DNA of 58,863 bases from the NCBI GenBank assembly GCA_963205185.1, contig CAUJHZ010000020.1:1-58863 (forward strand). Direction: 5' to 3'. Of this stretch, positions 1 through 58,863 are shown in pieces. The notes under the pieces are model-generated. The model saw only the letters and a list, made by a program, of their open reading frames with translations. It was not told the origin of the DNA and ran no database searches. The DNA comes from Planctomycetota bacterium (GTDB lineage: Bacteria > Planctomycetota > Phycisphaerae > Phycisphaerales > UBA5793). Every line of letters starts with the position of its first letter. Positions within the stretch are counted from its first letter, which is position 1. Position numbers and translations under genes: made by a program.

Positions 1-11
1 GGGGGGGGGGG
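1..11. other. Poly-G run at the window edge
   Basis: The first eleven bases are all G. A homopolymer exactly at the edge of the sequence looks like a contig-end artefact rather than biology, though a real G tract cannot be excluded from this window alone. Confidence 0.6.
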
Positions 12-37
12 ACGCGGTGGGTTGTGGCTTTGGCCAT
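1..37 (-). CDS. 5' end of an unidentified gene, truncated by the window edge
   Basis: Reading leftward, an AGGAGG Shine-Dalgarno (43-48) lies five bases before an ATG at 37-35, followed by about twelve codons (MAKATTHRV, then prolines encoded by the edge G run). The remainder is outside the window. The strong ribosome binding site and the divergent arrangement with cysS support a real start. The product cannot be identified, and the prolines may be an artefact of the homopolymer. Confidence 0.45.
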   Translation of the reverse strand, partial: MAKATTHRVPPP

Positions 38-383
38 GATGGCCTCCTTCTGATTATGAGACTACCTCACAATCGTGGTGGCCGTCAATGAAAATCGACC
101 CCGCGGTCTTTATATTCCCGCGTTCAAGGCGGTTTCCCCGAGGCGGAGTTCGGGACGCGGTGGCGCGGCGGGAATCCGCAAGCGGTCGCCCGCAGTTCGA
201 AGACATTGCGTTCGACTTGGCCAGGACCGGTGCAGTGAGTGCGGCCACGCGCTTGCACGCTCGTGGATGCCTGCCTCCGCAGGCATGACGTCGCTGGTGC
301 ACGCCCGGACAACAGAGTCGTTCACGCCCGGCACGCCTGCCAATCCTGTGGAGATGCCGGGCGTCGGCCCGTACCGTTGCCGC
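38..383. other. Intergenic region upstream of cysS
   Basis: About 350 bases between the leftward partial gene and cysS. The reading frame of cysS stays open across most of it, but this stretch does not resemble CysRS and contains a REP-like palindrome, so it is treated as non-coding leader and divergent promoter region. No clear sigma70 promoter was recognised. Confidence 0.5.
265..288. repeat. REP-like palindrome
   Basis: A perfect 8-bp inverted repeat, ATGCCTGC (267-274) and GCAGGCAT (279-286) around a CTCC loop, embedded in GG...GA. It looks like the short palindromic repeats scattered through many bacterial genomes. Only one copy was noticed in this window, so membership of a repeat family is inference. 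Confidence 0.6.
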
Positions 384-1916
384 ATGCCTCTGGTGCTCTA
401 CAACACGCTGACCCGCTCGGAGCAGGCCTTCGCCCCGGCGCATCCGCCGCGCGTCACGTTCTACTCCTGCGGCCCGACGGTCTACGACTTCGCCCACATC
501 GGCAACTTCCGCTCCTTCCTCGCCGCCGATGTCCTGCGCCGCTACCTCGAGTTCAGCGGCTACCAGGTCCGCCAGGTCATGAACATGACCGACGTGGGGC
601 ACATGGTCGATGACGAGGCGGCCGACGGCGGCGGGCCGGACAAACTCGAAATCGCCCGCCAGCGCCTGCTCGAATCGAAGAAGGCCGGCACCCTGCCGCC
701 GGGCGCCAGCGTCGATCCTGACGACCCGTACGCGATCGGCTCGTACTACGCCGCGGCGTTCCTGGCCGATGCGCGCCTGCTCGGGCTCAAAGTCGCCCAG
801 CAGGCGCTTGAGGACCCCAGCCTCATGCCGCGCCCGACGCAGTACGTGCCGCAGATGATCGCGCTGACGCAGAAGCTGATTGACGCCGGGCACGCCTACG
901 TGGCCGGCGACGGGGTGGTCTACTTCGACGTGCAGTCCTTCCCGCAGTACGGCCAGCTCTCGGGCAACACGCTCGAACAACTGCGCAGCGGCGCCGGCGG
1001 GCGCGTCGATGAAGCGAACCAGGCCGTGAAGAAACATCCGGCCGACTTCATGCTCTGGAAGCCCGACCCGGCGCACCTCATGCGCTGGCCCAGCCCGTGG
1101 GGCGAGGGCTATCCCGGCTGGCATCTCGAATGCTCGGCCATGGCGCTGGACCTGCTGGCCGGCGGCGGCGAGCCGACCATCGACCTGCACAGCGGCGGCG
1201 AGGACAACATCTTCCCCCACCACGAATGCGAGATCGCCCAGAGCCGCGGCGCCACCGGCGCCGATCACTTCGCCCGCCACTGGTTCCACCCGCGCCATCT
1301 CTTTGTCGAAGGACAGAAGATGAGTAAGAGCAAGGGCACGTTCTTCACCGTGCGCGACCTGCTCGCGCGCGGCTACGGCCCGGCCGCCATCCGGCTCGAA
1401 CTCATCAAGACCCACTACCGCTCCAACGCCAACTTCACCTTCCAGGGACTCAAGGACACCCAGCGCATGACCCAGCGCTGGCGCACGTTCGTCGAGCGCG
1501 GCGAGTCGAGCGGCTCAGACCGCCCGGCCGACGAAGCGGTCCGGCTCGAGTTCACCCAGGCGATGGACAGCGATCTCAACATCGCCGGGGCCCTGGGCGC
1601 GATCAACAAGTGGATCAGCCAGACGCCCGAGCCCTCGCGCGCCGATGCGGCGATGATGCGCCGCCTCGACGCCGTGCTCGGCGTGCTCGAACTGCCCGAG
1701 CAGGCCGACGCGGCGCTGCTCGATCGTCTCGGCGTCGCACCCGCGGGCAAGAGCATCGATGCGGCGCAGATCGAGCGGCTGATTGCCGAGCGCAACGCCG
1801 CCCGGGCCGGTCGCGACTTCAAGCGGGCCGATGCAATCCGCGATGAACTGGCGTCGATGGGCATCGAGATCAAAGACGGCCCTCAGGGCACGACCTGGAC
1901 CCAGCGGCCGCGCTGA
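384..1916 (+). CDS. cysS: Cysteine--tRNA ligase
   Basis: Charges tRNA-Cys with cysteine in the cytoplasm. The protein of about 510 residues starts MPLVLYNTLTR, the usual CysRS opening. It has the zinc-binding cysteine and class I signature CGPTVYDFAHIGN (residues about 29-41, HIGN as the HIGH motif), the LHSGGEDNIFPHHECE zinc/substrate segment and the KMSKS loop GQKMSKSKGT at about 310. The C-terminal DALR-like helical part is present, so it appears full length. ATG 384 is preferred because upstream codons (ATG at 354, or further) do not look like CysRS. The lipoprotein gene that follows begins 33 bases downstream on the same strand. Confidence 0.96.
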   Translation: MPLVLYNTLTRSEQAFAPAHPPRVTFYSCGPTVYDFAHIGNFRSFLAADVLRRYLEFSGYQVRQVMNMTDVGHMVDDEAADGGGPDKLEIARQRLLESKKAGTLPPGASVDPDDPYAIGSYYAAAFLADARLLGLKVAQQALEDPSLMPRPTQYVPQMIALTQKLIDAGHAYVAGDGVVYFDVQSFPQYGQLSGNTLEQLRSGAGGRVDEANQAVKKHPADFMLWKPDPAHLMRWPSPWGEGYPGWHLECSAMALDLLAGGGEPTIDLHSGGEDNIFPHHECEIAQSRGATGADHFARHWFHPRHLFVEGQKMSKSKGTFFTVRDLLARGYGPAAIRLELIKTHYRSNANFTFQGLKDTQRMTQRWRTFVERGESSGSDRPADEAVRLEFTQAMDSDLNIAGALGAINKWISQTPEPSRADAAMMRRLDAVLGVLELPEQADAALLDRLGVAPAGKSIDAAQIERLIAERNAARAGRDFKRADAIRDELASMGIEIKDGPQGTTWTQRPR

Positions 1917-1949
1917 GCCGCCTGCACACCTCACCTTCGAGGCGCTGAA

Positions 1950-2795
1950 ATGACACTGAACCTGCTGCAAAAATCGAACATGATCTCACGGGCCGCGCTC
2001 GCGTGCGCGATGCTCGGCCTGATCGCCGCGGCTCCGGGCTGCAAGAACAACCAGAAGAAGCCGCCCAAGGACACGCCCGAGGGCGAAGAGGCGGCGCCGG
2101 CCGAGCCCAAGCCCAGCGTGCTGCTGCCCGACCCGCGCAACACCGTGCCCGCCAGCGGCGAGATTCAGCACGTCGCGCTCATCTACAGCGTCTCCGGCCG
2201 GCGCATGCTCGGCCATCTGGTGCGCTATGAAAACCCGGGCAGCGCGCCGATCCTCCTGCTGCTCGACGAGCACGTGGACGCCTGGCTCCAGCAGCGCGCC
2301 GAGGCGTACGCGCGGCTCGGCTACAACGTGCTCTGCCCCGATCTCTCCGAACTCGCGGGCGAGACGTTCGATCAGCCCGTGCTTGACAACGTCACCGCGG
2401 CCATCGCCGAGGCCGAACGCCAGCTCGGCCGCACGCCGGTGGGCCGCTACGCCGCAGTCGGCTGGGGCAGAGGCGGCGGCCAGGCGCTCACGCTGGCCCG
2501 CTACATGGACCTCGAGGCGCTGGTCATCTGTTACGGCCCGCTCATCACGACGCCCGAGGCGCTTCAGAAAGTCCGCGAGCCGATCCTGGGCATCTTCGGC
2601 CGCCTCGACACCGAGGTGCCCCCCGAGCGCGTCGAAGAATTCCGCAGCATCCTGCAGCGCATGGGCGGGCGCTTCGAAGGCAACGTCTGGAGCGACGAGG
2701 GTCACAACTTCATGCGCGCCCCCAACGACCCCACCAACGCGCGCGAGGCCGACATCGAGATCATCAGCTGGCTCGATACGTATTTTGTGCCGTAG
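1950..2795 (+). CDS. Dienelactone-hydrolase-like lipoprotein lacking the nucleophile
   Basis: Predicted lipoprotein: hydrophobic signal followed by a lipobox-like APGC, then a charged Pro/Glu-rich linker and an alpha/beta-hydrolase domain most like dienelactone hydrolase. The expected nucleophile elbow (GxCxGG) reads GWGRGGG, so the Cys/Ser position is glycine, while the acid (FGRLDTEVP) and histidine (SDEGHNF) positions look preserved. It may therefore bind ligand without hydrolysis, or use an altered site. The start at 1950 has a GAGG 8 bases upstream; an internal ATG at 1980 would give an even more typical signal peptide. It probably lies in one transcript with cysS. Confidence 0.75.
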   Translation: MTLNLLQKSNMISRAALACAMLGLIAAAPGCKNNQKKPPKDTPEGEEAAPAEPKPSVLLPDPRNTVPASGEIQHVALIYSVSGRRMLGHLVRYENPGSAPILLLLDEHVDAWLQQRAEAYARLGYNVLCPDLSELAGETFDQPVLDNVTAAIAEAERQLGRTPVGRYAAVGWGRGGGQALTLARYMDLEALVICYGPLITTPEALQKVREPILGIFGRLDTEVPPERVEEFRSILQRMGGRFEGNVWSDEGHNFMRAPNDPTNAREADIEIISWLDTYFVP

Positions 2796-2831
2796 GTCGC
2801 CTGCGGCGGCAGGCCGCACGCCAGCGCAGCG

Positions 2832-3683
2832 CTACTTTTCGGCGATGAGGTACGACACCCATCCCGCGCACACCTCGCCCTTGGTGCTCGGACGGAAGAT
2901 GCCGTTGCCTTCGCCGTCTTCGTCGCTGCCTTCCCAGTAGACGGTGCTGCGGGTAAAGCCGGCTTCGGCGAGCAGTTCGCGGATCTCGGCGATCGACCAG
3001 AGCCGCCAGTCGTAACTGAACGCCCGGTTCATCTTCGTGCCGTCGGGAAAGCGGAAGTGGATGTGGCAGAGCGTCTCGCTCGTGATGGGGTTGAAGTGCG
3101 CCTGGTCCCAGACGTAGGTGAAGCCGGCGCACTTGCGCGGCTCTTCCATGACGTCCTGCGCTTCGTAGCCGCCGTAGCAGTCGAGATAGAACAGGCCGTC
3201 CTCTTTGAGCCCGCGCCGCGCGGCTTTGAAATAATCCAGCAGCGTCGCCCGCGACTTGAAGATGAAGTAACTGAAGTTGAATGCGGCGATGATGTCCGCC
3301 GGCGCGGCGCGCACCTTCATCACGTCGTCGCAGATGAGTTCGACGCGCGTGCGCTCCTCGTCATTGAGCCAGGAGAGATTGTTGGCGATAGCCCACTGCA
3401 GCGTCGGGCGGTCGAGATCAACGCCGATGGACTGATTGGTGCGCCGCCCGCGCACCCAGGTGCAGGCCATGAACGCCGTGCCGCAGAAGTCTTCGCGCAG
3501 CACCGCCGGCGTGCGGCCGCGCAACTTGCGAAACGTGCGGTCAATGAACTCGATCTCCGCTTCCGGATTCTGCACGGCGCGCTCGTAGAGGTGGTGCTTG
3601 TCGGCCGTGGCGGCGGTGTAGGTCGCCCGCCGGCGCGCCGAGGCGGACCGGCGCTTCTTCTTTTTCGCTGCTGTTTTCGGCAT
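2832..3683 (-). CDS. Class I SAM-dependent methyltransferase
   Basis: Protein of about 283 residues with a lysine/arginine-rich N-terminus (MPKTAAKKKKRRS) followed by a Rossmann-type methyltransferase domain. Motif I region is VLREDFCGTAFMACTW, with the acidic motif II GVDLDRPTLQWA and motif IV-like ADIIAAFNFSYFIF. The substrate is unknown. The start is set at 3683 because the 65 upstream codons have no family resemblance and run toward an inverted-repeat element. The basic tail suggests RNA or nucleic-acid binding, but this is inference. Convergent with the lipoprotein gene to its left. Confidence 0.75.
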   Translation of the reverse strand: MPKTAAKKKKRRSASARRRATYTAATADKHHLYERAVQNPEAEIEFIDRTFRKLRGRTPAVLREDFCGTAFMACTWVRGRRTNQSIGVDLDRPTLQWAIANNLSWLNDEERTRVELICDDVMKVRAAPADIIAAFNFSYFIFKSRATLLDYFKAARRGLKEDGLFYLDCYGGYEAQDVMEEPRKCAGFTYVWDQAHFNPITSETLCHIHFRFPDGTKMNRAFSYDWRLWSIAEIRELLAEAGFTRSTVYWEGSDEDGEGNGIFRPSTKGEVCAGWVSYLIAEK

Positions 3684-3750
3684 GGGCCGACAGTGTAGCC
3701 GCCCGACAGTAACCAGGAGCGGAACGCACCGAGTGGCATGGCCGTCGCGC

Positions 3751-3884
3751 GGTGCCGTGGTCAAGCGAGGCTCTGGGAGCGCCGGCCACGCGGTTGCGCG
3801 AACGATGAGCGAATCATAACGGACGCTAACGGCGCCCTCGACGTGGCCCGCCGGTCGCAAAGCCGACCTCCGGACCACGGCACC
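3751..3884. repeat. MITE-like inverted-repeat element, copy A
   Basis: A 134-bp segment bounded by a perfect 12-bp terminal inverted repeat: GGTGCCGTGGTC at 3751-3762 and its complement at 3873-3884. Imperfect pairing continues inward (GGCTCTGGGAGCGCCGGCCACG against CGTGGCCCGCCGGTC...), so the whole unit can fold into a long hairpin. A related copy lies at 46737-46884. It has no coding capacity and no clear target-site duplication. It sits between the TPR gene end and the methyltransferase start. Confidence 0.75.
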
Positions 3885-3950
3885 CGCCCCACAACCGCGC
3901 GGCTCGTCTCGGACCCCGGCCCCACCGCGCGTGCGGACGCGGGCAACCGA

Positions 3951-5543
3951 CTACGGATTCGCTTCGACCAGCCAGACGCGCCGCAGGATCGGGCCCAGCG
4001 CATCGTCCTCCTGCCGGACCGCGAGATCATCGAGCCCCTTCTCGATCAGTTCGGGCCGATCGGTCAGGTGGCCGACGTACGCCAGCAGCAGGCCCGCCTC
4101 GATCACCGCGCCCGGCCGCGCGATCATCTGCTCCAACTCAGTCGCGATCGCATCCAGCCGCTCGGGTGGCGGCAGCAGATTGCTTTCGTAGCGCGAGTTG
4201 ATCAGTTCGGGATGCGCCACGAACAGTTGGCGCAGGCCCAGCGCCGCCGAGCGGTACTTGCCCGAACCGAGTTGGGCGTGCGCGCGGCCCGCCAGCGCCA
4301 GCGGATGCTGCGGCGTGTAGTACAGCGCGATGTCGAACCAGCTCTCGGCGTCGAAGAACCGACCCTCACTCAGCGCCGTCTCCCCCAGTCGCACGCGCTC
4401 GGCGAACTGGCTCGTGTTGTCGCCAGCGAGCGATCTGATCGGGGGCAGCGGCTGGCTCAACTGATTCAGCCGCGTCTCATCGAGCGACTCAAGCGGGCTG
4501 GCCGGCGGTTGAGTTGCGGTATCCACGTCGCTCTCACCGCCGATACCCAGCACATCGCGCGAGAAGTCGCGCATCCCCGAGATGTTCTCGGCGCTGTACG
4601 CCTGACCCGGCTCGGGAAGTTGGCCGCGCGGCGCGGTGAGGCGCGCGATGTAGTCTGCATAGGCATCCTGCCCGGCCAGCAGCGGCTCGGCGGCGCTGGG
4701 CGAAGCCGCGGACTGGGCCGCGATGCGGTTCGTCCAGCCCTCGGCGAACGCGACGCCGTCAAACGTGCGGTCGATGCCGCGGGCCAGAGCATTGCGCGTC
4801 ACGCCCGGCGTGCCGGGCGCGAGTTCATTGTCAAGCGCCGGCCGCCGCCCCGAAGGCCGCAGCGCCCCGCTGGCCGACGCATCCAGCAGCGATGTGCGAT
4901 CGAGCAGCGGATCGACGGAATTGATCGCCGCGCGCGTGAGCGGGCTGAGATTGCGATCCAGCGCCGAGCCGCTTGTGGCGTCGAGCGAGTCGGTCGCGGC
5001 GCTGCGGTTCGGGCGGAACTGCTGCACCGAAGCGCTCGCGTCGAAATCAGGCAGCCCCGTGCCGTAGCGGGCCCGCGCAATCTGCTGCAGGCTCGCGCCG
5101 CTCATCGGCGTGAGCACCGTCGCCCCGGCCGCGTAGGGCGAGTCGCCGCGCTGCCCGAGATCCGGAATCTGGTACGAACCGAGCACGCCCGGCTGGCGCG
5201 GCGCGCCGCGCCGCGGCGCGATGTTCGAGTAGAACGAATCGCGTTCGAAGTCGTAAAGGCGACCGCCGGCGGTGCTGCCGCGAAAAGCGAACGGGCTCGT
5301 GTAGCCCACGTCGCCGCGGAAACTCTTGCCCCCCGGAGCCGTGCCCGTCACGATCGCTTCGTTGATCCGGTTGAGCAGGAAGCCCTGCTTGGGCTGGTTG
5401 TAGCGGCCGCGCGTGCTCAGGTTGGCATCCAGCGCGTGGCCGTCGCCCAGCGCGTTCTGGGCCGCCGCCATGGGCGACAGACACAGCACCACGCCCGCTG
5501 CGGCCCCCACAATTCGCAATCTTCGTTTCGTTTCGACTGGCAT
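3951..5543 (-). CDS. Secreted protein with TPR-like C-terminal region
   Basis: About 530 residues. A clear GGAGGTG ribosome binding site lies 5 bases before ATG 5543, giving MPVETKRRLRIVG and a signal peptide ending near AAA-QNA. The middle is low-similarity, rich in Ala/Ser/Asp/Arg and without a recognised domain. The last 170 residues (ERVRLGETALSEGRFFDAESWFDIALYY and following) look like tetratricopeptide-type helical pairs. It is the third leftward gene after the ECF sigma and anti-sigma genes, about 150 bases from the latter, and may belong to their regulon. Function unknown. Confidence 0.7.
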   Translation of the reverse strand: MPVETKRRLRIVGAAAGVVLCLSPMAAAQNALGDGHALDANLSTRGRYNQPKQGFLLNRINEAIVTGTAPGGKSFRGDVGYTSPFAFRGSTAGGRLYDFERDSFYSNIAPRRGAPRQPGVLGSYQIPDLGQRGDSPYAAGATVLTPMSGASLQQIARARYGTGLPDFDASASVQQFRPNRSAATDSLDATSGSALDRNLSPLTRAAINSVDPLLDRTSLLDASASGALRPSGRRPALDNELAPGTPGVTRNALARGIDRTFDGVAFAEGWTNRIAAQSAASPSAAEPLLAGQDAYADYIARLTAPRGQLPEPGQAYSAENISGMRDFSRDVLGIGGESDVDTATQPPASPLESLDETRLNQLSQPLPPIRSLAGDNTSQFAERVRLGETALSEGRFFDAESWFDIALYYTPQHPLALAGRAHAQLGSGKYRSAALGLRQLFVAHPELINSRYESNLLPPPERLDAIATELEQMIARPGAVIEAGLLLAYVGHLTDRPELIEKGLDDLAVRQEDDALGPILRRVWLVEANP

Positions 5544-5694
5544 GTTCACCTCCGCTGCCAGGGCAGAGACTGGCGTCATTGCTCGCGTCAATCAATGATA
5601 GCGCCGCGCCGGCGCACCGGGACCCTGGCCGCGCGACCAGAGGCGCAGCGCGAGCATCGAGGCGCGGCCCCGGCTGATCGCAAGAGGGGGATAC

Positions 5695-6600
5695 TCAGTG
5701 AATCTCTTCGGCGGGCACGTCGGGCATGCCGATGGCCACGGCCATCTCGCGCGCCTGATCGACCGACGCGGGCACGAGACGGTAGACAAAGTCGCAGTCG
5801 CGCCAGGCGTAGTACGCGCCCTTGGCATCGCGCGCCGCCTCGCGGTTGGTCGGCGTCACCAGGTACGCATGGCCTTCGACGATCGCCGCTGAATGCGTGA
5901 GATCCGAAGGCATCGACTGCTCGATCCACACGCTCAGTGTGCTCGGCCCGTTCGTGTAACGCAGGTGCACCGAATCGACCGTGCCGCGGCCCACGCTGCA
6001 GTTGCCCGCCTCGGCGAACTCGTAGCCGAAGGCGCCCAGGTCCGGCAGCGAGACGTTCCAGTGCAGTTCATCGGCAAAATGCTGTCGCAGTTGCTCGCGG
6101 CTGTGAAGCGTGAACTTCTTCTGGGCGTAGGTGGCGTCGCTCTCGCAGCGGCGATGCTCGTCGATGGGGAAGCCCAGCGAGCCGTCCTCGCTGCTGATGT
6201 CAATCTGCGGCGCGCGGAACCAGTCGAACCAGTCCGCCCGGCCGCTCAGGCCGATGACCACCGCCGCGCCGACGAGCAGCACAACGCCCGCCGCCAGGCC
6301 CGAAGGCGCCAGCAGCCGCCGCGGCGCCGCACGAAGCGCCCCAGGCGCCGACGCCGCCGTGCCCGCCAGTCGAAGGGCCGGCTGCGCCGCCTGCGCCTGA
6401 ACCGCGGCACGCACATCCTGCGGCGCCGAGACATCGCCCATGACCCGCCCGACGGCGCCGCGCAGGCGCCGCTCAAACGCGATGAATTCCCGGTCCTGCG
6501 GGTGCGCTGCAAGATGCGATTCGAGCGCCTGAACTTCCTCGGAAGTCAGTTCCTCATCGGCGGCCCGGCGGAGGAGATTGGTCGTCTCGGAGAGGTTCAT
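5695..6600 (-). CDS. Putative membrane anti-sigma factor
   Basis: 301 residues. The N-terminal cytoplasmic part (MNLSETTNLLRRAADEELTSEEVQALESHL) resembles the helical anti-sigma N-terminus, though it lacks a full HxxxCxxC zinc motif. A single transmembrane segment (LAAGVVLLVGAAVVIGLSG, about residues 101-119) is followed by an extracytoplasmic domain of about 180 residues containing several cysteines. The gene starts 75 bases after the ECF sigma gene on the same strand, the usual layout for a sigma factor and its membrane-bound inhibitor. The role is inferred from topology and context. Confidence 0.7.
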   Translation of the reverse strand: MNLSETTNLLRRAADEELTSEEVQALESHLAAHPQDREFIAFERRLRGAVGRVMGDVSAPQDVRAAVQAQAAQPALRLAGTAASAPGALRAAPRRLLAPSGLAAGVVLLVGAAVVIGLSGRADWFDWFRAPQIDISSEDGSLGFPIDEHRRCESDATYAQKKFTLHSREQLRQHFADELHWNVSLPDLGAFGYEFAEAGNCSVGRGTVDSVHLRYTNGPSTLSVWIEQSMPSDLTHSAAIVEGHAYLVTPTNREAARDAKGAYYAWRDCDFVYRLVPASVDQAREMAVAIGMPDVPAEEIH

Positions 6601-6675
6601 GAGGACACCTGTCAGCGTGAGCGTTGTGCAAGGCTCCGGTTCTCAGCCGGATGGTCGCTTCACGCGCTGCTGGCA

Positions 6676-7302
6676 TTACTGGGGATCTGCCCCTTCATCT
6701 TCGACGCGAATCCCAACTTCGGCCGCCAGCGGACCGAGTTGCTGCGCCAATGCGGCCCGAGCCCGGAACAGACGGCTCATCACGGTGCCGATCGGAACAT
6801 CCACGATTAACGCGATCTCCCGGTACTTCATTCCCTCGACGCCCCACAATAGGAGAACTTCCCGGTACTCCGGGTTAAGGGAATTGATGGCCGACTTCAG
6901 GCGATCATCCACGTGCTCCCAGTCCATCGAGGCCAGATTCCAGGCTGGTTTGGACTCGTCCGGACCGGGGCTGCCACTGGCGTGCTGGTGGATATTCTCG
7001 GACGCCGCCGGCCCCCGCTGCTCCCTAACCACCCTGCTGTAAAACACGTTACGGAGGATTTTGAACAGCCACGGCCGGATGCCCCCGCCCTTGGGTTCGA
7101 ACCGCTCCGAAGCCCGCAGAGCCTTGAGAAAAGTTTCCTGAACCAGGTCGGCAGCGTCCTCCGGCCGCCGGGAGAGTTGCAGCGCCATGCGATAGACCGC
7201 GTCGAGATGTTCCAGCGCCTGCGCTTCGAATTCGCGCCGATCCAATCGCTCCGCCCTTTCGTCTGCTCCATGCTCCCGGCCGCTCGCGCGCCCCGGTCCC
7301 AT
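6676..7302 (-). CDS. ECF-family RNA polymerase sigma factor
   Basis: 208 residues with sigma region 2 (YRMALQLSRRPEDAADLVQETFLKAL, then the promoter-melting segment IRPWLFKILRNVFYSRVR-like) and region 4 (INSLNPEYREVLLLWGVEGMKYREIALIVDVPIGTVMSRL helix-turn-helix). It directs RNA polymerase to a dedicated promoter set, presumably controlled by the anti-sigma encoded next. The start at 7302 is divergent from metG with only 46 bases between them. The first 20 residues are poorly conserved, so an internal start is possible. Confidence 0.9.
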   Translation of the reverse strand: MGPGRASGREHGADERAERLDRREFEAQALEHLDAVYRMALQLSRRPEDAADLVQETFLKALRASERFEPKGGGIRPWLFKILRNVFYSRVVREQRGPAASENIHQHASGSPGPDESKPAWNLASMDWEHVDDRLKSAINSLNPEYREVLLLWGVEGMKYREIALIVDVPIGTVMSRLFRARAALAQQLGPLAAEVGIRVEDEGADPQ

Positions 7303-7348
7303 GACATCGTATCGCTACAATGGCCCTCACTCGCCCCACGGAACGATC

Positions 7349-8941
7349 ATGAGCGCCTCGCGACGCACTTTCTACATCACGACCCCGATTTACTACGTCA
7401 ACGACCGCCCCCACATCGGCCATTCCTACACCACGACCGTCTGCGACGTCGCCGCTCGATTCCACCGCTTCCTCGGCCTGGATGTCTTCTTTCTCACCGG
7501 CACCGATGAGCACGGCGTCAAGGTCGAGAAATCCGCCGCCGAACGCGGCGTCTCGCCCCAGGCCCTCGCCGACCAGAACGCCGCCGAGTTTCAGCGCGTG
7601 CTGCAGATGCTCGATTTCACCAACGACGACTTCATCCGCACCACCCAGCCGCGCCACACCCTCCAGGTCGAGCGCTTCGTGCAGCGGCTCATCGCCAGCG
7701 GCGACATCTACCTCGGCCAGTACGAAGGCTGGTACGACGAGGGCCAGGAAGAATTCGTCCCCGACACCCGCGCCAAGGACCAGGACTACAAGTCCGCCGT
7801 TTCGGGGAAACCCCTCGTGCGCATGCGCGAAGACAACTACTTCTTTCGCCTGAGCGCCTACCAGCAGCGCCTCGAACAGTTGTACGACCAGCAGCCCGAG
7901 TTCGTGCGCCCCGAAGCGCGGCGAAACGAAATGCTCGGCCGCCTGCGCGATGGGCTGCAGGATGTGCCCGTCACGCGCACGAGTTTCACCTGGGGCATTC
8001 CCATCCCGGGCCAGGACAGGCACGTCCTCTGGGTCTGGCTCGATGCGCTCTCGAACTACGTCACCGCGCTGGGACTCGGACTCGAGCCGCATGAAACGGA
8101 TCTCGTCCCCCGCGACCGCGCTCGCTTCTGGCCCGCCGACTACCACGTGATCGGCAAGGAGATTCTCTTCTTCCACGCGATCTTCTGGCCGGCCATGCTC
8201 ATGGCGCTCGACCTGCCGCTGCCGCGCTGCGTCTACGCCCACAGCTTCTGGATCAGCGAGGGGCGCAAGATGAGCAAGAGCCTGGGCAACTTCATCGACC
8301 TGCCCACAATCCAGGGCTACATCGACTCGTTCAGCCTCGACGCCTTCCGCTGGTTTCTCATCACGCAGGGGCCGCTGGGCTCGACCGACACCGACTTCGC
8401 CCGCGCCAAGTTCATCGAGGTGTACAACAGCGATCTCGCCAACACGCTGGGCAACTCGCTCAGCCGCGTCGTGAACATGATCGGCAAGTATTTCGACGGC
8501 CGCGCCCCCGAGCCGGGTTCGCACACGATCGAAGGCTTCGACTGGCCCAGCATCACGCGCACGGCCGTCGATCACACGATCGCCGCGATGGCCCGGCTCG
8601 AATTGAGCGAAGCGATGGATGCAGCGCTTGGCCTCGTGCGCCAGGTCGATGCGTTCATCGACGCGACGCGGCCGTTCACGATGGCCAAGGATGAGAGCCA
8701 GCGCGAACAACTCGCCGCCGTGCTCTACCAGTGCGCCGAGACGCTGCGCATCGCCTCGATGCTGCTCTGGTGCGCCCTGCCCAACAAGATCGAGCAGGCG
8801 TGGCGGATGCTCGGACAGAGCGTCGAGCCCGCAGCAGGCAACCTGCGCGACCTCTGCACCTGGGGCGGCCTCAAGCCGGGAACCATGCTGACCAGGGGCG
8901 ACGCGCTGTTTCCGCGTTACGCCGAACAGAAAAGTGAGTGA
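7349..8941 (+). CDS. metG: Methionine--tRNA ligase
   Basis: About 530 residues; charges initiator and elongator tRNA-Met. It starts MSASRRTFYITTPIYYVND, with the HIGH motif RPHIGHSYT (residues 22-25) and the KMSKS loop GRKMSKSLGNF (about 307-311). The connective peptide region reads YEGWYDEGQEEF and lacks the CxxC zinc knuckles found in many MetRS, so it looks like the zinc-free type. There is no C-terminal Trbp111-like tRNA-binding domain. The start was moved from 7301 to 7349 to match the family N-terminus. Confidence 0.95.
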   Translation: MSASRRTFYITTPIYYVNDRPHIGHSYTTTVCDVAARFHRFLGLDVFFLTGTDEHGVKVEKSAAERGVSPQALADQNAAEFQRVLQMLDFTNDDFIRTTQPRHTLQVERFVQRLIASGDIYLGQYEGWYDEGQEEFVPDTRAKDQDYKSAVSGKPLVRMREDNYFFRLSAYQQRLEQLYDQQPEFVRPEARRNEMLGRLRDGLQDVPVTRTSFTWGIPIPGQDRHVLWVWLDALSNYVTALGLGLEPHETDLVPRDRARFWPADYHVIGKEILFFHAIFWPAMLMALDLPLPRCVYAHSFWISEGRKMSKSLGNFIDLPTIQGYIDSFSLDAFRWFLITQGPLGSTDTDFARAKFIEVYNSDLANTLGNSLSRVVNMIGKYFDGRAPEPGSHTIEGFDWPSITRTAVDHTIAAMARLELSEAMDAALGLVRQVDAFIDATRPFTMAKDESQREQLAAVLYQCAETLRIASMLLWCALPNKIEQAWRMLGQSVEPAAGNLRDLCTWGGLKPGTMLTRGDALFPRYAEQKSE

Positions 8942-8988
8942 GGCGCTCGCGCTTGCGCCGCCAGAGATTCACAAATTCCTCGCTCCTG

Positions 8989-9294
8989 ATGATGAGCGCA
9001 ACCCATCTCGGCCTGCACATCGCAGCAGGTGCGTTCCTGGCCGTCGGCATTCTGCTGAACGTCTGGCGCGGCGGCCCCTTCGGCGGTGCGTGGGCCGGCT
9101 CATGCTTCCCGTGCGCGGCGTACCCGGTCGTGTTCATTGGCTACTTCTCGACCTACTGCCTCCTCTACGAGCGATACAGCACGCCGCGCTGGCGCACGCT
9201 CGATTGGTGGCTCGCGGCGGTCGGATGCGTCGAAGTCGTTGCGGCGATCTGTCTGTTCGCACGATACCAGATGAACGTCTGGGCGAGCGTGTAG
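8989..9294 (+). CDS. Small membrane protein, three predicted helices
   Basis: About 101 residues with three hydrophobic segments (LGLHIAAGAFLAVGILLNVW; YPVVFIGYFSTYCLL; WWLAAVGCVEVVAAICLF). The reading frame is open from a GTG at 8938 that overlaps the metG stop, but the basic 17-residue extension looks less likely than the paired ATG codons at 8989/8992. No recognised family. It is co-directional with metG and nadE and probably co-transcribed. Confidence 0.55.
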   Translation: MMSATHLGLHIAAGAFLAVGILLNVWRGGPFGGAWAGSCFPCAAYPVVFIGYFSTYCLLYERYSTPRWRTLDWWLAAVGCVEVVAAICLFARYQMNVWASV

Positions 9295-9343
9295 TGCTGG
9301 CCGCCGGGTTCTCGTTGCACCTTCATACTGATATCATCCGCCC

Positions 9344-11002
9344 ATGAAACTCGCGCTGGCGCAGATCAATCCGACGGTCGGCGACATCGAGGGCAACGCG
9401 CGGCTCATCACCGCCGCCATCGACGCCGCCCGCCGCGCCGGCGCCGAGATCATCGCCGTGCCCGAACTGGCGATCCTCGGCTACCCGCCCAAGGACCTGC
9501 TGCTCAAGCGCGGCCTGGTCGCCCGCTGCGAACAGGCCGTGCGCGGCATCGCCGCCGGCTGCACCGACATCGCCGCCATCATCGGCTCGCCGCGCGCGCA
9601 TACCAACCCGACGGGGCGCGGCCTGCACAACAGCGCCGCACTCTGCCGCGGCGGCCGCATCGAACTCTGGTACGACAAGCGACTGCTGCCAACCTACGAC
9701 GTCTTCGACGAATCGCGCTACTTCGACCCCGGACGGCAGGCCGGCATCTTCGAGCATCGCGGCCGGCTCATCGGCCTGGCCGTGTGCGAAGATTTCTGGA
9801 ACGATGAAACCATCTTCCAGCGCCGCCTGTATGCCGAAGACACCGTCTCCGACCTGCTCGGCTGCGGTGTCGAACTGGTCATCAACATCTCCGCCTCGCC
9901 GTTCGTCGTCGGCAAGCCCGAGTTTCGCCGCCAGCTCTTCGGCCGCATCGCCTCGCGCATCCGCAGCCCGGTCGCGCTGGTCAACCAGGTCGGCGGCAAC
10001 GACGATCTCGTCTTCGACGGCTACTCGATGGTGCTCGGCTCCGACGGCGGGCTCATCGCCGCCGCACGCGGCTTCGGCGAAGACCTCCTGCTCGTCGATC
10101 TCCCCACCCACCAGCGCCGCGACTTCGAATCCGACGATCTCGCCGACCTCTTCGATGCGCTCGTGCTGGGCGTGCGCGACTATATGCGCAAGTGCGGCTT
10201 TGCCGGCAGCATCGTCGCGCTCAGCGGCGGGATTGATTCGGCCATCGTGGCGGCGATCGCGCGCGCCGCGCTCGGACCCGACGCCGTGCGCGGCGTGGGC
10301 ATGCCCAGCCGATTCTCCTCGCCCGGTTCGATCGAAGATGCGCGCGACCTGGCGGACCGGCTCGGCATCCGCTTCGATCTGCTCCCCATCGAGCCCGCGC
10401 ACGAGTCGATGCTCCAGCTCGTCAAGCCCCTGTTTGACGAGACGGGCCAGCCGCCCGGCGTCGCCGAGGAAAACATCCAGGCCCGCATCCGCGGCAACGT
10501 CGTCATGAGCCTGTCGAACAAGACCGGCGCCCTGCTGCTCACCACCGGCAATAAGAGCGAACTGGCGGTGGGCTACTGCACGCTCTATGGCGACATGGCC
10601 GGCGGCCTGGCCGTCATCTCCGACGTGCCCAAGACCACCGTCTACCGACTCGCACGCTGGATGAACGAGCACCCGCAGCGCTGCGGCCTCACGCAGCCGC
10701 CAATTCCCGAAAACACCATCACCAAGCCGCCCAGCGCCGAACTGCGCCCCGACCAGACCGACCAAGACACACTGCCGCCCTACGACATTCTCGACGAGAT
10801 CATTCTGCGCTACGTCGAGCGTTGCGATGATGTCGATCGGATCATCGAAGAGACGAAGATCGATGCCGATCTCGTTCGCAACGTCTGCCGCATGATCGAT
10901 CGCAACGAATACAAGCGGCGGCAGATGCCGGTGGGATTGAAAGTCACCGGCCGCGCCTTCGGCAGCGGCTGGCGCATGCCCATCGCGGCGCGGGGCGTCT
11001 GA
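9344..11002 (+). CDS. nadE: Glutamine-dependent NAD+ synthetase
   Basis: 552 residues; final step of NAD+ synthesis, amidating nicotinate adenine dinucleotide with ammonia channelled from glutamine. The N-terminal nitrilase-type amidase shows all three catalytic positions: Glu in VPELAILGYPP, Lys in WYDKRLLPTYD and Cys in LAVCEDFWND (about residue 148). The C-terminal synthetase has the ATP-PPase loop ALSGGIDSAIV (about 292-302). The length is typical of the two-domain bacterial enzyme. Confidence 0.95.
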   Translation: MKLALAQINPTVGDIEGNARLITAAIDAARRAGAEIIAVPELAILGYPPKDLLLKRGLVARCEQAVRGIAAGCTDIAAIIGSPRAHTNPTGRGLHNSAALCRGGRIELWYDKRLLPTYDVFDESRYFDPGRQAGIFEHRGRLIGLAVCEDFWNDETIFQRRLYAEDTVSDLLGCGVELVINISASPFVVGKPEFRRQLFGRIASRIRSPVALVNQVGGNDDLVFDGYSMVLGSDGGLIAAARGFGEDLLLVDLPTHQRRDFESDDLADLFDALVLGVRDYMRKCGFAGSIVALSGGIDSAIVAAIARAALGPDAVRGVGMPSRFSSPGSIEDARDLADRLGIRFDLLPIEPAHESMLQLVKPLFDETGQPPGVAEENIQARIRGNVVMSLSNKTGALLLTTGNKSELAVGYCTLYGDMAGGLAVISDVPKTTVYRLARWMNEHPQRCGLTQPPIPENTITKPPSAELRPDQTDQDTLPPYDILDEIILRYVERCDDVDRIIEETKIDADLVRNVCRMIDRNEYKRRQMPVGLKVTGRAFGSGWRMPIAARGV

Positions 11003-11022
11003 TTCGAACAGCCGGAGTTGCC

Positions 11023-11523
11023 ATGCCCAACCCACGATTCATCTCTGCATGCCTGACTCTCCTCGCGTGCCTTGCCGCGGGATGCCACCGCTCGGCTATC
11101 CGCGAGATCGAGCCTCACCCCTGGCTTGTTGAGTTGGATTGGCTTTGCGGCGACTGGACAACGCACGCACGGCCGGACGGCTCTCGCTCGGAAGAGCACT
11201 GGATGCCGCCGTCGAGCTGGCACATGTTCGGCATCGGCCGATCGCTGCGGGACGGCAAAGAGGTCTTCGTCGAGTACCTGCGCATCAGCGCAGAAGGATC
11301 GCAGGTGATCTATTACGCCGCACCCGGCGGCCGCCTGCCCGCCACACCGTTCCGCGCCATCGAGCGCGGCCCCACGCGCGCCGTTTTCGAGAATCTCGAA
11401 CACGACTATCCGCAGCGAATCATCTACGAGCTTCAGCCCAGCGGCGACATCCGGGCTCGTATCGAAGGAGTCGTGAACGGGCAGAAAAAGAGTTCGGACT
11501 GGTATCTCAGCCCGGCGCACTGA
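11023..11523 (+). CDS. DUF6265-like lipoprotein
   Basis: 166 residues. A lipoprotein signal (SACLTLLACLAAGC, lipobox LAAGC) leads into a compact domain with WLCGDWTTH, EEHWMPP and MFGIGRSLRDGKEVF, the pattern I associate with the DUF6265/lipocalin-like 'WLxGxW' family. A GGAG lies upstream of ATG 11023. It is 20 bases after nadE on the same strand. Biochemical role unknown; likely outer-envelope ligand binding. Confidence 0.7.
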   Translation: MPNPRFISACLTLLACLAAGCHRSAIREIEPHPWLVELDWLCGDWTTHARPDGSRSEEHWMPPSSWHMFGIGRSLRDGKEVFVEYLRISAEGSQVIYYAAPGGRLPATPFRAIERGPTRAVFENLEHDYPQRIIYELQPSGDIRARIEGVVNGQKKSSDWYLSPAH

Positions 11524-11548
11524 CGGCTCAGGCCGGGCGCCGCACTGC

Positions 11549-12172
11549 TCACCTGCCCGGCACGAATCCCTCGCCGATGATGTACATCTCGGTGGACTCA
11601 TTGCGCGAGGCCTTGGGCTTGAAACCCCTGACCTTGTCGAAGCGCGCTTTGCATTCGTCCAGCAGGGCGGGGTATTCAGCGCCTTCGAACACCTTCACGA
11701 CAAACGACCCGCCCGAGCGCAGCAGGTCGCCCGCCAGTTCCAGCGCCCGCCGGGCCAGGTGAATCGACTGGTAGTGGTCGCTGTGATGGTGTCCGGTCGT
11801 CGCCGCCATCATGTCGGACATGACGAGATCGAAGTGCCGCTGATTCGTCAGATCGAGAATCTCGGCGGCGGTGATCTTGAACACATCACCCTCGCGCGTC
11901 ACCACCGCTTCATCGCAGAACTTGAGCGGCCGGCGCACGGGCTTGAGATCGAATCCCAGCACGAGGCCCCCCTTGGCCGCCGGGCCGATGTGCTGGCACA
12001 CCACCTGCAGCCACGCCCCGGGCGCGCAGCCGAGGTCGAGCACGTAATCGCCGCTCTTGATCAGCTTCTTCTTTTCGAGAATCTCTTTCAGTTTGAACGC
12101 TGAGCGCGCGACGTAGCCCAGCCGCCTGGCCTCTCGAAAATAGTGGTCCTGCACCTCGCGCGTTGCCGCCAT
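11549..12172 (-). CDS. rlmE: Ribosomal RNA large-subunit methyltransferase E (FtsJ)
   Basis: About 207 residues; the family 2'-O-methylates U2552 of 23S rRNA late in 50S assembly. The K-D-K-E catalytic tetrad is visible: K in RSAFKLKEI, D in DLVMSDMMA, K in GGSFVVKVFEG and E in SRNESTEMYII. The SAM-binding motif is LDLGCAPGAWLQV. The start was chosen at 12172 (MAATREVQDHYFREAR), since the 30 upstream codons lack similarity. Convergent with the lipoprotein gene to its left. Confidence 0.92.
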   Translation of the reverse strand: MAATREVQDHYFREARRLGYVARSAFKLKEILEKKKLIKSGDYVLDLGCAPGAWLQVVCQHIGPAAKGGLVLGFDLKPVRRPLKFCDEAVVTREGDVFKITAAEILDLTNQRHFDLVMSDMMAATTGHHHSDHYQSIHLARRALELAGDLLRSGGSFVVKVFEGAEYPALLDECKARFDKVRGFKPKASRNESTEMYIIGEGFVPGR

Positions 12173-12316
12173 GGCCAAGTGTAGCCGCAGGCGGCGCCGT
12201 GCCTGACGTGTCCGAAGCGCTCGCCCCCGGGACGCGTCGCGTCGCCCCCCGGCCGGTACCATGAAGCATCAAGTGGTGCGCCGCATCGGCGCCGCCGCAC
12301 TTTCTGGAGACTACCC

Positions 12317-13801
12317 ATGACCCGCCGCGTCATTTCCCACCTGCTCGCACTGACCCTGCTTCTCGTTCTCGTTCCTCTTTCGCACGCCGCGCTCGCGCCC
12401 GACGAGCACTGGAGAGGCGAGATCACATTGCCCGGCGGGATGCAACTCGGCCTCATCGTGCACTTCCAGTCCAGCGCCGACCAGCCCGGCCAGTGGACCG
12501 CGACGCTCGACATTCCCCAGCAGGGCCTCAAGAACGCGCCCATGACGGATGTTACCTACACCGCCACCGAGATGGCGTTCACCCTCAAGATCGCCGGCGC
12601 CGTCTTCACCGCCAAAATCGACGAGACCGGCCAGAGCGCCGACGGCGAACTCGCGCAGCACGGCATGACCTTTCCCATGCACCTGCAGCGCCAGACCGCT
12701 GAAGAGATTGCGCGGCAACTCGAGGCGGAAAAGCCGAACCGGCCGCAGACGCCCCAGCCGCCCTTCCCCTACGAAGTGCGCGAAGTGACGTATCGCAACC
12801 AGGCCGACGACATCACCATCGCCGGCACGCTCACCATCCCCGACGGCGACGGGCCGTTCCCGGCGGTGGTCATGATCACCGGCTCGGGGCCGCAGGATCG
12901 TGATGAGTCGCTCAAGCAGCACCAGCCGTTCTGGATTATCGCCGATTATCTCTCGCGCCGCGGCATCGCGGTGCTGCGCAGCGATGATCGCGGCATCGGC
13001 GGCACAAGCGGCTCCACGCCCGATTCGACCAGTGAAGGCTTCGCGCGCGATGCGCTCGCCGGGGTCACCTACCTCAAGACGATCGATCGCATCAATCACG
13101 CACGCATCGGCGTGATGGGCCACAGCGAGGGCGGCATCGTCGGTCCTCTCGCCGCTTCGCAGTCCGATGACGTCGCCTTCGTCGTCATGCTCGCCGGAAC
13201 CGGCCTGCCCGGCAGCGACATCCTTCGAATGCAGACGCGGCTGATCGTCGAGGCAACCGGCATGCTCACGGCCGAACAACTCGACGAGATGGAAAGGACC
13301 CAGCGGGAAGCCCTCGCCCGCATCATGAGCGACGCCCCCATGCAGGAGAAGATCGATATGGTCGTCGCGCTGATGCGCGAGCAGGGCATGGCGGCCGACG
13401 ACGCCACGCTCAACGCCCTCGCCGAGCAGCAACTCGCGCAGATGAACACCGCGTGGTTCAAGTTCTTCTACGCCTACGACCCGCGGCCGGCGCTGCGCAA
13501 GATCACCTGCCCGGTGCTGGCGATCAACGGCTCGCTCGATCTCCAGGTGCCGCCCAGGGAGAACCTCGAAGAGATCCGCAAGGCCCTCACGGAAGCCGGC
13601 AACAAGGACTTCACCATCAAAGAACTCGAAGGCCTCAACCACCTCTTCCAGCACGCCACCACCGGCTCGCCCGACGAGTACGGCAACATCGAGGAGACCT
13701 TCGCGCCCGAAGCGCTCGAGCTGATCGCCAACTGGATCAACGCCCGCTTCGCCAGCGCGCCCGAGGCCGACGCCGAGGCAGCACCGGCGACGATTCAGTA
13801 A
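12317..13801 (+). CDS. Secreted alpha/beta hydrolase (S33/prolyl-peptidase-like)
   Basis: 494 residues with a Sec signal peptide (LLALTLLLVLVPLSHA). An N-terminal beta-rich region of about 130 residues precedes an alpha/beta-hydrolase domain. It has the oxyanion segment MITGSGPQDRDE, nucleophile elbow GHSEGGIVG, Asp in INGSLDLQVPP and His in LEGLNHLFQ. The family includes secreted esterases and peptidases; the substrate here is unknown. GGAG lies 8 bases before ATG 12317. The tail is Ala/Glu rich. Confidence 0.82.
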   Translation: MTRRVISHLLALTLLLVLVPLSHAALAPDEHWRGEITLPGGMQLGLIVHFQSSADQPGQWTATLDIPQQGLKNAPMTDVTYTATEMAFTLKIAGAVFTAKIDETGQSADGELAQHGMTFPMHLQRQTAEEIARQLEAEKPNRPQTPQPPFPYEVREVTYRNQADDITIAGTLTIPDGDGPFPAVVMITGSGPQDRDESLKQHQPFWIIADYLSRRGIAVLRSDDRGIGGTSGSTPDSTSEGFARDALAGVTYLKTIDRINHARIGVMGHSEGGIVGPLAASQSDDVAFVVMLAGTGLPGSDILRMQTRLIVEATGMLTAEQLDEMERTQREALARIMSDAPMQEKIDMVVALMREQGMAADDATLNALAEQQLAQMNTAWFKFFYAYDPRPALRKITCPVLAINGSLDLQVPPRENLEEIRKALTEAGNKDFTIKELEGLNHLFQHATTGSPDEYGNIEETFAPEALELIANWINARFASAPEADAEAAPATIQ

Positions 13802-13835
13802 CAGTGCGCTCGCGCAGCGCGTCGCAGACTCGGGC

Positions 13836-14870
13836 TCAGTAGACCGAATCCGGGAAGTAGTAACCCTTCGCGTTCTCCGGCGTGATGAGTTCGACGTCGA
13901 TCATCAGGTGGCGCGGCATGAACTGGCTCACCGCCTCGCGATGGCCGTCGCGCAGATTCGACACGGCCATGTGAATGCCGGTGGCGATCATCGATGGCGG
14001 GTAGGTGATGTCGGCCGGGAACATGTCGTGCCCGTCCATGACCATCTTGACCACTTCCTTCATTCCCGCGCCGCCGAGCATCCACATCTCATTCTCCCGG
14101 CCGGCTTCGCGGATCGCCTTGTAGGCGCCCATAGCGATGTCATCGTCCTGGGCCCACACGGCGTCGATCTGCTTGTGCTTGACGAGGAACGTCTGCATCA
14201 CTTCGAGACCCTTCTGCCGGTTCCACATGGCCGGCTGCTGGCCGAGGATCTCGATCTCGGGATACTGGCTGAAGACTTCGATCGCCGCGTTGACGCGGTC
14301 GCTGTTGACGGTGCAGGGGATGCCCTCGAGGATGACGATCTTGCCCTTGCCCCCGAGGCGATCGACCATGTACTGCGCGCTCTTGCGGCCGAAGGCCTTG
14401 TTGTCGCCCTCAAGGAAGAGATCGGCGACCGGCTCGAGGAAGCCGCGATCGACGTTGACGATGTAGATGCCGCGCTCGTGGGCCCGCTTGGCGATGGGCG
14501 TGATGGGCGCGCTCTCGGTGGCGAGCACGACGAGGCCGTCGATGCCCTTGACCATCATGTTCTCGATGTCGCTGATCTGCTTCTGCGGCGTGGTTGCCGT
14601 GGCGAGGGTGAAATCGACCTCGGGATACAACTCCTGCGCCTTCTTGGCCCACCACACGACCCCGGCCGTCCAGCCGTGGTCGGCAGCAGGGATGGAGATG
14701 CCGATGCGGAGTTTGGAGCGCGACGGCTGCTCGCTGGCGGATTCCGTTGAGGTGGGGGCGGTCGAGGAACTCGCCGGGGCTTCCGCAGCGCGCCACGCGG
14801 GCAGGGCGAAGGCGACAAGAGTCAGCGCGGCGGTGGACAGTGCGAGGCGACGTGTAGTGAATCGGGCCAT
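13836..14870 (-). CDS. Sugar ABC transporter substrate-binding protein
   Basis: 344 residues, periplasmic-binding protein of the ribose/RbsB type. Signal peptide, then a Ser/Thr/Ala linker, then LRIGISIPAADHGWTAGVVWWAKK and the two-lobed fold (GIDGLVVLATES, YIVNVDRGF, VWAQDDDIAMGAYKAI). It captures a sugar or related solute for the permease/ATPase encoded upstream on the same strand. The ribosome binding site GGAGG lies inside a predicted hairpin. The ligand cannot be assigned. Confidence 0.9.
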   Translation of the reverse strand: MARFTTRRLALSTAALTLVAFALPAWRAAEAPASSSTAPTSTESASEQPSRSKLRIGISIPAADHGWTAGVVWWAKKAQELYPEVDFTLATATTPQKQISDIENMMVKGIDGLVVLATESAPITPIAKRAHERGIYIVNVDRGFLEPVADLFLEGDNKAFGRKSAQYMVDRLGGKGKIVILEGIPCTVNSDRVNAAIEVFSQYPEIEILGQQPAMWNRQKGLEVMQTFLVKHKQIDAVWAQDDDIAMGAYKAIREAGRENEMWMLGGAGMKEVVKMVMDGHDMFPADITYPPSMIATGIHMAVSNLRDGHREAVSQFMPRHLMIDVELITPENAKGYYFPDSVY

Positions 14871-14877
14871 GATTGCT

Positions 14878-14920
14878 CCTCCGTTTGGTGGGGAGAGTAT
14901 ACGGCTGCGACGAACGGAGG
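14878..14920 (-). promoter_or_regulatory. Hairpin sequestering the ribosome binding site of the binding-protein gene
   Basis: In the leftward transcript CCTCCGTT (14920-14913) can pair perfectly with AACGGAGG (14885-14878), and the latter contains the Shine-Dalgarno seven bases before ATG 14870. The loop is 27 bases. Such pairing would repress or tune translation of the binding protein, or stabilise a processed 5' end. Structure is read from sequence; function is inference. Confidence 0.5.
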
Positions 14921-14969
14921 GGGGCGGTGAGTTAAGGACCGCAACCTCTGCCGAGCTCGGCGTGGTCCG

Positions 14970-16022
14970 CTACTCCGACCGGCTGCGCTGGAGAAGCACG
15001 GCGAGGAGGATGACCCCGGCCGTGACGAGACCCTGCCAGTGGGTGCTGACACTGGCGAGGATAAGCACGTTGTCGATCATGCCCAGGATCAGCACGCCGA
15101 TGACGGTGCCCCAGATGCGACCGCGCCCGCCGCTGAGCCGCGTGCCGCCGATGACGACCGCGGCGATGGCGTCGAGTTCGAGCAGGATACCGGTGTTCGA
15201 CGAGTCGATGCCGCTGAGGCGCGAGGCCAGCAGTACCGCCGCGATGCCCGTGCACAGGCCAATGAGCGTGTACGTGATAAGGCGCACGCGATCGACGTTG
15301 ATCGCGCTGTAGCGAGCCGCGGTCTCGTTGGAGCCGACCGCCACCACGTATCTTCCAAACCGCGTGTGGCTGAGAAGCACCTGCCCAAGAACGGCAATCG
15401 AGATGAACACGATGATCGGCCAGGTGAGATGCAAGGCAATCTCGCGGCCGGTGGCGTCGGTCCAGTTGAGCAGCGGAATGCCGTTGTTGGTGCTGCTGAT
15501 CGCCTCGAATGAACTCACTCCAAAGGCGCTCTCCCCTCCGCCGTCCATGAGAACGAGCACGGCGGAGCGATAGGCGGCCAGGCCGCACAGCGTGGCGATG
15601 AACGGCGCCACGCGGCCCTTGCTCACGATCAGGCCCGTGATCCAGCCGAGCACCATCCCGGCGAGCGGCGCAATGGCGCAGGCCGCGAGCACTCCGAGCC
15701 ATTCCGTCCCGCTCGAGTCGATGATCTTCTTCATCAGAACCACCGCCAGGCCGCCGACGAACGCGATCATGGATCCGACCGACAGGTCGATGCCTCCCGA
15801 GATGATGACGAACGTCATGCCGATGGCGACGATGCCCAGAAAGGCCTTCTGATTGATGATGTTGAGAATGTTCTCGGGATTCAGGAACGAGTCGCGCGTC
15901 GCGGGCAGCAGCGAACACACCGCGGCCATGATGACCAGCGCGATCAACCCGCCCCACGTCTCGAACACGTCGGACCAGTGAAATCGCGGAGCGCTGGGCG
16001 TGTTGGGCTTGTCCTGGATCAC
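14970..16022 (-). CDS. Sugar ABC transporter permease (RbsC-type)
   Basis: About 350 residues with eight or more hydrophobic segments (for example GGLIALVIMAAVCSLLP, AFLGIVAIGMTFVIISG and ILGMIDNVLILASV). The conserved GGIDLSVGSMIAFVGG signature of ribose/galactose-type permeases and the late GGTRLSGGRGRIWGTVIGV motif are present. GTG 16022 overlaps the ATPase stop in a GTGA arrangement, implying translational coupling; the ORF continues upstream but that part is shadow sequence. Confidence 0.9.
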   Translation of the reverse strand: MIQDKPNTPSAPRFHWSDVFETWGGLIALVIMAAVCSLLPATRDSFLNPENILNIINQKAFLGIVAIGMTFVIISGGIDLSVGSMIAFVGGLAVVLMKKIIDSSGTEWLGVLAACAIAPLAGMVLGWITGLIVSKGRVAPFIATLCGLAAYRSAVLVLMDGGGESAFGVSSFEAISSTNNGIPLLNWTDATGREIALHLTWPIIVFISIAVLGQVLLSHTRFGRYVVAVGSNETAARYSAINVDRVRLITYTLIGLCTGIAAVLLASRLSGIDSSNTGILLELDAIAAVVIGGTRLSGGRGRIWGTVIGVLILGMIDNVLILASVSTHWQGLVTAGVILLAVLLQRSRSE

Positions 16023-17521
16023 GCGACGCGGTTCTCCCGCAGACCGGCGGCGAGGTGCATGATGTCGGCCTCGGTGGCCCGCTCGCCGGGCAGCGCTCCA
16101 ACGATACGCCCGTTGCGCATCACGAGAATGCGATGGCACAGGCCGATCAGTTCCGGCATCTCTGACGAAATCATCACGATCGAACGGCCTTCGGCGGCCA
16201 GTTGATGGATGAGGCCGTAGATCTCCTGCTTGGCCCCGATGTCCACGCCGCGCGTCGGCTCATCGAGGATGAGCACGTTGGGTTTGGTGTCGAGCCATTT
16301 CGCCAGGGCGACTTTCTGCTGGTTGCCGCCGCTGAGCGAAGACACGCGCTGTTGCACGGTGGCGCAGCGCGTGCCCAGCCGCCGCGCATGCTCCTGAGCG
16401 CTGGCCCGGCGGGCGGCAGCCTTGAGCAGCGGAAAGCCGTACGCGCGCAGGTTCGCCAGCGTGGTGTTCTCGGTAATGCTCAGATCGAGATGCAGGCCGC
16501 GCAACTTGCGGTCTTCCGACACGTACGCCAACCGGTGCGCGATGGCGTCGGCGGGCCTGCGGATGTCCGCCGGCTCGCCGATGATGCTCACACTGCCGCT
16601 GCGCCGCCGCCGCACGCCGGCGATGGCTTCGGCAAACTCAGTGCGGCCCGAGCCGACGAGGCCCGCCAGCCCGAGAATCTCGCCGCGATGCAGTTCAAAC
16701 CCGGCGCCGCGCACCCAGCCATCCACGAAAAAGTTGCGCACCTCCAGCACCGTGTCAGGCAGGTGAGCCGCGCGCTGCGGAAAGAGTTCGCCCAGGTCGC
16801 GACCGACCATCAGCCGCGCCAGATCCGCGTCATCCACCTCGCGCGGCTCGACGGTCTTGACGTACTGCCCGTCGCGCAGCACGGTGATGCGATCGCACAG
16901 CCGCCGCACCTCCGGCAGGATGTGCGAAATGTAAATGATCGTCACGCCGCGATGCAGCCGCAACTGGTTGACCACGCGAAACAGCGCGTTGGTCTCGCGC
17001 TCGCTGAGCACCGCCGTGGGCTCATCCATGATGAGCAGCCGCGCTTCGCACGAAAGGGCCTTGGCGATCTCGACGAGCTGCTGGTCGGCGATTGAGAGGC
17101 GGTTGACGCGCGTGCGCGGGCTGATGTTCGAGCCGAGTTGATTGAGCAGCTTGAGCGCTGCCGTCTCGGCCGAGCCGCGATCGACCAGCCCCAGCGTGGT
17201 GCGCTCGCGGCCCAGGAAGATGTTGTCGGCGACCGAGAGTTCGCCGATGAGATTGAGTTCCTGGTGGATCATCGCGATGCCGCGCTTCATCGCGTCGGCG
17301 GCGCTGCGGAGTTCGAGGGGCTGACCCTCGAACGTAATCGACCCGGCCGTGGGGCGCTCGAGTCCGCTGAGCATCTTCATGAGCGTGCTCTTGCCGGCCC
17401 CGTTCTCGCCGATCAGCCCGTGCGCCTCGCCGCGGTTGATGGCCAGCGAGAGGTCATTGACCGCCCGGACGGCCGGGTAGTCCTTGGTCACGCCGTTGAT
17501 GGTGAGAATGGGCTCGGGCAC
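16019..17521 (-). CDS. Sugar ABC transporter ATP-binding protein (RbsA-type, two ATPase domains)
   Basis: About 500 residues. Domain 1 has Walker A GENGAGKSTLMKML, the signature LSIADQQLVEIAKAL and Walker B LLIMDEPTAVL. Domain 2 has the degenerate Walker A GLVGSGRTEFAEAI, signature LSGGNQQKVALAKWL and Walker B LILDEPTRGVDIGAK, which is diagnostic for the monosaccharide (CUT2) family. The start is GTG 17521 or TTG 17542; GTG gives the better N-terminus (PEPILTINGVTKDYP). First gene of the ATPase-permease-binding protein operon. Confidence 0.92.
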   Translation of the reverse strand: MPEPILTINGVTKDYPAVRAVNDLSLAINRGEAHGLIGENGAGKSTLMKMLSGLERPTAGSITFEGQPLELRSAADAMKRGIAMIHQELNLIGELSVADNIFLGRERTTLGLVDRGSAETAALKLLNQLGSNISPRTRVNRLSIADQQLVEIAKALSCEARLLIMDEPTAVLSERETNALFRVVNQLRLHRGVTIIYISHILPEVRRLCDRITVLRDGQYVKTVEPREVDDADLARLMVGRDLGELFPQRAAHLPDTVLEVRNFFVDGWVRGAGFELHRGEILGLAGLVGSGRTEFAEAIAGVRRRRSGSVSIIGEPADIRRPADAIAHRLAYVSEDRKLRGLHLDLSITENTTLANLRAYGFPLLKAAARRASAQEHARRLGTRCATVQQRVSSLSGGNQQKVALAKWLDTKPNVLILDEPTRGVDIGAKQEIYGLIHQLAAEGRSIVMISSEMPELIGLCHRILVMRNGRIVGALPGERATEADIMHLAAGLRENRVA

Positions 17522-19409
17522 GCTGTGAAGATAGGCCCGCAACGCCGCCGCAGCGAGGAAGCGGAATTCGAGGCATCAAGGCGGCAGGACCGCAAAGTCG
17601 CACGTTTAGCCGCGACCCGAAGGCTCCGCGCAGGGGAGCGATGCCAAAGCGCCAAAATGGGTCCCCATGCAGCGCAACCCCGAGCCTCACTCAATTCGCG
17701 CGACGTTGCTGGTGGTGCAGGTGGTGAGGTCGAGGAGTTGGAGGTAGGAGCCGCAAATCGACGGCACGATGGAGGTGCGAATCAGTCCACCGCCGTCTGC
17801 TTCGGACTGCCTCATTAAACCGAGGCGCAGTGCCATCGGATCAAGATCAAGAGTCGTCCCTGAGCAAATGCGCAATCGTGGAACTGTCGAGATTCCCAAG
17901 TCTGCGGAATGAGCGATCGCAATGCGACCGCCGGGTGCGGCTTCCGACCATTGAATCTCGGCTGGACCGCCTTTCGGGCAGATCGCGCGAATAGTCAACT
18001 GTGGGTTGCTCAGTGGGGGAAGAGTGACATGCGCCAAATAGCCATCAAAATCGCGTGGAGCATAGGATTGGTTGATCGCTCCCTCAAAATCGGTCGACAG
18101 TGTCTGCCCAAAAATCACAATGCTGTCGCAGTCGGCGTCGTCGAGAAGCCCCGTCGTCCAGTCAATGTCTGTTCCGCCAATGAATGAAGACCATCTGACC
18201 TGGCCGTCGGTGCTCACTTCGCAAACAAATGCATCCGCAAATCCGGGGCGGATTTCGTCGGTTCTGCCAACGAGGTCAGCTGACACGGTGTCGCCGCAAA
18301 TCACCAGTCTATCTGAATCAAGGATTGCGATGTCCGCCCCATTGTCGACTCTTTCACCGCCGACATAAGTCATCCATCGGACTTCCCCCGGATGATCTAC
18401 GCGGGCGAGATATACGTCAACCTTGCCGAAACTTTAGTTGGTACGACCGACGAAGTCAGGGGAGACCGTCACTCCGATGATGTAGATCTCTCCCCCTTCG
18501 CCGATGGCCACCTTCGGCCGTGGCGTCACAGCCGAGGACTCATCATCGGTCCCCCCCAGGTACATCGTCCAGTCGAGCTCGCCGGCTGGGTTGATTGAGG
18601 CCAGATAGGCGTCGATTCGGCCGATGCGATCATTGAGACGGCTGGTGAGATCGGGTGATCCTGTTCCGCCCGCCAAGATCAGGTGACCATCGGCCCTTCG
18701 CGCCAATCCTCCGCCCACGTCAATGTTGGCGCCGCCAATAAACGTCATCCACTCGATGGCGCCTTCGCTGGAGACGCGGGCGACAAAGCCATCGTCGAGT
18801 CCATAGGATTCGTTCGTCTTTCCCTCGAAATCCGGAGAACTGGTCGTGCCGGAGAGGTAGATTTGATCTTGCCCGTCCAGCACGAGCCCACGACACCAGT
18901 CATTCTCTGACCCGCCGATGTATGAACTCCACAGCAATTGTCCGGTTGGACCAACGTATGCAATGAACACATCCCGTCCACCGTGGAATTCGTTGATCCG
19001 ACGCGGAAAGTCTGTGGAACCGGTCGCCCCAGCGACGATGGCGTGATCATGGCTATCCACCTGGATCGATTCTCCCCAGTCGAGCCAGGCGGAGCCGACA
19101 AACAACGTCCAATACAACTCGCCGGAAGGCGAGACCTTTGAAACGTAGGCATCAGACCAGGTTCCGTATTGATTGAGCTGACCCTCGAAGTTCCCGGAAT
19201 CCGTCCAGCCGGTGACGAGATAATTGCCATCTGAATCCCGTGCCATGTCCATGATCTGGTCAAGGCTTGTGCCACCGAGATATCGCATCCACTTTACATC
19301 CGGATCAATGATGAGTTCGCGGGTCGGATCGACGGGGCCGTCGAGGGTGATTCGATACGTCGTGTCGTTGAGCAGTTCGAAGCGGGCGGGGATGGGATCT
19401 CGGTGATCT

Positions 19410-19484
19410 GACGAGCCGCGCCCGTCAGGCAGCGGTCTTGGACTTCGATCGTCAAGCACCGCTCCCTTACCGTCGCGGCTCGCT
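19410..19484. repeat. Palindromic repeat inside the coding sequence, copy 1
   Basis: Two 27-base arms (19410-19436 and 19458-19484) are imperfect inverted copies of each other around a 21-base spacer. The core arm sequence is GAGCCGCG...AGCGGT. It is translated in frame as part of the SBBP protein (SRDGKGAVLDDRSPRPLPDG). The same unit occurs in the paralogue at 28363-28437. Confidence 0.75.
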
Positions 19485-19930
19485 AAGCACTCCTGCCACA
19501 CGAGCGGCGCGGCGTCGGTGAGTGTGCCGAAGGTGGTCGCGATGTGCAGGCTGCCGGCGTGGTCGATGCACAGTGACTCGATGCCGTCGTACTGGATGCG
19601 GATCTGCGACCAGTCGGCGCCGGGGGCGACGTGGAATTCGTACTTGAGCACGCCGTCGGCATTCGATTCATCCGCGAGGCCGCGGGCGCCAGCGCCGGTG
19701 ATGTGCAGGTCAACGCCGTCGTAGAGGTTGCGATAGACCACCTCGCCGAACGAGGGCACGTTGCTCGCCCACTTCGATTCATCATCGCCGATGAAGTAGT
19801 TGAACCTCGCGCTGCGCGGCTGCGCGGCGACGGGAATGACCTCGTTGCTGCCGGGGAAGGTGACGGTAAGGGTCAGGTGCTCGAGCGAGCGCTGCGGCTG
19901 GCGAGGATCGACCATCAGCTGAGTCTGCGG

Positions 19931-20242
19931 CGAGAGGAGCGCATCACCGCGCCGCTCGTCCAACACCGCTCCCTCACGGTCGGGGCTCGGTTCAGCTGTG
20001 GCATGCGCTGAATGGAGCGCATCATTCCAGCGATCGTCCAACACCGCTCCCTCACGGTCGGGGCTCGGTTCAGCCGCGGCATGCGCCGAATGGAGCGCAT
20101 CACTCCAGCGCTCGTCCAACACCACTCCCTCACGGTCGGGGCTCGGTTCAGCTGCGGCATGCGCTGAATGGAGCGCATCACCGCGCCGCTCGTCCAACAC
20201 CACTCCCTCACGGTCGGGGCTCGGTTCAGCTGCGGCATGCGC
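19931..20242 (-). repeat. Four tandem 78-bp repeats in the SBBP gene
   Basis: Four successive 26-codon units (AHAAAEPSPDREGVVLDER + RGDALHS, with small changes) spanning 312 bases. Differences are mostly V/A, E/D and R/W/N substitutions. The paralogue has three units, so unit number varies. The core resembles one arm of the palindromic repeat at 19410-19484. Confidence 0.9.
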
Positions 20243-20518
20243 GGCCCAGTGGCCTCGCTCACGCGTCGGGCTCGCTTCGGGCATCTCGCGCGCCAGGTGC
20301 ATGGTGAACGATGACTCGCGAAAGGCGATGTCCAGGCCGCGCGCGCGGTAGCCGAAGATCACCCCGGCATCGCTCCACTGCCCCTCGTTGGGCACGAAGT
20401 ACACGCCGCGAAGGCCGAGGTTCAGCCGCTCAGCAGCGGGTGACTGCAACGCAGATGCGCCCGCCGCGAGGACGAGCGAAGAGACGAGTGCGAGACCCCG
20501 AGCGGAAGCGTGGCGCAT

Positions 20519-20640
20519 GACAATCCTCCTGCGCCCGAGCATACCGCAAATCGCACCAGGCCGCAAGGGACAAAGTGCGAACACGCAATCCCGGCCGCGA
20601 AGCCGCAAGCGGCGTGGCGCGGTCTTCAAGCCCCGTCGCC
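20519..20640 (-). repeat. Duplicated upstream region of the SBBP paralogues, copy 1
   Basis: Read on the minus strand, about 120 bases before ATG 20518 align with those before ATG 27425. Both include ACGCCGCTTGCGGCTT, a CCCTTGCG segment, GATTT.CGGTAT.CTC and the AGGAGGA ribosome binding site. The two genes therefore share promoter and leader sequence and may be co-regulated. Confidence 0.7.
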
Positions 20641-20689
20641 GCTGCCCGGGCACTGGCATTTACGGGATTTCGCCCCTATCTTCCGCGTT

Positions 20690-22612
20690 ATGGAATCGAT
20701 GCGCACCATTCGTGTTTTCGCGGGTCTGCTGATCGGCCTCCTGCTCGCTCCGGCAAGCCTCGCCCAGGACAACCAACTCACCGCCGAGCAGCGCGAGCAG
20801 GGCTGGAAACTGCTCTTTGACGGCGAGTCGCTCAGCGGCTGGACGCCCACGGGCAATCCGGTCGCGTGGGTTGTCGAAGACGGCATGATCCAGTGCCGGC
20901 CCGGCGGCGGCGGGTGGCTGCGCACCGTGGATCAGTACCGCGATTTCGAACTCTTCGCTGATTTCAAAATCGGCAAGGGCGGCAACAGCGGCCTGGCCAT
21001 CCGCGCTTCATCGACGAGCGATCCCGCGTTCAGCGGCATGGAACTGCAGATCTACGACTCGTTCGGCAAGCCGACGGCGCTGAACTGTTGCGGGGCCGTG
21101 TACAACGCGATCGCGCCGCTCGAGCAGGCGGTCAAGCCGGCCGGCGAGTGGAACACCTATCGCGTGCTCATCCGGGGCGATACGCTCAACGTCTGGCTCA
21201 ACGGCGTCCAGATTCACAAGGATGAAAGACTTGATGGGCGCGGCATTGTGCACCAGGCGCAGGACAAGCGGCCGCTGCAGTCGCGCGTCAAGAGCGGCTA
21301 CATCGCCTTTCAGGATCACGGCAACGGCGCGTTCTTCAAGAACATCCGCATCCGGCCCATCGACGTGCATCCGCTCGACGCCGCGCCCGGCGAGGGCGAG
21401 CCGATGTGGGTCGATCTGTTCAATGGGCGCGACCTGACGGGCTGGTTCGCCAAAGGCGATGCGACGTGGAGCGTCGAGGATGGCGTGCTCGTGGGTCGCG
21501 ATGGCGTGGGCCATCTCTACAGCGACGGCGTCTACACCGACTTTGAACTCCGCGCCAAAGTCTGGATCAAGACGAAAGGAAACAGCGGCTTTTACTTCCG
21601 AGCCAATCCGCCCAGGGACAATCCGGATTCATGGCCGGAAGGCTACGAAGCGCAGGTGGACAACAACGACCCGAAGAACTTCACCGGCTCGCTCTACGCC
21701 CGCGCCTGGCCCGACCGGCTCATCACAAAGGAAGAGGAATGGTTCGACTACAGCATCCGCTGCGTCGGCGAGCACATCACCATCGCCATCAACGGGCAGA
21801 CGATGCTCGAAACCAATCAACATGATTACGCCAGCGGGCGCATCGCGCTGCAGGGGCACAACCCGGGCTCGGAGGTGCGCTGGCGCGACATCCAGATCCG
21901 CCCGCTGAACGAGGCCATCGCCATGAGCAATCCCATTATGCCCGCCGACGGCATCATCGATGTCTTCTACTGCACGCATTCGGCCGGCTTCCGGCACGAC
22001 GTGCTGCCCGAGTCGCGCCAGATCATGGAGCAGTTGGGGCAGCAGCACGACTGGCTGCGCGTGGCCACGAGCGATGACATCGCCGAACTGACTCCTGAAC
22101 GACTGGCCCGGACCGATGTCGTGATGTTCTACACGACCGGCGAGCTGCCGATGAGCGAGGAGCAGAAGCAGGCGCTGGTCGAGTTCTGCGAAAGCGGCCA
22201 CGGCTTCGTGGGCGTGCACAGCGCGACCGACACCTTCTACGAGTGGCCGTGGTACGTGAAGCACGTGGGCGGCTCGTTCGACGGGCACCCATGGCACGAG
22301 AAAGTCACCATCAAGGTGATCGACACGAACCACCCGGCGACGCGTCACCTCGGCGATGCGTTCGTGATCACCGATGAGATCTACAAGTTCAAGAACCGCG
22401 CCGACGACCGGCACGTGCTCACGCAACTCGACGGCTCGAGCGTCGAGGATGAGGCGAGCGGGTACTTTCCGGCGTCGAGTTGGACGCGCACGACCGGCAG
22501 CGGCCGGATGTTCTACACGGCCCTGGGCCATCGCAGCGAAGTGTGGCGCGATCAGCGGTTCATCGACCACCTGCTCGGCGGCATCCGCTGGGCGGCGGGC
22601 GTGGAAGATTGA
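20690..22612 (+). CDS. Secreted protein with two DUF1080 domains and a ThuA domain
   Basis: About 640 residues: signal peptide (LLIGLLLAPASLA), two successive DUF1080/3-keto-disaccharide-hydrolase-like domains, each beginning LFDGESLSGWTP or LFNGRDLTGWFA, then a ThuA (trehalose-utilisation-like) domain (IIDVFYCTHSAGFRHDVLPES ... GFVGVHSATDTFYEWP). DUF1080 folds resemble concanavalin-like carbohydrate-binding or -cleaving domains. The start at 20690 (or ATG 20699) avoids an upstream extension that is shadow sequence. First of three co-directional genes with cytochrome and dehydrogenase partners; a role in polysaccharide or sugar oxidation at the envelope is inference. Confidence 0.85.
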   Translation: MESMRTIRVFAGLLIGLLLAPASLAQDNQLTAEQREQGWKLLFDGESLSGWTPTGNPVAWVVEDGMIQCRPGGGGWLRTVDQYRDFELFADFKIGKGGNSGLAIRASSTSDPAFSGMELQIYDSFGKPTALNCCGAVYNAIAPLEQAVKPAGEWNTYRVLIRGDTLNVWLNGVQIHKDERLDGRGIVHQAQDKRPLQSRVKSGYIAFQDHGNGAFFKNIRIRPIDVHPLDAAPGEGEPMWVDLFNGRDLTGWFAKGDATWSVEDGVLVGRDGVGHLYSDGVYTDFELRAKVWIKTKGNSGFYFRANPPRDNPDSWPEGYEAQVDNNDPKNFTGSLYARAWPDRLITKEEEWFDYSIRCVGEHITIAINGQTMLETNQHDYASGRIALQGHNPGSEVRWRDIQIRPLNEAIAMSNPIMPADGIIDVFYCTHSAGFRHDVLPESRQIMEQLGQQHDWLRVATSDDIAELTPERLARTDVVMFYTTGELPMSEEQKQALVEFCESGHGFVGVHSATDTFYEWPWYVKHVGGSFDGHPWHEKVTIKVIDTNHPATRHLGDAFVITDEIYKFKNRADDRHVLTQLDGSSVEDEASGYFPASSWTRTTGSGRMFYTALGHRSEVWRDQRFIDHLLGGIRWAAGVED

Positions 22613-22683
22613 GCGAACAGCGCGGCGCGGCGGGCGGCTAAGTCCTTGCTTTCCGGATTCAGATCTGTTTCAGAGGTTCATGC

Positions 22684-25152
22684 ATGAAACGCAACGGTAT
22701 GAGGCGGGCCACCACCACCGGCGCCGCAGCGCTGGGCATTGCGGCGGCAGCGGGCGTCATCGGCGCTGCAGCGGTAAGCAGCGAACGCGATGCGACTCGC
22801 ATCGCGGATGAACTCACGCACCTGGCGCCGTTCGACGTGATCGCGCCCGCTTCGCTCGACCCGGGCGAGCGGCTCATCGCCGAACTCAACTGCATCGCGT
22901 GTCACGCGGCGCCGCAGGCGATCGCCGAGCGGCTCGACTCAAGGAAGGCGCCCCTGCTGGGACAGGTCGGGCAGCGATTCAGCCCCGACTACCTCCGCGC
23001 GTGGCTTGCCGACCCGCACAAGGTCAAGCCTGGCGCGACGATGCCGAACCTGATGACGGGCATCGAGCCGGGGGTGCTCGGTCAAATGGCCGAGCCGCTC
23101 GTGCACTTCCTCGTGTCGCTGGGCGGCATCGCGCGGCCGGTCGAAACTCCATTCAACGAAACAGATGTGAATCGCGGCCGGGTGCTCTATCACCAGGTGG
23201 GCTGCGTGGCCTGCCATGCGCCGCGCGAAGCGCCGGCGGTGCTCAACCCGACGCTCAAGCCGGCCGGTGAAGACCCATACGGCGCCGAGCAGGGGCTGCC
23301 CACCGAGATTCCTGACGGCGCGATGGAAAAGGCAGCGCCGCTCGGCTCGTTCGCACAGACCAATATCGAGTCGCTCACCGATCTGCTCCTCGATCCCGCG
23401 AAGATCCGACCTTCGGGCCGCATGCCCGCGATGAACCTTACGAAGGATGAAGCTCGCGCCATCGCGACGTATCTCATCGCCACCGACGTGGAGAAGAACC
23501 CGCAGGCGGCGGTGCAGGCGCCGTTCACGCTCAATCCCGCCAAAGTGGCGAGCGGTCAGCGGATGTTCGCGCAACTGGGCTGCGCGCACTGCCACGAGAT
23601 GGGGCCGAATCGGACGGAAGTCAAGCCGCAGCGGCCGATGCCATTTACTTCGTTTCTCGAACTCAAGCATCTTGATAAAGGCTGTCTGGCCGCCGAGCCC
23701 GAGGCGATGGTCGCCAATTACAACCTGACCGCCGAGCAGCGCCAACTCATCCGCGAGACGCTCGGCCGGGCCAGGACGCTCTCGCAGCCGCTGAGCGAAG
23801 CCCAGACGATCGACCGCACGCTTGCAACGATGAACTGCTACGCGTGCCACGCGCGCGATGGACAGGGCGGGCCGGTCGAAGCCCGCCGACCGTATTTCAT
23901 GACCATGGGCGAAGCGGAACTCGGCGACGAAGGCCGCTTCCCGCCGCCGCTCACCGGCGTGGGCGGCAAACTCCGCACCGCGTGGATGACGGAAGTGATA
24001 TCCAGCGGCGCCAAAGTCCGTCCATACATGGCCACGCGCATGCCCGTCTTCCAGACCGTGAACGCTGAAGTGCTCGCCGCGAAGTTTGAAAAAGTCGATG
24101 CGCCCTGCCCCGCTGAAGACCTGCCGCCGATGGCGTTCAGCTCACAACTCGCTGCGGATGGGCGGCGCCTGGCGGGCACGGAGCGCGGCATGTCGTGCAT
24201 CAACTGCCACTCGATCAAGGGCAGCGAGCCCATCGGCGAGCCGGCGATGGACCTCGTGAGTACGCACGAGCGCCTGCGCTCCGACTGGTTCCACACCTAC
24301 ATGCTCGACCCGGCGAAGTTGCGCCCGGGCACGCGCATGCCCAACCACTGGCCGCCCGACCAGGCCAATCCGTTCCCCGATGTGCAGGACGGTGATCCGG
24401 ACCGGCAGATCGACGCCATCTGGGCGTACCTCTCGCAGGGTGAGTTCCTCGCGCTGCCCGAAGGCGTGCCCGAAGAAGGCGGCTACGACATTCTCGTGCG
24501 CGATGAGCCGGTCGTGTTCCGCACGTTCATCAAGGGCGCCGGCGCGCGGGCCATCGGCATCGGCTTCAAGGAGCAGGTGCATCTCGCGTTCGACTCGGAG
24601 AAGTGCCGGGTGACGGAGATCTGGCGCGGGCCGTTCCTCAATGCATCAGGCGCCTGGGCCGGCCGGGGCGGTAACGCGACCGATCCAGGCGGCGCGGATG
24701 TCGTCAAGCCTGCCGATGAGTTTCCCTTCAAGACGCTGCAGGGCAACGGCGACATGACGATGACTCAGCCGACGCCGGAGTTTCGCGGCTACCGCTTCGA
24801 TCAATATCGCCAGCCGATCCTGCAGTACTCCTTCGACGACTGGAGCATCGAGGAGCAGCCGCTGCCGATTGTGCGCCCCGCCGCCCCGGGCCTGCGGCGG
24901 ATCTTCGACGTGAAACTGGCGCCGGGCCGCGCGGGCAGCCCGGGCCTGGCGTTCGAAGTGGCCATAGGCGAGCACATCGAGATGACCGGCCGCGATCAGT
25001 ACAACGTCGATGGCCGCGTCACCTACGACGTGCTCTATCCGGACACCGCGGTGCTCAAGGTGATTCACTACCAGGACGCCGACCACCTCGTGCTGCTCTT
25101 TGGCAATTCGAATATCAGCCAGGCTCACTTTGAATTGGGGATGACGTGGTGA
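22684..25152 (+). CDS. Large multihaem cytochrome c
   Basis: 822 residues with an N-terminal hydrophobic anchor/signal (AAALGIAAAAGVIGAAAV). Five CxxCH haem motifs are visible: CIACH (about 70), CVACH (about 174), CAHCH (about 300), CYACH (about 385) and CINCH (about 505). The last 250 residues have no haem motif and form a beta-rich domain (FRTFIKGAGARAIGIGFKEQ). Periplasmic electron transfer, presumably accepting electrons from the dehydrogenase-like protein encoded next, whose start overlaps this stop. Confidence 0.87.
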   Translation: MKRNGMRRATTTGAAALGIAAAAGVIGAAAVSSERDATRIADELTHLAPFDVIAPASLDPGERLIAELNCIACHAAPQAIAERLDSRKAPLLGQVGQRFSPDYLRAWLADPHKVKPGATMPNLMTGIEPGVLGQMAEPLVHFLVSLGGIARPVETPFNETDVNRGRVLYHQVGCVACHAPREAPAVLNPTLKPAGEDPYGAEQGLPTEIPDGAMEKAAPLGSFAQTNIESLTDLLLDPAKIRPSGRMPAMNLTKDEARAIATYLIATDVEKNPQAAVQAPFTLNPAKVASGQRMFAQLGCAHCHEMGPNRTEVKPQRPMPFTSFLELKHLDKGCLAAEPEAMVANYNLTAEQRQLIRETLGRARTLSQPLSEAQTIDRTLATMNCYACHARDGQGGPVEARRPYFMTMGEAELGDEGRFPPPLTGVGGKLRTAWMTEVISSGAKVRPYMATRMPVFQTVNAEVLAAKFEKVDAPCPAEDLPPMAFSSQLAADGRRLAGTERGMSCINCHSIKGSEPIGEPAMDLVSTHERLRSDWFHTYMLDPAKLRPGTRMPNHWPPDQANPFPDVQDGDPDRQIDAIWAYLSQGEFLALPEGVPEEGGYDILVRDEPVVFRTFIKGAGARAIGIGFKEQVHLAFDSEKCRVTEIWRGPFLNASGAWAGRGGNATDPGGADVVKPADEFPFKTLQGNGDMTMTQPTPEFRGYRFDQYRQPILQYSFDDWSIEEQPLPIVRPAAPGLRRIFDVKLAPGRAGSPGLAFEVAIGEHIEMTGRDQYNVDGRVTYDVLYPDTAVLKVIHYQDADHLVLLFGNSNISQAHFELGMTW

Positions 25153-27287
25153 AGACTTGCAGACCAATCGCACTCTCGTGGGTCGCGCTCGCGCTCGGAT
25201 TGGCTTCGGCGGCGGGCGCCATGCAGCAACCGCCGGAACCCGAACTGAACTACGTCAAGAAGGCGACGCGGCAGGAAACGCGCAGGGCGACCATCGCTCA
25301 GTACCTGCCCGCCGGGCTCGACTACGGCCCGTGGTGGATCATCGGCCCCTTCGAGAATGCCGGCAGCGGGCAGCTCGATCGGCCCTATCCGCCCGAACAG
25401 GACGGCTTCAAGCCCGGCGCAATCTACAAAGGCAAGAACGGCGTCGAGGTGAAGTGGCTCGAGACCGACTTCGTGGACAACAGCGCCATGGACCTGCACG
25501 TCTTTGGCGCCAACGCCTCTGACGACGAGTACAACGAAGATGTCGCCTGCTATCTCTACCGCGAAATCAGAATCGACGAGCCCGCCACGCTCAAGGTGCG
25601 CATGGGCAGCGACGACGGCGTGAAGGTGTGGTTCAACGGCCGCGTGATCGTCCACGCCGACGAACTGCGCAGCTGGGATGCCGATCAGCACGTCGTAGAC
25701 CTGCATCTCCAGCCCGGCGTCAACACGATCCTCGCCAAGGTCATCAACCACCAGGTGGGGTACAACTTCTCGTTCGGCTACGACAACCCGCTCGATCCCC
25801 TGCTCGACGCCAAGCTCGAGTATCAGCTCGATCTCGACTTCCCGCGCTCACCCGAGGATGAGTATTACCGCATGCTCACCATCCCCGTGCCGCCCGAGGT
25901 CGTGCTCGAGGTGGGCGGCATGGATGTACTGCCCGACGGTCGGCCGGCGATCAGCACGCGGCGCGGCGAGGTGTGGCTGGTCAACGACGCCTACGCCGAT
26001 CCGCCCTTCAGTGCGACGTTCAGCAGATTCGCCTCCGGCCTGCACGAGCCGCTCGGCCTGGCCGCGCGCGACGGGGCGATGTACCTGGTGCAGCGCAGCG
26101 AACTCACCCGTCTCGTCGATGAAGACGGCGACGATCGCGCCGACCGCTATCAGGATGTCTACTCCGGCTGGGGCGTGAGCGGCAACTACCACGAGTTTGC
26201 CTTCGGCCCCAAGTTTGACCGCAACGGCGACATGTGGGTCACGCTCAACCTCGGCTTCTGCGGCGGCCTGGGCAAGAGCATCGTGCCGTGGCGCGGCTGG
26301 GCGCTCAAGATCACCACCGACGGGCAGATGACCCCGGTCTGCGGCGGCATGCGCTCGCCCAACGGCATCGGCATGAACGCCGCAGGCGACATGTTCTACG
26401 TTGACAACCAGGGCGACTGGGTCGGCACCTGCCCGCTGGTGCACATGGAGGTCGGCGACTTCTGCGGCCACCCCGGCGGCAACCAGTGGTACGACTCGCC
26501 CGACGCGCCCGGCGACGATCCCGGCAAACCCTACGCCGGACCCAGCGGCCCCGTCCCAATGCACGTCGCCGCCCAGCACATGCCCTCGCTCAAACTCCCC
26601 GCGGTCTGGTTCCCCTATGGCCGCATGGGACAGTCGTCGGCGGATGTGCAGTGCGATATGACCGGCGGAAGGTTCGGCCCATTCGCCGAGCAACTCTTCG
26701 TCGGCGATCAGACGACCGCGTCGATCGCGCGCGTCTATCTCGAAAAAGTGGATGGTGCCTACCAGGGCGCGTGCTTCCCGTTCCGCAGCGGATTCGACTG
26801 CGGCGTCAATCGCATGTGCTGGGGAACCGACGGCTCGATGTTCGTCGGCATGACCAATCGCGGCTGGGGCTCGCTCGGCCGCAAGCCCTATGGCCTGCAG
26901 CGCCTGATCTGGACCGGCAAGACGCCGTTCGAGATCCTCGAGATGAAAGCGCAGCCCGATGGGTTTGATCTCGTCTTCACCCAGCCGGTCGATCCGCAGA
27001 CTGCCGGCAACGCATCGTCGTACGCCATGAAGTCGTTCACCTACCTCTACCACGAGCCCTACGGCAGCCCGGAAGTGATGAACAAGCAACTGGCGATCCT
27101 CAGCGCCACCGTTTCGCCTGATGGAATGCGCGTGCACCTGCTCATCGACGGCCTGCGCGAGGGCTTCGTGCACGAACTGGCCGCCCCCGGCGTCACCAGC
27201 GCCGAAGGCAAACCCCTGCTGCACACCGAGGCCTACTACACGCTCAACCGCATCCCCGACGCCCCGATCGCCAGCGCCGATCGCTGA
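25146..27287 (+). CDS. Sorbosone/glucose dehydrogenase-like beta-propeller protein, secreted
   Basis: About 713 residues starting at tandem GTG codons (25146/25149) that overlap the cytochrome stop, implying translational coupling. After a signal peptide comes a beta-sandwich domain (WIIGPFENAGSG ... VRMGSDDGVKVWFNG, PA14-like) and then a propeller typical of soluble sugar-dehydrogenase-like proteins (GLHEPLGLAARDG, RSPNGIGMNAAGDMFYVDN, YGRMGQSSADV). Oxidation of a sugar with electrons passed to the neighbouring cytochrome is plausible but unproven; PQQ use cannot be confirmed. Confidence 0.8.
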   Translation: MVKTCRPIALSWVALALGLASAAGAMQQPPEPELNYVKKATRQETRRATIAQYLPAGLDYGPWWIIGPFENAGSGQLDRPYPPEQDGFKPGAIYKGKNGVEVKWLETDFVDNSAMDLHVFGANASDDEYNEDVACYLYREIRIDEPATLKVRMGSDDGVKVWFNGRVIVHADELRSWDADQHVVDLHLQPGVNTILAKVINHQVGYNFSFGYDNPLDPLLDAKLEYQLDLDFPRSPEDEYYRMLTIPVPPEVVLEVGGMDVLPDGRPAISTRRGEVWLVNDAYADPPFSATFSRFASGLHEPLGLAARDGAMYLVQRSELTRLVDEDGDDRADRYQDVYSGWGVSGNYHEFAFGPKFDRNGDMWVTLNLGFCGGLGKSIVPWRGWALKITTDGQMTPVCGGMRSPNGIGMNAAGDMFYVDNQGDWVGTCPLVHMEVGDFCGHPGGNQWYDSPDAPGDDPGKPYAGPSGPVPMHVAAQHMPSLKLPAVWFPYGRMGQSSADVQCDMTGGRFGPFAEQLFVGDQTTASIARVYLEKVDGAYQGACFPFRSGFDCGVNRMCWGTDGSMFVGMTNRGWGSLGRKPYGLQRLIWTGKTPFEILEMKAQPDGFDLVFTQPVDPQTAGNASSYAMKSFTYLYHEPYGSPEVMNKQLAILSATVSPDGMRVHLLIDGLREGFVHELAAPGVTSAEGKPLLHTEAYYTLNRIPDAPIASADR

Positions 27288-27302
27288 AAACCAGGGCTCA
27301 GA

Positions 27303-27424
27303 GTCCCACTTTCGCTGTGTGTGCCGCACGCCGCTTGCGGCTTAGCGGCCACGCTTGCGGCTTTGCGTTTTGACCCTTGCGTTGCGATGCGATTTCCGGT
27401 ATCCTCAGATGGAGGAGGAATGTC
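27303..27424 (+). repeat. Duplicated upstream region of the SBBP paralogues, copy 2
   Basis: Homologous to the minus-strand sequence at 20519-20640. It includes the palindromic GCCGCTTGCGGC-type element, CCCTTGCG, TTTCCGGTATCCTC and GGAGGAGGAATGTC directly before ATG 27425. Confidence 0.7.
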
Positions 27425-30157
27425 ATGCGCCACGCTTGCACTCGGGGTCTGGGTCTCGCATTCGTCTCTTCGCTTGCGCTGGCGGCGGATGTGCTCGGGT
27501 TTCAGTCGCCTGCTGCCCAGCGGCTCAACCTCGGTTTGCGCGGCGTGTACTTCGTGCCCAACGAGGGGCAGTGGAGCGATGCCGGCGTGATCTTCGGCTA
27601 CCGCTCGCGCGGCCTGGACATCGCCTTTCGCGAATCATCGTTCACCATGCACCTGGCGCGCGAGATGCCCGAAGCGAGCCCGACGCGTGAGCGAGGCCAC
27701 CGGGCCGCGCATGCCGCAGCTGAACCGAGCCCCGACCGTGAGGGAGTGGTGTTGGACGATCGCTGGAGTGATGCGCTCCATTCGGCGCATGCCGCAGCTG
27801 AACCGAGCCCCGACCGTGAGGGAGTGGTGTTGGACGATCGCTGGAATGATGCGCTCCATTCAGCGCATGCCACAGCTGAACCGAGCCCCGACCGTGAGGG
27901 AGTGGTGTTGGACGAGCGGCGCGGTGATGCGCTCCTCTCGCCGCAGACCGAGCCGATGGTCGATCCTCGCCAGCCGCAGCGCTCGCTCGAGCACCTTACC
28001 CTCGCCGTGACCTTCCCCGGCAGCAACGAGGTCATTCCCGTCGCCGCGCAGCCGCGCAGCGCGAAGTTCAACTACTTCGTCGGCGACGATGAATCGAAGT
28101 GGGCCAGCAACGTGCCCTCGTTCGGCGAGGTGGTCTACGAGAATCTCTACGACGGCATCGACCTGCACATCACCGGCGCGCCCGACTCGTCCGGCGTGCT
28201 CAAGTACGAGTTCCACGTCCAACCCGGCGCCGACTGGTCGCAGATCCGCATCAGCTACGACGGCATCGACTCGCTCTGCATCGACGAAGTCGGCAGCCTT
28301 CACATCGCGACATCAATGGGCACACTGACAGACGCCGCGCCGCTCGTGTGGCAGGAGTGCTTAGCGAGCCGCGACGGTAAGGGAGCGGTGCTTGACGATC
28401 GAAGTCCAAGACCGCTACCTGACGGGCGCGGCTCGTCAGATCACCGAGAACCCATCCCCGCCCGCTTCGAACTCGCCAGCGAATCAACCTACACGATCAC
28501 CCTCGACGGCCCCGTCGATCCGACCCGGGAAGTCGTCATCGATCCGGAGGTGGAGTGGATGTACTACCTCGGCGGCTCGGCGGACGAAGTCGCTCAGGCA
28601 ATTAAGATCGGGCCGAATGGGACTCTGCTGACGGTGGGCGAGACGACATCGGTTGATTTCGAGGGAAGAAACAACTCATACTTTGGTGGCGCGACGGACG
28701 GGTTTCTGGCAAACATGACACAAGCCGGCGAGTTGGCATGGATAACGTACTTCGGTGGCAACAATGAAGAGCGCAATCTGAATCTCGGTCTCGACGACAC
28801 CGGAATACTCTACATTTGCGGCACGACTCTGTCGAACGACCTGCCAGGACGACACAACAACGCTCATGGCCTCGAAGATGGATTCGTCGCCCGCGTCAGT
28901 CGCACAGGCAACCTGCACTGGACAAGCTACGTGGGAGGGAGCAGCGCAGACAGTTGTGCTGACCTCGCAGTCAGTGCCGATGGGCGGCTGTACGTCACGG
29001 GTTCGACCGAGTCAATTGACTTTGAAGGTCGCAACAACTCCACACACGACAATCACTGGCACTACGGCGACGCTTATCTTGCCGTCATGGACCGCCTTGG
29101 TGCGCTGCAGTGGATGACCTACCTCGGCGGAGAAGGGAAGGACGAGGGGACCGCAATCGTAGCGGACCCCTCGGGCGATCTCTTTCTGATTGGACAAACC
29201 ACTTCAGTCAGTTTTGAAGGGCAGATCAATAATAATATTGGTTTCACTGATGCCTTTGCCCTCCGAATCACGAGAGACGGTGAATCGCTCTGGATGAGGT
29301 ATTTCGGGGGCGCGGAGGATGAGTTCGGCTCCGGAGTGGTGCTTGACGACAGGCAGGAATACCTCTACATCGCCGGGCTAACGGCCTCACCGCAATTCGA
29401 AGGACAGATCAACAGTCATCACGGCGGCGACACCTACCAAGACGGGTACCTGCTCAAGGTGAGCGTATCGGGCGAACTGGATTGGATGGTGTTCCTGGGT
29501 GGCTCGGAGGCCGATCTGGCATACAGCGCGACGATAGACAGCGATGGGCAGATCATCGTCGCAGGCAGCACGGCATCGAGCAATTTCGAGGGTCGAATCA
29601 ATGACCATCACGGTGGGTACAACGACGCGTTCGTGTTGGCCCGAAGCCCCTCTGGTGACCTGGGAGAGATGATCTACACCGGCGGGAGTGACTCAGAAAG
29701 GGCCCGCAGCTGCGCCGCGGATGGCTTCGGCCGCGTCTACGTCTCCGGCAGCACCAAGTCGCCGACCTTTGACGCATCACTCAATTCGAATCATGGCGCT
29801 ATGGATGCGTTCGTCCTGCGCGTCGTTACGGTGGCTGGTCTTCGGTTGCGTGTAGTCACGGCGTGTCCGAGTGGCGGGCCATCAAGCGTCACCTGGTTCA
29901 ACGCCACGCCCAGCGCCCCCACAGCGCTGCTCTTCGCCCGCGCGGCCGGCTCGTTCACCATCCCCAACAACCGCCCGTGCCCCGGCACGATGCTCGGCCT
30001 CGGCGCCGAGCAACTCCAGGTCGCCTTCACCGGCCACTCCGACGCCAACGGCTCGCGCACACTCAACGCCACCATCGGCCCCAGCCTCTGCGGCGGCTAC
30101 CTCCAACTCCTCGACCTCACCACCTGCGCCACCAGCAACGTCGCGCGGATTGAGTGA
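27425..30157 (+). CDS. SBBP-repeat secreted beta-propeller protein
   Basis: About 910 residues. Strong GGAGGA site before ATG 27425; the signal peptide (LAFVSSLALAADVLG) is followed by LRGVYFVPNEGQWSDAGVIF. Three 26-residue tandem repeats follow, then a beta-sandwich-like region, then some eight SBBP/propeller repeats of about 50 residues (WMTYLGGEGKDEGTAIVAD ... LIGQTTSVSFEGQ). The C-terminal domain has paired cysteines and ends LLDLTTCATSNVARIE. It is the intact paralogue of the interrupted gene at 17687-20518. SBBP proteins are secreted or surface proteins of unknown function. Confidence 0.85.
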   Translation: MRHACTRGLGLAFVSSLALAADVLGFQSPAAQRLNLGLRGVYFVPNEGQWSDAGVIFGYRSRGLDIAFRESSFTMHLAREMPEASPTRERGHRAAHAAAEPSPDREGVVLDDRWSDALHSAHAAAEPSPDREGVVLDDRWNDALHSAHATAEPSPDREGVVLDERRGDALLSPQTEPMVDPRQPQRSLEHLTLAVTFPGSNEVIPVAAQPRSAKFNYFVGDDESKWASNVPSFGEVVYENLYDGIDLHITGAPDSSGVLKYEFHVQPGADWSQIRISYDGIDSLCIDEVGSLHIATSMGTLTDAAPLVWQECLASRDGKGAVLDDRSPRPLPDGRGSSDHREPIPARFELASESTYTITLDGPVDPTREVVIDPEVEWMYYLGGSADEVAQAIKIGPNGTLLTVGETTSVDFEGRNNSYFGGATDGFLANMTQAGELAWITYFGGNNEERNLNLGLDDTGILYICGTTLSNDLPGRHNNAHGLEDGFVARVSRTGNLHWTSYVGGSSADSCADLAVSADGRLYVTGSTESIDFEGRNNSTHDNHWHYGDAYLAVMDRLGALQWMTYLGGEGKDEGTAIVADPSGDLFLIGQTTSVSFEGQINNNIGFTDAFALRITRDGESLWMRYFGGAEDEFGSGVVLDDRQEYLYIAGLTASPQFEGQINSHHGGDTYQDGYLLKVSVSGELDWMVFLGGSEADLAYSATIDSDGQIIVAGSTASSNFEGRINDHHGGYNDAFVLARSPSGDLGEMIYTGGSDSERARSCAADGFGRVYVSGSTKSPTFDASLNSNHGAMDAFVLRVVTVAGLRLRVVTACPSGGPSSVTWFNATPSAPTALLFARAAGSFTIPNNRPCPGTMLGLGAEQLQVAFTGHSDANGSRTLNATIGPSLCGGYLQLLDLTTCATSNVARIE
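27707..27940 (+). repeat. Three tandem 78-bp repeats in the SBBP gene
   Basis: Three 26-codon units (AHAAAEPSPDREGVVLDDR + WSDALHS), nearly identical at DNA level to the four units in the paralogue. The preceding EASPTRERGHRAAH looks like a further, diverged unit. Confidence 0.9.
28363..28437. repeat. Palindromic repeat inside the coding sequence, copy 2
   Basis: Arms 28363-28389 and 28411-28437 match as an inverted repeat at 21 of 27 positions, core GAGCCGCG and AGCGGT. It is translated in frame. The left arm (GCGACGGTAAGGGAGCGGTG) also matches the core of the tandem 78-bp units (CCGACCGTGAGGGAGTGGTG), suggesting common descent. Confidence 0.75.
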
Positions 30158-30190
30158 GACTGCCACCGGCAGGCGTCATACGCTCACGCC

Positions 30191-30649
30191 ATGATCGCCG
30201 TCGTGCAGCGCGTCAGTCGAGCGTCCGTCTCCGTCGAGGAGACCGGCTATCGCGCCGACATCGGCCGCGGCCTCGTCGTGCTGCTCGGCGTCGAGAAAGG
30301 CGATGAGCAAACCCACGCGGACTGGCTCGCCGGCAAGATCGCCCGCCTGCGCATCTTTCCCGACGACGCCGGGCTCATGAATCGCAGCGTGCGCGACGTC
30401 GGCGGGCAGGCGCTGGTCGTGAGCCAGTTCACGCTGGCCGGCGACTGCCGCAAGGGCAATCGCCCGAGTTTCGATCGCGCTGCCGGCCCCGAACTCGCCG
30501 AGTCGCTCTACGAATTCTTCGTCACTCGGCTGCGCGATGCCCAGGGCGTGGAGACCGCCACCGGCGTGTTCCGCGCCATGATGGCCGTGGAACTCGTGAA
30601 CGACGGCCCCGTGACGCTAATGATGAACACCGCGGACCTGCCGCGCTGA
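30191..30649 (+). CDS. dtd: D-aminoacyl-tRNA deacylase
   Basis: 152 residues, full length for DTD. It hydrolyses D-amino acids (and glycine mischarged on tRNA-Ala) from tRNA. N-terminus [16 protein letters not shown], the catalytic/recognition motif [20 protein letters not shown] and the C-terminal motif [11 protein letters not shown] (GPVTxxxxT) are all present. It begins 33 bases after the SBBP gene on the same strand. Confidence 0.95.
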
Positions 30650-30711
30650 GTGGCGCGCGGCACGTCAATTCCCCTGACCAACGAAACTCAACCCTCGTGG
30701 AGGCAATGCTG

Positions 30712-32391
30712 ATGAACCTGAAGAACCGCCGACTTGCAACCATCGGCGCCGTCCTCGCCGCCGTCTCGCTCTTCTCCGGCTGCGCGGAGCAATCGACCCG
30801 CAACCCCGATACCGAGATGACCGCCGCTCGCGCGAAGTTCTACGAGGGCTTCTCCGGCTATCACCGCGACATCACCACCACTTCGCCCGAAGCCCAGCAC
30901 TGGTTTGACCAGGGCCTGCAACTGCTCTACGGCTTCAACCACGACGAGGCGATCCGCTCGTTCCGCAAGGCCGCCGAGGTCGATCCCAGGTGCGCCATGG
31001 CGTGGTGGGGCGTGGGCTATGCCTACGGCCTGCACATCAACAACCCCGTCATGACCGACGAGCAGTCGCACCTCGCGTGGATGGCCACGCAGGAAGCCGT
31101 CAAGCGCCGCGCCAACGGCTCGCCGGTCGAGCGCACGCTCATCGATGCGCTGGCGCAGCGCTACACCTGGCCGGCGCCAGCGAATCGGCGGCCGCTCGAC
31201 GAGGCCTACGCCGCGGCGATGGAGCAGGCGTGGCGCAACTTCCCGCGCGATGCCGATGTCGGCGCGCTCTACGCCGAGTCGCTCATGAATCTCCAGCCGT
31301 GGGATCTGTGGACGCACGACGGCCAGCCCAAGGGCCGCACGCCCGAGATCGTCGAAGTGCTCGAGTGGGCCATGCGCATGAATCCCAGGCACCCCGGCGC
31401 CAATCACTTCTACATCCACACCGTCGAAGCGTCGCCGAATCCCGATCGCGCGCTGGTCAGCGCGCAGCGGCTCGTAAACCTCGTGCCCGGCTCGGGCCAT
31501 CTCGTGCACATGCCCTCGCACATCTACGTGCGCACCGGTCGCTACGCCGAGGCGGCCGACGCCAACGAGCGGGCCGCGGCCGCAGATGAGGCCTACTTCG
31601 CCATCGCCCCCCGGCCGCGCTTCTACGTGCTCTACTACGTCCACAACATCCATTTCCTCGCCTTCGCGGCGATGATGGAAGGCCGCTACGAGACGGCGAT
31701 GCAGGCGGCGCGCAAGATCGAGCAGAATGTACCCGAAGACTTCGTGCGCGAGTACGTCACGCTGGCCGACGGCCTGATGCCCACGCCGCTGCACGTGATG
31801 ATCCGCTTTGGCAAGTGGGAAGACATCCTGAGCGAGCCCGAGCCGCCGGCGTATCGCCTCATGAGCCGAGCCATCCGCCACTACGCGCGCTGCGTGGCCT
31901 ACTCGGCGACGGATCGCACGCCCGAGGCCGAGGCGGAACTCGCGGCGTTCGACGCCGTGGCGGCGCAGATCACCGACGACTGGTACGTGGGCAACAACCC
32001 GTCCAATGTCATCCTGCCCCTGGCCCGGCAGATGATGCTCGGCGAGATGCGCTTTCGGCAAGGGCAGCGCGAAGAGGCGTTTGCAGCGCTGCGCCAAGGC
32101 GTGGCGATGGAGGATGCGCTGGTGTACGACGAGCCGCCGGGCTGGATGCAGCCGGTGCGGCACGCGCTAGGCGCGCTGCTCATGGCCGACGGCCGCTACG
32201 CCGAGGCGGAAGAGGTCTACCGCGCCGATCTGCAGCACCACCGGCGCAACGGCTGGTCATTGCTGGGTCTGGAAAAAGCCCTCGCCGCGCAAGGCCGCAG
32301 CGAAGAAGCCGCCCACGCGGCCGCCCAGCGCGAAACAGCGTGGGCCAGAGCGGATGTGGAGCCGACTTCGTCTTGTTATTGTCAGCCGTGA
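30712..32391 (+). CDS. TPR-containing lipoprotein
   Basis: About 559 residues. ATG 30712 lies 8 bases after GGAGG and gives a lipoprotein signal (IGAVLAAVSLFSGC). The body is tetratricopeptide-type (HWFDQGLQLLYGFNHDEAIRSF ... AMAWWGVGYAYGLH) with repeated HxxHMPSHIYVRTGRY-like segments. This is a recurrent bacterial TPR family whose function I do not know. ATG 30706 and GTG 30697 are alternative starts but sit too close to the ribosome binding site. Confidence 0.78.
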   Translation: MNLKNRRLATIGAVLAAVSLFSGCAEQSTRNPDTEMTAARAKFYEGFSGYHRDITTTSPEAQHWFDQGLQLLYGFNHDEAIRSFRKAAEVDPRCAMAWWGVGYAYGLHINNPVMTDEQSHLAWMATQEAVKRRANGSPVERTLIDALAQRYTWPAPANRRPLDEAYAAAMEQAWRNFPRDADVGALYAESLMNLQPWDLWTHDGQPKGRTPEIVEVLEWAMRMNPRHPGANHFYIHTVEASPNPDRALVSAQRLVNLVPGSGHLVHMPSHIYVRTGRYAEAADANERAAAADEAYFAIAPRPRFYVLYYVHNIHFLAFAAMMEGRYETAMQAARKIEQNVPEDFVREYVTLADGLMPTPLHVMIRFGKWEDILSEPEPPAYRLMSRAIRHYARCVAYSATDRTPEAEAELAAFDAVAAQITDDWYVGNNPSNVILPLARQMMLGEMRFRQGQREEAFAALRQGVAMEDALVYDEPPGWMQPVRHALGALLMADGRYAEAEEVYRADLQHHRRNGWSLLGLEKALAAQGRSEEAAHAAAQRETAWARADVEPTSSCYCQP

Positions 32392-32774
32392 GGGGCTGCG
32401 CTAATTCGGTGAGCCGAGTGAACCAGCCCGACGCGCAAGCAAGGTTCCGGCCGACCTTCCGAGCCGGCCGGGAGCGGCATCCAATGGCCTTTGAGCGCGC
32501 GGGATGAGTTCTGCGTACGTCTGCATTTCGGAAAGGGCGAACAGGCATGTTCCAACGGTGGGACGCACTCCCCTTCTCCCCGTAGCCCGAGGCGGGCATG
32601 CAAATAGGGGGCGGATGCTCTCTTCACCGGGAGCCGCGACGCTTCCTATCGTACGGAAATGTGTCGCCGGGGACGCATCTCTGGATCGCGATCGTTCCCA
32701 CTCGATGTCGTGTCACTGCTCGCCGCGCCGGTTCACGGACATGTCGCTGCACTTCCATCTCAAGGAGGCTAACC
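32392..32774. other. Intergenic region, no gene recognised
   Basis: About 380 bases between the TPR lipoprotein gene and the next gene. The downstream frame is open back to 32598, but those codons do not look like protein and a strong ribosome binding site favours a start at 32775. A promoter must lie here, though none was clearly recognised. Confidence 0.4.
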
Positions 32775-33941
32775 GTGTTCAAGACTTGCTTGGTGACATT
32801 GTGTGTGTTCGTGAGCTTCTCAGCCAACGCGGTCGTGGCACAAACCGATGATGTCACGAACAAGCCTGAGGATCACAAACCCACGTGGCGCGGTCTGAAC
32901 CCGTTGTTACTGGGCGAGGTGGCTGCGGTTCTGCAATCACCTGACACGACGTTTCTGGAACCAGAGCATGAGTTCGACCTTCCTGCGGAACTGGGTTTTG
33001 TGCTCGCGATGGCAAGCTCGAACGATGCTCGCCATGTATTCATCGCATCAGCCAAACGCGACACCTTTCGCGTAGACGTGATCGACCTGGAAGACGGAAC
33101 AATTTCTTCGAGTGTCCTGAAGGCGAATGGATCACCGTATCAGCCTTCGATCATCCCGATCGTCGGCACCGATTCGATTCTCTGGCGCGCCGATCACCGA
33201 AGCGCCCCCACCAGGTTCGATTCGATCTTTGATAAGCCGGAAGCATCGGCGCCGTCGATACGAATGGAGGCACCTGATGCCCCGCTTGTTTCATTTCTTC
33301 CGGTTCCTGGCGCGGACACATTGATCGGAACCTGCAGACCCGGGTACCTTGAGCGTTGGGACCTGACAACAGGTCAGACTCAAGACGCAACGAAGCTCGC
33401 CGAGGATCTGTTGCCGTACCTGCTGGCGGAGCGGGGGGACGATGGCGTCTTTGCATTGATGCGCACCCGGGATCAGGATGAACAGACGTTTGAAGTCATC
33501 TCTGCAAACTGGAGAACGGGCGCGATTAACGCGAGGCGAAATGTCCCGTCAGGCCTGGTGGGTTTCGCGACCGACGGATCTTCCTTCTTTGCGGCAGGTC
33601 TCGAATCTGAACATTGGGGCACCATCGAGGTATTTGACGCCGACACCTTGGAACGAAGATCGTCGACGAAAATCAGTGTTCCCGTTTCATCGATCGGATA
33701 TCAACTGCTTAACCGGGGACGTGTGCTTCTGCTTCACGAATACATGGTCCAACCCATACTCGCGATCGATACCCAGACCGGTGCGGTACGCGCCGTCCTT
33801 GGCCCGCAAGTCGGGGGCATTCATCGGTTTGCCGTCTCGCCGGATGGAAAGATGCTGATCGCGATCACCGGCCCGTGGGTGAACGGCTCGCTGCAACCTC
33901 GGAAGCTCTCGATCTACGATCTGACCGTGCTCGAGAAATGA
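32775..33941 (+). CDS. Secreted WD40-like protein of unknown function
   Basis: About 388 residues from GTG 32775, chosen because AAGGAGG lies seven bases upstream and the frame then opens with a signal peptide (FKTCLVTLCVFVSFSANAVVA). The rest has repeated beta-strand patterns (DARHVFIASAKRDTFRVDVIDLEDG; RFAVSPDGKMLIAITG) like a seven-bladed WD40/YVTN-type propeller. Base composition is visibly less GC-rich than that of its neighbours, hinting at different ancestry. No enzyme motif seen. Confidence 0.65.
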   Translation: MFKTCLVTLCVFVSFSANAVVAQTDDVTNKPEDHKPTWRGLNPLLLGEVAAVLQSPDTTFLEPEHEFDLPAELGFVLAMASSNDARHVFIASAKRDTFRVDVIDLEDGTISSSVLKANGSPYQPSIIPIVGTDSILWRADHRSAPTRFDSIFDKPEASAPSIRMEAPDAPLVSFLPVPGADTLIGTCRPGYLERWDLTTGQTQDATKLAEDLLPYLLAERGDDGVFALMRTRDQDEQTFEVISANWRTGAINARRNVPSGLVGFATDGSSFFAAGLESEHWGTIEVFDADTLERRSSTKISVPVSSIGYQLLNRGRVLLLHEYMVQPILAIDTQTGAVRAVLGPQVGGIHRFAVSPDGKMLIAITGPWVNGSLQPRKLSIYDLTVLEK

Positions 33942-33951
33942 ATCGACGATC

Positions 33952-33973
33952 GCATGGCCAGCGAAGGCCATGC
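33952..33973 (+). terminator. Hairpin downstream of the WD40-like gene
   Basis: Perfect 8-bp stem GCATGGCC / GGCCATGC with loop AGCGAA, starting 10 bases after the stop codon at 33941. No U tract follows, so it is a terminator-like or mRNA-stabilising hairpin. The remaining 33974-34298 shows nothing I can assign. Confidence 0.45.
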
Positions 33974-34298
33974 CATCCGGATGCGCTCACGAGGGAAACT
34001 ATCACAGCAGGCACGTCAGGCCGGCCCGGCTAGGCTCCAGCCAGTGCGTAGGTCAGGTGCAACCTGACACTCGGGCGCTGCGTTGGATCGGAGTCGGGGC
34101 GAGGGGAACTCGCGAGGCCATTGCTCGTCTGCGAGTGCGCCACCGCTCGCCGGGGGGTCGCGGTCCGGGCGGGGGTGGGCAATTGGAAAGTTCCCTCGCG
34201 GCGAGGAACCAGCGCCACCGCCTCTCTTAGAATGCTCGGACTTCCCGGCACCACCGAATCTCAACACGCGCCCGGAATCACCCTGAGCGGAGATCCAC

Positions 34299-34481
34299 AT
34301 GGACAGGGACGAGATGTTCGAAGCGGCTCAACGGGTACTTCTCCACTTTGCGGACAACCAAACCCCCGAATGGAAACGCATCCGCAAAGAACTTCAATGG
34401 ACCATTTTCTGGCCTTTGGCGAAAGCGGTCTTTCTGTTCTGGCTGGCATGCGTGGCGATCCTGATGATGGCCGCCACGTGA
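34299..34481 (+). CDS. Small single-helix membrane protein
   Basis: 60 residues: an acidic/amphipathic N-terminal half (MDRDEMFEAAQRVLLHFADN) and one C-terminal membrane segment (AKAVFLFWLACVAILMMAAT). GGAG lies seven bases before the ATG. No homologous family recognised. The topology would place most of the protein in the cytoplasm with a C-terminal anchor. Confidence 0.5.
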   Translation: MDRDEMFEAAQRVLLHFADNQTPEWKRIRKELQWTIFWPLAKAVFLFWLACVAILMMAAT

Positions 34482-34522
34482 CCTCAGTCGGTAGGATGCC
34501 TCGATGCCCGCCCCGGCCCCGC

Positions 34523-34936
34523 CTACCGCTCCAGCCAGTTGATGATGGTCCCGCCGACCACGTACCAGCCCACCACGAACGCAGCGACCTGCACGACGCC
34601 GGCCATCGTGAGGACCAGGAAGGCGCCTTCGATGACTGACTCGTATCGTCTCTCTAACGGGTGGTGGCGTCGATGGACCACGTAGCACGCCGCGGCGGCG
34701 ATGGGCCCGGCACAAAGCGCGACAAACCACATGTCCTCGCCGAGACTCGTCGCCGGGAAGCCGAACATGTCGTAACGCAGGAGCGATGCGGCGATCATGA
34801 TCGCAGCGCCGGCCAAGACGATGCACGCGACCGTTCCCAGAAACGACCGGGGAAGCGGGTGGTAGAGAACCACCTCCGACCGCTCCACCGTGGCGCCGCA
34901 CTCGGGGCAGACTGCCTGCTCCTGTGATTCGAACAT
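34523..34936 (-). CDS. Zinc-ribbon membrane protein, N-terminus apparently broken
   Basis: 137 residues from ATG 34936: one CPECG knuckle followed by three or four membrane helices (LGTVACIVLAGAAIMIAASLL; MWFVALCAGPIAAAACYVV; LVLTMAGVVQVAAFVVGWYVV). In the same frame directly upstream the DNA still encodes CPRCGYDLHG, the missing first half of the zinc ribbon, but it is preceded immediately by TAA (34969-34967) and has no ATG/GTG/TTG start. The gene therefore seems truncated by a mutation or frameshift. The same ribbon type is intact at 50905-51960. Confidence 0.55.
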   Translation of the reverse strand: MFESQEQAVCPECGATVERSEVVLYHPLPRSFLGTVACIVLAGAAIMIAASLLRYDMFGFPATSLGEDMWFVALCAGPIAAAACYVVHRRHHPLERRYESVIEGAFLVLTMAGVVQVAAFVVGWYVVGGTIINWLER

Positions 34937-35065
34937 GCCGTGCAGGTCGTAGCCGCATCGCGGGCATTAACGGCGGCTGAGGTCTGCTCGATCGCGTGAC
35001 ATAATGCGAGTCCGGTTGATGCGCCAGGCCGCTCCATTCTAGTTCCGGCCCGAGTCTCACCCACG

Positions 35066-35200
35066 TTGTGTCTTCGTGCCTTCGCGTTTTCGTGCGGAAA
35101 AAGTGATCGATGCCTCGATCCCTTGATGCCTCGATGCGTTGATGCCTGCATGCCTCAATTCCTTCGTGCCCCCTTCGTGCTCTTCGTGTCCTTTGTGGTA
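35066..35200. repeat. Degenerate short tandem repeat (STRR-like) tract
   Basis: Three blocks of short iterations: CTTCGTGCCTTCGCGTTTTCGTG, then GATGCCTCGAT-type octamers (about 35106-35158), then CTTCGTGCTCTTCGTGTCCTTTGTGG. No coding potential. It lies in the 347-base gap between the zinc-ribbon gene and the thioredoxin-like gene. The octamer recurs at 43712-43753 and briefly near 17566. Confidence 0.65.
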
Positions 35201-35227
35201 GATGTTTGGCTCGCCTAGCGCAACGAA

Positions 35228-35256
35228 AGCGGCGCCGGGATGATCCCGGCGCCGCT
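35228..35256 (-). terminator. Strong terminator hairpin after the thioredoxin-like gene
   Basis: A near-perfect 14-bp stem (AGCGGCGCCGGGAT and its complement) lies 58 bases beyond the stop of the leftward gene at 35314. It is followed on that strand by TTTCGTT, consistent with intrinsic termination. Confidence 0.7.
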
Positions 35257-35313
35257 CCAGTTGGCTGATACGGAATGTGGCGCGGCTTGCCTTGCGGCCC
35301 GCCGCGGCCGGGG

Positions 35314-36114
35314 TCAGTTGCGATCCCCGGCCTGGTTCTTCTCTTTCATCTCGGCCAGAAGCGCATCCACGGCTTCATCCATCTTCTCGCCGCGCACGTT
35401 CGTGTAGCGCACGCGTCCCTCGCCGTCGAGGACGAAGATGGTCGGCCAGGAGTACACGCCCCATTTCGTGGCGATCGGGCCGCGCGTGTTGCCGCCGTCC
35501 CAGAACATGGGCCACGAAAGGTTCTGCTCCTTGATGGCTTTGAGAATGCGATCCTTGGGATCGCTGTTGATGCCGAGCAGGACGAAGGGTTCATCTTTCA
35601 AACGTTCAACGAGCGACCGCTCGTGCGGGTACATGGCCCTGCAAGGCGGTCACCAATCGCCAAAGAAGTCGATGACGACGACTTTGCCGCGATACTGCTC
35701 CAGCTCCATCGACTTGCCGTCGATGCCTTCGCCCTTGATGTTGGGCGCGATGCGGCCGATCGTGAGATTCTCAACCCGATAGAGATTGGTCTTGATGAGA
35801 TCGGCGTGCTTGGGGTACTTGGCCGCCAGGGCCTTGAGGAACTCCGACGCCGTCTTCACCTGCTCGTCGGACACGGCCATGCCGCTGATGGCCACCGTGC
35901 CCAGCGCGTTGCGCAGGGCCGCGCCGTCGTCGCTTTCGGCTGCCGCCTTGATCTTGTCGAGGCGCTCCTGGAGCTGCGCATCGCTCATGGCCGGAACGTC
36001 GGCTTCCAGCAGCGAAACGGTCGTCGGCCGAGCCAACTCGGCCGCTCCCATCGCCGCCGGCGTCACCAGCGCCGCAGCCAGCACGAGGCAACTCATGCTG
36101 AATCTGACTCTCAT
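35314..36114 (-). CDS. Thioredoxin-like (TlpA/redoxin) protein, candidate selenoprotein with in-frame TGA
   Basis: Reading from ATG 36114 (GGAGG nine bases upstream, signal peptide MSCLVLAAALVTPAAMGA), the frame runs through a helical region into a redoxin domain. VVVIDFFGDW is followed by TGA (35652-35650, codon 155) and then, without any frame change, PPCRAMYPHERSLVERL and the rest of a thioredoxin fold (LLGINSDPKDR; YSWPTIFVLDGEGR with the cis-proline). The TGA sits exactly where the first redox cysteine of a WCPPC motif belongs, so the product would carry U-P-P-C. With selenocysteine the protein has 266 residues. A sequencing error or nonsense mutation TGC to TGA is the alternative. No selA/B/C/D genes are in this window. 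Confidence 0.7.
35615..35651 (-). promoter_or_regulatory. SECIS-like stem-loop immediately after the in-frame UGA
   Basis: In the mRNA, GACCGC (beginning in the UGA itself) pairs perfectly with GCGGUC 25 bases on. Inside, UGC-A-GGG pairs with CCC-GCA around a 7-base loop. Bacterial SECIS elements lie within the coding sequence directly downstream of UGA and have this general size. The usual apical-loop G is satisfied only if the closing G-C pair opens, and the loop is slightly nearer the UGA than typical. Confidence 0.45.
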
Positions 36115-36274
36115 AAATTGAATCCTCCGCATGAAAAGGGACCCGATCAGCCGCTGGACTGTAGCGCCGCGGCGGCGGCCGGTTGCACCCATCCCCGAAA
36201 CCGGCGGCGTGAGCGAGATACAGTATCGCGCCGTTCACCGCCTACCCGCACCGCCGCCAGCAAGGGAGTCCGGC

Positions 36275-38707
36275 ATGAAACGACCGCTTTGCGAATCAAG
36301 CCTCGCGCTCGCCCGCCTTCTGTGCGTCCTGACATGCGCCTGGGCGACTGCTGCAAGTCTGGCCCAAGGCCCGCCGGAGGATGCCAACTTCGCCGCCAGC
36401 GAGACGGGGCGGAAGATCATCCAGCTCGCGCAGGCGTACGAGTCGGCCGGCTTTCGCGGCGCGGTGCTCGCAGCGCGCGATGGGCAGGTCGTCGCGGCCG
36501 TCGGCGTGGGGCATGCCGATCTGAAGGGCGAGCAGCCGATCGTCCCATCCACGCTCTTCGAGATCGCGTCGATCACCAAGCCCTTCACCGCGGTCGAAGC
36601 GATGCGCCTCGCTGCGGATGGCAAACTCGATCTCGACGCGTCGATCAGCGACTACCTGCCCGGCGTGCCCGATGAGTGCAAGCCCATCACGGTGCGGCAC
36701 CTGCTGCAGCACACCTCGGGCATTCCGGGAACCAACTCGCAAGGCAGCGGCGACGACCTGGCGGCCGTGCTGCCCGTGTTTCTCAAGGGCGGGCCGCAGC
36801 GCGAGCCAGGCACGCACTGGGAATACTGGAACCAGGGCTACGCGCTGCTCAGCGCCATCATCGCGCGGGTCAGCGGCGAATCGTGCGTGGACTATTGCCG
36901 CCGCGCCGTCTTCGAGCCTGCGGGCATGGCGCACTCGTGCTTCACGGGCGATGCGCCGCCGCCGGGTGTGAACGTCGCAGTGGGCACATCGGGCTACGGC
37001 GAGCCGCGCTCGGCGCTGGAGCATCCTTACGGCAGTTACGGCTACCAGTATCGCGGCATGGGCGGACTCGTCACCAACGTGTGGGACCTGTGGCGCTGGG
37101 ACCGCGCGCTCGCCGGCGAAACGCTGCTCAGCGAGGCGAGCAAGACGGAGATGTTCACGCCCGGCGAGCGGAGTTACGGCCTGGGCTGGTTCGTGCTCAC
37201 CAACAAGGCCGGGCGCCTGATGCAGAGCCACAGCGGAGGCGTGCGCGGCTTTGCCTGCGATTTGCGCCGCTTCCCCGAGCATGAAGCGCTCGTGGTGGTC
37301 CTGAGCGCCCGCGATGATGTGCCGGTATGGCGCATCGCCGAGGCGGTGGAGGCCACGCTCTTTGGCGATCGTGAAGTGCTGCTGCCGCCGGCGCCGCTCG
37401 AATCGCAGATCGCCAGCGAGATCGCCGGCCGGTACGAAGACGAGCGCGGCAACGTGCTGACCGTGGAGCGCCAGGACGCCGTGACGCGCGCGACGGTGAA
37501 GTGGCAATCCGGGCCGACGACCCGCGCCATCCTCGGATCGGATGATCAGGGCGGGCTCGTGTTCTACGAGTGGATGAGCGCGATCGGCATGGAGATCGTG
37601 CGCGATGAGGCCGGCAGCGTGACCGCCCTGGCCATCCAGGGACATGCGTATCAAAGAAGTGCGGAGGGCGCCGGGGCCGGCGGCGATGACGGTCTGCAGA
37701 GTCGCATCGCCAAGGCCAGCGAACTGAAACTTCTCGACGAAACGCTCGCAAAGGAGTTGCTCGGCCGATACGACGACGGCAAGGGGGTGGCGCTGGTGGT
37801 GGGAGCGGTCGAGGGCGGCCACACGAGTGCCGATATCCACTGGTCGCAAAGCGGTCCCGTTTCCTATGGGCGCTTCAAGATCGATGACTCCGGTGCGCTC
37901 AAGTTCGTCGACACGGCCTCCATGGACAGTTACTCCGTTGAAGTTGGGCGAGGCGAGGACGGTGCAGTGGAAAGCATTGCCATCCTGATCGGAACCCACC
38001 GCAAACAGTTCTGGCGTCCAGGGGCGGACGGGAAAGTGACGGCGCCTGCTCAGCAGCCGGAGGCCAGCGACAACGTCGACCAGTGGCGCGACGAACTGGT
38101 TGGCAGGTATGACGACGGCGACAACCTCACCCTCACCATCACCAAAGGGTCGCGGCAACTGCTCGGGCTCTTCGAATTCAAGTCGCGCCCGGGTTTGACG
38201 ATGCACGCGAAGCTTGATAAGAACGAAGAAGGAGGCATCGTGCTGTACTATGGCGGCGGGCCGCTCGACGTCGCCATCGATCGCGATGAGAACGGCGCGG
38301 TGGCGGTGCTCCGATTCTCCGGAGAGCAGCCGCTGCCGCATCCCTTCCGACGCCTGGCGGCCGGTGAAGAACCACAGGCGCAGCCAGCCACTCCCCCACC
38401 CGCTGCCGAGCCCCCCGACTGGGCCGCGCTGCTGCTGGGTCGCTACAAAGATGAACAGGCCATCGAACTCGTCGTCGCGACCTCCGGCCGCATGGTCACG
38501 GCACAGATTCACTGGTCGCCGAAGGGGCCCATCACCTACGCCAGGCTGGAGCACACCGAGGCGGGCGAATTCGAGTTCGTCGAGTTCTCGCGTTCGCCGT
38601 CAAAGCATCCGGTCGAGATCATCCGCGATGACGCCGGCAAGGCGCAGTCGATCACCATCATCGCAGGCGAGCGCCGCCAGAAGTTCGATCGCGTGGAGGA
38701 GAAGTAG
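36275..38707 (+). CDS. Beta-lactamase-family serine hydrolase with four C-terminal repeats
   Basis: About 810 residues. ATG 36275 has GGGAG upstream and a signal peptide. The catalytic domain has SITK (S99-x-x-K102), the YWN tyrosine motif in HWEYWNQGYALLS and the HSGG triad in MQSHSGGVRGF, as in class C beta-lactamase/D-alanyl carboxypeptidase/esterase proteins. After residue about 380 come four repeats of 112-113 residues, each opening with GRYEDERG, GRYDDGKG, GRYDDGDN or GRYKDEQA (positions about 385, 497, 610, 722). Substrate unknown. Divergent from the thioredoxin-like gene. Confidence 0.85.
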   Translation: MKRPLCESSLALARLLCVLTCAWATAASLAQGPPEDANFAASETGRKIIQLAQAYESAGFRGAVLAARDGQVVAAVGVGHADLKGEQPIVPSTLFEIASITKPFTAVEAMRLAADGKLDLDASISDYLPGVPDECKPITVRHLLQHTSGIPGTNSQGSGDDLAAVLPVFLKGGPQREPGTHWEYWNQGYALLSAIIARVSGESCVDYCRRAVFEPAGMAHSCFTGDAPPPGVNVAVGTSGYGEPRSALEHPYGSYGYQYRGMGGLVTNVWDLWRWDRALAGETLLSEASKTEMFTPGERSYGLGWFVLTNKAGRLMQSHSGGVRGFACDLRRFPEHEALVVVLSARDDVPVWRIAEAVEATLFGDREVLLPPAPLESQIASEIAGRYEDERGNVLTVERQDAVTRATVKWQSGPTTRAILGSDDQGGLVFYEWMSAIGMEIVRDEAGSVTALAIQGHAYQRSAEGAGAGGDDGLQSRIAKASELKLLDETLAKELLGRYDDGKGVALVVGAVEGGHTSADIHWSQSGPVSYGRFKIDDSGALKFVDTASMDSYSVEVGRGEDGAVESIAILIGTHRKQFWRPGADGKVTAPAQQPEASDNVDQWRDELVGRYDDGDNLTLTITKGSRQLLGLFEFKSRPGLTMHAKLDKNEEGGIVLYYGGGPLDVAIDRDENGAVAVLRFSGEQPLPHPFRRLAAGEEPQAQPATPPPAAEPPDWAALLLGRYKDEQAIELVVATSGRMVTAQIHWSPKGPITYARLEHTEAGEFEFVEFSRSPSKHPVEIIRDDAGKAQSITIIAGERRQKFDRVEEK

Positions 38708-38763
38708 CGGCCCGACGTGTCCGCGCGGCCCTGCCAGAGAATCGTATCAGAAGGTAGCGTGAC

Positions 38764-39363
38764 TCAGAAAGCCGCCGGCTCGGCGGCGCGGCCGGTGCAG
38801 CCGTCCTGCCGGAGATTCAGGCGCCCGTTGGCAGCGTGGTCCGTTGACGCGGGTAGAGACGCCCCGTTTGACCCGAGCCCGGACTGTCCGTTTGACGTCG
38901 TCGCCGATCGCCCGTTCGCGCCAGGCGCGGCGGAGTGGCCGTTGACGCCGTTTCGGGCATGCAGGTGGAGCGAAACGCGATCGACCCGCACGCCCAGGCG
39001 CTGCTCAATGTCGCGGAGCACTTCGTCGGGGAGTTGCATGAGCAGGCGTTCACTCAGGTCCGCCGGCACATCGTGAATCTCGCCGGTGTCGTCGTTGAGC
39101 AGGTGCAGATGGGGCTCGAGGTCGGCGTCGAAGCGGGCGCAGCCGCAGTTGAGCGAGAGTTTGCGGGCCAGGCCGGCGTCGCAGAGGGCTTCGAGGGTGT
39201 TGTAGACGGTGGCCAGGCTCAGGCCGTCGCACCGGTGCCGCACATCTTCGAAAAGTTCTTCCGCGGTGGGGTGGGATTTGCTCGCCCGCAGGCGGTCGTA
39301 AATGGCCACCCGCTGCCGCGTGCAGCGCAAGCCGTGTTCCGTAAAGAGCCTGCGAGTTCCCAT
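38764..39363 (-). CDS. Fur-family transcriptional regulator
   Basis: 199 residues. N-terminal winged helix (LRCTRQRVAIYDRLRASKSHPTAEELF ... LSLATVYNTLEALCDAGLA) and metal-sensing dimerisation domain (CARFDADLEPHLHLLNDDTGEIHDV). The structural-zinc CxxC usually found after the His-rich motif is replaced by NDDTG, so this is a Fur/PerR relative without that site. A 60-residue Asn/Gly/Ser-rich tail follows and is unusual for the family. Which metal or peroxide signal it senses cannot be told. Confidence 0.88.
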   Translation of the reverse strand: MGTRRLFTEHGLRCTRQRVAIYDRLRASKSHPTAEELFEDVRHRCDGLSLATVYNTLEALCDAGLARKLSLNCGCARFDADLEPHLHLLNDDTGEIHDVPADLSERLLMQLPDEVLRDIEQRLGVRVDRVSLHLHARNGVNGHSAAPGANGRSATTSNGQSGLGSNGASLPASTDHAANGRLNLRQDGCTGRAAEPAAF

Positions 39364-39531
39364 TATCAGATGTTACGGCCTTTTGAGCGGATGAGCCAGC
39401 GGTTTTTTGGGGTCCACGCACCGGTGCGGCATCCCCTGAGGGCGCACCCTGACTGTACATCGGCGCGCCCGCGAGCCGGCTTGGGCCCCGCCGCCGCAGG
39501 CCGGCATGGTCCGCATGCGTTATCCTCCGCC

Positions 39532-39759
39532 ATGTCGCCCCCCACCTCCCACGGCTCGGTGCTCGTCTCCTCGCTGCTGTTCGTCGGCCTGCTGTGCGTT
39601 CTGGCCGCGTTCCTCATGCTCGGCAACGGCTGGCTCGCCGCCGCCCCGGTCATGGGTATTCAACACCCGGTCGCCGCCGGCGTGGGCGCCCTCGGGCTGC
39701 TGCTGTGCCTGGCGTCCGTCGGCCTGCGCCGCCTGCGCAGCGGCAAAGACGAGCGGTAG
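39532..39759 (+). CDS. Small membrane protein, two predicted helices
   Basis: 75 residues with two hydrophobic segments (VLVSSLLFVGLLCVLAAFLML; VAAGVGALGLLLCLASVGL) and a basic C-terminus (RRLRSGKDER). It lies divergently from fur and upstream of the M28 peptidase on the same strand. No clear ribosome binding site, so confidence is modest. Confidence 0.45.
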   Translation: MSPPTSHGSVLVSSLLFVGLLCVLAAFLMLGNGWLAAAPVMGIQHPVAAGVGALGLLLCLASVGLRRLRSGKDER

Positions 39760-39900
39760 ACGATTGCGGCGGTGAGGAATGCCGGTCGCGCGCGCCAGCC
39801 GGCGAGCCGAGCGCCGGGCGCGCACCTGGAAAGCTCTCTGCCCGCGCCGAGCCGCCCCGCTGCAACCGCCCGCCGGCGCATTGCGTATGGGCCCACAGCC

Positions 39901-40947
39901 ATGGCGATGAAGCTCATCACCCGCGCTGCCGTCCGACGACTTCGCAACCTGTTCCTGCTCATCGCCGCGGTGCTGGCGGTATGCTACTTCATCATGATCC
40001 GCATGCCGGGCAGATCGTTTCGCGGTCCGCTGCCGTCTGCGACGGCGGACCAGCAGACGCTGGCCGATGAACTCCGCAGCGATCTGCAGACTCTCGCCGG
40101 CGACATCGGCGAGCGCAACGCCTTCCTGCCCCGCAAACTCGAAGAAGCCGCGACGTTCATCGAAACGCAGCTCGAGCAGGCCGGCTATCAGGTCCAGCGC
40201 CACCCCTTCCCCGTTCACCTCGAACTCGGCCCCAACCCCGAGAGCGACACGGTCTGCTCGAATCTCTCCGTCGAGATCACCGGATCCAGCAAACCCGAAG
40301 AGATCATCATCGTCGGCGCGCACTACGACTCGATCTTCGGTTCGCCCGGCGCCAACGACAACGGCACCGGCGTCGTCGCCGCGCTTGCTCTCGCCCGCCG
40401 CATGGCCGGCTCGGCGCCGCGCCGCACGCTGCGCTTCGTCTTCTTCGTCAACGAAGAGCCGCCGTTCTTCCAGCAGGAAGGGCAGATGGGTTCGCTCGTC
40501 TACGCCCGGCAGTGTCGGCAGCGCGGCGACAACATCATCGCCATGCTCGCGCTCGAAACCATGGGGTGCTTCAGCGATGAGCCGGGCACGCAGCACTACC
40601 CGCTGGGCCTCGGAATGCTCTATCCCACGCAGGGCAACTTCATCGGCTTCGTCGGCGGCGTCGGCTCGCGCGCACTTGTTCGCAAGTGCATCGCTTCGTT
40701 TCGCCAGCACGCGCAGTTTCCTTCCGAAGGCGCCGCCCTGCCCGGCGGTATTCCCGGCGTCGGCTGGTCAGATCACTGGTCGTTCTGGCAGGCCGGCTAC
40801 GACGCCATCATGATCACCGACACCGCCCCCTTCCGCTACGCCCACTACCACGAAGCGTCCGACACACCCGACCAGATCAACTGCGACCACCTCGCCCGCG
40901 TGACCGAAGGCGTGCAGCGCGTCATCGAAGACATGGCGAAAGAGTAA
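39901..40947 (+). CDS. M28-family zinc aminopeptidase, membrane anchored
   Basis: About 348 residues from ATG 39901. N-terminal membrane anchor (LFLLIAAVLAVCYFIMI), then the peptidase fold with metal and catalytic positions: His in VGAHYDSIFG, Asp in GANDNGTGV, Glu pair in FFVNEEPPFF, acidic ligand in ALETMGCF and the final His in YAHYHEASDTPDQ. It likely trims N-terminal residues of peptides outside the cytoplasmic membrane. Confidence 0.88.
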   Translation: MAMKLITRAAVRRLRNLFLLIAAVLAVCYFIMIRMPGRSFRGPLPSATADQQTLADELRSDLQTLAGDIGERNAFLPRKLEEAATFIETQLEQAGYQVQRHPFPVHLELGPNPESDTVCSNLSVEITGSSKPEEIIIVGAHYDSIFGSPGANDNGTGVVAALALARRMAGSAPRRTLRFVFFVNEEPPFFQQEGQMGSLVYARQCRQRGDNIIAMLALETMGCFSDEPGTQHYPLGLGMLYPTQGNFIGFVGGVGSRALVRKCIASFRQHAQFPSEGAALPGGIPGVGWSDHWSFWQAGYDAIMITDTAPFRYAHYHEASDTPDQINCDHLARVTEGVQRVIEDMAKE

Positions 40948-41137
40948 GCCTGTGGGTGCCACACCGCACGCCGCATCGGCTGCTGTGTGCGAACGGGCAA
41001 AGGCGCGCAGCCTATTGAACCACTCGTCTCAGTAGGGTCCGCCATGCGGACCAACGACGTGCAAAGGCCGACGGATCTTCTACGCGCCCCCGATCGTCTC
41101 GCCGGCGCGAGACGCGGTCCGCACGGCGGACGCTACA

Positions 41138-43252
41138 TCACCCCACATCCGCAATCCCCAGCCCCTCGCCGTGCTGTTCCATCAGCCGGCGGCGCAACAG
41201 CGCGTTGGTCGGCTTGGTCAATCCTGGATCATCTTCGATCCACTGCCGCGCATCGCGCCGGGCCAGGTTGAGCAGCGCCATGTCGGTGCGCAGGTCGGCC
41301 ACGCGCAGCGACGTCGAGCCCGACTGGCGCGGCCCGAAGATTTCCCCCATCCCGCGAATCTCAAAGTCCCGCTCGGCGATCTCGAAGCCGTCGCCCGTCG
41401 AAGCGATCGCGTCGAGCCGCGCCTTGCCGTCCTCCGTCGTCGCTTCTCCGATGAAGACGCACAGCGACTTCGTCGAGCCGCGCCCGACGCGCCCGCGCAA
41501 CTGGTGCAGTTGCGACAGGCCGAACCGCTCGGCGTGCTCGACGATCATGATCGACGCGTTGGGCACATCGACGCCGACTTCGATCACCGTCGTCGCCACG
41601 AGCGCATCGATCTGCCCGGCCCGGAAGCGGTGCATGATCCGCTCGCGCGTCTCGCGCTTCAGCCGCCCGTGGATCGGCGCCAGGCGCAGCCCCTCGAACC
41701 AGCCTTCCTCGAGTTGCTTGAGGTGCGAGCGCACGTCCTTGAGCCCCCCGCCGCTCGCCTCGTCGATCGCCGGCAGCACGATGTACGCCTGCTCGTGCTT
41801 GTCGGCAATGCGTCCCGCCACGTACTCGTAGACCTCGCGCGACTTACCCGGCACGACCACGCGCGTCGCAATCGGACTGCGGCCCGGCGGCAGGCCCTTG
41901 ATCGTCGAAACATCCAGATCGCCAAACAGCGTCAGCGACAGCGTGCGCGGAATGGGCGTGGCTGTCATGACCAGCGTGTGCGGCACGACTCCGCTGTTCA
42001 TCTCGGTGCGAATCCGCAGTTCCGCCCGCTGGTGCACGCCGAAGCGGTGCTGCTCGTCGATCACCAGCACGCCGAGGCGGTGAAACGCGACCGGCTTGCT
42101 CAGCAGTGCGTGCGTGCCGATCACCAGGTCGATGTCGCCGCTCGCGAGCCGATCGAGAATCGACTTGCGCTCCGCGGCCCCCAGCGCGGCGGTCAGCAGT
42201 TCGATGCGCACCCGACTGCCTTCGAGCATCTCGGTCACCGTGAAGTAGTGCTGCTCGGCAAGAATCTCCGTCGGCGCCATGAGCGCCGCCTGCGCCCCCG
42301 ACGCCACCGCCGCGAGCATCGCGTAGAGCGCCACCACCGTCTTTCCCGAGCCGACGTCGCCCTGCAGCAGGCGGTTCATCGGCGTGGTGCTCGCAAGATC
42401 CTTGCGGATCTCCTCGATCACGCCGCGCTGGTCGCTGGTGAGTTGGAATGGAAACCTCGCGATGATGTGCTCATCGACCGCGTCGGCCGTGTTGATCGCC
42501 ACGGCGTCGCTGTGCTGGCGCAGCTGCCGCCGCTTGAGCGCGATGCCCAGTTGCAGCAGCAGCAGTTCATCCAGCGCCAGCCGCCGGCGGGCGCGTTTCA
42601 CATCATCCTCACCCTCGGGCCGGTGCACGAGCCGCAGCGCCTCGGCCAGTTCGGGAATGCTCCGCTGCTTGCGATACGACTCGGCCAGGTGATCTTCAAT
42701 CAGCGCCGTCGCCTCGTCGAGAATCGGCTGGATCGTCTTGTCGATCTGCTCGCTGCTCAGGTCTTCGCTGGCGGGATAGACCGGCCGGTAGCGCTCGCTG
42801 CGCTCGCCGGCTGGCGCTTCGGGGTCGATGACCTCCCACTTGGGATTGACGACCTGCATGTAACTGCCGTACTTCTTGGTCTTGCCCTGGATGCGCAGCG
42901 TCATGCCCGGATGGATGCGCTTGCGCAGGAACGCACTGTTGAACCACGTGAGGTGGAGCCGGCCGGTGGGGTCGATGAGATTCGCCTCGAAGCGCGCCTT
43001 GCGCCCCATGCCCGCCACGCGCGTCGCCCCGACCTCGCCGCGCGCCGTAACGACCTGCTCGGCGCCGATCTCGGCAATCGGCCGCTCGGAATGCTCGAAC
43101 TCGTAACGATGCGGGAAGTGGTGCAGCAGGTCGCTCACCGTCACCACGCCCAGCCGCTTGTACACCGCCGCGAGACGCGGCCCCACGCCGGGCAGATATT
43201 GCACCGGCATGTCCAGCCGCAGCGGCGGGCGAGTTTGGGCGGTGTCAGGCAT
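41138..43252 (-). CDS. recG: ATP-dependent DNA helicase RecG
   Basis: About 704 residues; the family remodels stalled replication forks and branched recombination intermediates. The wedge/OB domain (LTWFNSAFLRKRIHPGMTLRI) precedes the helicase core with Walker A LLQGDVGSGKTVVAL, the DEQH box VLVIDEQHRFG and TATPIPRTL. The C-terminal helicase half contains HGRLKRETRERIMHRF, TTVIEVGVDVPNA and QLRGRVGRG. The start was set at 43252 (MPDTAQTRPP); the upstream 21 codons lack similarity. Confidence 0.95.
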   Translation of the reverse strand: MPDTAQTRPPLRLDMPVQYLPGVGPRLAAVYKRLGVVTVSDLLHHFPHRYEFEHSERPIAEIGAEQVVTARGEVGATRVAGMGRKARFEANLIDPTGRLHLTWFNSAFLRKRIHPGMTLRIQGKTKKYGSYMQVVNPKWEVIDPEAPAGERSERYRPVYPASEDLSSEQIDKTIQPILDEATALIEDHLAESYRKQRSIPELAEALRLVHRPEGEDDVKRARRRLALDELLLLQLGIALKRRQLRQHSDAVAINTADAVDEHIIARFPFQLTSDQRGVIEEIRKDLASTTPMNRLLQGDVGSGKTVVALYAMLAAVASGAQAALMAPTEILAEQHYFTVTEMLEGSRVRIELLTAALGAAERKSILDRLASGDIDLVIGTHALLSKPVAFHRLGVLVIDEQHRFGVHQRAELRIRTEMNSGVVPHTLVMTATPIPRTLSLTLFGDLDVSTIKGLPPGRSPIATRVVVPGKSREVYEYVAGRIADKHEQAYIVLPAIDEASGGGLKDVRSHLKQLEEGWFEGLRLAPIHGRLKRETRERIMHRFRAGQIDALVATTVIEVGVDVPNASIMIVEHAERFGLSQLHQLRGRVGRGSTKSLCVFIGEATTEDGKARLDAIASTGDGFEIAERDFEIRGMGEIFGPRQSGSTSLRVADLRTDMALLNLARRDARQWIEDDPGLTKPTNALLRRRLMEQHGEGLGIADVG

Positions 43253-43361
43253 CGCAAAATAGGATACCCGAATCGACCGCCGCAAGCGGGAATACGCCCG
43301 CGGCCTGCGCGTCATCGATGCCCGCGGTTAGAATCCCGCCCGGGGCCAAGGAGAGCAGAGC

Positions 43362-43559
43362 ATGTCGACGGTCATTCGAATCGCGGCCATCACGATCACG
43401 CTGGCGCTGCTTGCAGGATGCGTGCTCGTCGGCGGCCGGCAGTCCATCCAGAAGCCCACGCGCGGCGAGGAACTGATCGACCTCAAGGCCGCCTACGACG
43501 CCGGCGCCCTCACCGACGAGGAATACCAGTGCCAGCGCGCTGAGATCCTGCGCAACTGA
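43362..43559 (+). CDS. Small lipoprotein with a SHOCT-like tail
   Basis: 65 residues: lipoprotein signal (AAITITLALLAGC) followed by ELIDLKAAYDAGALTDEEY and EILRN, which matches the short C-terminal SHOCT pattern (LxxLxxxGxIxxEEFxxxKxxIL). AAGGAGAGCAG precedes the ATG. Divergent from recG, followed by a hairpin. Confidence 0.65.
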   Translation: MSTVIRIAAITITLALLAGCVLVGGRQSIQKPTRGEELIDLKAAYDAGALTDEEYQCQRAEILRN

Positions 43560-43566
43560 CTTCACT

Positions 43567-43592
43567 CCCTCCCCCGGCTTTGCGGCGGAGGG
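43567..43592 (+). terminator. Hairpin after the SHOCT-like lipoprotein
   Basis: CCCTCC/GGAGGG stem extended by CCG/CGG around a GCTTTG loop, 8 bases after the stop codon, with TTCTTTC a little further on. It could be an intrinsic terminator or a dispersed palindromic repeat. Confidence 0.4.
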
Positions 43593-43711
43593 CCGGTGTG
43601 GGGGTTCTTTCAATCACCGTCGTGCATTCGGCGCGCTCCCCTGCGCCGAGCCTCCGGGTGGTCATTCGACCCTGAGGCTCATGACCCGAAGGGCGGCTAA
43701 ACAAATCGCCC

Positions 43712-43753
43712 CGATGCCTCGATGCCTCAATGCCTTGATCCCTCGATGCCTCC
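43712..43753. repeat. Tandem GATGCCTC-type octamers
   Basis: Five imperfect copies of an 8-9 base unit (CGATGCCTC, GATGCCTCAA, TGCCTTGATC, CCTCGATGCC). The same unit forms the middle of the tract at 35066-35200. It lies between the lipoprotein hairpin and moaA. Confidence 0.6.
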
Positions 43754-43777
43754 CGCCTTACGCCCCTACCATTGGCC

Positions 43778-44809
43778 GTGATTTCCCTGCCGATCCTCGA
43801 CACTTCGCCGCAGCGGCCGACCTTCGCGCAGGGGCCGCGCAGCCTTTCATCCGTACGCCTGCTGCGCATCAGCGTGACGGACCGCTGCAACCTGCGCTGC
43901 GTCTACTGCATGCCCGACGAGGGCGTGTCGTGGATGGCTCCGCAGAAGGACCTGCTTACCGCTGATGACATCGAGGCCGTCGTCGCCGCGGCAGTGCGCC
44001 TGGGCATCCGCCACGTCAAACTCACCGGCGGCGAGCCGACCATCCGGCCCGACATCATCGAGATCGCCCAGCGCCTCGCGCGACTTGGCATCGGCGACCT
44101 TTCGCTGACCACCAACGGCCTGATGCTCGACCGGCTCGCCCAGCCGCTGCGCCTGGCCGGCGTCGATCGCCTCACCGTGAGTTGCGATTCGCTCCGCGCC
44201 GATCGCTACAAGGCCATCACGCACGGCGGCGACCTCGATCAGTTCTGGCGCGGCGTGCGCGCGGCCCACGATGCCGGCTTCACGCGCCTCAAGGTCAACG
44301 TCGTCGTCATGCGCGGCATCAACGACGATGAAGTGGCCGATTTTGCCATGCTCGCCACGCAGTACCCGTGGTCGATCCGCTTCATCGAGTACATGCCGCT
44401 GGGCGATTCGGTCCTCACCGGCATCGATCCCGCTCACGCGACGGTCGGCAACGAAGAGATCAAGGCCCGCATCGCCGAGCGCGTCGGCCCGCTCGAGTCC
44501 GTCGAGCGCCATCGCGAAGTCGGCGTCGGCCCGGCGATGGTCTACACCTTCGCCGGCGCCATCGGGCGCGTCGGCTTCATCAGCGCCATGAGCCAGCCCT
44601 TCTGCGAATCGTGCAACCGCCTGCGCATCACCGCGGTCGGCGAATTGCGCAGCTGCCTCTTCGACGGCGGCGAAGTGAGCCTCCTGCCCGCGCTGCGGCC
44701 CAAGCCCGACGTCGACCGCATGATCCAGCTCTTCGCCGACTGCGTCGCCCTGCGCCCCGAGGTGCACTCCACGCGCGGCAACCGAGCCATGAGCCAGATC
44801 GGCGGGTAG
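43778..44809 (+). CDS. moaA: GTP 3',8-cyclase MoaA
   Basis: About 343 residues; the radical-SAM first step of molybdenum cofactor synthesis, converting GTP to 3',8-cyclo-H2GTP. N-terminal 4Fe-4S motif CNLRCVYC, GGEPTIRPD and the C-terminal cluster CESC...RSC with the correct 13-residue spacing. The protein ends in the family's conserved double glycine (QIGG). Start is GTG 43778 or TTG 43772; neither has a clear ribosome binding site. No other moa genes are in the window. Confidence 0.93.
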   Translation: MISLPILDTSPQRPTFAQGPRSLSSVRLLRISVTDRCNLRCVYCMPDEGVSWMAPQKDLLTADDIEAVVAAAVRLGIRHVKLTGGEPTIRPDIIEIAQRLARLGIGDLSLTTNGLMLDRLAQPLRLAGVDRLTVSCDSLRADRYKAITHGGDLDQFWRGVRAAHDAGFTRLKVNVVVMRGINDDEVADFAMLATQYPWSIRFIEYMPLGDSVLTGIDPAHATVGNEEIKARIAERVGPLESVERHREVGVGPAMVYTFAGAIGRVGFISAMSQPFCESCNRLRITAVGELRSCLFDGGEVSLLPALRPKPDVDRMIQLFADCVALRPEVHSTRGNRAMSQIGG

Positions 44810-44919
44810 CCGAACCCGGTCCTGCCGAGGCGCAGTTAAGCAGGCACACTACGCGCGGCATGGCGTCGCCATGCCGGACATGCAATCGCAATCGGCTGCC
44901 TCGCTGCCTCCTGCTCGCC

Positions 44920-46665
44920 TCACCGCACCGCGCGCCAGTCGCACAGTTCGGCTTCGACGCTGACGCGACCGTTCCACTCGTTGAGTTTCGGCCGCACGAT
45001 GGCGTCGATGACCATTCCCGACGCCAGTTGCGATGCCATCGCGCCCATGCTCCAGCCGACCAGGCGCATCTGCGCGCCGCGGTCGCCGACCATGAGCGAC
45101 AGGTGCCGCCCCTTGTCGCCCATCACGCGCGGGTGCCCCGTGAGGCGCAACTGGCGCACGAGCACCTGCGGCCGCGGGTTGGCCCTTCCGAAGGGTCCGA
45201 GATCCATCAGCGCCCGCGCAGCAGCGCGATCAATCTCGCGCAGCAGCGCTTCGCAGTCGAACGATTCCTGTCCGATCATGTCGGGCGCGGCGATGTTCAG
45301 ATTGGCGTGCATCGTCAGCGCATCGACGAACGCGTCGTACGCTTCGTGCGCCAGCGACAATCCGGCGGCCATGTCGTGCCCGCCGTGCGTCAGGAGGTGC
45401 TCGCCCACCGCCGCCAGCCCGGCGTGGATGGAATACCCCTCGATCGACCGCGCCGAACCCTTGATCACGCCCTCGCACTTCTGCATGAGCACGACCGGCC
45501 GGTGAAACAGTTCGACGAGGCGCGAGCAGACGATGCCGACCACGCCCGCGTGCCAATCCTCGTGGCAGAGGACGATGATGCGCCGCTCCTCGCCGGTCAT
45601 TCCCGCCGCCTCGGCCATCTCGCGCGCCTGGGCCAGAATGGCGCGCTCGGTCGCCTGCCGCTGTCGATTCTGCTGTTCGAGCTGGCTGGCCAGCCGCATC
45701 GCTTCGGCCGGGTCGTCGGTCGTGAACAGCCGCACCGCTTCGCGCGCATGGCCCATGCGGCCGGCGGCGTTGAGGCGCGGCGCCAGACGAAACCCCACCG
45801 CTTCGCAGTCGATGCGGTCCGCGTCATCCAGGCCCGCCGCGGTGATCAGCGCGTTGAGCCCGATGTTGCTCGTGTCGCGCATCATCCGCAGGCCGTATTT
45901 CGCGATGATGCGATTCTCATCGACCAGCGGCACGACGTCGGCGATCGTGCCCAGCGCCGCCAGCGCGAGGTGCTCGGTGAGCAGTTGGCGCAGCGGCTCG
46001 CTCACGCGCTCCGAGCCGCACCACATCGTCGCCACCCGCCACGCGAGCTTGAACGCCACTCCCGCGCCGCACAGATCTCCAAACGGATACGCGCTGCCCG
46101 GCAGGCGCGGGTGCACGAGCGCCACGGCATCGGGCAGTTCCACTGCGCCGGCGCTGGGCTGGTGATGATCGGTGATAATGAGATCGACGCCGAGTTCCCG
46201 TGCGCGGGCCGCTTCCGCCGCCGCCGTGATGCCGCAATCGACGGTGATGATCAGGTCCGCGCCCTGGGCGGCGATCTGCTCGATCGCTTCGCGATTGAGG
46301 CCGTAACCCTCTTCGAGCCGGTGCGGCACGTAGGTGCGCACCTCGGCCTGGGGCGCGATGGCGCGAAAGGTGTGGTAGAGGATCGCGCTGGCGGTGATGC
46401 CATCAACGTCGTAGTCGCCGTAGATGACGATCGGCCCGCCGCGCGCCAGCGACTCAAGCACGCGCGCCGCCGCCGCCTCGACGCCCGGCAGCAGACCGGC
46501 ATCATGCAGCAGGCGCAGCGTCGGATGGAGGAACTGCTCGAGCTGCTCGCCGCCGATGCCGCGCGCCGCCAGCACGCGCTCCACCAGCGGCCGGCGGAGG
46601 TCCGCCTCGGTCAGCACCGCCCGGGCCCGCCAGCGGCATCGCACGCCTTGCTCGATCGTCTGCAT
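44920..46665 (-). CDS. recJ: Single-stranded-DNA-specific exonuclease RecJ
   Basis: 581 residues; the family's 5'-3' ssDNA exonuclease acts in recombination and mismatch/base-excision repair. The DHH motifs are clear: IVIYGDYDVDGITASAIL, IITVDCGITAAAEA and LIITDHHQPS (DHH), with the DHHA1 region HAGVVGIVCSRLVELFHRPV and GGHDMAAGLSL. The C-terminal OB fold is present. Start ATG 46665. Confidence 0.94.
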   Translation of the reverse strand: MQTIEQGVRCRWRARAVLTEADLRRPLVERVLAARGIGGEQLEQFLHPTLRLLHDAGLLPGVEAAAARVLESLARGGPIVIYGDYDVDGITASAILYHTFRAIAPQAEVRTYVPHRLEEGYGLNREAIEQIAAQGADLIITVDCGITAAAEAARARELGVDLIITDHHQPSAGAVELPDAVALVHPRLPGSAYPFGDLCGAGVAFKLAWRVATMWCGSERVSEPLRQLLTEHLALAALGTIADVVPLVDENRIIAKYGLRMMRDTSNIGLNALITAAGLDDADRIDCEAVGFRLAPRLNAAGRMGHAREAVRLFTTDDPAEAMRLASQLEQQNRQRQATERAILAQAREMAEAAGMTGEERRIIVLCHEDWHAGVVGIVCSRLVELFHRPVVLMQKCEGVIKGSARSIEGYSIHAGLAAVGEHLLTHGGHDMAAGLSLAHEAYDAFVDALTMHANLNIAAPDMIGQESFDCEALLREIDRAAARALMDLGPFGRANPRPQVLVRQLRLTGHPRVMGDKGRHLSLMVGDRGAQMRLVGWSMGAMASQLASGMVIDAIVRPKLNEWNGRVSVEAELCDWRAVR

Positions 46666-46736
46666 CGGGCAAGCCTAGGCAATCGTCTCACGTCGACCAG
46701 CAAACAGAGCCACCCTCCGGCAAACCCCTGACATTT

Positions 46737-46884
46737 TGGGGTGCCGTTGGTCAAGCGAAGCTCTGCGAGCGCGGGCCACGCGATCACACCAGCCGCGGAC
46801 AAATTGCATTGCCGTTTCGCGCGCCCAGGCGTGGCCCGCCGGCCGGTCGCCGCGGCGAGCCGACCTCTGGACCACGGCACCCCA
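46737..46884. repeat. MITE-like inverted-repeat element, copy B
   Basis: A 148-bp unit related to 3751-3884. Ends TGGGGTGCCGTTGGTC and, inverted, TGGGGTGCCGTGGTC (one extra T on the left). Subterminal sequence (AAGCGAAGCTCTGCGAGCGCG; GTGGCCCGCCGG; CCGACCTCTGGACC) is shared with copy A, while the centre differs. It lies in the 300-base gap between divergent recJ and nuoA. Confidence 0.75.
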
Positions 46885-46965
46885 GGTCCGTCCAAGCGCC
46901 AAGCGGTTGTCCATTGCCGCCTCCGCCACTACCATGAACTCCTGTTACACAGAGGGTTGGCCCGC

Positions 46966-47475
46966 GTGGAAATTCTTCTTTCGATCGCCATCTTCCTGGC
47001 CTTCGGCTTCGGGTTCGTGCTCGTCAACATGCTGGTGGGCGCCATCGTCCGCCCCAGCGCGCCCAACCCCGAGAAAGCGTCGATCTACGAGTGCGGCGAG
47101 CCGACCGTCGGCTCCAGCTGGGTGCAGTTCGACCTGCGCTTTTACGTCGTCGCGCTGTTCTATCTCATCTTCGACGTCGAAGTGGCGCTGATCTGGCCCA
47201 TCGCCGTCGTGTTTCGGCAGCATGCCGGCCCGGCGCTGGTCATCGCCGGCGTGTTCATGGCTCTCATTCTCATCGGTTATGTCTACGAGTGGTACTCGGG
47301 CAGCCTCGACTGGATCCGCTCCAGCGCCAACGCCGCCGGGCCCCGCCGCATCGGCGGCCTGACGGGCGCGCGGCTGGGCACGGTCGCAGCGACGTCGGCC
47401 GAGGCCCGCCGCATGGCCCGCCGCGACCCTGAACTTCTCGAAGAGGAGCGAGCCGCCGCCGGCGCCGCCACCTGA
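46966..47475 (+). CDS. nuoA: NADH-quinone oxidoreductase subunit A
   Basis: About 169 residues. Small membrane subunit of respiratory complex I with three helices and the conserved loop YECGEPTVGSSWVQFDLRFY and LIFDVEVALIWPIAVV. Start GTG 46966 (VEILLSIAIFLAFG), with AGAGGG upstream. It has a C-terminal extension of about 45 residues, Ala/Arg/Glu-rich, beyond the usual end. Unusually, no nuoB or other complex I gene follows. Confidence 0.9.
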   Translation: MEILLSIAIFLAFGFGFVLVNMLVGAIVRPSAPNPEKASIYECGEPTVGSSWVQFDLRFYVVALFYLIFDVEVALIWPIAVVFRQHAGPALVIAGVFMALILIGYVYEWYSGSLDWIRSSANAAGPRRIGGLTGARLGTVAATSAEARRMARRDPELLEEERAAAGAAT

Positions 47476-47554
47476 TCCACCGCGTCCATCCACCTGGCCC
47501 GGGGCCGAGGCGCGATCTCCACCACAGCACGCATCGCAAGCGGGGGTGTCCTGA

Positions 47555-48175
47555 ATGTCGGCTCGGTATCGCTCGCTTCTGATCTTCGGAGCGCCAGGCG
47601 TCGGCAAGGGCACACAGGGCAAGCTGCTCGGCTGCATCCCCGGCTTCCTCCACCTCTCCACCGGCGATATCTTCCGCAGCCTCGACATGAACAGCGAGAC
47701 CGGCCGCGTGTTTCGCGAGTACTCCAGCCGCGGCGAACTCGTGCCCGACGACTTCACCATCCGCCTGTGGCGCGAACACATGCGCAAGATGATCGACGCG
47801 GGCAGGTACAACCCGCAGCGCCAGCTGCTCGTCCTCGACGGCATCCCGCGCAACGCTTCGCAGGCCGCGAGCATGATTGGCGACATCGAAGTGCTGCAGA
47901 TCCTTCATCTTGTGGCCGGTGATGAAGATGTGCTGCTCAAGCGCATGCAGCGCCGAGCCGAGCAGCAGAACCGTCACGACGACGCCGATGAGGGCGTCAT
48001 CCGCCACCGCTGGGACGTGTACAACCGCGAGACCGTGCCCGTGCTCGAGCACTACGGCCGCGCGTGCTGCGCGCAGATCAACGCGATCGGCACGCCCGGC
48101 CGCGTGCTCATGCACATCCTCGAAGCCGCCGTCCCCCTGCACGAAAAGCACTTCAGCAACGCGCTGGAACACTGA
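47555..48175 (+). CDS. Adenylate kinase-family nucleotide kinase
   Basis: 206 residues. P-loop LIFGAPGVGKGTQG, NMP-binding LSTGDIFRSL and VLDGIPRNASQ (usual DGFPR). The LID segment is the short type (MQRRAEQQNRHDDADEGVIRHRWDVYNRET) without zinc cysteines. It interconverts AMP/ADP/ATP, or possibly another nucleoside monophosphate. It may be the housekeeping adk or a paralogue; sequence alone does not settle this. Confidence 0.85.
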   Translation: MSARYRSLLIFGAPGVGKGTQGKLLGCIPGFLHLSTGDIFRSLDMNSETGRVFREYSSRGELVPDDFTIRLWREHMRKMIDAGRYNPQRQLLVLDGIPRNASQAASMIGDIEVLQILHLVAGDEDVLLKRMQRRAEQQNRHDDADEGVIRHRWDVYNRETVPVLEHYGRACCAQINAIGTPGRVLMHILEAAVPLHEKHFSNALEH

Positions 48176-48350
48176 ACGGCGGCAGCACTCCGCCCCCGAG
48201 GGGCACAAGAACGCAGCCACGGGTGAAGGCGAAGCGCAGCGAGCGCAACCCGTGGAACGCCGGCGAACGACTCAACCCCGCCCCGACGGGGCGGAAGAGA
48301 CGCGGACAGCCGAATTGCCTGCAACACCGCTTCCGATCACAGCCCAGCAG

Positions 48351-49532
48351 TCACTTGTCCGCCTCGTGTTCCTGCTCCGCATCCTCGGCGGCTCCGTGGT
48401 GAGGCATCGTCTTCATCTCTTTGCCCATCCGCTTGAACTGCTCGAGCCACGCCGCCATGATGGCGCCTTTCAGGTCGCCTTGGGCTTTCGCCTCCTCGAT
48501 CGTCTGGCCCCAGTAGAAGCTCACCCACCCGTCGCAGAAGTCGCCGCTGCGCCGGATGAACGCTTCCATCTGCTCCCCGCCGCACGAGAGCGGGAACATC
48601 TCCTCGACGATGAGCGGCTTGCCGACGTCAAACGTCTTCAGCACCGCCAATGCCTCGTCGATCTTGTCCGTCTCGGGATAAAAGTGCGCCGCAGCAAAGT
48701 CGAGCGGCCCCATCACCGTCTTGTCGTAGAAGATCGGCATCGCGCCCTTGAATGACAACCCCCAGGGAATCACGCCGACCGTGATCATCGCGTCCTTGTC
48801 CGCCTTGCGGATCGCGGCGCACATCTGCTTCACCCACGCCGCGGCCGCCTGCTGGCGCGTCTGACCCTTCAGATCGAGCGTGAGATACTGCACGAAGTTC
48901 ATCCCCGCAAACTCGCCGGGCAGCCAGTCATCCTTCACCTCGCCTTCGCCCGGCAGCACGGGTTCATTCATCAGGTCGTAGCAGAAGATCGCGCTGCTCC
49001 CGCCGCACGCCCTGGCCACCGCCTCCCAGAATGTCGCCTGCGCATCCCACCGTGCGGGCGGCTCCATGTTCGCGTACCACTCCGGCACGCGCTTCTCGAG
49101 ATAACACGCCAGGCCGGTCACGTCGAGATAGATCCCCGTGCGCTCGGCGAGATGCACCAGGTCAGTCAGGCGCTTCAGACTCGCCTCGTTGGGTGTGTCG
49201 GCGCTATCCATGAACTTCTCGAACTGCAGGTGCACGCGCGCGACGTTCACGCCGAGGTCCTTCATCTCGGCAAAGTCCTGCTCGATCGCCGGCCACTTGT
49301 CGTTCCAGTAGTCTTCGAGCAGGTTCGAGTCGTTGTCGTGGTCGTAGTTGACGCCCCAGACGATGAAGCGTTCGCCCGACTCGGCCCCGACGAAGTGCGT
49401 GCCGTCATCGCTGACGCGGATGCGCTCGAGCGCCGCGGCTCCTGCTTCAGCCGGCTGTTGTGCGAGCGCCTCGCCCGCAAAAGATGCCGCGACCATCGCC
49501 ATGATTGATCCAGTCATCAACGCGCGCTTCAT
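48351..49532 (-). CDS. Secreted GH5-like glycoside hydrolase
   Basis: About 393 residues. GAGGAGG precedes ATG 49532; signal peptide (GSIMAMVAASFAGEALAQ). (beta/alpha)8 cellulase-like fold: FIVWGVNYDHDN at the N-terminus, acid/base glutamate in CYDLMNEPVLPG (about residue 188) and the nucleophile glutamate in KPLIVEEMFPLS (about 308). Likely a secreted beta-glycanase or mannanase; the substrate cannot be inferred. The tail is His/Glu rich. Confidence 0.8.
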   Translation of the reverse strand: MKRALMTGSIMAMVAASFAGEALAQQPAEAGAAALERIRVSDDGTHFVGAESGERFIVWGVNYDHDNDSNLLEDYWNDKWPAIEQDFAEMKDLGVNVARVHLQFEKFMDSADTPNEASLKRLTDLVHLAERTGIYLDVTGLACYLEKRVPEWYANMEPPARWDAQATFWEAVARACGGSSAIFCYDLMNEPVLPGEGEVKDDWLPGEFAGMNFVQYLTLDLKGQTRQQAAAAWVKQMCAAIRKADKDAMITVGVIPWGLSFKGAMPIFYDKTVMGPLDFAAAHFYPETDKIDEALAVLKTFDVGKPLIVEEMFPLSCGGEQMEAFIRRSGDFCDGWVSFYWGQTIEEAKAQGDLKGAIMAAWLEQFKRMGKEMKTMPHHGAAEDAEQEHEADK

Positions 49533-49610
49533 GGCGCCTCCTCTCTGAGTGCGTTCTTGCATCTTCGATGGTAGAGCGCGAGAGTGCAATCCCTCACCAG
49601 ACCGCCGAGC

Positions 49611-50687
49611 CTATCGCACGGCCCGGAATCCGCACAGCTCGACGCGCGGCGAGAGATAGTGCTCCGCCGCGGGCTCCTCGTGGCACAGGTCCGTCGAAAG
49701 GTACTTCTTGTTCGAATCCGGAATGACCGTCACCACCGTCGCCTCGGGGCCGTACTGCTCGGCGAGTTTCATCGCGCCCAGGACGTTGGCGCCCGAAGAA
49801 ATCCCCACCGCCAGGCCCAGGCAGCGGCAAAGCATCTGCGCCATGATGATCGCATCGCCGTCCCACACATCGACGATCGCATCGAGCGAGGGCAGATCGA
49901 GCACCGCCGGCACAAACTCATCGGAAATGCCCTGAATGCGATGGTGCCCCTGGTGCCGGCCGGTGCGCAGCGTCGGCGAGTTGGCCGGTTCGAGCGGATG
50001 CACGCGCACGCTTCGCCCCTTGCGCCGCAGGTAGCGTCCCATTCCCATCACCGTGCCGCCCGTGCCTACGCCGGCGACAAACGCATCCGCCTGGCGGTTG
50101 AAGATCGCCAGCTGCCGCTCGATCTCGGGCCCCGTCGTTGCTTCGTGGGCTTGAATGTTGGCCGGATTGGCGAACTGCCGGGGCAGGAACGAGTCCGCGT
50201 GCTCGAGCGCGTACTGCTCGGCCAGTTGCACCGCTCCCGCGAAGCCCCCCTGCTCGCGCGATACCGGCACGACCTCGGCGCCGAAGTTGCTGATCAGTTG
50301 CACGCGCTCGCGGCTCATCCAGTTGGGCATGAAGATGCGCACGCGGTGACCCAGCGCTGTGCCCAGCGCTGCAAAGGAGATGCCCGTGTTCCCGCTGGAG
50401 GCTTCGACGATCGTGTCGCCGGGCTTGAGTTCGCCGGTCGCGTAGGCGCAGCGCATGATGTGGGCCGCCATGCGGTCCTTGATGCTGCCGGTCATGTTCT
50501 CGATTTCGTACTTTGCATACAGCCGCCCGGGCCGGCCGTCGAGGCGATATTCGATCTGCAGCAGCGGCGTGTCGCCGATGAGCGCTGCCACGGCGTCCAC
50601 GGGAGACGGCGCCTCAGCCGCCGGAGGCGCGGTGTCCGCCCGATTCGTCGTCCATTGGCATGTCGCCTGCGCCGCTATGTCAGACAT
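49611..50687 (-). CDS. Cysteine-synthase-family PLP enzyme
   Basis: About 358 residues. Fold type II PLP enzyme: the Schiff-base lysine is in MTGSIKDRMA, with the substrate-binding loop EASSGNTGIS and PLP-phosphate loop GVGTGGTVMG. Start ATG 50687 with GGAG upstream. The family includes O-acetylserine sulfhydrylase and cystathionine beta-synthase; a 40-residue N-terminal extension and a 45-residue C-terminal extension (EEPAAEHYLSPRVELCGF) are present. Exact substrate not assigned. Confidence 0.88.
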   Translation of the reverse strand: MSDIAAQATCQWTTNRADTAPPAAEAPSPVDAVAALIGDTPLLQIEYRLDGRPGRLYAKYEIENMTGSIKDRMAAHIMRCAYATGELKPGDTIVEASSGNTGISFAALGTALGHRVRIFMPNWMSRERVQLISNFGAEVVPVSREQGGFAGAVQLAEQYALEHADSFLPRQFANPANIQAHEATTGPEIERQLAIFNRQADAFVAGVGTGGTVMGMGRYLRRKGRSVRVHPLEPANSPTLRTGRHQGHHRIQGISDEFVPAVLDLPSLDAIVDVWDGDAIIMAQMLCRCLGLAVGISSGANVLGAMKLAEQYGPEATVVTVIPDSNKKYLSTDLCHEEPAAEHYLSPRVELCGFRAVR

Positions 50688-50904
50688 GTCACTTCTCCGT
50701 GCCTCGCCGGGCATGGCCGCGGTCGATGCGCTATCGCATCGGCAATTGCGGCGTGGATTGCACTGTAGTCGACGGCGACGGGCCGGAGAAACGGGTTTGT
50801 TTTCCCGTTCTGCCGCAACGGCACTTCACTTCCCGCATTCGGCTGCGACTACCATGACCCGCCGCGCCCCAGCGGCCGGACCCAGGTAAGGAGAGTCCAC
50901 CACC

Positions 50905-51960
50905 ATGGCCTACGAGCCGCTGCACGTCGATCGCGAAGGACGCATCATCGAAGAACTGCCCTGCTCGGCGTGCGGCCATTCGCTGCGCGGCCAGTCGGCC
51001 GGCGCCGCGTGCCCGGGCTGCGGCGAGACGATCGCCCTGTCCACCCTCGGCCGGGCCGTCTGCCGCGTCGATGAGCGCGGCCTGCTCGACGAATCGCTGC
51101 GCTGTTCCACGTGCGGCTACGACCTGCGCGGCATCGACCCCGCCGGGGCCTGCCCCGAGTGCCACGTCCCCGTCGGCCAGAGTCTCGAAGGCAACCTGCT
51201 CCGCTACGGCGACCCGCGCTGGACCAAGAAAGTCGGCGATGGCATGCTGCTCTACGTCATCGCCATCAGCCTGGCGATCCTCCTGGGAATCGGCGCCGCC
51301 CTGCTGCGCATCTTCATCAAGGATGCCGCCGTCATCGCGCTCGTGACCATCGTCGCGCAAGTCGTGTCGGGAATCTTCAGCATCGTCGCGCTCTGGTGGG
51401 CCACCGCGCCCGACCCCGACACCCCGCTCACGGCTCAGAACCGCATGGGCGCCAACATCGCACGCTTGTGCGTCATACCCGCGATCGTGGGCGGAGGCGC
51501 GATCGGCGCTGCAACGCCTTTTGCGACGTCGCAGCAGGGGCAGTTGATTGCGATGATGCTCCAGGTGCCCGTCGGCCTGCTCAACCTGGCTGTCGCCATC
51601 GGATTGCTGCTTCATCTTCGAGAACTGGCGCGGCGCGTCGTCGATGAAAAACTCGCCAACTGGGCCCGCACCATTCTCTGGCTCAACGTCATCGGCGCGG
51701 TTCTCGGAATCGGCGCCCTGGTCATCATCGTCAGCGCTTCGGCCGTCACCGGCCTGCCCCTGCCCAGCCCGGGCCAGCAGCCTGCCGGCGCTATGCTCGG
51801 CGCCGGCATCGCCAGCGGCGCCCTCGGCTGCCTGGGAATCCTGCTGAGCATCATCGCCACCATCTGGATGATCGTGCTCCTGTTCAAACTGCGCAAGTAC
51901 TTCCCGGCAGCGTCGCGCGCCGCCTCGGCGCGAGAGACATTCAGAACCGCCGGGCGATAG
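50905..51960 (+). CDS. Membrane protein with two N-terminal zinc ribbons
   Basis: 351 residues. Two zinc-ribbon modules, CSACGHSLRG...CPGCGE and CSTCGYDLRG...CPECHV, followed by five or six membrane helices (MLLYVIAISLAILLGIGAALL; VTIVAQVVSGIFSIVALWW; LCVIPAIVGGGAIGAATPF and others). GGAG lies upstream of ATG 50905. The paired CxxCGYDLRG ribbon is typical of planctomycete membrane proteins of unknown role. Divergent from the cysteine-synthase-like gene. Confidence 0.75.
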   Translation: MAYEPLHVDREGRIIEELPCSACGHSLRGQSAGAACPGCGETIALSTLGRAVCRVDERGLLDESLRCSTCGYDLRGIDPAGACPECHVPVGQSLEGNLLRYGDPRWTKKVGDGMLLYVIAISLAILLGIGAALLRIFIKDAAVIALVTIVAQVVSGIFSIVALWWATAPDPDTPLTAQNRMGANIARLCVIPAIVGGGAIGAATPFATSQQGQLIAMMLQVPVGLLNLAVAIGLLLHLRELARRVVDEKLANWARTILWLNVIGAVLGIGALVIIVSASAVTGLPLPSPGQQPAGAMLGAGIASGALGCLGILLSIIATIWMIVLLFKLRKYFPAASRAASARETFRTAGR

Positions 51961-52063
51961 TGTCTGCCCGACCACCGGCGCGCCGAATTGGACTCACGTA
52001 TCGCTGATCGTCTTACTTCGTTCATGTTTGCGGCGTACAGTCAAGCGCGATCGGAGGTTCGGC

Positions 52064-53416
52064 ATGGCCTGGATCTGGTATGCCTGTGCCGGCGTCTGCG
52101 GCCTCGGCGGCCTGACTCTGCTTGGCTGGTCGCTTCTGGGCGACCGCGCGGCGGGCCGGCTGCGGTGCCCGCGCTGCTGGCAGCAGCTTGGCCCGCACGT
52201 CGAGACCTTCCCCGTCACCTGCCCGGAATGCGGGCGCTCCATCATCAAGGCGAAGCTGCTTTGCCGCACGCGCCGCCGCTGGCGCTGGGCCGCGCTGGCG
52301 TTGCTCGTCTGCGTTGTTGCCGCGGGCCTCGGGGTGACACCGGTGATCCAGCGCGGCGAGTGGGCGCAGCACGCGCCGACGACGGTGCTCATTCTCGCCT
52401 ATCGACACGCGCAATCGCCCAAGGACGCGGCGATCGTGCAGCTCGAGAGCCGCTTTGAGAAGAACTCCTGGGGCCAGATCAAGGCAACCCATCTCCGGCC
52501 ATGGCAGGAGTCGATGCTGGCCCGACAGTGTGCGGCGGTCCTCGAGGACGATGGAGCGAGCAAAGCGCGGCGCGAGGACGCGCTTTCGATTCTGCCGGCG
52601 CTGGGGCCGCGTGCCGTACACGCTCTTGATCCGCTGCTGCGCATCATCGAAGAGAATCGGCCGGACGAGATCCAGGATGCAGTCAGCGCCATCAGCGCGT
52701 TCGCTCCGGCGGGCGAGCGAGCCATACCCGCGCTGACCGCGCTCGTGGTGCGCGCCGACTCAACGAATGAGTATTACACCAACACCATCATCGAGACGAT
52801 CGGCGCCTACGGACCGGCCGCCTCCGACGCGGTCACGCCGCTGGTGGTCATGCTTAATAATGCGCCCAGGGGCGGGTACGGCGGAGCTTCCCGGAAGGCG
52901 ATCATCCGCGCGCTCGGCCGCATCGGGCCCGCTTCAGCGCCGGGCCTGTGGCGCCTGCAGCAGATGACGCCGGAGGCGGTGCCCGATCTCCGCGCCGACT
53001 GCATTGCCGCCATCGGGGCGATCGATCCGCTCGAGGCGAAGAGTCGCCCGCTCATCCTTGCGGGTGTGCTCGATCCGGAGGTGCACGTTCGCGAGGTTTC
53101 GGCGTCGATTATCGCGAGTCAGGAGCAACTGCTCGCACCCACACTCGACCTGCTCATTAAAGGTCTGCAGGGAGAGGCGGCCGCAGAACGACTGTCCGCG
53201 GCTCGCGCACTGCTCTCGCTGGGATCGGCGGCCGCGCCGGCGCTTGCGCAGCTGGAGGGCGCCACTCGCGACGAGAATCGCGCGACTCGGCTCTTTGCTA
53301 TCGAGGCAATCGCCGCGATCGCCAAGGCTCAGTCGAAGCACGCGTTCGTGCTCGAATCACTCACCCAGGATGACGACCCCGTCGTCGCCCGCGCAGCGCG
53401 ACGGGCGCTTCGCTAG
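52064..53416 (+). CDS. Zinc-ribbon, membrane-anchored HEAT-repeat protein
   Basis: About 450 residues; GGAGG lies six bases before ATG 52064. Order: membrane segment (YACAGVCGLGGLTLLGWSLLG), zinc ribbon CPRCWQQLGP...CPECGRS, a second membrane segment (WAALALLVCVVAAGLGV), then a large extracytoplasmic alpha-solenoid of HEAT-type repeats (ALDPLLRIIEENRPDEIQDAVSAI; PALTALVVRADS; LLSLGSAAAPALAQL). The helical scaffold suggests protein binding. The neighbouring 53431 gene follows after 14 bases and is probably co-transcribed. Confidence 0.75.
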   Translation: MAWIWYACAGVCGLGGLTLLGWSLLGDRAAGRLRCPRCWQQLGPHVETFPVTCPECGRSIIKAKLLCRTRRRWRWAALALLVCVVAAGLGVTPVIQRGEWAQHAPTTVLILAYRHAQSPKDAAIVQLESRFEKNSWGQIKATHLRPWQESMLARQCAAVLEDDGASKARREDALSILPALGPRAVHALDPLLRIIEENRPDEIQDAVSAISAFAPAGERAIPALTALVVRADSTNEYYTNTIIETIGAYGPAASDAVTPLVVMLNNAPRGGYGGASRKAIIRALGRIGPASAPGLWRLQQMTPEAVPDLRADCIAAIGAIDPLEAKSRPLILAGVLDPEVHVREVSASIIASQEQLLAPTLDLLIKGLQGEAAAERLSAARALLSLGSAAAPALAQLEGATRDENRATRLFAIEAIAAIAKAQSKHAFVLESLTQDDDPVVARAARRALR

Positions 53417-53430
53417 GAAGGAGCGACCAG

Positions 53431-54654
53431 ATGTTGAGCCGTGTTTCCACATCGCTGTCGACGATCGCCATGGCCGTGGTGCTGGGCGCGCTCGCTTCGA
53501 GGGCTGGAGCAACGGACCGTTTCTATCCCGACCAGAAGGTGCTCTCGGCCAACGGCCGCTATCGGATCGAGGCGAAGTCGCCAGACAACGCGGGCGAACA
53601 TCCGCGGCCATTCGCCGATCACTTTGTCTACTCGCTCTACGACACGTTGACGGGCGATCTCATCTGGCAGCGCGCTCAGCCTGACAACGAAGCGTCGCCG
53701 GTTTCCGTCTATCTCCACAATGACGCCTGGGTCATCATCCAGACCGGCTGGGACGAACTGGTCGTGCTGCACCCCGTTACCGCTCGAACGGTCATCCGCG
53801 TCAGAATCCTCGACATCTTCACCGAAGAGGAACGCGAAGCGCACGTCGTCGATACGACCGCGGGCCCGATCTGGGAATGGAATTCCATGTGGTACTTCGC
53901 CGAGCGGGGAGATGAACTGTTTTTTGTCGTGCGGCCACAGTGGGAGAAGCGAATCATCCTCGACCTTCCCCGGGCACGGCTGCTGGAGCGCAATGATCCA
54001 GGTGTTCTCGAATTGTGCAGGCGAGTGGAAGCCGAGCGCGCCCTTCCCATTCTCAATGCAAACGCCGCCGATCTCGAAGGGCTCCGCCAGGACGAAGACT
54101 GGGGTCGCATCAACGGCTTGGAGACCGCAGCGCTCGTTGCGGGGCAGAATGGCATCAAGGACGCCCTTCCCGCGCTGACGGCGCTGCAGCACTTCGATCT
54201 TACGGTGTCGCAGGGCGGTGCGCCGAGTTTCCGGATGGCGCCTTCGGGAAGCGAGATCGACCCGTTCGAGTGCGAATCATCGACGCTCAGGGAGATCGTC
54301 CAGTGCTCGCTGCGCAGGCTCGGCGAGAGACCTTTGGAATTGCCCTGCACGTTCTTCAGGCTTCAAGGCGCCGATTATGACGACCCCTTCGTCGGCTACC
54401 GCTCGTCGGCCGAGCCTCGCGCCGACCGGGTCGAGGGGATTCGGCCCGGCCACAAAGCATTCGAAGTCCTCAACACGATCGGACCTCCCGATCACGTCGA
54501 CGAATGGCCGGATCGGTGCTGGGTGTACGACATCGACGCCGTCGAGCCCTACACCTTGCGGATCTACTTTTCGGAGACGAATGCCGTGGCCAAGCTCGTG
54601 CAAGGGCCGCCCGCATGGCAGACGGAGGAATGGATCGCCCGCCTGGGCTGGTAA
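53431..54654 (+). CDS. Secreted protein of unknown function
   Basis: 407 residues with GGAG upstream of ATG 53431 and a signal peptide (SLSTIAMAVVLGALASRAGA). The N-terminal half looks beta-rich (YPDQKVLSANGRYRIEAKSPDNAG, WVIIQTGWDELVVLHPV); the C-terminal part (GIRPGHKAFEVLNTIGPPD) is predicted mixed. No recognised domain. Operon partner of the HEAT-repeat protein. Confidence 0.7.
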   Translation: MLSRVSTSLSTIAMAVVLGALASRAGATDRFYPDQKVLSANGRYRIEAKSPDNAGEHPRPFADHFVYSLYDTLTGDLIWQRAQPDNEASPVSVYLHNDAWVIIQTGWDELVVLHPVTARTVIRVRILDIFTEEEREAHVVDTTAGPIWEWNSMWYFAERGDELFFVVRPQWEKRIILDLPRARLLERNDPGVLELCRRVEAERALPILNANAADLEGLRQDEDWGRINGLETAALVAGQNGIKDALPALTALQHFDLTVSQGGAPSFRMAPSGSEIDPFECESSTLREIVQCSLRRLGERPLELPCTFFRLQGADYDDPFVGYRSSAEPRADRVEGIRPGHKAFEVLNTIGPPDHVDEWPDRCWVYDIDAVEPYTLRIYFSETNAVAKLVQGPPAWQTEEWIARLGW

Positions 54655-54768
54655 CCACGCCTGACACGCCCAACGCCGCGCCGGCGATCCCTCGCGCCGG
54701 CTCAACAAAAACTCCCGCGTCGCGCGGGGGTCGGCAGTCATTCAGCGCGGCCTTGGCCGCCCATCCAA

Positions 54769-54854
54769 TGCCCAGGAGAGGACTCGAACCTCCAAGGGAT
54801 TTTACTCCCACCAGCACCTCAAGCTGGCGCGTCTGCCAATTTCGCCACCTGGGC
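54769..54854 (-). tRNA. tRNA-Leu (GAG)
   Basis: 86-nt cloverleaf on the minus strand: acceptor GCCCAGG/CCTGGGC, D-arm GTGGCGAAATTGGCAGACGC, anticodon loop TTGAGGT (anticodon GAG), a long variable arm and T-arm GAGGTTCGAGTCCTC. Discriminator A; CCA not encoded. Normal leucine isoacceptor for CTC/CTT codons. Confidence 0.95.
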
Positions 54855-54961
54855 GGGCCGCGATCGCTCTCGCGATCGGCCCCGATTGTAGGCCCCCGCG
54901 CCCACGCTGCAAACCTGGCGCGTTTCGAACCCGCCGGCGGCTCCACCGACTGGAAAACCGC

Positions 54962-55537
54962 TCATCCCTCCGCCGCCCGGGCGATGCGGCGGTCTGGCAC
55001 GAACCACATGCACGCCACCGCCGCGTAGACCGCCACCGCGAGCCACGGATTCACAAACGCCAGGCCGATGCCCGCAACGTACAGCACGATCGACGCTTTG
55101 CCCTTCACATCAGCGCCGACGGCGCGCCGCAGCGCGGACGCCTCTCCCTGGCGCCGGATGATCGCCCACTGCAGGATCGTGTAGGCGATGGCGCACATGA
55201 ACAGCACGCCGCCATAGAGCGCCGTCGGGCGCGTCGCGAAGTGGTTCTCTCCCATCCACCCGCTGGCGAATGGAATGAGCGAGAGCCAGAAGAGCAGATG
55301 CAGATTCGCCCAGAGGATCGGCCCGCTGATCCGCTCGGTCACATGCAGCATGTGATGGTGGTTGTTCCAGTAGATCGCGATGTACGCGAAGCTCATGACG
55401 TACGAGCCGAAGACCGGCAGCAGCGGCGCGATCGCGCCCCAGTCCTCGCCGTGCGGCACCTTGAGTTCGAGCACCATGATGGTGATGATGATCGCCAGCA
55501 CGCCGTCGCTGAACGCTTCCATGCGCGTCGTCTTCAT
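54962..55537 (-). CDS. TMEM175-family (DUF1211) potassium channel-like protein
   Basis: 191 residues with about five or six membrane segments. The N-terminal family signature RMEAFSDGVLAIIITIMVLE is present, as is the YWNNHHHMLH motif. Bacterial TMEM175 homologues conduct K+ across the inner membrane. ATG 55537 is the start. Convergent with the tRNA side and divergent from nothing on its left. Confidence 0.85.
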   Translation of the reverse strand: MKTTRMEAFSDGVLAIIITIMVLELKVPHGEDWGAIAPLLPVFGSYVMSFAYIAIYWNNHHHMLHVTERISGPILWANLHLLFWLSLIPFASGWMGENHFATRPTALYGGVLFMCAIAYTILQWAIIRRQGEASALRRAVGADVKGKASIVLYVAGIGLAFVNPWLAVAVYAAVACMWFVPDRRIARAAEG

Positions 55538-55606
55538 GCCGGGATCATCGGCGGTTGGCGCGATCTGTCAATACCCGTCGCCGACGCCGGCCGCTCCACC
55601 AACGCA

Positions 55607-55636
55607 GCAACCCCGCCACGGTCGCGGCGGGGTTGC
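55607..55636 (-). terminator. Terminator-type hairpin
   Basis: 11-bp stem (GCAACCCCGCC and its complement) around an 8-base loop, 61 bases beyond the stop of the leftward gene at 55698. The following bases are only weakly T-rich. Confidence 0.55.
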
Positions 55637-55697
55637 CATCAGGTTCGGCTATTCATGCAGGGAGTCGGCGCCCTTTGCGGCGCGGCGGGTTTGCCGC

Positions 55698-56054
55698 TCA
55701 ATAGTTGCCGTCGTTGTACTCGTCGAACTCGACCATGCGGCGCTGGTCCTCGTATTCGTAGTAGCCCTGCTCGGCCTCGGCCATCTGCCGGCGGACGTCG
55801 AGCATCATCTGCTGCTGCGTGTGCAGCGCTTCGATGGCCGCCTGCTGCATCTGCTGCTGGAGCGAGATGGCCGGCAGGCCGCCCGACGGCTTGGCCTTGC
55901 TCTCGGCCGCATTGCCCGACGAGGTCATCTTGCCGATGAACCCGCCCAGCGCGAGGACCGCGAGCAGCACGCATCCGCCGATGACGAACTTGCCCATTCC
56001 CGAGCCGCCGTGGTAATGGTCATCCCCGAACTGCGAATCGAAATCGATTTCCAT
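55698..56054 (-). CDS. Small single-pass membrane protein with coiled-coil tail
   Basis: 118 residues from ATG 56054 (GGAGGG upstream). Acidic N-terminus (MEIDFDSQFGDDHYHGG), one membrane segment (KFVIGGCVLLAVLALGGFIG) and a glutamine-rich heptad region (LQQQMQQAAIEALHTQQQM) ending in an acidic tyrosine-rich tail. Not recognised; the tail could bind a partner. Confidence 0.6.
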   Translation of the reverse strand: MEIDFDSQFGDDHYHGGSGMGKFVIGGCVLLAVLALGGFIGKMTSSGNAAESKAKPSGGLPAISLQQQMQQAAIEALHTQQQMMLDVRRQMAEAEQGYYEYEDQRRMVEFDEYNDGNY

Positions 56055-56279
56055 CGCTTCACCCTCCATCCGCCGCGACCGTCCCGCGCGGCCCTGACGC
56101 CAGGGCCCGCACCGACACCGCATCGAGCGGTATCGCTATGTTTCGGAGACCTGCCACATGAACTTGACAGCCAATGCGCCCGGCGCGCGGACAACCGCCG
56201 CCCACACCGGCTGGTTCAATAATCCCAAGCCGCACACGCCGCCAACGCCACGCCCGACAACTCAGGCGGGTCCAATACA

Positions 56280-56903
56280 GAGGCAGACCTCGATTGGCGG
56301 CGAAGACCCGCGCCGGAGGCTTCCTCTCAGGCGAGCACCTATGGAAGTTCGATGACTTCGATGGCGTGCGATGAGCGCGGCAACTTGCGGCGCATTGGTT
56401 CTGTTGCCCACAAGATTCCCCACTCGCCCGCGCGTCGCGCTGCGATGGGCAATCCGAAGCACAAGCCCACGCAGCCGGTGATTGCGGCGCTGTGCCCCGA
56501 GACGCGCCAGGTCCGCGTCCGCGTGATTGCCGACGTAAAGGCCAACACGCTTCGCGGCGCCCTCGGTGAACTGGTTGCGAAGTCGGCCACGCTGCACACT
56601 GATGAACTGATGCAGTACCGGAGCATCGGCCGCGAGTACGCCGGGCATCAAGCCGTCCGCCACAAGTCAGGCCAGTACGTCCGCCCGGACGGCATGACTA
56701 CGAATCAAATCGAAGGCTTCTTCTCAGTGCTCAAGCGTGGAATCTACGGCACGTTCCACAACGTCAGCCGAAAGCACCTGCAAAGGTACTGCGATGAGTT
56801 CGAGTTCCGCTACAACCATCGGAAGATGGAAGATGGAGAGCGGACGGTTGCCGCGATCCGCGGAGCCGAAGGGAAGCGGCTGATGTACAAGGAACCAGCG
56901 TAG
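56280..56903 (+). pseudogene. Degenerate IS1595/ISXO2-type transposase
   Basis: The intact C-terminal part (from about 56352) matches the DDE domain of the ISXO2/IS1595 family: VRVIADVKANTLRG, LHTDELMQYRS, GMTTNQIEGFFSVLKRGI and KHLQRYCDEFEFRYNHR. The N-terminal zinc ribbon and first catalytic segment are missing or decayed; only a TSIGGE remnant of the DETYIGG motif is visible near 56284 in another frame. Not expected to be active. The stop codon is two bases from the neighbouring tRNA. Confidence 0.75.
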
Positions 56904-56905
56904 AA

Positions 56906-56994
56906 TACCCCCGACGAGGATTGAACCCGCACAACGAGACGCGCTCGCTACTACATTCCAAATGCAGCGTGTCTACCACTTTCACCACGGGGGC
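56906..56994 (-). tRNA. Leu-like type II tRNA with anticodon UGG
   Basis: 89-nt minus-strand cloverleaf: acceptor GCCCCCG/CGGGGGT, leucine-like D-arm GTGGTGAAAGTGGTAGACAC, anticodon stem CTGCA/TGTAG with loop TTTGGAA (anticodon UGG), a long variable arm (AGCGAG-CGCGT-CTCGTT) and a T-arm with GTTCAATCC. Discriminator A. All stems pair, allowing G-U. The body is leucine type, yet UGG would decode proline CCA. CCA end not encoded. Confidence 0.85.
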
Positions 56995-57020
56995 GCGAAG
57001 TTTCGCGAGGCAATGCCGCG

Positions 57021-57329
57021 CTACGCTTCGCTGCCTTCTGCACGCTTGGGGTAGTGGTCGAGTAGTTTTGTCATGATGTCCACCATAGATTGAGCGTGCT
57101 TTCTTGACATGGCAACACGTACGATTTCCGGTCGGTTGTCTTCGCCGAAGACGGCTTGGTAGAAAGAAAGCACGCAAATCTCAGCGTCCCCGCGTGTGCT
57201 AAATCGCATGTTGTCAACCCAAATGGTTGGGAGCGATTGATTCGTTCGCAGTTGAGCATCCGCAGACGTTGCAGGAGGTGCTTTGCTATTCTGATTGTCA
57301 GGCCGTGCGGGTTTCTTCCGCTTTGTCAT
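57021..57329 (-). CDS. Small protein downstream of the HTH/toxin-like pair
   Basis: About 102 residues (start 57329; 57359 possible). Basic N-terminus (MTKRKKPARPDNQNSK), then TIWVDNMRFSTRGDAEICVLSFYQ and VAMSRKHAQSMVDIMTKLLDHYPK, which faintly recalls DUF3467 proteins. The start overlaps the end of the HTH gene by 32 bases, so it is probably the third gene of that operon. Base composition is lower in GC than the main chromosome. Confidence 0.55.
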   Translation of the reverse strand: MTKRKKPARPDNQNSKAPPATSADAQLRTNQSLPTIWVDNMRFSTRGDAEICVLSFYQAVFGEDNRPEIVRVAMSRKHAQSMVDIMTKLLDHYPKRAEGSEA

Positions 57330-57726
57330 AGGGGTTCGCCTCACTGCCAGTGTTGTCATAGTCTTTGATATTGGCGATCACGTCGGTAGTTTCTCCCCTT
57401 GGCACATCGGGCGTCGTGGCGCGTTTGCGTTCGTCTACCGGAAGTTCAAGGCCACTGTTTAGGTTCGTGATCCGGAAGTGCAAATCGCTACCGAGTAGAG
57501 AGTAAATGTCGGCCAGAGTTTCAAGTGTGAAGTTGTGTGTTCCACTGAGGAACTTTGTCACCAATGATCGCTTCTGCTTTCCACCAAGCAAATCTGCAAA
57601 TCCTGATTTGGTCAACTCGGCGTCGTCCATCAACATATGAATACCCAACGCAGCCTCGTGGGCGAGACGTTGGCGGTTGAAGTCTACTGGCTTACTGTCG
57701 GGAAGTATTTGTATCACTGATTCCAT
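57298..57726 (-). CDS. XRE-type helix-turn-helix protein, antitoxin-like
   Basis: 142 residues; HTH core AELTKSGFADLLGGKQKRSLVTKFLSG (helix-turn-helix about residues 36-62), followed by LETLADIYSLLGSDLHFRI, then an acidic disordered tail. It overlaps the upstream gene by 13 bases. Order and overlap (possible toxin first, HTH second) resemble higBA-type modules, so it probably neutralises its partner and autoregulates the promoter; inference. Confidence 0.65.
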   Translation of the reverse strand: MESVIQILPDSKPVDFNRQRLAHEAALGIHMLMDDAELTKSGFADLLGGKQKRSLVTKFLSGTHNFTLETLADIYSLLGSDLHFRITNLNSGLELPVDERKRATTPDVPRGETTDVIANIKDYDNTGSEANPYDKAEETRTA

Positions 57727-58115
57727 TTCTCTAGGTGCTCCCGTCTAGCCGACTCAGTTACACCGCCATTTGGACCAACTGTCCCGCGATGATCCGTCTT
57801 CCAGAAGTGGGTTATGTACCAGACCCCTGCCTCAATGAACGCCCCCGCTCGCCAGCACACATTGTCGTGATCAGCCTTGAACTCCCATGCGTACTTCTTT
57901 TCCCTGATCTTTCGAACCCAACAACTCTTCATCGATCCAGTCAGACACACTGAGTCGAACGTGAACTGGAATTTGTGCGCCACCTTGTAATCGCGCTTGT
58001 GTTCTGATTCGCACCACCGGGCCCACTGCTCCATTGTGTCCTGCTTGCCCGTCCAGTCGGCAAACCGGATCGTGTACTTGTCCCCCTTGCTATTCAGTTT
58101 CAGGGGATTGGCCAT
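57714..58115 (-). CDS. Possible type II toxin-like protein
   Basis: 133 residues starting at ATG 58115, 14 bases beyond a clear -10 box. Contains YKVAHKFQFTFDSVC, KIREKKYAWEFKADHDNVCWR and WYITHFWKTDHRG with a C-terminal RREHLEKW, which is reminiscent of HigB/Gp49-like RelE-fold toxins. Similarity is weak and judged by eye; it could also be a phage-type protein. First gene of a three-gene operon. Confidence 0.5.
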   Translation of the reverse strand: MANPLKLNSKGDKYTIRFADWTGKQDTMEQWARWCESEHKRDYKVAHKFQFTFDSVCLTGSMKSCWVRKIREKKYAWEFKADHDNVCWRAGAFIEAGVWYITHFWKTDHRGTVGPNGGVTESARREHLEKWNQ

Positions 58116-58128
58116 TCAGTTCACCTAT

Positions 58129-58157
58129 AGTATAACCGGCCTTTTCGGGAGTTGCAA
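58129..58157 (-). promoter_or_regulatory. Sigma70-type promoter of the HTH/toxin-like operon with inverted repeat
   Basis: On the minus strand TTGCAA (58157-58152), a 17-base spacer and TATACT (58134-58129), then ATG at 58115. The 7-base inverted repeat AACCGGC (58134-58140) and GCCGGTT (58158-58164) brackets the spacer and -35 region, a likely operator for the HTH protein. Confidence 0.7.
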
Positions 58158-58180
58158 GCCGGTTCAGCGTAGAATGTGCC

Positions 58181-58348
58181 ATGCCGAAAGACCACCAGCC
58201 CGATAAACCCGGCCCCGAGCCAGAACGCCTCAAGATTGAGGGCAACTGGACGGAAGCGGTCCAGAAGGCCCTGCGCAAAGGCAAGACCGCACCCGAACCG
58301 GCGAATCAGCCGGACGGGCCGGGCAAGACCAAGCGCAAGGCGAAATAG
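58181..58348 (+). CDS. Small basic protein with EGNWxxAVxKAL motif
   Basis: 55 residues: MPKDHQPDKPGPEPERLKIE, then GNWTEAVQKALRKGKTAPEP and a lysine-rich end (GKTKRKAK). I recognise the type as a short protein recurring next to mobile elements, but function is unknown. It is divergent from the HTH/toxin-like operon and followed by a hairpin with a T run. Too short for a firm assignment. Confidence 0.6.
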   Translation: MPKDHQPDKPGPEPERLKIEGNWTEAVQKALRKGKTAPEPANQPDGPGKTKRKAK

Positions 58349-58375
58349 CCGGGCGGCTAGCCCGACTGGTTCAAA

Positions 58376-58394
58376 GGCCCTGCGGGGCCGTTTT
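58376..58394 (+). terminator. Intrinsic terminator after the small basic protein
   Basis: GGCCC/GGGCC stem with a TGCG loop followed by GTTTT, 27 bases past the stop at 58348. Classical intrinsic terminator form. Confidence 0.65.
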
Positions 58395-58732
58395 CAACAA
58401 GTACACACTTCCGAAAAAAAGCAGAAGCCGATTCACCCGAGGGTGAGGCGGCTTCGCGGCCTGCCCCGAAGGACAGGGGGGTTACTGTCATGGGAGTCTA
58501 CCAATTATTCGGATCGGTTCCATTCCGGGTTCGGTTCCTTTTTTGCCTCCCACTGGGAGATCCATCCACCGCAGTACGGAGCCCGGCTCCATGAAGCCAT
58601 CCCAGACCGCCACGCCCCCGCGGCAGACGCCTCAACTCCAGTAGCGAGAGTGCAATCCCCATCCCAACCCTCCCGTCCTCGCAACGCACAGCGCATGAAA
58701 CACCGGCGCGGCCGGCGCGCCGGTAAGAGCCC
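58395..58732. other. Non-coding stretch between terminator and IS end
   Basis: No gene recognised. There are several short GC palindromes (GCGGCTTCGCGGCC near 58450 and a CCTGCCCC/AGGGGGG pair near 58460-58482). The right part probably includes the terminus of the IS element ending near 58733, but no inverted repeat could be confirmed within the window. Confidence 0.4.
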
Positions 58733-58863
58733 CTAACACAATAGCGGTTTGAGTTTGTTGAAGCAGATGAGGCTGCAGCCGATGGAGAGGAAGGCCTGAT
58801 GGATTTCGCCGGTGCGTTCATAGCGAATGCGAAGTCGGCGGTACTGGTGCAGCCAGGCGATGG
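58733..58863 (-). CDS. C-terminal end of an IS5-type transposase, truncated by the window
   Basis: Minus-strand frame IAWLHQYRRLRIRYERTGEI, HQAFLSIGCSLICFNKLKPL, stop at 58733. This is the conserved C-terminal end of DDE IS5-family transposases (WLxQFRRLRIRYER...HxAFLxLGCxLICxxxL). The N-terminal part is outside the window, so intactness is unknown. Confidence 0.8.
   Translation of the reverse strand, partial: IAWLHQYRRLRIRYERTGEIHQAFLSIGCSLICFNKLKPLLC

Follow-up and report, generated by a model that had tools for sequence, protein, structure and literature searches.

The window, that is, the whole stretch of 58,863 nucleotides that we analyzed, is contig C20 of a planctomycete draft genome (G000; 4.55 Mb, 97% complete, 76 contigs). 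When TGA was read as U, the frame from 36114 to 35314 on the reverse strand contained only one internal TGA, namely codon 155 (35652-35650). The surrounding residues were VVIDFFGDW-U-PPCRAMYPHE, with the UGA in place of the first Cys of W-C-P-P-C. The first-pass annotation had claimed that the redoxin frame crosses this TGA without a shift and that the TGA replaces the first Cys of a WCPPC-type motif. Both claims held: the frame is open, and the AhpC-TSA (80 bits) and Redoxin (65 bits) profile matches were unbroken across the TGA when it was read as Cys. The terminal stop of the gene is itself a TGA, indicating that UGA also serves as a stop in the host genome. We searched the window for in-frame TGAs that had 60 open codons both before and after them and a Cys/Ser/Thr close by, judging the flanks by eye, and codon 155 was the sole site with a recognisable fold on both flanks and a qualifying hairpin. 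Elsewhere in the window, a large gene with cytochrome c domains lies about 10 kb away (22684-25152), and nothing ties it to the gene described here. The gene at 27377-30157 encodes a DUF7948/SBBP beta-propeller protein that contains an internal near-repeat (HAAAEPSPDREGVVLDDRW...), and another DUF7948/SBBP gene lies at 18437-20659 on the reverse strand.

Table 1. Coordinates of the features of the candidate selenoprotein gene (window positions) and of the host selenocysteine genes (contig C45)
Feature	Position	Strand	Remarks
Whole CDS, 266 residues, proposed Sec at 155	35314..36114	-	predicted TlpA/ResA-like (AhpC-TSA/Redoxin) oxidoreductase
Ribosome-binding site GGAGG	36124..36128	-	upstream of the ATG at 36114; read from the sequence
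Probable secretory signal peptide, residues ~1-24	36043..36114	-	basic start, hydrophobic core, small residues; judged by eye
UGA codon 155	35650..35652	-	read as selenocysteine; UxxC position 1
Cys158	35641..35643	-	proposed resolving cysteine of U-P-P-C; invariant in UGA homologues
SECIS-like hairpin ACGAGC-GGUC-GCUCGU	35609..35624	-	apical loop GGUC 35618-35615
Pro224	35443..35445	-	W-P-T cis-proline motif; invariant
Terminal stop TGA	35314..35316	-	
selD	C45 10672-9611	-	348 bits, over curated cut-off
selB	C45 9591-7615	same as selD	354 bits, over curated cut-off
selA	C45 7602-6154	same as selD	524 bits, over curated cut-off
selC (tRNA-Sec)	C45 6081-5986	same as selD	68.2 bits, over family cut-off

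We modelled the protein with AlphaFold2 (mean pLDDT 80.6; below 50 for residues 1-39) and obtained a thioredoxin fold preceded by a helical N-terminal part. Among solved structures, ResA-type thiol-disulfide oxidoreductases matched best (Foldseek TM-score 0.87 by target length), and ResA was also the best sequence match (phmmer E 3e-17). The scores against the curated models for ResA (NF002854, 68.7 bits, cut-off 170) and DsbE (TIGR00385, 51.9 bits, cut-off 123.15) were under their cut-offs, and we therefore class the protein as ResA-like and not as ResA. An AhpC-TSA/Redoxin domain, the thioredoxin fold, UxxC in place of CxxC and a cis-Pro were all found, and by sequence and predicted fold the protein is a TlpA/ResA-like thiol-disulfide oxidoreductase. 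The cis-proline region had been described as intact, and this proved correct; the W-P-T motif covers residues 223-225, and P224 and T225 are invariant among the UGA homologues. The redox motif lies at the same place as in ResA (Bacillus; PDB 4nmu, 1st9) and TlpA/CcmG. The active site of ResA is Cys-x-x-Cys, whereas the present protein would have Sec first, and the partners of ResA, TlpA and CcmG serve cytochrome c maturation. From the appearance of its N-terminus, judged by eye, the protein is probably secreted. The gene had first been labelled a selenoprotein thioredoxin; the selenoprotein part of the label stands, but the identity of a classical thioredoxin was ruled out because the score against the thioredoxin equivalog TIGR01068 was far under the cut-off (34 vs. 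96.8 bits), and the label is restricted to a TlpA/ResA-like oxidoreductase that is probably secreted. Selenocysteine thioredoxins (PF00085, UxxC) likewise carry U-x-x-C in a thioredoxin fold, from which the present protein differs by this low equivalog score and by its probable secretion.

Conservation of the UGA was sought in at least one other organism, and we found UGA homologues as 15 genes in 12 genomes from four taxonomic families, with UGA in the codon 155 column in all 15. This agreement, the sole site in the window scan and the lack of internal stops in 18 further AhpC-TSA-type matches of the genome show that the observation goes beyond chance. Distant matches flagged for an internal TGA away from this codon (e.g. 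L049, L109) were left out of the count. Orthologues in two genomes of the same genus, G003 (95% identity) and G001 (70%), carry W-U-P-P-C. A beta-lactamase-family gene (36131-38707) adjoins the selenoprotein gene, and this neighbourhood is kept in G003 and G001, which supports orthology and is silent on function. The host also has a paralogue (L023/L077; G000:C56:14510-14941) with UGA at the equivalent codon (W-U-G-P-C), the same hairpin core as the main gene and a longer N-terminal region. A second homologue group, with W-U-G-P-C or W-U-D-P-C, is present in all five family relatives searched (G001-G005), and the domains of the two host-family groups are only about 50% identical. Further UGA forms occur across the class (G318, G350, G127, G196, G142 and G262), and more distant homologues, in G362, G326, G249, G329, G158 and others, have Cys at this position. 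The alignment of homologues that had been proposed as a check thus gave a clean Cys/Sec exchange, in which the UGA of codon 155 aligns with the catalytic Cys. On a tree of 35 domains the Sec/Cys label changed twice, compared with about 11.5 times when the labels were shuffled.

We next considered whether the gene could be a pseudogene, truncated at codon 155 by a nonsense mutation. Under table 11 the frame does stop there and gives a short product that lacks the resolving Cys. However, other species and another genus have retained the identical UGA, and the frame bears no further lesions. In addition, dN/dS 3' of the UGA was 0.16 for G000/G003, 0.32 for G000/G001 and 0.09 to 0.29 in the second group, and the values before the UGA were close to those after it. 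Low dN/dS after the UGA indicates that these codons are translated and selected, and purifying selection acts on the codons on both sides of it. The statement that the rest of the gene is well preserved is borne out by these results, and we regard a pseudogene as very improbable. An error in sequencing or assembly that changed a Cys codon (TGC or TGT) to TGA through a single base might be suspected in a draft of 76 contigs; but UGA occupies the equivalent codon in 15 homologues from 12 separate genomes, including the paralogue in the same genome, and this recurrence in other species and genera makes a read error not credible.

The first-pass annotation had also proposed a search of the host for selA, selB, selC and selD, and had staked its reading on the presence of selB and selC. 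All four genes were found over curated cut-offs in one genome, together on contig C45 (5986-10672), on a single strand and in the order selD-selB-selA-selC. The host tRNA-Sec has the anticodon UCA, and SelB has the winged-helix domains SelB-wing_2 and SelB-wing_3. Selenophosphate synthetase belongs to the known selenoproteins, with UxxK as its motif (PMC13188914), and the host selD (L009:9611-10672, reverse strand) has an in-frame UGA, NCAG-U-AGKL. Because selD is itself a UGA gene, the host needs to decode UGA as Sec. Formate dehydrogenase was considered as a further host selenoprotein and dropped, as no UGA was found in the formate-dehydrogenase-like genes of the genome.

Presence of the machinery was then compared with presence of the UGA form. 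Among 61 near genomes searched, selA was matched in 12 (one of them under the cut-off) and had no match in 49; the host family contributes all six of its genomes to these 12, and each of the six has the UGA form. The distant UGA genomes G318, G127, G196, G142 and G262 also have selA. G350, an 88%-complete assembly, has tRNA-Sec without selA, and G318, 82% complete, has selA without tRNA-Sec, so that selA and/or tRNA-Sec is present in 12 of 12 UGA genomes and both are present in 10. The converse fails, since selA is also present in several genomes that have the Cys form but not the UGA form. Two tRNA-Sec matches, in G010 and G016 (L170, L171), were discarded because ARAGORN identified them as tRNA-Ser; in these genomes the Rfam tRNA-Sec model places tRNA-Ser over its gathering score, and matches near the cut-off therefore need a check of the anticodon. 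In G005 (C1:952736-954114) the selA match is split into two neighbouring parts that stand in different open frames, for which a frameshift or an assembly error may be responsible.

These results bear on whether the UGA is decoded as another amino acid, either by an alternative code or by near-cognate read-through to Trp, Cys or Arg. Read-through would likewise yield a full-length protein. But UGA terminates the present gene as well as selB, selA and selD, none of the genome's 18 further AhpC-TSA-type matches contains an internal stop or an in-frame UGA, and UGA alternates with Cys at the catalytic position and co-occurs with the Sec genes. Such decoding appears extremely unlikely.

We then analyzed the RNA downstream of the UGA. 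The SECIS-like hairpin has 6 bp and a stability of -7.9 kcal/mol, its loop lies 31 nt past the UGA, and it is formed by codons +9 to +13 (H-E-R-S-L: CAC GAG CGG TCG CTC). These codons are identical in all nine host-family genes, among which most other conserved degenerate positions vary. The host selD carries a hairpin, UUGCACA-GGU-UGUGCAA, 32 nt past its UGA, with an unrelated stem and a shared GGU loop. Both hairpins conform to the published rules for bSECIS loop, stem and spacing (PMC13188914). An uninterrupted stem of at least 6 bp with a rule-conforming loop was present in 10 of the 15 UGA homologues and in none of the 22 Cys homologues. The strict hairpin was absent from five more distant UGA homologues. 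Four distant UGA homologues without a strict bSECIS hairpin (L096, L099, L100 and L105) have W-U-G-G-C, and perhaps they use another SECIS class.

The hairpin by itself proves little, since about 6.5% of synonymous shuffles reach a hairpin of at least 6 bp with a loop that fits the rule. As close relatives, the nine host-family hairpins do not count as nine independent cases, and their invariant stem leaves no room for a test of covariation. When 53 nt from the window were folded in isolation, the structure of minimum energy had an alternative pairing that uses bases adjacent to the UGA, and its z-score of -1.35 was unremarkable; we rejected this free fold as weak proof of a SECIS element. The bases next to the UGA in the alternative pairing would lie inside the ribosome during decoding.

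Taken together, the machinery, the conserved UGA, the Sec/Cys exchange, the selection and the hairpin strongly support the original reading of Sec-Pro-Pro-Cys. Judged from sequence, the gene is almost certainly intact, with a product that is a TlpA/ResA-like oxidoreductase, probably secreted, and has Sec as its attacking residue; we infer that selenium is incorporated at codon 155. The winged-helix domains of SelB would bind to the hairpin located 31 nt beyond the UGA and bring Sec-tRNA to the ribosome paused on this codon, and the finished selenoprotein would be exported from the cytoplasm. Sec155 would act as the nucleophile that attacks a substrate disulfide, and Cys158 would resolve the mixed selenylsulfide. 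Every Sec UGA is in competition with termination, so a regulated switch could be imagined that gives the 266-residue selenoprotein in selenium-replete cells and a meaningful 154-residue fragment in selenium-poor cells; this has very little probability, given that we saw no sign of a function for the 154-residue product, which would end within the thioredoxin fold, right after strand 145-151 of the model.

The selenoprotein reading places the gene among known families. Table 1 of PMC13188914 lists Prx-like thiol:disulfide oxidoreductase selenoproteins (PF00578, UxxC/UxxU) and a 'Redoxin family protein' (PF08534, UxxC), and cd02966 UxxC selenoproteins are among those in the same paper. We liken the present family to these PF00578/PF08534 selenoproteins (PF00578 UxxC representative WP_010940744.1) by Pfam domains and by UxxC with Sec first; it differs from the catalogue in its extra N-terminal region and in its variants U-P-P-C, U-G-P-C, U-D-P-C and U-G-G-C. 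A thiol-disulfide isomerase-like selenoprotein (cd02966 TlpA-like, UxxC) was predicted from the Sargasso Sea (PMC1088965), and it resembles the present protein in its TlpA-like domain and UxxC motif. In contrast to that prediction, the host genome, the machinery and the conservation of the SECIS element are here linked to the gene within a defined lineage. PMC4807772 describes planctomycetes that have complete sets of Sec genes and selenoproteins of redox function, and the present host agrees with them in having a full Sec gene set and a probable redox selenoprotein. The literature searched yielded no UxxC selenoprotein of the TlpA type that was linked to a named relative. The gene is thus a well-supported addition to the already catalogued UxxC selenoproteins of the superfamily and introduces no new principle.

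One may ask why the lineage keeps its whole Sec machinery, no UGA having been found in its formate-dehydrogenase-like genes. Lineage-specific secreted TlpA-like selenoproteins, of which there are two groups in the genus, together with the selenoprotein SelD, are a possible but doubtful candidate for the main reason. If this were true, the lineage would retain Sec to exchange disulfides outside the cytoplasm, not to metabolise formate. Standard annotation would label the gene as truncated or broken. A functional selenoprotein is what the evidence indicates, and the SECIS element, the paralogue and the related genes across several families would make a correct annotation possible. The natural Sec/Cys pairs (U-P-P-C, U-G-P-C, U-G-G-C and the Cys forms) offer a test of what selenium contributes to TlpA/ResA-type chemistry outside the cytoplasm.

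Follow-up and report, generated by a model that had tools for sequence, protein, structure and literature searches.

Leucine-type tRNAs with proline anticodons carried by IS1595-family transposons, and a matching reserved codon in the transposase genes

The stretch of DNA analyzed here (the window) is one entire contig (C20, 58,863 bases) of a 4.55-Mb Planctomycetota genome assembled in 76 contigs. Near its end is a long-variable-arm tRNA gene that lies between the remnant of a transposase gene and a row of small open reading frames. Table 1 displays the positions of these features. The special sites mentioned there are described below.

Table 1. Features of the tRNA-bearing element remnant and their positions in the window.
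Feature	Position	Strand	Evidence or remark
IS1595/ISXO2-family transposase remnant, C-terminal catalytic part, convergent with the tRNA	56223..56903	+	PF12762; 226-aa open frame
CCA codon at the C-terminal special site, GKRLMYKE[P]A	56895..56897	+	only CCA in ORF 56352-56903
Leucine-type long-variable-arm tRNA, UGG; element passenger	56906..56994	-	ARAGORN; Rfam; covariation in 19 aligned tRNAs
Anticodon UGG within loop UUUGGAA	56958..56960	-	sequence; ARAGORN position 35
112-aa cargo ORF, weakly DUF3467-like	57021..57359	-	Pfam E 0.048; ends 27 nt before tRNA
142-aa cargo ORF, resembles PADLOC candidate family PDC-M64	57298..57726	-	E 1e-8
133-aa orphan cargo ORF	57714..58115	-	
55-aa ORF within element end	58181..58348	+	ORF list; Pfam
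Surviving terminal inverted repeat (CGGAAGTGTGTACTTGTTGAAAA), outer edge 58413	58391..58413	-	kin to the ends of intact relatives

A preliminary description, made from the sequence alone, had proposed a leucine-type tRNA that carries a UGG (proline) anticodon. ARAGORN, Rfam and direct reading all confirm this tRNA on the minus strand. ARAGORN names it tRNA-Pro(tgg), and the Rfam model RF00005 gives 40.7 bits (cut-off 29), the lowest score of the 47 tRNA matches in its own genome. Direct reading shows the acceptor stem to be GCCCCCG/CGGGGGU with a G1.U72 wobble pair, and the T arm to be GCGGG/CUCGU with two G.U pairs. The discriminator is A73, the D stem has 3 bp with a leucine-like D loop (AAAGUGGUAGA), and the variable arm AGCGAG/CUCGUU forms six pairs, one of them G.U; these three details are as previously described. 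The gene does not encode the CCA end.

The previously described fold of all arms holds by tRNA models and by covariation but not by single-sequence free energy, which favors another fold (z -1.74); the support for the window tRNA thus comes from the models and from its relatives. In an alignment of 19 such tRNAs, 97.1% of the cells are paired and the covariation score is 0.846 vs. 0.214 in shuffles. Covariation is present in all five helices and was counted as a sign that the tRNA is under selection in the family. Window-type tRNAs have a 7-bp acceptor stem and a 5-bp T stem, and a 12-bp acceptor domain of the 8/4 or 9/3 type is absent. The window tRNA itself is weakened by G1.U72 and several further G.U pairs. 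Its gene could still be transcribed, yet it may equally well be a relic.

The decayed transposase said to abut the tRNA is a real IS1595-type fragment (PF12762, E-value = 5.5e-32, on the ORF at 56352–56903). Its N-terminal part is missing, and what is left can be aligned with 18 relatives. The remnant (56223–56903) is the sole PF12762 match in its genome. The ORFs of 133, 142 and 112 aa form an overlapping, operon-like row on the strand of the tRNA and upstream of it (57021–58115), which we take to resemble a toxin-antitoxin or candidate defense set. The PDC-M64-like ORF is read as a helix-turn-helix protein. Among 61 genomes searched, the 133-aa ORF was found in its own genome only, and it was not found in viral contigs, plasmids or phages. 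The 15-bp core of the terminal repeat (58399–58413) is the single match in the window at two or fewer mismatches (0.16 expected). The opposite end of the element was sought in the window and not found, therefore 56223–58413 is a minimum extent. The window copy is a decayed remnant, with a truncated transposase and a weakened tRNA. The end of the contig (58740–58863) looks like a further insertion sequence on the minus strand, which could account for the break of the contig at this point.

The tRNA sets of the genome are otherwise normal. Proline tRNAs with UGG, CGG and GGG anticodons and leucine tRNAs with UAA, CAA, CAG, UAG and GAG are present, which rules out a missing isoacceptor; the window tRNA is an extra one that fills no gap. 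A conserved family gene is ruled out as well, since 100 relatives display weak partial matches and no full-length match. A search of the phage and plasmid collections found no copy of the window tRNA.

A search pattern that combined a leucine D arm with an NGG anticodon after it matched 115 stretches in a collection of genomes from 84,980 species; viral contigs gave 31. The 149 parsed matches, including that of the window, comprise 43 complete tRNAs (40 distinct) and 106 incomplete matches, which served as a control set for the transposase association. Many pattern matches were rejected, being read as group I introns of leucine tRNA genes or as clostridial copies of 5′ tRNA halves. The 43 include two pairs with a poorer fit, L268/L280 from Prevotella, with U73, and L262/L265, in which the variable arm is short. 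Locus titles name Planctomycetota, Acidobacteriota, Chloroflexi, a number of proteobacterial groups and further taxa. In the group of the window such tRNAs are rare: three of 400 genomes of the order have one, and the window's genome stands alone among 392 of the phylum.

Several other unusual tRNA sequences were seen during these searches. Genomes of gut Clostridia have scattered, repeated 5′ halves of leucine-type tRNAs in which NGG occupies the anticodon position and the 3′ half is absent (L253 with six copies, L231, L247, L245 and other Ruminococcus/Clostridia loci). Many phage-like contigs have long-variable-arm tRNAs whose D arm is leucine-like and whose anticodon is Asn GUU (at least 36 of the matches on 120 loci) or Asp GUC (at least 21), apparently with G73 (e.g. 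L067, L070, L078, L121, L142, L177). Some leucine-like long-arm tRNAs of phage-like contigs have His anticodons. Viral contigs L123, L154 and L158 carry leucine-type tRNAs with the stop-codon anticodons CUA and UUA, and these are probable leucine-inserting suppressors.

Transposases were searched for with a profile built from three planctomycete sequences. An IS1595/ISXO2-type transposase is present on 26 of the 43 loci with a complete tRNA, including the window, vs. none of the 106 incomplete matches. The distance between tRNA and transposase is within about 110 nt at 20 of the 26 loci (most often 5–110 nt). The usual order is the tRNA followed by the transposase in the opposite direction, and the two are convergent at 18 of the 26 loci, as in the window. 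For the other 17 tRNAs the fetched locus shows no transposase; a further search of 15 of these records gave a transposase match in six, one of them adjacent. A small open reading frame often precedes the tRNA. Three of ten display weak winged-helix matches (HARE-HTH, E-value = 0.009–0.07), and by Pfam these ORFs are hardly alike.

A search for inverted ends found them at nine of the 26 loci. They are 23–28 bp long (~24 bp), and they enclose the tRNA. All nine elements, 2,100–3,405 bp in length, have exact 8-bp target duplications. An 8-bp target-site duplication is a feature of the IS1595 family. Two Chloroflexi genomes share a 1.27-kb unit, with tRNA and transposase, that is 92.6% identical, and the flanks are different. 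At L306/L309 the transposase gene beside the tRNA is reduced to its two ends, and the neighboring genes are read as a putative phage terminase and portal. By these computations, a distinct group of IS1595 transposons repeatedly carries the tRNA as a passenger. The earlier alternative of a mobile allo-tRNA or a relic is borne out.

To see carriage from the side of the transposase, viral contigs were also selected by transposase only. There were 213 matches, and the best 80 of the 213 were fetched; seven of these 80 have a linked long-arm tRNA and 73 do not. The Rfam scan of the viral loci missed several long-arm tRNAs, and a custom model found them. Five of the seven carry a proline anticodon (L349, L350, L351, L357, L364), and two, L395 (1482–1566) and L413 (423–506), have long-arm UGC (Ala) tRNAs 0.9–1.4 kb from the IS1595-type transposase. 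In the clade best populated by carriers, six of ten full-length viral loci have the tRNA, and two of the four that lack it are near-copies. The tRNA label needs 10 changes on a tree of 112 transposases, vs. 25 in shuffles, with one main clade (16 carriers in 19 rows) and several separate smaller groups. Carriage of the tRNA is thus a trait of certain lineages within the family, and it has been gained and lost.

The codon usage of the transposases was compared between 23 elements with a UGG tRNA, three with AGG, two with UGC and 84 transposases for which no tRNA was found. The UGC elements (L395 and L413) were excluded from the UGG/AGG test; GCA is common in their transposases, not at clear sites. 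The idea that CCA lies at positions where relatives have leucine was set aside: it found no support in a first test of the tRNA-bearing transposases (mean Pro 0.44, mean Leu 0.01 at CCA sites) and weak support in later tests. A different pattern is displayed by five special proline columns, located at the N-terminus (one), the inter-domain linker (three) and the C-terminus (one). In the UGG elements CCA makes up 48 of the 52 prolines at these columns, vs. three of 122 at eleven further proline columns, each having five or more UGG rows (Fisher 2e-34, relatedness ignored). By column the counts are 11/11 at the N-terminus, 7/7, 11/11 and 4/6 in the linker, and 15/17 at the C-terminus. In transposases without a tRNA, 12 of 91 prolines at the five columns and 27 of 367 at the eleven are CCA.

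The excess is not a general habit of these genes. From the A-ending habit of each gene 31 CCA codons are expected in the UGG elements, and there are 67, about twice as many; the other transposases show no such excess (93 vs. 82 expected). Among 120 four-fold degenerate columns the most A-ending are exactly the five special ones (67–100%), and the next reaches 38%. As the P values ignore relatedness, this four-fold control, together with the occurrence in separate clades, is the better argument. At the C-terminal site of the tRNA elements the CCA triplet alone is kept and the neighboring bases vary.

The codon also tends to change with the anticodon. The ratio of CCA to CCT is 67:23 in the 23 UGG transposases and 3:10 in the three AGG transposases (p = 5e-4, relatedness ignored). 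L232 (AGG) has CCT at the N-terminal, linker and C-terminal sites, L364 (AGG) at the linker and C-terminal sites, and a remnant that is a fourth AGG element (L324/L343) at the C-terminal site. In the L436 transposase CCA is absent and CCT occurs four times. The anticodon of this element, which was read only later, is AGG; its special sites have CCC (N-terminal), CCG (linker) and CTG (Leu, C-terminal). An exception is L274, with a UGG anticodon and CCT at the C-terminal site. L431 and L438, in which a tRNA was not found, still have CCA at special sites. Thus the transposases reserve a codon that tends to match the anticodon of the carried tRNA and almost never use it at structural prolines, and AGG elements tend toward CCT.

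The small neighboring ORFs were considered as another place for such codons, and CCA is not enriched there (11 of 87 proline codons in ten ORFs). In other elements the small ORFs near the tRNA neither strictly avoid nor prefer CCA. In relatives without a tRNA, outside one clade, residues at linker column 231 are P 6, S 4, N 4 and T 4, and at the C-terminal column P 6, S 5, L 4 and T 3; with this mixture, leucine is not clearly the wanted residue. A large clade without the tRNA displays a CTNAY-like nucleotide pattern at the C-terminal column whatever the amino acid (e.g. L358, L366, L384), with NCT or NTT at the C-terminal site in 47 rows.

The leucine identity set of E. coli, as given in PMC9976931, consists of A73, A15-U48 and G18G19 and does not include the anticodon. 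All of these nucleotides are present in window-type tRNAs (alignment A4). The bacterial tRNA-Pro set is C1-G72, G15-C48, G35, G36 and A73. The window tRNA has the last three of these, with G1.U72 and A15-U48 at the other two places. Among the 19 aligned tRNAs 15 have G1-C72 and three have C1-G72, and the ProRS of the window's own genome is of the prokaryote type. The leucine set, the general lack of C1-G72 and G15-C48 and the type of ProRS favor leucine, or a leucine/proline mixture, at CCA. Leucine charging of window-type tRNAs is plausible on these grounds. The preliminary description had pictured leucine at CCA codons in general; this is probably incomplete, as the likeliest mRNA to have been selected to meet this tRNA is that of the element's own transposase.

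We consider it probable that the window tRNA is the passenger of a decayed IS1595-family transposon and that such a tRNA decodes the reserved codon of the transposase as leucine. Elements of 2.1–3.4 kb, in several phyla and in phage-like contigs, carry a leucine-type UGG or AGG tRNA together with varied cargo. LeuRS, which does not read the anticodon, would charge this tRNA, and CCA (or CCU) in the transposase mRNA would be translated, fully or in part, as leucine. How much transposase is made, or in which form, may then depend on the element's own tRNA. If the codon is not read as plain proline, its reservation for tolerant sites away from structural prolines would follow. Two purposes fit: a license that ties the transposase to the tRNA, or a control of dosage by mistranslation as copies increase. 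Belief and doubt are evenly matched for the stronger form, a private sense-codon code in which a working or regulated transposase is made only where the element's leucine-charged, proline-anticodon tRNA is expressed and charged.

The tRNA may instead be charged with proline and serve as extra prolyl-tRNA for element genes that contain CCA, with the leucine-shaped body an accident of origin. A73 and the UGG/AGG anticodon belong to the proline determinants as well, three of the aligned tRNAs have C1-G72, and several tRNA-less relatives have proline at linker column 231. The predominance of G1-C72, the wobble pair of the window, the replacement of G15-C48 by A15-U48 and the prokaryote-type ProRS all point away from proline, and the avoidance of CCA at structural prolines (3/122) would be left unexplained, so that this reading is unlikely. 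It is quite improbable that the special sites are a nucleotide motif in DNA or RNA and the tRNA an unrelated passenger with a coincidental anticodon. The CTNAY-like pattern shows that the C-terminal region can bear such constraints; on the other hand, a motif does not fit with conservation of the triplet alone, with the choice of CCA at five separate sites or with the tendency of AGG elements to CCT.

A role apart from the transposase has also to be weighed: the tRNA could be a decoy, a mistranslation toxin restrained by the small neighboring protein, or a shield against host defenses that cut tRNAs. The frequent small ORF with weak winged-helix matches is in accordance with this, as is the operon-like cargo row that ends 27 nt before the window tRNA. 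The dissimilarity of the small ORFs is not, and codon reservation in the transposase is not predicted, which makes such roles very improbable. A chance relic, i.e. a leucine tRNA gene with a mutated anticodon near an insertion sequence fragment, might be suspected from the window copy (lowest-scoring tRNA of its genome, truncated transposase) and from the 100 relatives without a copy beyond weak partial matches. The same arrangement, inverted ends and target duplications included, recurs with many distinct tRNAs in several phyla; for the family, chance is already contradicted, and for the window it is hardly credible. The passenger tRNA that decodes the reserved codon as leucine is thus the reading preferred here.

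Insertion sequences are usually viewed as barely more than a transposase and its ends. If the preferred reading is true, these elements represent a minimal, horizontally moving recoding system in which transposition is tied to tRNA supply. They would also allow sense-codon ambiguity to be studied where it occurs naturally, and would supply tRNAs from several phyla that already combine a leucine shape with the reading of proline codons. The reading accounts for a class of “wrong anticodon” tRNAs that annotation pipelines label as tRNA-Pro or pseudogenes.

The elements share with IS1595 (ISXO2-like) insertion sequences the DDE_Tnp_IS1595 transposase, inverted ends, 8-bp duplication and cargo genes. 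They differ by the tRNA on board, the anticodon of which tends to match the reserved codon of their own transposase; we know of no IS1595 member described with such a tRNA. A search of the open-licence literature for tRNA passengers of IS1595/ISXO2 or other transposons, and for allo-tRNAs with transposases, found no such system.

Allo-tRNAs of Acidobacteria, Proteobacteria and Clostridia, in which body and anticodon disagree (Mukai et al. 2017, cited in PMC7609411), are similar in this disagreement. Their acceptor domains are of the 8/4 or 9/3 type and their identity is serine or alanine, whereas window-type tRNAs are parsed as 7/5, are leucine-like with a proline anticodon, and lie within defined IS1595 elements. 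PMC7609411 also describes an Edaphobacter allo-tRNA UAU pseudogene that overlaps a transposon-related ORF, and proposes a link to transposable elements. This pseudogene is the nearest precedent; that idea precedes the present one, and the pseudogene may be a cousin. Nematode nev-tRNAs likewise have a long variable arm and a non-leucine anticodon (Gly CCC, Ile UAU). The abstract of PMC4300185 reports leucylation in vitro and no detectable mistranslation for these nematode genes, and mentions neither a mobile element nor a reserved codon. In phage suppressor-tRNA recoding (PMC10879173), a mobile genome likewise brings a tRNA that alters the reading of its own genes. There, stop codons and whole phage genomes are involved; here it would be a sense codon and a small transposon.
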